Virus record (IMG/VR): IMGVR_UViG_3300007276_000217
Span: 1-28,400 of that record
Reading direction: 5' to 3' (one strand)
Source: a virus
Length of the DNA stretch: 28,400 nucleotides
In this document: positions 1 through 28,400 of the stretch, piece by piece
Layout: every line of letters starts with the position of its first letter
Position numbering within the stretch: position 1 is the stretch's first letter
Notes under the pieces: generated by a model
Seen by the model: the letters and a program-made list of their open reading frames with translations, nothing else
What the model was told of the DNA's origin: nothing
Database searches by the model: none
Program-made: the position numbers and the translations under genes

Positions 1-13
1 AAGTAAAACTATG

Positions 14-41
14 GGGGAGCTTAATTGCTCCCCTTTTTTTT
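14..41 (+). terminator. Rho-independent terminator at left edge
   Basis: A perfect 7-bp stem (GGGGAGC, 14-20, with GCTCCCC, 27-33) and a 6-base loop are followed by eight T (34-41). This is a textbook intrinsic terminator for rightward transcription, probably closing a + strand gene that lies left of the window. A TAA at 4-6 could be that gene's stop, but its frame cannot be confirmed. Confidence 0.85.
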
Positions 42-53
42 GTGCCTAAATTT

Positions 54-131
54 ATGATACCAGTAACTTAAACGCACCGAGCCTCGCACGTTAACACGTT
101 AGCCAGTGGCTAGAAAATGATACCAGTAACT
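54..131. repeat. Two copies of a 15-base direct repeat
   Basis: ATGATACCAGTAACT occurs at 54-68 and again at 117-131, exactly 63 bases apart. Each copy is followed by related sequence (CGCACCGAGCC after the first, CGCGTCGAGCC after the second), so the duplicated unit is probably about 30 bases. Palindrome copy 1 (100-112) lies between them. The setting, in a gene-free region just after a terminator, suggests a binding-site cluster or part of a replication origin; this is inference. Confidence 0.7.
100..112. repeat. 13-base palindrome, copy 1 (G centre)
   Basis: TAGCCAGTGGCTA is a perfect 6+1+6 inverted repeat, lying between the two 15-base direct repeats and not next to a start codon. It is one of eight copies found only in the first 6.6 kb of the window. 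Confidence 0.9.
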
Positions 132-264
132 GCGTCGCGTCGAGCCAATGTAACCACGTAAGTTATTGATATCATTGCAATGTTACAAAATATAAGGGTA
201 ATGTAACCAAATGTTACCTTTTTTTCAGAGAAAAGTTACATTATGCTCTCGTGGTAAATGGTGT

Positions 265-277
265 TAGCCAGTGGCTA
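265..277. repeat. 13-base palindrome, copy 2 (G centre)
   Basis: A perfect TAGCCAGTGGCTA inside the gene-free region among the GTAAC motifs, about 300 bases upstream of the promoter. Like copies 1 and 8 it has G at the centre and is not attached to a ribosome-binding site. Confidence 0.9.
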
Positions 278-307
278 ATGGTTGTAAGCAATGGGTGTAA
301 AAAGGTC

Positions 308-322
308 TATATATATATATAT
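308..322. repeat. TA dinucleotide run
   Basis: An uninterrupted alternating T/A tract of 15 bases, followed within a few bases by TATAAT (326-331). The tract should melt easily. The TATAAT has no good -35 partner, so I do not call a promoter here. It could be a DNA-unwinding element if the region is an origin. Confidence 0.6.
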
Positions 323-576
323 TCTTATAATGTTACTTTCTAAAAAACTGTACGTTCTTGTTGGCTTGACCCCCTTCGCGCTAGTCCTTTGTAACCTTTT
401 CTAATCGTGTCTCTCAGCCCCTTCATAATTCTCACCTAAAAGTAACATTGTAACATTCCAATCTTTTCAATACCTTACAGACCACACACAGGTAACATTA
501 TGGAACATTACAGCACATTGCACCAAACCCCACCATTAAACACCAAACAAGTTAAAACAATAAGTAACCACATCGT

Positions 577-605
577 TTGACATTTCCTGATACTTGTGTT
601 ATACT
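577..605 (+). promoter_or_regulatory. Strong sigma-70 promoter for the early operon
   Basis: The -35 box TTGACA (577-582) matches consensus exactly. A 17-base spacer separates it from TATACT (600-605), which matches five of six consensus bases and is preceded by a TGN extended -10. Transcription should begin near 612 and read rightward into the gene at 705. This implies that host RNA polymerase transcribes the accessory operon. Confidence 0.85.
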
Positions 606-672
606 GTAAGTATGATCAAGCAAAGTAATTATACAATATGACGCAACACACGACAACACGTCATACAACCCT

Positions 673-685
673 TAGCCACTGGCTA
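673..685. repeat. 13-base palindrome, copy 3 (C centre, leader type)
   Basis: TAGCCACTGGCTA ends 19 bases before the ATG at 705. The intervening leader (acaacaaac-ggagaaacaa) is nearly identical to that after copy 5, so palindrome, spacer and ribosome-binding site behave as one duplicated unit. Confidence 0.92.
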
Positions 686-704
686 ACAACAAACGGAGAA
701 ACAA

Positions 705-908
705 ATGCAATGTAAGAAATGTGACAATCAATTCTCAGTAGATCGAGCAATGTTAGGTTACACAACATGCCTTGACTGCGGTGACCAAGCCGCGACCCAA
801 GCACGCCTCGGTTGGACTATCGTACCCTTACCTAAACAAGGTTACACACGTATTACCAATATCGAAGAACTAAAGTACCTTAACCAAAAACCATTAGCCA
901 CTGGCTAG
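705..908 (+). CDS. Small zinc-ribbon-like phage protein
   Basis: A 67-residue protein and the first gene after the promoter. Two CxxC knuckles (Cys3/Cys6 and Cys22/Cys25) predict a small zinc-binding ribbon in the first 30 residues. The C-terminal half (WTIVPLPKQGYTRI...) resembles small uncharacterised proteins I recall from marine phages. The start is supported by GGAGA eight bases upstream. The last four codons and the stop (L-A-T-G-stop) lie inside palindrome copy 4, so the repeat supplies the end of the protein. As a small Cys-ribbon early product it could bind nucleic acid or host transcription machinery, but that is only inference. Confidence 0.75.
   Translation: MQCKKCDNQFSVDRAMLGYTTCLDCGDQAATQARLGWTIVPLPKQGYTRITNIEELKYLNQKPLATG
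895..907. repeat. 13-base palindrome, copy 4 (C centre, leader type)
   Basis: TAGCCACTGGCTA lies across the 3' end of the gene at 705, giving its stop codon TAG at 906-908, and ends 14 bases before the ATG at 922. The following leader (gagaggagaagaag) is of the short type shared with copies 6 and 7. Confidence 0.92.
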
Positions 909-921
909 AGAGGAGAAGAAG

Positions 922-1092
922 ATGACGTTTGAAATGTTAATCACATTATACGCAGGGGCATTACTTGTTTACGTACCCTACGTACTAATCAAGGTGGTCA
1001 GAACTAGACGAGAACATGACCGCCTACGTAAAGAATTTATAATGCAACATCCAAACCATGAGTATTGGAACAGAGGAGGAGAAGACCAATGA
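922..1092 (+). CDS. Small single-pass membrane protein
   Basis: A 56-residue ORF with a strong AGGAG site (910-916) eight bases before its ATG and only a short gap after the previous gene. Residues 4-25 (from FEMLITLYAGALLVYV) form one hydrophobic helix. A Lys/Arg-rich stretch follows (KVVRTRREHDRLRK), then a polar tail. By the positive-inside rule the C terminus should sit in the cytoplasm. The stop overlaps the next start as ATGA (1089-1092), indicating translational coupling. I do not recognise a family. The early position is compatible with a membrane-acting early protein such as an inhibitor or superinfection factor, but nothing in the sequence proves this. Confidence 0.7.
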   Translation: MTFEMLITLYAGALLVYVPYVLIKVVRTRREHDRLRKEFIMQHPNHEYWNRGGEDQ

Positions 1093-1973
1093 ACTTTGAA
1101 ACAAACACAGCCCCGACCCTTGCATCGTCAGCACTACTAGTTGACTTACGCATATCACAAGCAACACTTAGGAAGCTCGACAAGAGAGCTTCACAGGAAG
1201 TTGTTAACACAAACAATGCCAAGAGCGGCGTTGCGAATGTCCATAAAGCCCTACTTGGTGATAGCAATATCTTTCAGGCTATCGGCAAACACGTGGGTAA
1301 TGCACGCAACTTGCATGTGAGTATGACAACACCTTGGAGTGATGGTGGTCAACGCCTGATACCTACCAAGCGATACTTTGACTACACTAATACAATGTCA
1401 GATATGCAGAATGAGTTTGCCAATCTATGCGAGAAGTTCTTCATTGAGTACCCAAACCAAGTAGAGCAAGCCAAACTTAAGCTTGGTGACTTGTTCAATA
1501 AAAGTGACTACCCAAGTATAGAGGAACTCAAGCTTAAGTTTGCGTGGAATGTATACACGTTCCCATGTCCAGATGCAGGTGACATACGTGTCGATCTCCC
1601 TGCCGAGGCACTCAAGCAAGTTCGAGATGATTGCGAAGCAAGCTACAACAGTATGATAACCAAGTCTATGAATGATGTGTGGACACGTATACACGAAGCA
1701 CTTTCAAAGATGTCCAGGACTATCGACTTCGGTGACAATGAGAAGAAGAGTATATTCCGTGACACGCTCGTGTCCAATGTGACTAGTATAGTTGATATGC
1801 TTTCGGATTTTAATCTCGATAATAATCCTGAGAAAGAGAAGATACGTCAGCAACTGGAGTACACGTTCCAAGGTGTTACACCTGATGCACTACGTGAGGA
1901 CGCACACTTTCGCGCTCAAACCAAGAAGAACGTGGACGACATCCTTAAATCATTACCGTCAATTGGTATTTAA
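1089..1973 (+). CDS. Unknown helical protein preceding the MoxR ATPase
   Basis: A 294-residue, mostly helical and charged protein with no signal peptide or membrane segment. I start it at ATG 1089 rather than 1065: GGAGGAG lies just upstream and the ATG overlaps the preceding stop as ATGA. No catalytic motif is obvious. Its place immediately before a MoxR-type ATPase and a VWA protein recalls three-gene phage and plasmid cassettes in which a DUF3150-type protein comes first. I cannot confirm DUF3150 membership. It may be a substrate adaptor or third subunit of the ATPase/VWA machine; this is inference from position. It ends three bases before palindrome copy 5. Confidence 0.75.
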   Translation: MNFETNTAPTLASSALLVDLRISQATLRKLDKRASQEVVNTNNAKSGVANVHKALLGDSNIFQAIGKHVGNARNLHVSMTTPWSDGGQRLIPTKRYFDYTNTMSDMQNEFANLCEKFFIEYPNQVEQAKLKLGDLFNKSDYPSIEELKLKFAWNVYTFPCPDAGDIRVDLPAEALKQVRDDCEASYNSMITKSMNDVWTRIHEALSKMSRTIDFGDNEKKSIFRDTLVSNVTSIVDMLSDFNLDNNPEKEKIRQQLEYTFQGVTPDALREDAHFRAQTKKNVDDILKSLPSIGI

Positions 1974-1975
1974 CC

Positions 1976-1988
1976 TAGCCACTGGCTA
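1976..1988. repeat. 13-base palindrome, copy 5 (C centre, leader type)
   Basis: TAGCCACTGGCTA ends 19 bases before the ATG at 2008. The leader acaacaat-ggagaaacaaa matches that of copy 3 almost base for base, although the genes that follow are unrelated. Confidence 0.92.
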
Positions 1989-2007
1989 ACAACAATGGAG
2001 AAACAAA

Positions 2008-3102
2008 ATGAATAATTCAGCAAAACAAATGTATGCGGTGTCACTTGACCAATGCGTAGATGCAATGGTGGCGTATGGCAACAAGCGAACTCTATACTGT
2101 CAAGGTCACATGGGTATCGGTAAATCGTCGATGCTTACAGAGTTGGCGAAGCGACTACCAAACCACACGCCCTGTTACTTTGACTGTACCACCAAGGATC
2201 TCGGTGACATTATGATACCCAAGATGGCACAGTTAGATGGTCAGAACTATGTGACATACGCAACCAATGAAGAACTTGGCGTACACTTGAACAAACCTAT
2301 CATACTGATGATTGACGAGTTCGGTAAGGCAAACACTGCGGTGAAGAACGCATTGCTACGTGTCATACTAGAGCGCAAGATCGGTAGCTATGAACTACCA
2401 GAGGGAAGCATAGTGTTTGCCACATCGAACCTTGGAACAGAGGGCGTTGGTGATATGTTGTTACCACACCATCGTGATCGTCTGGTAACTGTACAGATAC
2501 GTAAACCTGATTACCTTGAGTGGATTGAGTGGGGTATCAACAACGGTATACATCCATCGGTACTAGGGTTTGTCAAAGACTTCCCTGCGGTATTGCAGAC
2601 ATTCGAAGATGTTAAAGACCCAACTGAGAACCCATACATTTACCATCCGCAACTACAACGCGTGGCTTTTACGACACCACGTTCCCTACATATGGCATCC
2701 GACTTACTACACGCACGGGGGTCGATAGATGATCACACCCTAACAAGTTTACTTATGGGTACTATCGGTGATCAAGGCGCTATGGACATGATGGCCTTTG
2801 TCAAACTAGCGGATCAACTACCATCCCTCGACAGTATCAAGAACGACCCCAAGAACGCGAGGGTTCCAGAGAGTGCGAGTGCCACATGTATGGTTGTATA
2901 CAGGTCATTGGCTTCAATGGAGAAAGACTGGATCAACGCGTGGATGGACTACATGCCAAGGCTAAACAAAGAAGCCCAAGGTATGTTTGTCAACGGTGCG
3001 AGGAACCCGAAGTACAGTAGGATCGACGTGGTTATGTCTAACGCCAAGTTTACCGAGTGGGCGAAGGACAACACATACATGTTCACAGCAGATAAAAAGT
3101 AA
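2008..3102 (+). CDS. MoxR/CobS-type AAA+ ATPase
   Basis: A 364-residue AAA+ ATPase of the MoxR kind. Visible motifs are Walker A GHMGIGKS (residues 33-40), Walker B ILMIDEF (99-105), sensor-1 Asn in FATSN (137-141), and an arginine-finger region HHRDR (154-158). A helical lid and a C-terminal domain follow. MoxR ATPases form hexameric rings that remodel a partner, typically delivered by a VWA-domain protein binding through its metal site. Here that partner is the next gene. GGAGA eight bases upstream fixes the start, after palindrome copy 5. The gene ends in a double stop, TAA then TAG, the second supplied by palindrome copy 6. The remodelled target is unknown. A CobS-like label would fit equally, but no cobalamin genes are present. 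Confidence 0.9.
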   Translation: MNNSAKQMYAVSLDQCVDAMVAYGNKRTLYCQGHMGIGKSSMLTELAKRLPNHTPCYFDCTTKDLGDIMIPKMAQLDGQNYVTYATNEELGVHLNKPIILMIDEFGKANTAVKNALLRVILERKIGSYELPEGSIVFATSNLGTEGVGDMLLPHHRDRLVTVQIRKPDYLEWIEWGINNGIHPSVLGFVKDFPAVLQTFEDVKDPTENPYIYHPQLQRVAFTTPRSLHMASDLLHARGSIDDHTLTSLLMGTIGDQGAMDMMAFVKLADQLPSLDSIKNDPKNARVPESASATCMVVYRSLASMEKDWINAWMDYMPRLNKEAQGMFVNGARNPKYSRIDVVMSNAKFTEWAKDNTYMFTADKK

Positions 3103-3115
3103 TAGCCACTGGCTA
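3103..3115. repeat. 13-base palindrome, copy 6 (C centre, leader type)
   Basis: TAGCCACTGGCTA abuts the TAA stop at 3100-3102 and ends 14 bases before the ATG at 3130, with the short leader gagaggaaaacaaa. Confidence 0.92.
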
Positions 3116-3129
3116 GAGAGGAAAACAAA

Positions 3130-4389
3130 ATGTTAATGTTAAATAATCTAACTGAAGAGCAACGGTTGTCCAAGGCCGTTGTCTCTATCATGGGCAACGA
3201 TGAATACGCCGCGTTGTCTGGGGTGTTGATGATAGGTGAGAGGTGTATCAAAGATGATGTGCCAACTGCCTACACCAACGGTAGGGATGAATACTATGGA
3301 CGTGGATTTGTTACAGGATTGACCGACCCACAGTTACGCTTCCTTGTACTACACGAAGTAGGACATAAGATGTATAGACATATCCACAACTACCAACACC
3401 TACACAAGCTAGACCCACAGCTAACCAACATGGCTATGGACTACGTTATCAACCTACAGATCATGGACGAGAACAAGAATGGTTTTGTGGAGTGGATCGA
3501 AGGTGGGTGTCTCGATGAGAAGTATCGAGGTATGAATACTGAAGAAGTGTTTAAGCTACTGTATGATGACACGTCATCAGGTAATGGCGACGACGATGCA
3601 GGTGGGAGTCCAAGTACAACAGGTGATGGGGCAGACAGCGGTAGTCCAAATACCACAGGTGATGGAAACACTGCTACAGGTAAGCCGTTTGATGACCATG
3701 ACTTTGATGGCGCGAAGGAGATGACCGAGGGTGAGAAGCAAGAACTCGAACGTGAGATCGACGAAGCGATACGCCAAGGTGACATGGTTGCAGGGAAGCT
3801 AGGCAATAAGGGTGCGCGTGATCTGGGTGAGTTACTTGAACCTCAAGTCAACTGGCGTGAAGTGTTGCGTGAGTTCATCTCGTCTACATGTGCAGGGAGT
3901 GACTACTCTACGTGGAACAGGCCGAACCGCAGATACATTGGCATGGACATCTATATGCCAAGCGGTATCTCTGAGAAGGTCGAGGAACTGGTATTAGCGA
4001 TAGATACATCAGGCTCGATTGGCAAAAATGAACTGTCGGTGTTCTTGTCTGAAATCAAGTCTATCTGTGATACGGTCAAGCCCTCATGTGTACGTGTGAT
4101 CTATTGGGATACCGAGGTGTGCCGTGATGAGAAGTACGAGACACATGAACTCGATACGTTGGTCAAGTCAACCAAGCCAAGAGGTGGCGGCGGTACGAAT
4201 GTCGAGTGTGTGCCAGAGTACATGGCCGAGCATGGCATCAAACCACAGGCTGTTATCGTGTTAACAGATGGTTACTTATACGGTGGCTGGGGTCAGTGGA
4301 CATGCCCTGTACTGTGGACAGTCCTAGATAATAAGACCGCGAAACCAAGCGTGGGTAAAGTAGTCCACGTCAAATCAAATAATATGTAA
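3130..4389 (+). CDS. DUF2201-type metallopeptidase-like/VWA protein
   Basis: A 419-residue two-domain protein. The N-terminal domain (about 1-145) carries HEVGH at 75-79, the zinc-binding HExxH of the putative metallopeptidase half of DUF2201, followed by a conserved-looking helix with MAMDYVIN (101-108). A Gly/Ser/Thr/Asp-rich linker with two similar SPxTTGDG units spans roughly 150-185. The C-terminal VWA domain starts near 285 with DTSGS (292-296). GGGGTN (352-357) and LTDG (378-381) complete a MIDAS metal site. Such proteins pair with MoxR ATPases, and the upstream neighbour is one. Whether the zinc site is proteolytic or structural cannot be told from sequence. Ribosome-binding sequence is GAGAGG, eight bases before the ATG. 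Confidence 0.88.
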   Translation: MLMLNNLTEEQRLSKAVVSIMGNDEYAALSGVLMIGERCIKDDVPTAYTNGRDEYYGRGFVTGLTDPQLRFLVLHEVGHKMYRHIHNYQHLHKLDPQLTNMAMDYVINLQIMDENKNGFVEWIEGGCLDEKYRGMNTEEVFKLLYDDTSSGNGDDDAGGSPSTTGDGADSGSPNTTGDGNTATGKPFDDHDFDGAKEMTEGEKQELEREIDEAIRQGDMVAGKLGNKGARDLGELLEPQVNWREVLREFISSTCAGSDYSTWNRPNRRYIGMDIYMPSGISEKVEELVLAIDTSGSIGKNELSVFLSEIKSICDTVKPSCVRVIYWDTEVCRDEKYETHELDTLVKSTKPRGGGGTNVECVPEYMAEHGIKPQAVIVLTDGYLYGGWGQWTCPVLWTVLDNKTAKPSVGKVVHVKSNNM

Positions 4390-4394
4390 ACAAT

Positions 4395-4407
4395 TAGCCA
4401 CTGGCTA
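4395..4407. repeat. 13-base palindrome, copy 7 (C centre, leader type)
   Basis: TAGCCACTGGCTA lies six bases after the stop of the VWA gene and ends 14 bases before the ATG at 4422, with the short leader gaggagaaaacaaa. Confidence 0.92.
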
Positions 4408-4421
4408 GAGGAGAAAACAAA

Positions 4422-5426
4422 ATGGTAACGAGATATCAACACTCTACTAATCTGGATACGTTTCACCAAGTAGAAGAAATGTATAACACAACGAAACCAA
4501 TAGTGAGTAAGAAGCACCCACTGCACCATGATATAAGGCCGTTTGGCCCGCGCCACCGTAAGTGGGAACGTGTAAAGAAGTTCTCATATAATTGTTACGG
4601 TCTGATGGACGGCGGTAGCTATGACAGTCTGGGTAAAGCCACACTACAATATCACGACAGTGGAACCCCACAACCCAAGGATATCAAAGAGGAGAAGAAG
4701 TTCGCACCGATACTCTGGACATATGATGGAACGAGAGAGCGGATACGCATACGCAACGAGATAGGTGATTACACACATACAATACGTAACACCATGCTTG
4801 AGAATGCAATACCAAGTAACATACGCTTCTACTGTCACAATGGCAGACAGTACATTGGTACAGGGCATGACTTCGGTGGCGAACATATTGATTACTTTCT
4901 ACCCAAGGGTGACTATCCACTTGAGTTCGAGCGAGAAGTGAACACGCATCTATGGCGTATATGTAGTGACACGTATCAGTATGTGCATCCCAAGAAGCGT
5001 GTGAATAAGAAGCGTAAAGCAGAGATCAAACCATACAGTGATAAACTCTTGGAGTATGTGGTTAGTATGTACAATATCCTACCAAGCACCGATGATGATT
5101 ACTTCAACAAGACGAGTGAAGAACTTAAGGAACATTGTGGTTATTGGTTAAATCGATACACCTATCATAACCATGATCTTTCTGATGTTATATGTGATCC
5201 AAAGTGGCACAGGCATGTAACAAGTTTGTTTCAATGTGAGATGTATCATTTCTTACGTAACCGCCAACCTTGGGGTGAACGTGACAGTATTGAGAACAAG
5301 TTAGGAGGTGATGTGGACTTGCCGACGCTACGGGCGAGGTACAACAGCTTCATCAATCAATACTGTCAACTCATATCTACAATAGCAGGGTCAGCTAAAA
5401 TTATAAAAAGGGAGAAAACAAAATGA
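4422..5426 (+). CDS. Hypothetical phage protein of the MoxR/VWA operon
   Basis: A 334-residue soluble protein rich in Tyr, His and Arg, with no signal peptide, membrane segment or motif I can assign. It contains YTHTIRN (about residue 112), and the following gene contains nearly the same heptapeptide, YSHTIRN. This hints at a distant relationship or shared ligand. A GAGGAG site after palindrome copy 7 gives the start. Its stop overlaps the next ATG as ATGA, so the two are probably translated together. Position suggests it works with the ATPase/VWA pair, perhaps as client or adaptor; no direct evidence. Confidence 0.75.
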   Translation: MVTRYQHSTNLDTFHQVEEMYNTTKPIVSKKHPLHHDIRPFGPRHRKWERVKKFSYNCYGLMDGGSYDSLGKATLQYHDSGTPQPKDIKEEKKFAPILWTYDGTRERIRIRNEIGDYTHTIRNTMLENAIPSNIRFYCHNGRQYIGTGHDFGGEHIDYFLPKGDYPLEFEREVNTHLWRICSDTYQYVHPKKRVNKKRKAEIKPYSDKLLEYVVSMYNILPSTDDDYFNKTSEELKEHCGYWLNRYTYHNHDLSDVICDPKWHRHVTSLFQCEMYHFLRNRQPWGERDSIENKLGGDVDLPTLRARYNSFINQYCQLISTIAGSAKIIKREKTK

Positions 5427-6277
5427 GTTATAAAGCAAAACGTGTAAGTGATATTGACGATAATCTAACAGGTGAGCAGAATGATGGAGTAAAGAACTTC
5501 ACGCACCGACTGAGCAAACAGATGCGTGGTATAGATTTTCATTATAGAAACGAAAATTCATCTTGGGTATTCATGGAGGGGCAACCCTACTGCATGGGAT
5601 GGGTTGCCTTTGGCGACTTTCGCGATAGTGGCAAAGGTATTGAGAACTATGTCGTGTACTCTCATACTATACGGAATATGAAGTATAGTAGTGGTCACAG
5701 CGATCAGCATTACATGGTAATGTCTTTACACTTGAAGGACGGTGTGAAGAACGCGAAGCGGTATCTTAAAAACTTTACTATGTTTGACATAGCCAATGAA
5801 ACCTTGGGTCTTGTGAGACGGAAGTTTAACTCAGCGCGTCAAGAGGTACGGCGAGATGCAGATGAGATAAAGGGTAAGTTGTTTACGAGTAACGCTATGT
5901 ATCGTGAGATGGAACATCTATCTAATACTGGTTACGCGTTCTTAGACCCCGCGTTCGGGCAACAAGTTAAAGACTATGTAACATCTCAACAGGAGAAGAA
6001 AGTATCCGATGCTAAAAACCTACACCTACACCTTATAAAAGTATATGAGAAACTAGGTGAACAACACTTCGACGTGGTGCGGATTAACGATGCAGATGAC
6101 AGGTTCATACTTAGCCATAAAGATTTTCCAATAGAGTCTATAAAAACCTACGTTGATGAAACGCTCCCTGGTGAGCTGGCAGGTAAGCTATCAGTTGTAA
6201 ACATCTTAACACAAGATCAGTATGTTGAAGATGTGGGCTACGCATTGGGTGATGGTATGTACTATGTCGCAACTTGA
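5423..6277 (+). CDS. Hypothetical phage protein with YSHTIRN motif
   Basis: A 284-residue protein I do not recognise. The N-terminal third is aromatic-rich and contains YSHTIRN (about residue 79), matching YTHTIRN in the upstream gene. The middle (about 115-215) is helical and highly charged, and the C-terminal part looks globular. GGGAG eight bases before the ATG supports the start, and the ATGA overlap couples it to the preceding gene. No palindrome precedes it, so within this operon overlap and palindrome leaders seem to be alternative junctions. Confidence 0.75.
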   Translation: MSYKAKRVSDIDDNLTGEQNDGVKNFTHRLSKQMRGIDFHYRNENSSWVFMEGQPYCMGWVAFGDFRDSGKGIENYVVYSHTIRNMKYSSGHSDQHYMVMSLHLKDGVKNAKRYLKNFTMFDIANETLGLVRRKFNSARQEVRRDADEIKGKLFTSNAMYREMEHLSNTGYAFLDPAFGQQVKDYVTSQQEKKVSDAKNLHLHLIKVYEKLGEQHFDVVRINDADDRFILSHKDFPIESIKTYVDETLPGELAGKLSVVNILTQDQYVEDVGYALGDGMYYVAT

Positions 6278-6569
6278 TATTCCCCTTAACACGTTATATG
6301 TTGTGAGCGTACATCCTAATAAGGATCACATCAAGTTACAATGTATTGGTATGAATTGTGTTGACAACACATTGAAAGATAGCTATGACCATTGGGATGC
6401 ACTACCTGATTTTATCAAAGGCAAAGTAGCTGTGCTAATGTTGGTAGGCTATGATAGGGAGGTCAAGGGTGTTGGCATTAAACGAATGAATCGTACTGGC
6501 GTTGAAAGTTATTATGTGTACGATAAGCTTAGTAAAGGTACTTGGGCTAATGCGTGGATAAGACGCTAG
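6264..6569 (+). CDS. Small hypothetical protein, last gene of the accessory operon
   Basis: A 101-residue protein if started at ATG 6264 (MSQLDIPLN...). Upstream in-frame ATGs from 6222 exist but would lie deeper inside the previous gene and add a segment that looks like its out-of-frame shadow. A modest GGTGAT precedes 6264, with a 14-base overlap into the upstream gene. The body alternates strand-like hydrophobic stretches (LNTLYVVSV, VAVLMLVGY) and ends in basic WIRR. I recognise no family. The stop codon TAG (6567-6569) is the first triplet of palindrome copy 8. Confidence 0.65.
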   Translation: MSQLDIPLNTLYVVSVHPNKDHIKLQCIGMNCVDNTLKDSYDHWDALPDFIKGKVAVLMLVGYDREVKGVGIKRMNRTGVESYYVYDKLSKGTWANAWIRR

Positions 6570-6579
6570 CCAGTGGCTA
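6567..6579. repeat. 13-base palindrome, copy 8 (G centre)
   Basis: TAGCCAGTGGCTA begins with the stop codon of the upstream gene and lies ten bases before a UUCG-loop hairpin. It is 65 bases from the next start codon, so it is not a leader-type copy. It marks the right limit of the palindrome set and of the accessory operon. Confidence 0.9.
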
Positions 6580-6588
6580 ACATTAAAC

Positions 6589-6614
6589 ATAGGGAGGCGT
6601 TCGCGTCTCTCTAT
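6589..6614 (+). promoter_or_regulatory. 11-bp hairpin with TTCG tetraloop
   Basis: Arms 6589-6599 (ATAGGGAGGCG) and 6604-6614 (CGTCTCTCTAT) pair over 11 bp with two G-T wobbles around TTCG. An eight-T run occurs only at 6625-6632, ten bases after the stem, so this is not a clean intrinsic terminator. Lying between the accessory operon and the replication module, it could be an attenuator, an RNA-processing or stability hairpin, or a weak terminator. Confidence 0.65.
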
Positions 6615-6644
6615 TTGAAACCAGTTTTTTTTAGGAGGACTAAC

Positions 6645-7007
6645 ATGGCGATGACACCCGAAGCAAAAGTTAAGAAGACAGTCGTTAAACACCTTAAGGC
6701 TATAGGAGCATACTATTTCTATCCAGTTACAGGTGGCTACGGTGGTAGCGGCGTGCCTGATATAGTCGGGTGCTTTGAGGGGAGGTTCTTTGGCTTCGAA
6801 TGTAAAGCAGGTAAGAACACACCTACACCACTACAGGAAAAGAACTTAAGAGATATAGACGCACAACGTGGAATAGCTATAGTTGTTAACGAAGACAACA
6901 TGAACGAGGTCGAGGCTATACTCAGAGGGTATTGGTATAAGAAGACATTCCGATGGAATAGAGATCCAAAACAATTAGAGTTTGATTTTGAGATTACTAA
7001 GCGGTGA
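6645..7007 (+). CDS. VRR-NUC family nuclease
   Basis: A 120-residue stand-alone VRR-NUC domain of the PD-(D/E)XK fold. The core reads GVPDI (Asp39), then FECK (Glu52, Lys54), with Gln64 in the next helix, matching the family's D-ExK-Q pattern. Phage members are thought to cut structured DNA or assist recombination. I use ATG 6645 because a perfect AGGAGG (6633-6638) lies seven bases upstream. The open frame reaches back to a GTG at 6573, but that codon sits inside palindrome copy 8. The C terminus carries QLEFDF (110-115), which resembles a bacterial sliding-clamp-binding peptide. First gene of the replication module. Confidence 0.88.
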   Translation: MAMTPEAKVKKTVVKHLKAIGAYYFYPVTGGYGGSGVPDIVGCFEGRFFGFECKAGKNTPTPLQEKNLRDIDAQRGIAIVVNEDNMNEVEAILRGYWYKKTFRWNRDPKQLEFDFEITKR

Positions 7008-7040
7008 GAGGTAATGGACATGATGGGGGCTTTTAATTTT

Positions 7041-7114
7041 GTGCCCTTGATATCCGCCGCAACAAGAGCCGTCCTCCGAAGTTTTATTTACGGTGATCTT
7101 GTCGGGTAAGGCAC
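7041..7114 (+). ncRNA. Candidate structured RNA element A
   Basis: The 156-base spacer between 7008 and 7163 has no convincing gene and folds by hand into one long interrupted hairpin. P1 pairs 7041-7048 with 7108-7114 (one bulged C). P2 pairs 7057-7059 and 7062-7067 with 7097-7105 (two-base bulge). P3 pairs 7068-7072 with 7090-7094, leaving a 17-base loop, about 21 pairs in all. The 5' arm of P2 contains the motif shared with the spacers near 13764 and 16826. It could be a cis-regulatory leader of the downstream gene or a processed small RNA. A 29-codon ORF overlaps it (7020-7109); I consider that less likely. Confidence 0.5.
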
Positions 7115-7163
7115 GATACGTTTAGCCCTCTCATTGGTAGTGGGAGGCACATGAGGAGATGTT

Positions 7164-7412
7164 ATGCAATGTAAGTGGTGTCTGTGTGACACAGTAGAAA
7201 AACTAGGTGAATGGAGACGCGTTGGGCTTAAGGTTAAAAGTTATTATCATTGCCGTACGTGTAATACTAAATGGAATACTCAAAATGGTATAAGTAGGAG
7301 CAGTGGTTTCAAGGGGCGGTCTTTACCTTTAGCAGGTAATACTTTTCCTATCGGCTACTACCCTTGGGATACAGAGACATGGGAATTTGATATAAATGAG
7401 GAGGAGCAATGA
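7164..7412 (+). CDS. Small zinc-ribbon protein
   Basis: An 82-residue protein with CxxC at Cys3/Cys6 and again at Cys30/Cys33, plus Cys8, predicting a treble-clef or ribbon zinc site. The second knuckle, YHCRTCNTKWNT, is like that of transcription-factor or NrdR-type ribbons, but no ATP-cone follows, so it is not NrdR. The tail is acidic (EEEQ). GAGGAG lies just before the ATG at 7164, downstream of structured element A, which could regulate it. The end overlaps the next gene as ATGA. Confidence 0.75.
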   Translation: MQCKWCLCDTVEKLGEWRRVGLKVKSYYHCRTCNTKWNTQNGISRSSGFKGRSLPLAGNTFPIGYYPWDTETWEFDINEEEQ

Positions 7413-7567
7413 AACTAACCCCTGCACAAGAAGAGGAACTCAAGTTCTTACGCAAACAGGTGGACAACTGCCAAGTAACCGCTATGTCAGACACAACGTA
7501 CATTGAAGCAAGGAGGGAACTAAAAGAATTTGTAGACCGTTTAAGGCAAGAAGGTTATAATATTTAG
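7409..7567 (+). CDS. Small coiled hypothetical protein
   Basis: A 52-residue ORF starting MKLTPAQEEELKFL and ending RLRQEGYNI. It is preceded by an excellent GAGGAGGAG and overlaps the preceding stop as ATGA. The protein is highly charged and probably forms two helices around a short central turn. It has no cysteines or hydrophobic segment. Strong translation signals and tight packing support a real gene. Function unknown. Confidence 0.65.
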   Translation: MKLTPAQEEELKFLRKQVDNCQVTAMSDTTYIEARRELKEFVDRLRQEGYNI

Positions 7568-7577
7568 GGAGAGAGAA

Positions 7578-8018
7578 ATGAAACGACCAGTAGAAGAGAA
7601 GGTATTTGCATACCTATTAAACAACCCACTAGCTACAGCAGAAGAGATTACCAAGGCGGTAGGTTGTTCGTACAGTTACGCTAGCAAGACATTGAAGCGT
7701 GTGGGTACACCAAAAGAAGTTTTCGTGAAAGAGAAGTTTAAGAAGGAAGCTAACCGTAGTGTCTTACTTGATGAAGCATCGCGCCTTACATCAGGCGAGC
7801 GGAACAAAGACTATGGAGATCCTGTAGAGAACATGACACACATAGCGAGTATATTTAATGCTATGACAGGTCACGATATAAAACCATCAGAAGTACCTAT
7901 GTTCCACATTGCTACGAAATTAGCGCGTAGAAGAACAAGTCCACTCAAGAGAGATCACTATGTAGATATCATGGCTTACGTTGGTATTGCTTATGAGTGT
8001 GAGGTTGAAGAGAAGTAA
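7578..8018 (+). CDS. Winged-helix plus DUF6378-like phage protein
   Basis: A 146-residue protein of two parts. Residues 5-45 look like a winged helix-turn-helix (LNNPLATAEEITKAVGCSYS). Residues 62-142 match the pattern I recall for DUF6378: LLDEASRLTSGERNKDYGDP, then helices ending RDHYVDIMAYVGIAYE. DUF6378 proteins are common beside phage replication genes and their biochemical role is not established. GGGAGAG before the ATG supports the start, and its TAA overlaps the ATG of the polymerase gene by one base. The HTH part suggests DNA binding; this is inference. Confidence 0.75.
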   Translation: MKRPVEEKVFAYLLNNPLATAEEITKAVGCSYSYASKTLKRVGTPKEVFVKEKFKKEANRSVLLDEASRLTSGERNKDYGDPVENMTHIASIFNAMTGHDIKPSEVPMFHIATKLARRRTSPLKRDHYVDIMAYVGIAYECEVEEK

Positions 8019-9838
8019 TGGATTTAATTACATTAGATTTCGAGACCTTCTATGACAAGGAAACATCTTTACGTAAGATGACAACAGAAGAATACATACG
8101 TGACCCCAACTTTGAAGTGATTGGGGTTGGCGTCAAAGTCAACAATAGAGAAACGGAGTGGGCGAGTGGAACACATGAACAACTCAAAAGTTACTTACAC
8201 ACCTTTGATTGGGCGGAGTCTATGGTACTGTGCCATAATACTATGTTCGATGGTGCTATTCTTAATTGGCATTACGATATTTATCCTCGCGTGTATACCG
8301 ATACTTTGTGTATCTCCCGCGCTCTTCACGGGGTGGAAACTTCTAGTAGTCTCAAAGCGTTGGCTGAAAAGTATCAGATCGGAGCTAAAGGAGACGAGAT
8401 ACTCAACACCCTCGGCAAGAAAAGAAAAGATTTCTCAGAAGAAGAACTAGGTAAGTTTGGTGATTACTGCATTAACGATGTAGATCTGACATACAAACTC
8501 TTTTCAATTATGGTCAGAGGGTTCCCCAAGGGTGAACTTAAGCTGATAGATCGTACACTACGTATGTTTATTGAGCCTATCTTAGACCTCGATCTGAATC
8601 TACTAGAACAACATCTTATGGAAACACGTTCTCGTAAGGATGACTTACTACGCAGCGCTAAAGTTGTTAAGGCTGACTTGATGTCGAACCCCAAGTTTGC
8701 TGAACTACTTGAGGGGCTAGGTGTAAAGCCACCCATGAAGATTAGTCCGACCACTGGCAAGGAGACGTTTGCCTTTGCAAAGTCAGATGATGGGCTTAAA
8801 GCTTTGCAAGAACATGAGAACGAGGAGGTACAACTTCTTGTAGCGGCAAGGCTTGGTAACAAAAGTACATTGGAAGAGACACGGACACAGAGGTTCATTG
8901 ATATATCTAAGCGTGGGTTGTTGCCTGTACCTGTAAGATACTACGCGGCACACACTGGACGATGGGGTGGAGACGACAAGATTAATCTGCAAAACCTACC
9001 CAGTCGTGGACGTGATGGGAAGAAACTCAAGCGTAGCATCATTGCACCAGAGGGGTGTTCTCTCATTGACTGCGACTCATCACAGATAGAAGCAAGGGTG
9101 TTGGCTTGGCTTGCCGAGCAAGATGACCTGACCCAATCATTCAACGCAGGAGAAGATGTTTACAAGAAGATGGCTTCACGCATCTACGGAGTCCCCGAAG
9201 AAGATGTCGATAAAGATCAAAGGTTTGTGGGCAAGACTACAATTCTTGGTGCAGGGTATGGTATGGGCGCGGTGAAGTTTCAAGCACAGCTTAAGACGTT
9301 TGGTTTTGACATGGCACTTGACGAAGCACGCCGCGTTATAGAAATCTACCGCGAGGCTAACTGGAACATAAACGAGTTATGGCGTAATGCTCAGAAATTC
9401 TTAAAAGACTCCGCCAATGGTGATGACACTCAGTTCGGGTTGGACGGTGTACTCAAGGTGGTTGATGGTACGATACTGTTACCATCAGGGCTGAAGCTAG
9501 GGTATGCAGATCTACAGTTTACACAGACAGACAAGGGTGTAGAGTTTGACTACAAAACAAGGCGTGGTCGCACCAGAATATATGGTGGTAAGGTAATCGA
9601 GAACGTATGCCAAGCGATAGCACGTTGCATTATTGGTGAACAAATGCTACAAATAGCCAAGAAATATCGTGTTGTACTAACGGTACATGACTCGATTGTA
9701 TGCTGTGTAAAGGATGATGTATTGGAAGAAGCGCAAGAGTATATTGAGAAATGTATGCGTTGGACACCACACTGGGCAGACGGCCTACCCATTAACTGCG
9801 AGAGCGGTACAGGCAAATCATATGGAGATTGTGAGTGA
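8018..9838 (+). CDS. polA: Family A DNA polymerase with 3'-5' exonuclease (PolA-like)
   Basis: The 606-residue replicative polymerase. The N-terminal proofreading domain shows Exo I LDFETF (Asp7, Glu9), Exo II HNTMFDG (Asp78) and Exo III YCIND (Tyr150, Asp154). The polymerase domain shows motif A DSSQIEAR (catalytic Asp353, Glu358), motif B RFVGKTTILGAGYG (Arg402, Lys406, Leu410) and motif C VHDS (His557, Asp558). There is no 5'-3' exonuclease domain, as usual in phages. Leu410 aligns with Phe762 of E. coli Pol I, a position linked to phage life history. Motif C ends in Ser where E. coli has Glu. The start overlaps the upstream stop by one base, and the end overlaps the nuclease gene by four. 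Confidence 0.95.
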   Translation: MDLITLDFETFYDKETSLRKMTTEEYIRDPNFEVIGVGVKVNNRETEWASGTHEQLKSYLHTFDWAESMVLCHNTMFDGAILNWHYDIYPRVYTDTLCISRALHGVETSSSLKALAEKYQIGAKGDEILNTLGKKRKDFSEEELGKFGDYCINDVDLTYKLFSIMVRGFPKGELKLIDRTLRMFIEPILDLDLNLLEQHLMETRSRKDDLLRSAKVVKADLMSNPKFAELLEGLGVKPPMKISPTTGKETFAFAKSDDGLKALQEHENEEVQLLVAARLGNKSTLEETRTQRFIDISKRGLLPVPVRYYAAHTGRWGGDDKINLQNLPSRGRDGKKLKRSIIAPEGCSLIDCDSSQIEARVLAWLAEQDDLTQSFNAGEDVYKKMASRIYGVPEEDVDKDQRFVGKTTILGAGYGMGAVKFQAQLKTFGFDMALDEARRVIEIYREANWNINELWRNAQKFLKDSANGDDTQFGLDGVLKVVDGTILLPSGLKLGYADLQFTQTDKGVEFDYKTRRGRTRIYGGKVIENVCQAIARCIIGEQMLQIAKKYRVVLTVHDSIVCCVKDDVLEEAQEYIEKCMRWTPHWADGLPINCESGTGKSYGDCE

Positions 9839-10500
9839 GTATAGCCCCGTGGTCATTTAGTAAGATTAAGGCGTTCGAGCAATGCCCCAAACAATTTTAC
9901 CATATGAAGATAGCTAAAGATTACACAGAACCACAAACAGATGCTATGCAGTATGGTACTGAAGCTCACCTTGTTGCTGAAGAATACATACGCGATGGGA
10001 AGCCAGTGCCTAGTGAGTTCTCCTACATGGAGGGGGCCCTGGGAGCACTTAGTAGAAGACGTGGTAAGAAGTTAACAGAAATGAAGTTCGGTCTTACCAG
10101 AGAGTTAGAGCCTTGTGGCTTTAGAGATAAGAATGTTTGGTGGCGTGGTATCGCTGACCTTGTTATCATTGACGATGGGAAAGCATGGGTGGTGGACTAC
10201 AAGACAAGTAAGTCATCGGCATATGCAGATAAGGGGCAGTTAGAGCTTATGGCACTAGCCACGTTCAAGCACTTCCCCGAAATAAAACAGGTGAACGCCG
10301 CATTACTGTTTGTTAAAATAAATAATATCGTTAAAGATAAGTACACCGAAGATATGATTCCTTCTCTATGGGAGAAGTGGATGTCTAACTACAAGCGTAT
10401 GGAGACAGCATACGAGAACGATATTTGGAACGCGCATCCTAGTGGGTTATGTAAACGCCACTGTGCAGTAATTGAATGTATTCATAATGGGAGTAACTGA
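9835..10500 (+). CDS. Cas4/RecB-like PD-(D/E)XK nuclease with probable Fe-S cluster
   Basis: A 221-residue PDDEXK_1-type nuclease. Visible elements are the N-terminal SFSKIKAFEQCP with Cys17, a conserved-type His in YGTEAH (about 45), the metal-binding Asp in RGIADLVI (about 107), DYKTSK (about 121-126), and the following QLELMALA helix. Three C-terminal cysteines (Cys206, Cys210, Cys215) with Cys17 give the four ligands of a Cas4/AddB-like iron-sulfur cluster. Such enzymes resect DNA ends in phage recombination and replication. The start is GTG at 9835, seven bases after GGAG and overlapping the polymerase stop by four bases. Its TGA overlaps the next ATG by one base. Confidence 0.88.
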   Translation: MSIAPWSFSKIKAFEQCPKQFYHMKIAKDYTEPQTDAMQYGTEAHLVAEEYIRDGKPVPSEFSYMEGALGALSRRRGKKLTEMKFGLTRELEPCGFRDKNVWWRGIADLVIIDDGKAWVVDYKTSKSSAYADKGQLELMALATFKHFPEIKQVNAALLFVKINNIVKDKYTEDMIPSLWEKWMSNYKRMETAYENDIWNAHPSGLCKRHCAVIECIHNGSN

Positions 10501-10751
10501 TGCCATATACTAAATCACCCAGACCCTACAAGAAAGAATATAAGAAACAGAAAGAGCGTGGGGAACATCCAGATAGGATGGAACGACAACGCGCCAGACG
10601 TGCTTACGACAAGAAAAAAATAAACCGCAAAGGTAAAGATGTAAGCCACAATAAGATGTTATCAAAAGGGGGCAGTAACAAAGACGGTACTAAACTGGAA
10701 AGCCCTTCAAAGAACCGCGCAAGAAACGGTCAGAAGAAAAAGAAAAAATAA
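10500..10751 (+). CDS. Small basic HNH-like protein
   Basis: An 83-residue, extremely Lys/Arg-rich protein. The central segment, GKDVSHNKMLSKGGSNKDGTK followed by L-x-S-x-x-NR, follows the layout of small phage HNH-type proteins (usually DVDHxxPLSKGG). Here Ser replaces the second acidic residue beside the His, so catalytic activity is doubtful. It may be a degenerate nuclease or a DNA-binding basic protein. It starts one base inside the upstream stop and ends in a run of five lysines. Confidence 0.65.
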   Translation: MPYTKSPRPYKKEYKKQKERGEHPDRMERQRARRAYDKKKINRKGKDVSHNKMLSKGGSNKDGTKLESPSKNRARNGQKKKKK

Positions 10752-10754
10752 AAT

Positions 10755-10768
10755 ATACTGGAGAGTAT
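10755..10768 (+). promoter_or_regulatory. Hairpin displaying the Shine-Dalgarno of the helicase gene
   Basis: ATACT (10755-10759) and AGTAT (10764-10768) form a perfect 5-bp stem whose four-base loop is exactly GGAG, the only good ribosome-binding site for the TTG start at 10770. The stem is weak (one G-C pair), so it may present or modestly gate the site. Confidence 0.5.
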
Positions 10769-10769
10769 T

Positions 10770-12305
10770 TTGAAGATTATTGACAACAAAGCTTTGTTGC
10801 TTAGGGTACGTGACCCTAATAGAGTTACAGCCTTAATACCAAAGAGCCAACAGCTACCTGACAACAAGGTATTAGTTAACTGGGGGCTTGCCGAAGCATC
10901 GAGCCTTAAGACACTAAACATAAAAGCACCATCGCCCATAGAGGGTAGGTACAAGTGGACAGGCAAACACAAACCCTTTGACCACCAGAAGACAACAGCA
11001 GGGTTCTTGACAATGAACAAGAGAGCCTTTTGTTTCAACGAACAGGGTACTGGCAAGACAGCTAGTGCAATATGGGCGTCAGATTATTTGTTACAACAGA
11101 AAATAATAACGCGGGTGTTGGTTATCTGCCCGCTGTCAATCATGGATAGCGCATGGCGTGATGACTTGTTTACCTTTGCCACACATAGAACTGTATCTGT
11201 AGCGTATGGTGCGTCACCTAAACGCAAGAAGATTATTGGAGAAGGCTCTGAGTATGTAATCATTAACTATGACGGTGTTGCTATTGTATCTGACGAGATA
11301 AAAAAAGGAGGCTTTGATCTAATCATTGTTGACGAAGCCACACACTACAAGAACGCGCAGACAACAAGATGGAAGACATTAAACAAACTAATTACCGATG
11401 ACACATGGCTATGGATGATGACAGGTACACCTGCCGCGCAATCCCCAACCGATGCGTATGGCCTAGCTAAGATGGCTAACCCCAGATCAGTGCCACGGTT
11501 CTTTGGGTCTTTTAAAGATCAGGTCATGCACAGGGTATCTCAGTTTACTTGGAGGCCAAAACCCGATTCTACAGAAGTGGTGTTTAAAGCACTGCAACCT
11601 GCTGTTAGGTTCACGAAAGAAGAGTGCTTAGACTTACCACCAATGGTATATGTTAAACGTGAGGTGGAACTTACACGCCAACAAAAGAAATACTACAAAC
11701 AACTCAAAGATAAGATGGTGATGGATATCACAGGAATGGAAGTTACAGCTATAAACGCGGCGGTAAGCTTAAACAAACTCCTACAAATATCCGCAGGTGC
11801 TGTGTATACTGACGATGGGTCTACATTAGAGTTTGACATCAAGCACCGATACAAAGTGCTTCGAGAAGTGATCGACGAATCAAGCCAAAAGATCCTAGTG
11901 TTTGTACCCTTTAGGCATGTCATAGATATCTTGACAGATAAGTTAAGGTCAGAGGGTATAACAACCGAGGTCATACGTGGAGATGTATCTGCACCTAAAC
12001 GCACACAGATATTTAGAACCTTCCAATCTACCTCAGACCCAAAGGTTTTAGTTATACAACCACAAGCCGCCGCACATGGTGTTACGTTAACAGCCGCTAA
12101 CACAGTGGTCTGGTGGGGGCCGACGAGTTCGCTAGAAACCTACGAACAAGCCAACGCTAGGGTACATAGGTCAGGACAGGTACATAAATCTACTGTAGTG
12201 CAACTCCAAGGATCTGCCGCAGAAAAACACGTTTACAGGTTATTAGATAAAAGAATCAACGTTCACGCAAAGTTAATAGATCTTTACAACGAGGTACTTG
12301 ACTAG
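10770..12305 (+). CDS. SNF2-family DEAD/DEAH helicase
   Basis: A 511-residue superfamily 2 ATPase of the small phage SNF2 type. Motif I is EQGTGKT (91-97), motif II is VDEATH (187-192), motif III is MTGTP (217-221). The second RecA domain contains ILVFVPF, a LVIQPQAAAHGVTL block and motif VI QANARVHRSGQ. There are no extra chromatin-type domains. Such proteins sit in many phage replication cassettes as dsDNA translocases or recombination helpers. Start is TTG at 10770, six bases after GGAG. The next in-frame ATG (codon 82) would remove the region just before motif I. Confidence 0.92.
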   Translation: MKIIDNKALLLRVRDPNRVTALIPKSQQLPDNKVLVNWGLAEASSLKTLNIKAPSPIEGRYKWTGKHKPFDHQKTTAGFLTMNKRAFCFNEQGTGKTASAIWASDYLLQQKIITRVLVICPLSIMDSAWRDDLFTFATHRTVSVAYGASPKRKKIIGEGSEYVIINYDGVAIVSDEIKKGGFDLIIVDEATHYKNAQTTRWKTLNKLITDDTWLWMMTGTPAAQSPTDAYGLAKMANPRSVPRFFGSFKDQVMHRVSQFTWRPKPDSTEVVFKALQPAVRFTKEECLDLPPMVYVKREVELTRQQKKYYKQLKDKMVMDITGMEVTAINAAVSLNKLLQISAGAVYTDDGSTLEFDIKHRYKVLREVIDESSQKILVFVPFRHVIDILTDKLRSEGITTEVIRGDVSAPKRTQIFRTFQSTSDPKVLVIQPQAAAHGVTLTAANTVVWWGPTSSLETYEQANARVHRSGQVHKSTVVQLQGSAAEKHVYRLLDKRINVHAKLIDLYNEVLD

Positions 12306-12355
12306 TGTATCAATAGCTACTATATATAAATTCTCGATAGGCAAAGGAGAGTATA

Positions 12356-12748
12356 ATGAGCGATGATAGAGCTGAGAAAATGACCAGTGCGTTTATAAAG
12401 ATACGTACGGAGCGGTCAGCGTTATCAGCAAAATTTAAGACTGAGGATGATAAACTTGTGAGACAACAAGATATCTTAAAAAGAGCATTGCTTGACTACT
12501 GTGAAGACCACGGTTTAGAAAGCGTAAGAACTTCTGCAGGATTGTTTTTTAGATCGTCTAAGACAAAGTACTGGACAAGCGACTGGGAGGCTATGCACAA
12601 ATTTATTATGGAGCATAACGTACCAGAGTTCCTTGACAAACGTCTTAACGTTACTAACATTAAACAGTTCCTAGAAGAAAACCCAAACACAGTTCCTGAC
12701 GGTTTAAATATCGATAAGGAATTTGTAATTTCTGTAAGGAAAAAATAA
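12356..12748 (+). CDS. Conserved phage replication-module protein, function unknown
   Basis: A 130-residue helical protein. The first 50 residues form a charged likely coiled coil. The middle has RTSAGLFFRSSKTKYWTSDW and the end FLEENPNTVPDGLNIDKEF..SVRKK. This arrangement resembles small proteins I recall in marine phage replication clusters, some labelled Gam-like, but I cannot assign a family. AAAGGAGAG before the ATG at 12356 gives a good start. The 50-base spacer before it holds only an AT-rich stretch. Its TAA overlaps the next ATG by one base. Confidence 0.75.
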   Translation: MSDDRAEKMTSAFIKIRTERSALSAKFKTEDDKLVRQQDILKRALLDYCEDHGLESVRTSAGLFFRSSKTKYWTSDWEAMHKFIMEHNVPEFLDKRLNVTNIKQFLEENPNTVPDGLNIDKEFVISVRKK

Positions 12749-13011
12749 TGAGTGAACCATTTGTACCAATTGAAGATGTAGCAAAACATTTCTCTGTTTC
12801 TATATCTACTGTTCGAGCATGGGTAAGGCAGAACCACATACCTAAAGATACTTATATTAAAATAGGTAGCACCTATAGGTTTAATGTTGGTGATGTATCC
12901 TCTGCACTAACTAATAAAAAGAAAGAAAGTGAGTCCACAAGTAAGTGGGATCAACACTTCGAAGAACCAGCCGATATCATTGCAGATATTGATTTGGATG
13001 ACGACATATAA
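12748..13011 (+). CDS. MerR/excisionase-type helix-turn-helix protein with acidic tail
   Basis: An 87-residue protein. Residues 1-52 form a winged HTH of the HTH_17/excisionase kind (IEDVAKHFSVSISTVRAWVR, then IGSTYRF wing). A polar linker leads to an acidic tail ending IDLDDDI. That tail resembles the C-terminal peptide of bacterial SSB (DFDDDIPF) by which SSB recruits repair proteins, and an SSB-like gene follows directly. It may be a transcription regulator or a DNA-binding replication accessory. No integrase is visible, so I do not call it an excisionase. Confidence 0.75.
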   Translation: MSEPFVPIEDVAKHFSVSISTVRAWVRQNHIPKDTYIKIGSTYRFNVGDVSSALTNKKKESESTSKWDQHFEEPADIIADIDLDDDI

Positions 13012-13041
13012 AAAACCCTAAACCTCTTAAGGAGAGCGAAA

Positions 13042-13749
13042 ATGACTGAGATGTATATTATTGAGAACGTAGAAGCACTATGGCCTAAAATTGACACTAC
13101 TTATGTGTTTAAACCTGCGCCGATAAAAAGAAGTATGCCCTGTGACCCTTCAGAAAAAGATGCAGAGTATTCTATACAGTTCCGTATGGACAACGCTACA
13201 GCAAAGAAATTGTTTATGGCTATGTCAGAGACCTACCAAGCTAACAAAAAGAAGGACTGGTCTGAGAAGTTGGCAAACCCTTTTGTTAAAGACGATGACG
13301 GTACTTATACTGGTAAGGCCACCTTAAAAGGGAAATATAGCACAGGTGTAACAAAACCTCCTATGCAGTTGGACTCTCAAGGTAACAAGCTAGCCTCTGA
13401 TTTTCAACTAACAACAGGTAGCACTGTTAACATTGCTGTACAATTTAACCCCTATGACTTCGGTGGGAAGCAGAATATAAGCTTAAGATTACGCGCCGTA
13501 CAGGTTATTAAACTTGCCGCACGTAGCGAATACAATCCATTTGGCACAGTGGACGGTGGCTTCACCATAGAAGATGCCAACCCTTTTGCTAAACCTGCTG
13601 AGAAGTCTAACGTGGTAAGTATTGCCGAACCCGTAGATGACTTTGATGAAGCAGTAGAAGAACCAAAGAAAGTTGTTAAGAAATCAGCTCCACCACCCAC
13701 CTCGGCTGACAACGACTTGAGTTCCGTACTCGAAGCTTGGGACGACTAA
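13042..13749 (+). CDS. Phage ssDNA-binding protein (DUF2815-like)
   Basis: A 235-residue protein. The first 170 residues are a likely beta-rich OB-type domain (EYSIQFRM ... GKATLKGKYS ... NIAVQFNPYDFGGKQNISLRLRAVQVIKL). A disordered Pro/Lys/Glu-rich linker and an acidic tip (LEAWDD) follow. This build, and the position between helicase and primase, match phage single-strand-binding proteins of the DUF2815 type. It would coat ssDNA for the polymerase and primase-helicase. AAGGAGAG lies before the ATG. Family membership is from memory of architecture, since OB folds have few invariant residues. Confidence 0.75.
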   Translation: MTEMYIIENVEALWPKIDTTYVFKPAPIKRSMPCDPSEKDAEYSIQFRMDNATAKKLFMAMSETYQANKKKDWSEKLANPFVKDDDGTYTGKATLKGKYSTGVTKPPMQLDSQGNKLASDFQLTTGSTVNIAVQFNPYDFGGKQNISLRLRAVQVIKLAARSEYNPFGTVDGGFTIEDANPFAKPAEKSNVVSIAEPVDDFDEAVEEPKKVVKKSAPPPTSADNDLSSVLEAWDD

Positions 13750-13763
13750 GTCTCAATGGAACT

Positions 13764-13828
13764 CCGCCACGACTAGGTTTATACCGAAAAGGATATCTGC
13801 CGATGTCCAGTCGTGGTGTCTTTCGGCA
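13764..13828 (+). ncRNA. Candidate structured leader element B upstream of the primase gene
   Basis: The spacer between the SSB and primase genes folds by hand. A 10-bp stem pairs 13765-13774 with 13809-13818 (one G-T). It encloses a small hairpin of 13781-13785 with 13791-13796 (bulged A, GAAAA loop). TGCCGA (13798-13803) inside the loop can pair with TCGGCA (13823-13828) outside, or CCGAAA (13784-13789) with TTTCGG (13821-13826); either gives a pseudoknot. The 3' part ends just before the GTGGGTGGA ribosome-binding region, so folding could control primase translation. It shares a 14-base motif with elements A and C. Confidence 0.5.
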
Positions 13829-13844
13829 TTAGTGGGTGGATATT

Positions 13845-16583
13845 ATGGAAACAAAAACATTTTTAAAGAGGGTACTAGGTGACGATGGCTTTTACTGCGT
13901 ATGTGCTTTTAGCGATGAGCGTAGGATACAGAAGCTATACCCCTCAATAGATGCAGTTGTAGATGCGTCTAAAGACCTAGATGAACAAGGGTTTGATATA
14001 TACTTCGGGCTGTCTACATTTGAGACAGGTCAGTCACGTAAAGCAGATAACGTAAAGAACATTAGGTCATTCTTTCTTGACCTAGATTGTGGGCCGAGTA
14101 AGGAATACCCTACTCAAAAGGACGCGCTGACAGACCTGGTTCGGTTTTGTAAGACGCTATCTTTACCTAAACCTGTTATGGTGAGTTCTGGTAACGGAGT
14201 GCACGTGTACTGGCTGTTGTCAGAATCAGTGGTGGTTGACGATTGGCTACCTGTAGCAACGCGCCTAAAAAAGTTATGTGCAGATCATAAATTATTGGCT
14301 GACCCTGTAGTCACAGCCGATGTTGCTAGGATACTACGCGTACCAAACACACATAACTACAAGAACGGGGTCGCCAAGGACGTAAGTTTTATTGGTACAC
14401 CAACTAATGATCTGATAGACTTTGATCAGTTTTCCGAGTTGCTTGGTGGGGATAGTATACCCGTGCCGAAGACAATGACACCTAACTCTGTAGCTTCTTT
14501 ATTCATGGATAACTCTGATACTGAGTTTAAGATTATACTATCTAAGACTGTAAAGGGTAATGGATGTGAGCAGATAAAGAATATAATACAGAACAGAGAA
14601 TCTGTAAGCGAACCCATGTGGAGAGCAGGGCTATCTATAGCAAAGTTCTGTGCTGATAGCGATAAAGCCATAGAACTTATGTCTAAAGGACACGAAGGTT
14701 ATGATGAGAAGTTAACAGAAGAAAAGGTGGCTGGTATAATAAAGCCGTACAAGTGTGAAAGATTTGAGGAATATAACCCTGATGGCTGTACAAACTGTAA
14801 ACATAAGGGCAAGATAAAATCTCCTATATCATTAGGTCGTGTAATAAAACAAGCGCCGAGCGTTCCAGATATACCAGACTACCCCGCACCGTATTTTAGG
14901 GGTGCTAACGGCGGTATATATGTAAGCGTTAAAGGTGTTGATGGGGAGGAAGAACATAGGCAGATATACCATAACGACCTATATGTTGTTAGGAGGCTTA
15001 GAGATGTAGAGCTTGGAGAGGCTATCGTTATGCGGTTACATCTCCCAAAAGACGGAGTTAGGGAGTTTACAGTACCACTTACAGCGGTAACATCCAAAGA
15101 AGAACTACGTAAACAATTGTCTATGCAAGGCATAGCGATAGCGAGGATGGATGAATTAATGCAGTATACAACAACATGGGTAAACGAACTACAATCCCAG
15201 AGCGAAGCTGATGAAGCGCACAGACAGTTCGGTTGGTCGAATGACGAATGTAAATCTTTTGTACTTGGTAACCAAGAGATATTTAAAGACAGGGTGGACT
15301 TTAACCCACCATCCTCTCAAACTATAGGGTTGTTTCCATCCTTTGAGCCGAAGGGTTCTTTAGAGGGGTGGAAGGAAGCGATAAACTTCTACAACCGAGA
15401 CGGCTTTGAGTTACATCAATTTGTGGTGGGAACGTCGTTTGGCTCTCCTCTTATGCAGTTCTTACCAATACATTGTGCAGGATTGCATATATACAGTAAA
15501 GAATCAGGTGTAGGCAAGACAACTGCAATGGAAGCGGGGGTATCTGTATGGGGTAGCCCTGATGATTTAATTATCCATGAGAGAGATACGTTTAACACAA
15601 AGATGAACCGTGGCGAGGTGTACCATAACTTACCTCTGTACATGGACGAACTTACCAACACACACGGTAAGGAGTTATCAAACCTTGCCTACCAGCTTAC
15701 AGGTGGCCGCCAACGAGGGCGGATGTCTGCTAATAGCAATACTGAACGTGCTCGTGGAGACGCATGGAAGCTACTCGCCGTAACGACAGGTAATACAAGT
15801 ATTGTAGAGCGGATTAGTATGATAAAGGCTATGCCAAAAGCAGAAGCTCAAAGAATACTAGAATGCAGAGTTAGCCGTATACATTTTGAAACTAAAGAAG
15901 AGACTGACTCTTTCAGCTCTGCCATACAGAACAACTATGGGCACGCTGGTAAGGTGTACATTCAGTACATTATGAGTAACTTAGATGCAGTTATTAAGCT
16001 CCTTGAAGAAGTACAGGAGATTGTAGATCGTAAGGCGCATTTGACTGCTGAAAATCGTTATTGGTCTGTCCTCGCAACCTCGACTATTGTAGGTTTGATA
16101 ATGGCAAAACGCGCGGGGCTTATCCAGTATGATACGTCAAAGGTCTTTTCGTGGATTATAGAACGATTAAAAGAGAACAAGCGGCAGGTTGCGGATATGA
16201 GTATATCTGTGGAAGAAACCTTGAATGACTACATACATGAGCATTGGAGCAACGTGCTGTGGATTAAAAGTACTGATGATCTACGGAAACAGGAGGGAGA
16301 TATTGTATCGCTCGTAATACCAGAAGCACTCCCAAGGGGTAAGCTAGTTGCACGATATGAGACAGATCTAAAACGTGTGTACCTAATACCCAAACCATTG
16401 AAGGCGTGGTGTGGAGAACAACAGATAAACTACAATTCTTTTATACATGATCTTAAAACAAAATTAGGAGCGACAAGCACTAAGATGCGCTTGAGTAAGG
16501 GTACACACATGAACTTACCTGTGACTCACGTTGTAGCTGTGGATTGTTCGATAGAGAATGAAAATAAGACAGGGAATACTTAA
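13845..16583 (+). CDS. Primase-helicase: AEP-like primase fused to DUF927-type ATPase
   Basis: A 912-residue fusion. The N-terminal primase-like domain shows FFLDLD (about 76-81), SGNGVHVYW (115-123) and ADVARILRVPNTHN (158-171), the acidic/His/acidic series of RepB- or AEP-type primases. A Cys cluster (YKCERF ... GCTNCKH, about 305-325) may bind zinc. The C-terminal part is a helicase-type ATPase of the DUF927 kind, with Walker A ESGVGKTT (about 550-557) and Walker B LPLYMDEL (about 594-601), followed by GGRQRGRMSANS and a sensor-like VTTGN. It would prime and unwind at the phage fork. I start at ATG 13845, five bases after GGTGGA. An in-frame GTG at 13836 is possible but overlaps that site. 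Confidence 0.9.
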   Translation: METKTFLKRVLGDDGFYCVCAFSDERRIQKLYPSIDAVVDASKDLDEQGFDIYFGLSTFETGQSRKADNVKNIRSFFLDLDCGPSKEYPTQKDALTDLVRFCKTLSLPKPVMVSSGNGVHVYWLLSESVVVDDWLPVATRLKKLCADHKLLADPVVTADVARILRVPNTHNYKNGVAKDVSFIGTPTNDLIDFDQFSELLGGDSIPVPKTMTPNSVASLFMDNSDTEFKIILSKTVKGNGCEQIKNIIQNRESVSEPMWRAGLSIAKFCADSDKAIELMSKGHEGYDEKLTEEKVAGIIKPYKCERFEEYNPDGCTNCKHKGKIKSPISLGRVIKQAPSVPDIPDYPAPYFRGANGGIYVSVKGVDGEEEHRQIYHNDLYVVRRLRDVELGEAIVMRLHLPKDGVREFTVPLTAVTSKEELRKQLSMQGIAIARMDELMQYTTTWVNELQSQSEADEAHRQFGWSNDECKSFVLGNQEIFKDRVDFNPPSSQTIGLFPSFEPKGSLEGWKEAINFYNRDGFELHQFVVGTSFGSPLMQFLPIHCAGLHIYSKESGVGKTTAMEAGVSVWGSPDDLIIHERDTFNTKMNRGEVYHNLPLYMDELTNTHGKELSNLAYQLTGGRQRGRMSANSNTERARGDAWKLLAVTTGNTSIVERISMIKAMPKAEAQRILECRVSRIHFETKEETDSFSSAIQNNYGHAGKVYIQYIMSNLDAVIKLLEEVQEIVDRKAHLTAENRYWSVLATSTIVGLIMAKRAGLIQYDTSKVFSWIIERLKENKRQVADMSISVEETLNDYIHEHWSNVLWIKSTDDLRKQEGDIVSLVIPEALPRGKLVARYETDLKRVYLIPKPLKAWCGEQQINYNSFIHDLKTKLGATSTKMRLSKGTHMNLPVTHVVAVDCSIENENKTGNT

Positions 16584-16791
16584 GACGGATGATCTGAGCC
16601 CTGATGGAGTACGGATTATAGTCAATTGGGATAACATGGTAACAAGTGCCTCTGTGTTTATCTTGTGTGTAAACACCCAGGTGGCGATAGAGCAAGCAAA
16701 GAAAATAACAACTGCGAAGGGTTGGCAGACTGAAAGTCAAGTCAGAGTAGAGGACGGAAAATTAGGGGTTCGCATATGGAGAACTGTGTGA
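16558..16791 (+). CDS. Small conserved phage protein
   Basis: A 77-residue protein overlapping the end of the primase gene by 26 bases. Its layout is short beta strands with NWDNMVTSASVFILCVNT, a helix, then GWQTESQVRVEDGKLGVRIWRTV. This resembles small uncharacterised proteins found at the end of phage replication clusters; the description is from memory. The ribosome-binding site is weak (ATAGAG), so translation may depend on coupling to the primase. It is the last + strand gene before the convergent junction. Confidence 0.65.
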   Translation: MKIRQGILKTDDLSPDGVRIIVNWDNMVTSASVFILCVNTQVAIEQAKKITTAKGWQTESQVRVEDGKLGVRIWRTV

Positions 16792-16825
16792 TATAGGGGG
16801 GTGGACAGAAACAACTGTCAACTCT

Positions 16826-16839
16826 CCGCCTCAACTAGG
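16826..16839 (+). repeat. Shared spacer motif, copy C
   Basis: CCGCCTCAACTAGG in the terminal spacer matches CCGCCACGACTAGG in element B (13764-13777) and CCGCCGCAACAAGA in element A (7054-7067) without gaps; consensus CCGCCNCRACWAGR. It lies directly against the terminator. Its CCGCC can also pair with GGCGG (16860-16864), the terminator's 3' arm, giving a possible competing fold. Confidence 0.55.
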
Positions 16840-16873
16840 CCGCTCGTGCTACAAACGCGGGCGGTTTTTTTTT
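16840..16873 (+). terminator. Intrinsic terminator of the replication module
   Basis: A 9-bp stem (16840-16848 with 16856-16864, two G-T wobbles) with loop CTACAAA is followed by nine T (16865-16873). It ends rightward transcription at the convergent junction. The T-run overlaps the stop codon of the - strand giant gene. On the - strand the hairpin has no following T-run, so it is not a clean terminator for that side. Confidence 0.9.
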
Positions 16874-19800
16874 AATCAAACAACTGTAATCCTTGATCCC
16901 AATCGTTACGGCTATCTTCTAAAGTCTCTCGCATCAATGGGTTCAAGCGAATACCATTGTACATCTCTAAAGATGTCTTTGCATGTTGTTTCATAGAACG
17001 ATCAATAGTCTCAGAAGTAATCGCTGCCTCTCTATGTTTTCTACTAAACTCACGCATATCTTTTCTTATTTCCCGCATACCATAAAAATCACCAAAACGT
17101 TTGGCAACGTAATATTGTTTTAATAATTTAGAACGTTTTCTACTTATAGCGGTATCTATACCTTTAACTATATTGTTTCGTTCTTGTTCCAACATGTACC
17201 CAGTAGGGGCAAATCCAAGAAACTGTCCTGCACTTTCAAGTACATTTACATCATCATATATAATATCACCACGCCTAGATTTGTACCCACCTTCTACGGA
17301 TATACGACCTATAAGTGGGAAAGCTTTATACATATTTGCTACACCTGCAGGTAAAAGGCTCTCCACGCCACGCATTAATTCGCCTTGATATAAATCTTTT
17401 GCACCCCGTTGTATCCTCTTCGCGCTACTTAGAGCAGGGCCGCCAAGGTGAAATCCTATTAGACCTTCTAAGTCACTGTTTCTGTCAAACTTGTTTTCTT
17501 GTAATAACAGACCTGTCAATCTTATACGGTTAGATGGGTCAATACCTGTCATAGCAGGAACACCTTTATACCAACCCTCTCCTATTGTTTTGCGTACAAC
17601 AGTGTCAAAATCATCATCGTCTTCACCTGCAATAAGTAAATTGTAAAGTACGCTTACTGCACCATAGATGGGTACGCCGTGAACCCCCGCAAAGAACAAC
17701 GACGTACCAAAGACACCTGCAAGTTGTTTTCTCGCAATGGATCTCTCTTTAGCGCTCATGTCAGTATCTGTCGCGGCTTTAAAAGACTTAAACATGGTGT
17801 AATACATTTGAAGCCCATAACTTTTATACATAAAGGCAACTCTTCCTAAACTTCTTTGTGTAAGTCTTGGAGCTGTCTCAAGCACTGCGCCACCATTGGT
17901 CTCTTGCGCTTGGCGTATTGCCTCTTTAGCGGCGGCTGTTTTCTGTTCTGTTGTAGCGTTTTTATTTTTACCCATTAATCTTGCGAGCTCTAACTTATAC
18001 CCAGCAAATATTGTAGTTTGGCGGTTAAAACGTTCTGCGTGGTTAAAGAAAAAAGCCGACACTGAAGATACAGTATCAAATTTTGAACTTGTTCGACCCG
18101 ACTCATCGAGCCCTAAAGCATCTTTTAAGAATGATGTAGTTAACAATCCTCGCTCCGCCGCCATTTGCACAACGGGTTTTATAAGCTCAAATTCTGCTTT
18201 AAGATTTTTAGGTACATCACTTTTTACTGTATAGTCGCCCTGCTCGTTTATATCATAGAATGATAACACATTGTTTTTTGCTGCTGTAACAAGTTTACCC
18301 GCAGTTGTAATGTCTGACATAGTTTCTTTGTACCCATACCTAGCACCTAAATACGGCATAACAAACAAAGGTACTTGAGATAAGTTAACTATGGCAGAGG
18401 ATACATTAAACCCAATAGTGTATATAAAAGCAAATTGATTAGTTAATTTAATTAGGGGTTCACTTGGAGGGTTACGTGCAAAAGAACCTCTTAATAGTAA
18501 TTCGTCTCTTACACTAATAAACGATGCGGTCAGAGCTTCAGAACCTTTACCTACAAAACTTTTAGCTTTCATTGCTGCAGGGTCAGGCGTTCCTAAATCA
18601 TATATTTGTTTTTCTATGTCTTGAATAATTTTACCGTGCACTAAACGCTCAGTCTGCCGCCCTAAGTCATAAGATTTTATACGGAAGGCCGCTAGAGAAT
18701 CTTCTATAAAACCTTCAAACCCTTTACGTTTTTGAAAAGACTTGGCAAAAGAAGTTTCAGGCAGAGTGTTAATAAACAACTGAACAATTTCTCTTTGTAC
18801 ATTAGGATCAATCTTGTTTGCTTTTAACGCGTCTAATGTTTTACCTACAAACGAAAATGAAGGGGCGTTCTCAAAATGTTTAACATTAAAATCACCATCG
18901 TCGGTTTTAACTTTTTCAAACTTATCATCTTTTCTTATCTCTGACGCCGCTCTATCTCTTTCGTTTCTAGTACTAAACATACGTACCACGTAAGAAGGAC
19001 TAGCCTCAGACTCTGGCGCTTGGTTTACGTTTTTATAGGAATACGTTAGTTTGTATCTACCTTCACGAGTAAGAGGAAAGTATACAGCTAAAGTGTTAGC
19101 TTTAAATATTTTTTTATACACACTACTTTTTAGTTTTTTAGATGCTTCTGGGTCACCTGCTAATGCAGCGTCTATGCGACCAAAAACAACATCTTTTAAT
19201 TTTTCATACATGTTTCTATAGGTGTCACGTAACTCAGTGTATTGTGCCAGCAACTTAGCCTTATCTGCGGTAGGTAGTTTATTTAATTCTTTTTGTTGTA
19301 GTTCCCATACATCCATTTTTTCAGATTCAGGGTTAAGTTTTTCTGCTTCATATTTAGGGTCTGCAAACTTACTATACTCTGCATCCCTATCTTTTTTAGT
19401 TTTAAAGGATTTAGTTTTTAAGTCTCCTTTGTTATTTAAGTACTCTAACTTATATCTAAGGTACTGTGCCTCAGCATCGGCCTTTGAAAGAAGCGGGTCT
19501 ACTTGGTTTATTGTACTTCCGTACTCTGAACTGTAAATAAGTTTGTCCATTACTTCTTTAAGCTTAGGGCTATCTTTAGAAAACTTAGCGAGTTTAGTCA
19601 TTATTATATCTAATCTAGCATCTGACCCCATCATAGCGCCACGTTGACCTTCTATCGCTTCATGTAAGGTTCTAGGTAAATTACCGAACCCAGCTTTTTC
19701 TGCTACATCTGCTAGGGCTTGCGTACCTAGTAACTTTAAAATAATACGTCTAGCATTCTCTTTTAAGTCTACTAGAATACCTATAAATTGATCTGCAAAA

Positions 19801-22800
19801 TTTTGTGCGCTTGGGGTGCTGTTAATTTTTTTCTGTATAGTATCAAACGCTTTTGCTACCGAGTTTACACCCTCTGCAGTTGCGTTTAATTTTAACATGT
19901 CTGCGTTTCTATACTCAGGTGCAGGAGCTATGAGAGCGTCAAACATACTGTTACCTTGTACCAGTGTATCTATCATAGAGAATACATCTAAACCCTTAAG
20001 AGATTCGTTTATATTAGGTATATAAGTTAGTGATACTGGAGATACGCCCACTAACTTACGAGCAAAGTTTGCTATTATATTCATAAATCTACGGTATACA
20101 CTTACGGGTTCACCTTGAACATTTATTGATGCCAGTGTTGCTTGAAACTCTGGGTTACTCATAGCTTCAGAAACAAACTCATCTAAATTTTTAGCGCCGT
20201 AAGCAGTGGGTATTAAATCCTTAACGCTTTTAAATAACGTGTTAAGCTGTGCTGTCGTAGGATTAGATTTATTTTCTAAGTTAGCCGATACAACCGCGTG
20301 TAACATTTCATGTAGTAACGTGTGCGTGTTTAAACCCTCTGTTGTATTTAAACTTATAGTGTTTGTCTTAGGGTCAAATATACCTGCGGAGTCTAAACCT
20401 TTTACCGTTTTAAGTTTTGTAGTACCTATGTTATCAGCAAGCACGTTTGCTAATGCACTAACGCGTGTACTTTGGCTAGTAATTGCTAACCCTTCAAGTG
20501 CGCTCTTAAGGTTACCTGCTAACAACAACTGTACAATCGTAGGGTGCATAGGAGTATCTAAGTTTGATACCGCGTCTAAAGGTAATTTTTTAAACTGTTC
20601 TCTATTAGCTTCGGCAAGTGTTTCTTTAGCTGCCCGTATTTTTGTACCTGTATTTGGGTCACTTGAAGAGTACGATACTTTAAGTCCTGTAAACCATTCT
20701 TGAGCGCCTTTAGATAAATTTTCATTAACCCATTTTTCTATACGGAGAGCTGATTCTGTGCCCGTGCCTTGGAAATGTTTTTGGGCGTCTGTATCTGCTC
20801 CTTTACGTACACTGCTTGTACCTAAAACTAACTCATAAGCAGCGGCCTCTAACTGCTCTACAGGAAACGGTGACTTCTGTAACTGCTCTTGTACTTGAGA
20901 TAACGCGTTAACTTTATCATTTATTCTCTTTGGTATCTTTTTTGTTATAAAATCATCTAGTTTTTTTACATCTTGAGCGTTTAATTTACCGTCTGCGGTT
21001 GCTTTTTTTACTACGTCTGTACCTAAAGAAATATCTGAAGCTAGAGACAACCAACGTTTTATTTCTGGTTTAGCGTTTTCTTCAAAATATTTTATTGTGT
21101 TTTTTATGCTCGCTATAGATGTTTTTCTATCAACGCTTTTCCTTGCCGAAGCATCGAGCCCTGTTTGTTTGTCTTTAGCTGTTTTAGCTAACTTAACTGC
21201 AGCTTGTTTTTTTTCTGCTTCAGCCTCAATTACTTTATTTTTTGCCGCTCTATCTTTAGCTTTAGCTACATCTTTACCTGTTTTAATATCGGCAACTCGT
21301 CGATCTGCTTCAACTTTAGTTATTTCACCTGACTTATAGTTTTTTTCTACTACAGCGATATTAACTTGTTGGTTGCGAGTTAGTTCAGCAAGGCTAGTTT
21401 CTATTTCACCTTTAAAAATAACTTCATCTAATGCAGAGTCTGCATCGCTTTTTCTATCATTAACAGATCTAACGAAAGTGTCAGAGTCACCCACTCCGTC
21501 TTTTTTAGATGCATCAAATTCCTTGGCATCCTTATCGTCTGTCTTTGGTATATCAGCTTGAACGCCATCTCCACTTCTTCCTGCGTCAGTTTTTCTAATA
21601 TTTGCATCAGGTTTTTTCCTTCTTCTAGGGGGAAATAAGTCTCCTTGTGCTTCAGGTACATCTCTGAGATAGTTACTAATGTTTAATTTTGTTTGTTGAG
21701 CCACGTTTGCAGTATTCGCATGTTTTATAAGTTCTTGGCGTACAACAGGGTCAGATACACTTTTGTTTATTATACGTTTACGTATAGGGGCAGCGGCACG
21801 TATACCTAACTTAGCGAGCAACCCAGTTGTTATTGTACTAGGGTCTGTGGTCGGTTCTCTTGCGTCAATCCTCGCCTGTCTTTGTTTTTCTCCGTAGTTT
21901 GGCCCTAAACCAGGTAAACTATCCTGTACTTCTGTACGTTCTATTTCTGGGGAAAGAGCTAATTCTTCAGTTTTTTTAGCGTCTTCACGTTCTATTTCGT
22001 CTGTTTGTATTTTTTCTAAAGTCTTTTGGCGAGTTAAAGCACGATCAGCTTCGCTAAGTTGTTTTTCTTGTTTAGCGTCTCCTACGGCTGATAATAACGC
22101 TGAAGATAACGCTGTATCAGGTGCTCCAACTGCACTTTTTTCTAAGTCTGCGACGTTTGTTATAGGGGCTTGTAGTTCTTCACTAGGGCGATCTTTAAAG
22201 TCAAATTCTGTTTGTGTAGCACCATCTATATTTTTTCTATAGTTATCAATGTAATCAGATAAATATTTTGACGCCTCGGCAATAGGCATTTTAGTTTCTT
22301 TTACAAACCTATCTGCGGTTGCTGTTGATATAGTCCCTTTGCTATTAAGTTCTTTGTCTATATCACTCATTAATTCTGCTCTAGCATCACCAAAATCAAA
22401 TTCACTTTGGTCTTCTGTAGTAACAGTAATGGGTGTAGTACCCAGATCTGTGTCGTCGCCAAACAATTCACTTTGATCTTCTGTAGTAACAGTAATGGGT
22501 GTAGTACCTAAATCTGTGTCGTCGTCAAACAATTCACCTTGTACTGCAGGAGTTGTTTCTGTTATTTTTGTTGGATCTGAAATTTCGTCTGGTTCTGGTT
22601 TAGCGGCTCGTACATTACCTACGCCACCTATAGTACCACCAAGCATACCCGCTGCTACACCCGCGTCTATGTATTCACTTATAGCCTCGTCATTATCTAA
22701 AGACAGTCCAGCTTGAGCACGTTCGAGAACTTGTTGTCCTATCTCGGTGGGTACTTCTGCCGCTGCACCTCTGACTGACCCTTTGCCTATTCTTGTAAGT

Positions 22801-23522
22801 ATACCGCCTTGCTTCATTGCAGGTTTTGCAAAAAACCCCCCAACTAATAAACGGTCAACAATACCTTCTGCTACTGCTTGGGGTATTGCAGTTAAAAATG
22901 CTGCACCTTCACTTATTTCTGGTTTAAGTCCTTGCTCCACAGCTTCTTTTTGTCGTTGACGGTTCCAACCATAAAATAAAGGTAGCTGTGATAATGCGGC
23001 TGCACCTGCTCCGATAAGAGCCCCAGGTACACCTCCCCCAACAAGTGCGCCTGCTAATGCACCTGTGCCAATACCAATTCCCATAGGGACTGAAGACTCT
23101 GCTAAAGTTTCTCCAAAATAACTTGCCCCCGTACCAAGACCTTCTACATCTTGCCGCCTAGTTGCAAATGTTTCTGCGCGTTGTAGTTGCGCTTCGTTCT
23201 CTAACGCCATGTCAGCGCCGTATTCTTCAAGCCCCTCAAGCCCTAAAACACTACCTACTCCTTCTATGGCAGAGCCTACACCTTCTCCAGTTAAATCTAC
23301 GCTGCGACGAAACCCACGCTCAAGAGCATTACGATTAGCATTCTCATAATCCGCCGAAGCTTGCAAATAGTCTTCCATTGTATCTGTTTCGGGTACTGCG
23401 GGAGTCTGTTCAAGTGTTTGACTTAACTCTTGCAGCCCCGCCGCAACAGTATTCCACTGGTCGCTACCTTTTTTATCTTGATTATTGTTTATCCAAGTTG
23501 CTAGGTTCTCTATATCTGACAT
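16872..23522 (-). CDS. Giant polyvalent internal virion protein with HExxH metallopeptidase motif
   Basis: A 2216-residue protein, probably packaged and injected with the DNA. Residues 145-180 are a Gly/Ala-rich hydrophobic segment. Residues 320-660 look disordered and acidic, with two 22-residue tandem repeats (351-394). A charged coiled-coil region follows. HEMLH at 1071-1075, with a downstream DEFVSEA, forms a zinc metallopeptidase signature like those of polyvalent proteins. The C-terminal part has hydrophobic stretches near 1695-1727 and 1930-1965 and an FMYKSYGLQMYYTMF segment resembling large-polyvalent-protein domain LPD38. Five QxELF/QxEFDF-type peptides lie at 328, 350, 372, 437 and 626. 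An AAAGG precedes the ATG. Likely roles are membrane channel formation during ejection and processing of host targets. Confidence 0.85.
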   Translation of the reverse strand: MSDIENLATWINNNQDKKGSDQWNTVAAGLQELSQTLEQTPAVPETDTMEDYLQASADYENANRNALERGFRRSVDLTGEGVGSAIEGVGSVLGLEGLEEYGADMALENEAQLQRAETFATRRQDVEGLGTGASYFGETLAESSVPMGIGIGTGALAGALVGGGVPGALIGAGAAALSQLPLFYGWNRQRQKEAVEQGLKPEISEGAAFLTAIPQAVAEGIVDRLLVGGFFAKPAMKQGGILTRIGKGSVRGAAAEVPTEIGQQVLERAQAGLSLDNDEAISEYIDAGVAAGMLGGTIGGVGNVRAAKPEPDEISDPTKITETTPAVQGELFDDDTDLGTTPITVTTEDQSELFGDDTDLGTTPITVTTEDQSEFDFGDARAELMSDIDKELNSKGTISTATADRFVKETKMPIAEASKYLSDYIDNYRKNIDGATQTEFDFKDRPSEELQAPITNVADLEKSAVGAPDTALSSALLSAVGDAKQEKQLSEADRALTRQKTLEKIQTDEIEREDAKKTEELALSPEIERTEVQDSLPGLGPNYGEKQRQARIDAREPTTDPSTITTGLLAKLGIRAAAPIRKRIINKSVSDPVVRQELIKHANTANVAQQTKLNISNYLRDVPEAQGDLFPPRRRKKPDANIRKTDAGRSGDGVQADIPKTDDKDAKEFDASKKDGVGDSDTFVRSVNDRKSDADSALDEVIFKGEIETSLAELTRNQQVNIAVVEKNYKSGEITKVEADRRVADIKTGKDVAKAKDRAAKNKVIEAEAEKKQAAVKLAKTAKDKQTGLDASARKSVDRKTSIASIKNTIKYFEENAKPEIKRWLSLASDISLGTDVVKKATADGKLNAQDVKKLDDFITKKIPKRINDKVNALSQVQEQLQKSPFPVEQLEAAAYELVLGTSSVRKGADTDAQKHFQGTGTESALRIEKWVNENLSKGAQEWFTGLKVSYSSSDPNTGTKIRAAKETLAEANREQFKKLPLDAVSNLDTPMHPTIVQLLLAGNLKSALEGLAITSQSTRVSALANVLADNIGTTKLKTVKGLDSAGIFDPKTNTISLNTTEGLNTHTLLHEMLHAVVSANLENKSNPTTAQLNTLFKSVKDLIPTAYGAKNLDEFVSEAMSNPEFQATLASINVQGEPVSVYRRFMNIIANFARKLVGVSPVSLTYIPNINESLKGLDVFSMIDTLVQGNSMFDALIAPAPEYRNADMLKLNATAEGVNSVAKAFDTIQKKINSTPSAQNFADQFIGILVDLKENARRIILKLLGTQALADVAEKAGFGNLPRTLHEAIEGQRGAMMGSDARLDIIMTKLAKFSKDSPKLKEVMDKLIYSSEYGSTINQVDPLLSKADAEAQYLRYKLEYLNNKGDLKTKSFKTKKDRDAEYSKFADPKYEAEKLNPESEKMDVWELQQKELNKLPTADKAKLLAQYTELRDTYRNMYEKLKDVVFGRIDAALAGDPEASKKLKSSVYKKIFKANTLAVYFPLTREGRYKLTYSYKNVNQAPESEASPSYVVRMFSTRNERDRAASEIRKDDKFEKVKTDDGDFNVKHFENAPSFSFVGKTLDALKANKIDPNVQREIVQLFINTLPETSFAKSFQKRKGFEGFIEDSLAAFRIKSYDLGRQTERLVHGKIIQDIEKQIYDLGTPDPAAMKAKSFVGKGSEALTASFISVRDELLLRGSFARNPPSEPLIKLTNQFAFIYTIGFNVSSAIVNLSQVPLFVMPYLGARYGYKETMSDITTAGKLVTAAKNNVLSFYDINEQGDYTVKSDVPKNLKAEFELIKPVVQMAAERGLLTTSFLKDALGLDESGRTSSKFDTVSSVSAFFFNHAERFNRQTTIFAGYKLELARLMGKNKNATTEQKTAAAKEAIRQAQETNGGAVLETAPRLTQRSLGRVAFMYKSYGLQMYYTMFKSFKAATDTDMSAKERSIARKQLAGVFGTSLFFAGVHGVPIYGAVSVLYNLLIAGEDDDDFDTVVRKTIGEGWYKGVPAMTGIDPSNRIRLTGLLLQENKFDRNSDLEGLIGFHLGGPALSSAKRIQRGAKDLYQGELMRGVESLLPAGVANMYKAFPLIGRISVEGGYKSRRGDIIYDDVNVLESAGQFLGFAPTGYMLEQERNNIVKGIDTAISRKRSKLLKQYYVAKRFGDFYGMREIRKDMREFSRKHREAAITSETIDRSMKQHAKTSLEMYNGIRLNPLMRETLEDSRNDWDQGLQLFD
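22401..22532 (-). repeat. 66-base tandem duplication inside the giant virion gene
   Basis: Units 22401-22466 and 22467-22532 are near-identical at DNA level, with a handful of substitutions. They encode two 22-residue copies of an acidic DDTDLGTTPITVTTEDQSE-type repeat. The low divergence shows a fairly recent duplication, consistent with a flexible linker of variable length. Confidence 0.9.
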
Positions 23523-23535
23523 ATAAATTTAACCT

Positions 23536-24936
23536 TTATTTGATTGCTTCAAGAGCAGCGGCTACATTACCACTCGCTGTAGTCTTATTACTCCCTCTAA
23601 AGTTTTGTGTAACTTCTTTTAGGGCCGCAATCTGTGCTAGTAATGACCCCCCGTTTGGAGTTGCACCAATATCTGCTATAGCCTGTTTTCTAGCGGCATC
23701 ATATTTTTCTTTTGCTGCTTTCATAGCGCGTTCATCATTATTTTCAACGGCGGTTCTGTAGTTTTGTTCTGCTACCACTACCATTGGGTGTTGCGATAAT
23801 AACGTAGTTAGTTGTTTATTATAATTTAATAGATTTTTTACCGCGTTGTTGTAACTGTTAGCGTCTACTACCGATTTTTGGTATTTTGCTTGTAAGTCTA
23901 CTTTTTTTGTTTCTAGGTCTTGTTCACGTTCTTTGTTTTCTAAGGCAGTTATATTTTTTGCAAACCCACTTATACCACCCATAGCTCCAGCACGAGCGAA
24001 TCGAGTTCTTTTATCTTCGTATGATTCTCCCTTAGCTACAGGAGCCGCTGGAGGAACTACTGGAGAAACTACTGGAGGAACTGTATCAGTATTAGTATCA
24101 ATAACTTCTTCTTCTAATGCAGGTTCTTTGTCTCCACCCATTAACATTGCGCCAGTACCTAACGCTCCTAATCCAAGAGCTGTTTTGCCTGGAGAGTATA
24201 CTCTTGACGCAGTAGAACCTCCTGCTGGGTTCATAACAAAAGATCCCGCTCCTTTTGGCCCTTGTGTTAAAGCTTTGTTAGGAGTTGTAAATGCTCTTTT
24301 AGCAATGTTTCCTATTCCTTTAGCTATTTTAGGGCCGTATCTAAGCCCAGTTGCAGCTCCTTTAAGTAACCCCGCTGCAGGGCGGCCTCCAGGAATAGGG
24401 GTAACAAGTGCAATTAACGCTGCTGTGTCCAAAGCTGTTGCCCAAGGGTTTTCTTTTACAAACTCTACTATTTTATTCCCTGTTGCAGCGTCTACTTTTT
24501 GGCCCTCAGCAAACCCTACAATACCACCTTGTGCCATCATTGCCATGTTAGGTCTAGCGTTACCTGCTATACCTTTTGCTGCAACTTTTTTCATGTTTCT
24601 TTGCATGTCAGAGTTTTTCTTGTTTAAAACTCCAGACACACCCTTAGATACTTCGTCTAAAGATCTTTGTTCTAATTCACCTTCGTTTTTTGCCACGACA
24701 GTATTAGCGTCAGCTTCTTGGGCCATAGCAAGTTGGTTTTCTGCCATCTGTTTTTCTTTTAACAGTTTTTGTGCAGCTAACGCTTTTAACAAGTCTCCGC
24801 CTATCATGGGATTGTTTTGGCCTGTGGGCTCTTGGGGCATACCTTGAGGCATACCTTGAGGCATACCGCCACCTGCTTGAGGCATTGCTTGGGTTATTCC
24901 GCCTCCTTGAGGCATCTCCATAGGATTAATAGCCAT
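23536..24936 (-). CDS. Virion-associated protein with MPQG repeats and GGIVGFAEG motif
   Basis: A 466-residue protein. The N terminus is Met/Pro/Gln/Gly-rich with short MPQG repeats (about 8-35). A helical stretch follows, then MAQGGIVGFAEG (about 134-145), a motif I recall in marine phage virion proteins. A Gly/Ala-rich segment (about 160-265) includes hydrophobic GLGALGTGAMLMGG. A Pro/Val linker follows, and a C-terminal coiled coil runs from about 335 to 430. GGAGG precedes the ATG, which overlaps the upstream stop as TAATG. It lies 13 bases upstream of the giant gene. It is probably an internal or ejection protein acting with that gene product. Confidence 0.75.
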   Translation of the reverse strand: MAINPMEMPQGGGITQAMPQAGGGMPQGMPQGMPQEPTGQNNPMIGGDLLKALAAQKLLKEKQMAENQLAMAQEADANTVVAKNEGELEQRSLDEVSKGVSGVLNKKNSDMQRNMKKVAAKGIAGNARPNMAMMAQGGIVGFAEGQKVDAATGNKIVEFVKENPWATALDTAALIALVTPIPGGRPAAGLLKGAATGLRYGPKIAKGIGNIAKRAFTTPNKALTQGPKGAGSFVMNPAGGSTASRVYSPGKTALGLGALGTGAMLMGGDKEPALEEEVIDTNTDTVPPVVSPVVPPAAPVAKGESYEDKRTRFARAGAMGGISGFAKNITALENKEREQDLETKKVDLQAKYQKSVVDANSYNNAVKNLLNYNKQLTTLLSQHPMVVVAEQNYRTAVENNDERAMKAAKEKYDAARKQAIADIGATPNGGSLLAQIAALKEVTQNFRGSNKTTASGNVAAALEAIK

Positions 24937-25745
24937 TACGCGTCTGCCTCCTGAGCTTTAAATAGTTCTCGAAAAAATGATTCCATCCCTAAGATATTTT
25001 TAGTAGCTGTGTCCACATCACTAATACCTTGAGTAGAGTATTGTTGGGCTTCTACAGGTAATCCTTGTAACAATGACTGCATATACTGTACTTGTTTGTA
25101 TGGATAATCTCGTTCTTCTTTAAATTGAGCTTGATCTGCGGCTACACCTTCAGCCTCTATTCCTCGTTTAGCTGTACCTAACTCGTACAATTTTTGTATA
25201 GCGCCTAGCCCATATTTATTAGTGTCGTCTTGTACACCGCGTGCTCTATCTTGTTCAATATTAAATTGATTCATAGCGTTATCATAAGCGTTACTATACC
25301 CTGCGCCTGTAATACCTGCTAAATTAGATTGAAGACTTCTTTGGTTTTCACCCTCAAGTATTGCCTGCCGACTACCCCCAAACGACCCAGCTTGAGTCAT
25401 CCGTGAAGCGTTTTTTAACCTGTCTAAGTCTGATTGTCGTCGCGCTTCTTCTATTTGCGGTTGAAGAGACGCCATAAGGTAAGGATTCATGTAGTCAGCG
25501 GCACTTTGAGCTGTAAATGTCTGTGGCGTAAACGCCCCCATGTTCTCTGTCGGTATATTTAATCCACCAATCCCTTGAAATGCACTTGTTTGCAGGTCTG
25601 ACGCTCCTGCTGTTAATGGCCCAGTGTAACCCTGATACCCTTCGCTCCCAAGAGCTGCGCCTTTGCCAAGCATGTCAGTAACATAATCACCTGCCCAATT
25701 GGATAAGGAAGACTCCTTACCTAGTATATCGCCTTCTTCTGCCAT
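24936..25745 (-). CDS. Virion-associated helical protein
   Basis: A 269-residue protein, Gln/Ala/Gly-rich and helical. The centre has MNPYLMASLQPQIEEARRQSDLDRLKN followed by ASRMTQAGSFGGSRQAI, an arrangement I recall from uncultured marine phage structural proteins. Residues 100-200 should be largely alpha-helical. AAGGAG lies seven bases before the ATG at 25745. The stop overlaps the next gene's ATG by one base. It is probably an internal core or ejection protein; no enzymatic motif. Confidence 0.72.
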   Translation of the reverse strand: MAEEGDILGKESSLSNWAGDYVTDMLGKGAALGSEGYQGYTGPLTAGASDLQTSAFQGIGGLNIPTENMGAFTPQTFTAQSAADYMNPYLMASLQPQIEEARRQSDLDRLKNASRMTQAGSFGGSRQAILEGENQRSLQSNLAGITGAGYSNAYDNAMNQFNIEQDRARGVQDDTNKYGLGAIQKLYELGTAKRGIEAEGVAADQAQFKEERDYPYKQVQYMQSLLQGLPVEAQQYSTQGISDVDTATKNILGMESFFRELFKAQEADA

Positions 25746-25756
25746 CGTTTATCTCC

Positions 25757-27064
25757 TTACGCTACTTTTGGTAGTAACTTGTTAGGGTCTATTTCTTTAC
25801 CCTGTTTACCGTTACCCGTACGTGATTTTCTTACTTTAGTTAAAAATGTATCTAAAACCTTCGCTCCTGCGTCTGAATTGCCGTTGCCAAGGTGACTAAC
25901 TACGTCAGCAGGTATGACATATTCCCCATCGCTCAAAGCTGCGGGTTGTACTTGCTCTATTGAAGCAGGTACTTTGTCTGCCATACCGTCAGTAGCTCCA
26001 GCTAAATACCGACCTTCTCTTAGTTTAGCTATACCACCCGCTGCGTACGAACCACGCCCCATCCCCACATTGTTGCTGTAGGGTGTTATATAATTATCAG
26101 ATACACTAATATACTTAGATGCAGCGTCGCGTAATGAATCACCAGTATAATCTGGCATAGCAGGTAACAAGTTAACAACACCTGATGCAGGGCCTGAAGT
26201 GTCTGCTGCAACCGTATTAGAAGCAACATACGGTGTTACATCCGCAGGTGCACTTTGGCGGGCTAAATTAGATGCATTAAGAGCTTCTAACCCCAGTGCC
26301 TGTTGGTCTCCCGATGAACGAGCATTAGTTACTGCTGGGTTTACAGAACCAATACCTGTTTGAAGTCCGAGCCTACCTTCTTCTTGTTCTGCTAGATAAT
26401 CAGTATAGGCATCAGGTTGTTTATAATTAACACCGCCTCGTAAGTAATCTGTGTTTCCTGTTCTGTTTAAATAATCTTCATATAATCTAGTATTTCTGCT
26501 TGAAATACTACTACTACCTCCTCCACCCCCAAAGTAAGGGTTGGGCCCTGCAATATCCGTTGTTGCTGCGCCACTAAAGTTTCGTGACTCTTCAAATTCT
26601 GGTGAGTCGTAATATCCCGCTTCAATATCAGGGTTTTTTGTAATAGGTGTTGATGATGGTGGTGGACTAGTATCAATTACTTGATTGTCCCTGCTAGTAC
26701 TATCAGAGTCGCTACTTGCTTGAGTTACAAATTCATCGTCTATAACTTCTTTTGGTGTAAACCGCATATCAGAAAAATAACGTTGCCCGCCGCTCCCTGC
26801 TCTACGGGTAGGGTCATATGTATTTGCAACACGAGATCTAGTGGCGTCGTAATCAGGTATTGTTCCTTGGTATCCTACAGGAGGTGGAGTACCATCAGAA
26901 CCTAAAAGCCCTGTTGTACTAGCTATACCTCCAAGTAGACCCGCTGTTTTTGCAAAATCAATTTTCCCGTCGTCGCCGTAAAACGCGTAGGATAATAAAT
27001 TGTCTGACCCCGCCTCAGTCTCAGTACCTGAAACAAAATCCCATATTTTATCAAAAAACCCCAT
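25757..27064 (-). CDS. Virion-associated protein with DGMADKVPASI and LSDGEYVIPADVV motifs
   Basis: A 435-residue protein. The N terminus has a short helix (MGFFDKIWDFVSG) and a Gly-rich stretch, then VGYQGTIPDYDATRSRV and YDPTRRAGSGGQRYF. The middle is Ser/Thr/Pro-rich and probably disordered. The C-terminal module (about 340-400) contains YAAGGIAKLREG, DGMADKVPASI and LSDGEYVIPADVVSHLGNG. That is a conserved block I associate with marine phage structural proteins, of unknown function. GGAG precedes the ATG, which overlaps the upstream TAA as TAATG. Virion location is inferred from block context. Confidence 0.75.
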   Translation of the reverse strand: MGFFDKIWDFVSGTETEAGSDNLLSYAFYGDDGKIDFAKTAGLLGGIASTTGLLGSDGTPPPVGYQGTIPDYDATRSRVANTYDPTRRAGSGGQRYFSDMRFTPKEVIDDEFVTQASSDSDSTSRDNQVIDTSPPPSSTPITKNPDIEAGYYDSPEFEESRNFSGAATTDIAGPNPYFGGGGGSSSISSRNTRLYEDYLNRTGNTDYLRGGVNYKQPDAYTDYLAEQEEGRLGLQTGIGSVNPAVTNARSSGDQQALGLEALNASNLARQSAPADVTPYVASNTVAADTSGPASGVVNLLPAMPDYTGDSLRDAASKYISVSDNYITPYSNNVGMGRGSYAAGGIAKLREGRYLAGATDGMADKVPASIEQVQPAALSDGEYVIPADVVSHLGNGNSDAGAKVLDTFLTKVRKSRTGNGKQGKEIDPNKLLPKVA

Positions 27065-28400
27065 TATTTATCTCCGTTCCCTCGTATTAAACCGCCTTGG
27101 TACGCCGCTTTACCGTATAGCTGCAACAATCGTTCTGTAGTGTCATCAGGACTTTCAGTAGGTTGTGTTGTATATGGACTAGTTATACCCATTTTTTCTA
27201 ATTCGTCCACTGAAAATAAATCTACTACGTTACCTAATTCATCAGTTTCTGCATTTAATATGTCTGGATTCATCTTTGCGGCTTCGATTAATTGTAAAAA
27301 ATTCTCTTGATTAACTTCTTCGGTAGATTGAGGCGTAACTTCCTCTCCCGTACCAATCATTTCATTTATATCATAAGGACGCCCATACTGCTGAGTATTT
27401 AGATCAAATTGTTTTGCTTGTTCAGGATTAGCAAAAATACTACCGAAATCATATAAATAATCAATAGCTGTAAGATTTGGATCACTAGTGTTTTGTTGTT
27501 CCTGTTGAAGTAACAATTGTTGGTTTCGTTTTTTACGTCGCCGTGCTTCATCTTCAGAAGTTGTTACATTAGTATTTACAATAGAATTTATAATAGAATT
27601 TACATTTTCGTTTATTTTTGGATCTGTGTTTGTAGTTGTATCTGTATCTGTAGTTGTATCTGTATCTGTGGTTGTATCTGTGGTTGTATCTGTGGTTGTA
27701 TCTGTACTAACATCTATTTCAGACCCTATAATTTTAACAATTTCTGCAACTGCGTCTATTTCTGTGTCTGTTACAGCATCAATGTCCCCACCAAGAATAG
27801 CTACAACGTCGCTAGGAGTAACTTCACTTGTATCTATTACGGGGTCTGGTGTATAAGGTGTTGTTATAGTATCAGTATCAGTATCGCCTGTAGTAAGAAG
27901 GTCTTCTAACACATCGGCATCAGTAACTGTATCGGTATCAGTAACTGTATCGGTATCAGTAACTGTATCAGTATCAATAACTGGATCAACACCTACAAAA
28001 TCGGGTATGCGAGGGTCTACCTCACCTTCAGGAAACTTATCAATCCCAGCATCATCAGTAACTGTATCAGTATCAATAACTGGGTCAACACCTACAAACT
28101 CATCTGCAAATGTATCAGTATCAATAACTGGATCAACACCTACAAACTCATCTGCAAATGTATCAGTATCTACAGCAGTTGTATCAAGATCTTCTAACAC
28201 ATCGGCATCAGTAACTGTATCAGTATCTGTATCTGTACCACCTACCTCAACTTCGTTACCTGTCAACGTACTAGTAGGTCTAAAGGGTAAATCGCCAGTA
28301 TCTACAGCAGTTGTATCAAGATCTTCTAACACATCAGCATCAGTAACTGTATCAGCCTCAGCCTCCATGTTTGCTACGGAGTCAGTACCCGCAAACTCAT
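27064..28400 (-). CDS. Asp/Thr repeat virion protein, N terminus beyond the window
   Basis: The frame stays open to the right edge. An in-frame ATG at 28368 exists, but the codons before it (EFAGTDSVAN) continue the repeat style, so the true start is probably outside. The first 270 visible residues are acidic tandem repeats of VTDTDT, VTDADVLEDLDTTAVDT and FADEFVGVDPVIDTDT units. The last 170 include a basic RRRKKR patch, IDYLYDFGSIFANPEQAKQF and a terminal GGLIRGNGDK, typical of marine phage virion proteins as I remember them. The stop overlaps the next ATG as TAATG. Extreme acidity with calcium-type DxDT repeats suggests a flexible or metal-binding region. Confidence 0.72.
   Translation of the reverse strand, partial: EFAGTDSVANMEAEADTVTDADVLEDLDTTAVDTGDLPFRPTSTLTGNEVEVGGTDTDTDTVTDADVLEDLDTTAVDTDTFADEFVGVDPVIDTDTFADEFVGVDPVIDTDTVTDDAGIDKFPEGEVDPRIPDFVGVDPVIDTDTVTDTDTVTDTDTVTDADVLEDLLTTGDTDTDTITTPYTPDPVIDTSEVTPSDVVAILGGDIDAVTDTEIDAVAEIVKIIGSEIDVSTDTTTDTTTDTTTDTDTTTDTDTTTNTDPKINENVNSIINSIVNTNVTTSEDEARRRKKRNQQLLLQQEQQNTSDPNLTAIDYLYDFGSIFANPEQAKQFDLNTQQYGRPYDINEMIGTGEEVTPQSTEEVNQENFLQLIEAAKMNPDILNAETDELGNVVDLFSVDELEKMGITSPYTTQPTESPDDTTERLLQLYGKAAYQGGLIRGNGDK
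27620..27710 (-). repeat. TGTATC/TGTAGT hexamer-type repeat encoding (DT)n
   Basis: Repeated TGTAGTTGTATC/TGTGGTTGTATC blocks encode a TTDTDTTTDT run in the Asp/Thr repeat protein. Such a short-period in-frame repeat is prone to slippage in units of 2 or 4 residues. Ends are approximate. Confidence 0.7.
28063..28158 (-). repeat. 48-base tandem repeat encoding 16-residue units
   Basis: Units 28063-28110 and 28111-28158 differ at one base (G versus A) and encode consecutive FADEFVGVDPVIDTDT units. A partial, diverged copy lies further left (about 27961-28000). This is a recent in-frame amplification. Confidence 0.9.
28164..28355 (-). repeat. 60-base direct repeat, 132 bases apart
   Basis: The 60 bases at 28164-28223 recur at 28296-28355 with one mismatch, encoding VTDADVLEDLDTTAVDT. 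A third partial copy is near 27897-27938. The copies sit around a short unique segment (DLPFRPTSTLTGNEVEVGG), so recombination between them would delete or multiply that segment. Confidence 0.88.

Follow-up and report, generated by a model that had tools for sequence, protein, structure and literature searches.

The window, which is the whole 28.4-kb IMG/VR record IMGVR_UViG_3300007276_000217 and itself a genome fragment, opens on the end of an early phage gene, here called gp1, and continues on the + strand with genes for a small zinc-ribbon-like protein, a DUF3150-like protein (so named after its syntenic counterpart as annotated in MinM2), an AAA ATPase and a DUF2201 metallopeptidase/VWA protein, followed further on by DNA polymerase, exonuclease, helicase, SSB-like and primase-helicase genes. 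Virion genes occupy the - strand, among them one for a 2216-aa protein (16872-23522) whose C-terminal part is DarB-like by PHROG matches. At 7578-8018, an N-terminal HTH-like stretch (TrmB-like) is fused to DUF6378.

The 13-mer TAGCCANTGGCTA is present eight times in this window, and all eight copies are confined to its first 6.6 kb (Table 1). When up to two mismatches are allowed, there are 17 strand-matches against 0.60 expected, a number that none of 100 shuffled sequences attained. An earlier note on this DNA had described five of the copies as a cassette preceding unrelated genes, with an operator-like inverted repeat, and in this it was right: the 13-mer is exact at all five sites, the spacing to each ATG is as given there, and the leaders that follow are of two types, a long one (copies 3 and 5) and a short one (copies 4, 6 and 7). 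It had missed three further perfect copies (1, 2 and 8), and its division of the site into 5-nt arms around a 3-nt loop has to be revised, the actual dyad being 6+1+6 (TAGCCA N TGGCTA). In the clade to which the window belongs, the central base is C in all five operon-leader copies and drifts in most of the others; in the window, copies 1, 2 and 8 have G. The first two of these lie between the gp1 terminator and the operon promoter, i.e., upstream of the promoter, and we found no palindrome that overlaps a strong promoter.

Table 1. Coordinates of the palindrome copies and neighboring signals in the window
Feature	Position	Strand	Remarks
Last codon and stop of gp1 (AAGTAA)	1..6	+	terminator that follows is identical to the one behind gp1 in L030/L043
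gp1 intrinsic terminator	13..41	+	
Palindrome copy 1, TAGCCAGTGGCTA	100..112		non-coding, away from any start
Palindrome copy 2, TAGCCAGTGGCTA	265..277		non-coding, away from any start
Early-operon promoter	577..605	+	strong, sigma-70-like, TTGACA-17-TATACT, 11/12; conserved in L030, L050, L052
Palindrome copy 3, TAGCCACTGGCTA	673..685		19 nt before ATG 705 (67-aa zinc-ribbon-like protein)
Palindrome copy 4	895..907		14 nt before ATG 922 (56 aa); overlaps stop of ORF 705-908
Palindrome copy 5	1976..1988		19 nt before ATG 2008 (AAA ATPase, phrog_1297)
Palindrome copy 6	3103..3115		14 nt before ATG 3130 (DUF2201 metallopeptidase/VWA, phrog_1314)
Palindrome copy 7	4395..4407		14 nt before ATG 4422 (334 aa, unknown)
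Palindrome copy 8, TAGCCAGTGGCTA	6567..6579		overlaps stop of ORF 6222-6569; terminator-like hairpin directly after, at operon end

Positions 60-600 form a putative replication origin, and L118, L180, L121, L050 and L052 have a similar region at that place: shortly before the operon promoter lies an AT-rich TATATATA tract, with short genome-specific iterons around it in opposite orientations. These iterons read AATGTTAC/GTAACATT in the window and AATGTTCG, AGTTCCAA, TGTACCG or ATGTTTCA in relatives; their word, too, differs from phage to phage. A unit of the form gataccagt/gaaaccagt ... gcgtcgagc recurs after terminators and non-leader palindromes, at 55-160 and 6634-6650 of the window and in L118, L121 and L180. 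In phages with TTCGGGYA-type sites, the origin-like region holds two to three palindromes spaced by exactly 110 bp (L121 1532/1642 and L180 1615/1725/1835, both counted from the TerL start; also L183, L192, L196, L197, L203 and L206).

Replacement of the palindrome in related phages

Close relatives of the window phage each carry about ten exact copies of its palindrome at matching places. Relatives whose terminases are 81-98% identical have a different, genome-specific palindrome at the same gene borders, and in more distant relatives there are zero copies of the window palindrome, each genome again having its own at those borders. These replacements include GGTTAGTCnnnGACTAACC in L050, GTTAGTGnnnCACTAAC in L052, L118 and L141, CGATAAGTAATTACTTATCG in L051/L078, and TTCGGGCAnnTGCCCGAA in L121 and L180; the candidate site for the gp1 of L141 is GTTAGTGNNNCACTAAC, and the site word of the cultured Synechococcus phage MinM2 is GGTTCAGNCTGAACC. 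In total, the palindromes fall into 18 classes across 54 genomes. The 38 genomes whose palindrome arms are at least 7 long contain 185 exact copies and 28 with one or two mismatches, compared with about one expected from shuffled half-sites. The earlier note had regarded the same gene order without its palindrome as evidence against the cassette; relatives lacking this palindrome do occur, but with another palindrome at the same place.

Conservation of position is seen most readily in the leader of the AAA gene, where 17 of 26 genomes, using nine half-site words between them, have their own palindrome at a distance of 11-30 nt, or 81 nt in one case. In L025, L038 and L030, extra small genes lie directly 3' of the second leader palindrome relative to the window, such that the site keeps its border position while the gene behind it changes. 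Short, repeated, extragenic and genome-specific sequences are also what one would expect of repetitive extragenic palindromes spread by a transposase and devoid of any regulatory role. That origin is very improbable, given that orthologous positions are kept in relatives even though the sequence is replaced, that copies within a genome have the palindrome in common but not their flanks, and that no transposase-like gene was seen beside the sites.

In their portal protein, the close relatives are similar to HTVC023P pelagiphages, Roseobacter phage CRP-901/902, Phage DSL-LC04 and the cyanophages MinM2/Pag-Yong1. No such palindrome family was found in the stretches examined of the HTVC023P, DSL-LC04 and CRP-902 isolates. 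MinM2 has 33 sites of GTTCAGNCTGAAC (at most one mismatch) distributed over the whole genome, late genes included, many of them 18-29 nt before annotated starts. The many one-site matches in unrelated large contigs are probably due to chance. The label Rhodobacterales on a single MAG contig, whose terminase is 76% identical, is a weak hint as to the host.

The genome-wide distribution in MinM2, together with the two window copies that flank the putative iteron-type origin, could be accommodated if the palindromes served to organize or segregate the genome, as parS/ParB-like or nucleoid-like sites with no role in transcription. We consider this unlikely, since the sites are strongly placed at early gene borders and a ParA-type ATPase (PF13614) was detected in none of 12 records, several of them fragments; integrase (PF00589) was likewise absent from these records, and 14 of 14 controls were matched.

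Probable duplex-DNA sites and the candidate partner gp1

The earlier note had pictured an RNA hairpin and took a fixed register to the start codons as a sign that translation or mRNA processing is controlled. The register does not hold: three of the eight window copies are away from starts, the distance from palindrome to start in relatives ranges from 0 to about 60 nt, and copies occur before a terminator, upstream of the operon promoter and, in L050 and L052, within coding sequence. Tabulating distances, as the note had proposed, shows that 159 of 279 sites precede a start by no more than 60 nt (median 19 nt), with variable spacing. The hairpin fares no better, in that RNA folding energy is ordinary relative to shuffles in most leaders and the symmetry extends into positions that a hairpin could not pair. 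In most kinds of palindrome, the dyad reaches a center of 0-2 nt; complementarity holds for 97 of 99 pairs that would close a 2-nt loop and for 138 of 180 that would close a 1-nt loop (always in the TAGCCA, GGTTCAG, GTAGTGA and TACATCTCA kinds), counts that are partly built in by the definition of the arms. Because symmetry this close to the center can be used by a protein dimer on duplex DNA and not by a hairpin, it indicates a duplex dyad, and a site that acts at the DNA level also fits the copies that lie in coding sequence or in places that seem not to be transcribed. The TTCGGGCAnnTGCCCGAA sites have a self-complementary central dinucleotide in just 1 of 51 cases (L121, L180, L181, L183, L187, L192, L196, L197, L206), and these dyads may have a hidden orientation.

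These features bear directly on two alternatives. If the palindromes were translational operators, a phage protein would bind an RNA hairpin upstream of the Shine-Dalgarno sequence and block or help 30S loading, much as MS2 coat protein acts on its RNA operator. The prevalence of sites shortly upstream of starts is in line with such a function, as is the constraint on the central base, which in the window clade applies only to leader copies; but the copies outside leaders, the variable distances, the dyad symmetry where a loop would be shorter than 3 nt, the weak folding and the single mismatches (11 non-GU vs. 5 GU) all argue otherwise, and we judge it improbable. The second alternative is that the sites are DNA-hairpin promoters recognized by a virion RNA polymerase as in phage N4, whose promoters have a 5-bp stem, a 3-nt loop with a fixed central purine on the template, and a start about 11 nt from the center. 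Read as TAGCC-ACT-GGCTA, the window palindrome matches these stem and loop sizes and stands just before early genes, like the N4 promoters. No related polymerase was detected: the giant virion protein yielded no match to the N4 vRNAP in a sequence-only search, which a very distant polymerase could escape, and its PHROG matches are DarB-like. Moreover, G does not stand at the predicted +1 position of every leader, and the loop and center rules are not kept across relatives, with the central-base rule broken in L050 and L052 and even-centered palindromes without a 3-nt loop in many others, which makes promoters of this type highly unlikely. Taken as a whole, the palindromes are very probably DNA targets of a phage-encoded factor, and of this we are more certain than of the identity of the factor or of its mode of action.

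The candidate for this factor is gp1, the first early gene, situated between the terminase small subunit gene and the origin-like region, immediately left of the window, and intact in L030, L043, L025 and L038. It is hypervariable: gp1 of the TAGCCA clade has no BLAST partner outside the clade, where terminases are more than 80% identical, but a comparison of profiles still aligns two gp1 groups along their length (94.7% probability). Wherever two genomes have a gp1 score above 0.26, their palindromes are of the same kind; TerL/TerS scores reach 0.98 between genomes whose palindromes are different. A partial Mantel test of gp1 against palindrome given TerL returned r = 0.35 (p = 0.0005). In L071, whose TerL is 95% identical to that of the TAGCCA clade, gp1 is unrelated and the palindrome at that spot is TGTACGTCAtTGACGTACA. 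Conversely, loci retrieved by gp1 alone had TAGCCA sites in 13 of 13 cases for the TAGCCA type (L025, L038 and L054 are among the carriers of such sites) and a GTTAG core in 26 of 26 for the L141 type, the latter counted only over loci where a repeated palindrome was detectable and extending down to 32-40% gp1 identity; the retrieved loci include phages with terminases only 64-79% identical.

Rank correlation does not separate gp1 from its neighbors, for which the AUC was 0.88 (TerS), 0.85 (VWA) and 0.81 (DUF3150), each on its own subset, and the case for gp1 thus relies on the exceptions and on gp1-only retrieval. Because gp1 adjoins two of the sites, linked transfer could inflate its correlation with the palindrome; and since the correlations of neighbors are of similar size and the genomes are not independent, the association amounts to strong linkage rather than proof. 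(The MinM2 gp1 entry in the comparison tables is a wrong ORF.) Most gp1 proteins are basic, and a model of L141 gp1 built from 27 sequences is predicted to be all-helical with a mean pLDDT of 90; the model for the TAGCCA clade is of low confidence. With the L141 model, Foldseek and VIA gave no convincing match in PDB or BFVD, and there was a single weak gp1 match to an HTH family (E 0.004). Overall, gp1 is probably the factor acting on the palindromes. The HTH proteins of the window were also considered as the specificity factor and rejected, because at 54-74% identity across phages with different palindromes they are too conserved to be good candidates.

Proposed regulation and comparison with known systems

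The interpretation that we favor, with a probability of about 0.62 as judged from sequence, is that the palindromes constitute a set of operators bound by a gp1 dimer, which would block or tune transcription of the early operon in a manner resembling stoperators but outside that family. A dimer of gp1 would recognize the palindromes as duplex DNA; occupied sites in the leader of gp1 itself would bring about autoregulation, and occupied border sites along an operon served by a single promoter would hinder RNA polymerase, so that early expression is tuned or shut off. That gp1 acts as such a roadblock is close to an even proposition, falling a little short of one. The constant C at the center of the operon-leader copies in the window clade, with drift elsewhere, speaks against a dimer that is blind to the center, and that none of the sites overlaps a strong promoter also counts against this interpretation. 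Site specificity might then diverge such that co-infecting relatives avoid cross-regulation. We found no lysogeny genes that would explain a system resembling immunity.

The replacement of one palindrome by another, together with a different gp1, suggests that regulators and their control sites in related marine phages form a large set of matched pairs that changes quickly. We tentatively propose a broader view, in which gp1 represents a new family of early DNA-binding regulators in widespread marine podovirus-like phages, with some 18 different palindromic operator sets swapped as matched pairs between near-identical phages without known lysogeny genes; this would be an immunity-like specificity system, possibly serving competition between co-infecting lytic phages. 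In the literature searched, whose coverage is incomplete, we encountered no earlier report of these palindromes, and PMC10149686 and PMC9599517 make no mention of palindromes. Matched regulator-operator pairs, many of them in phages that hardly differ in their other genes, would provide a natural series from which to read how DNA-binding specificity evolves, and they raise the question of what maintains immunity-like diversity in phages that show no lysogeny genes. The linked sites can also be used to locate and name the members of a hypervariable protein family that sequence searches fail to recognize.

Among known systems, the start-associated sequences of cluster K mycobacteriophages, to which the earlier note had pointed, make a fair analogy, since their extended form (ESAS) also has inverted repeats, with a consensus that varies from one subcluster to another (PMC3203893). 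ESAS lie just upstream of the starts of unrelated genes and the factor involved is unknown; the repeats are imperfect, with 17-bp arms and a 4-13-bp spacer, and are tied to a separate asymmetric 13-bp SAS, GGGATAGGAGCCC (PMC3203893, PMC12699233). The palindromes described here share the association with starts and the lineage-specific consensus, but have shorter arms without mismatches, and some copies are not at starts; read by eye, the leaders of the five start-associated copies do not contain GGGATAGGAGCCC.

The nearest working analogy, offered as such, is found in the stoperators of cluster A mycobacteriophages (L5, Bxb1; Gp71-type repressors), in which many sites of the 13-bp class lie in short intergenic spaces, the motif changes from one related phage to another in step with the divergence of a single regulator gene, and the leader of that gene has a site of its own (PMC6550527, PMC9283540). 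Here, too, multiple sites occupy short intergenic spaces of one genome, and the motif varies between phages together with a candidate regulator gene, gp1. The repressor of the stoperators has an HTH domain and halts elongation; gp1 has one weak HTH-family match and no clear fold match. Stoperators, however, are asymmetric, bound by a monomer, set in one orientation, altered by a few bases at a time, and found in temperate phages with integrase or parABS (PMC6550527, PMC9283540), whereas the present sites are perfect dyads of 13-20 bp (TAGCCA-N-TGGCTA and analogues) that change wholesale among phages 80-98% identical, with integrase and ParA missing from all 12 records, several of them fragments. 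It is this asymmetry and the lysogeny genes that set the stoperators of cluster A apart from the palindromes, which resemble them in placement and in their covariation with one early gene.
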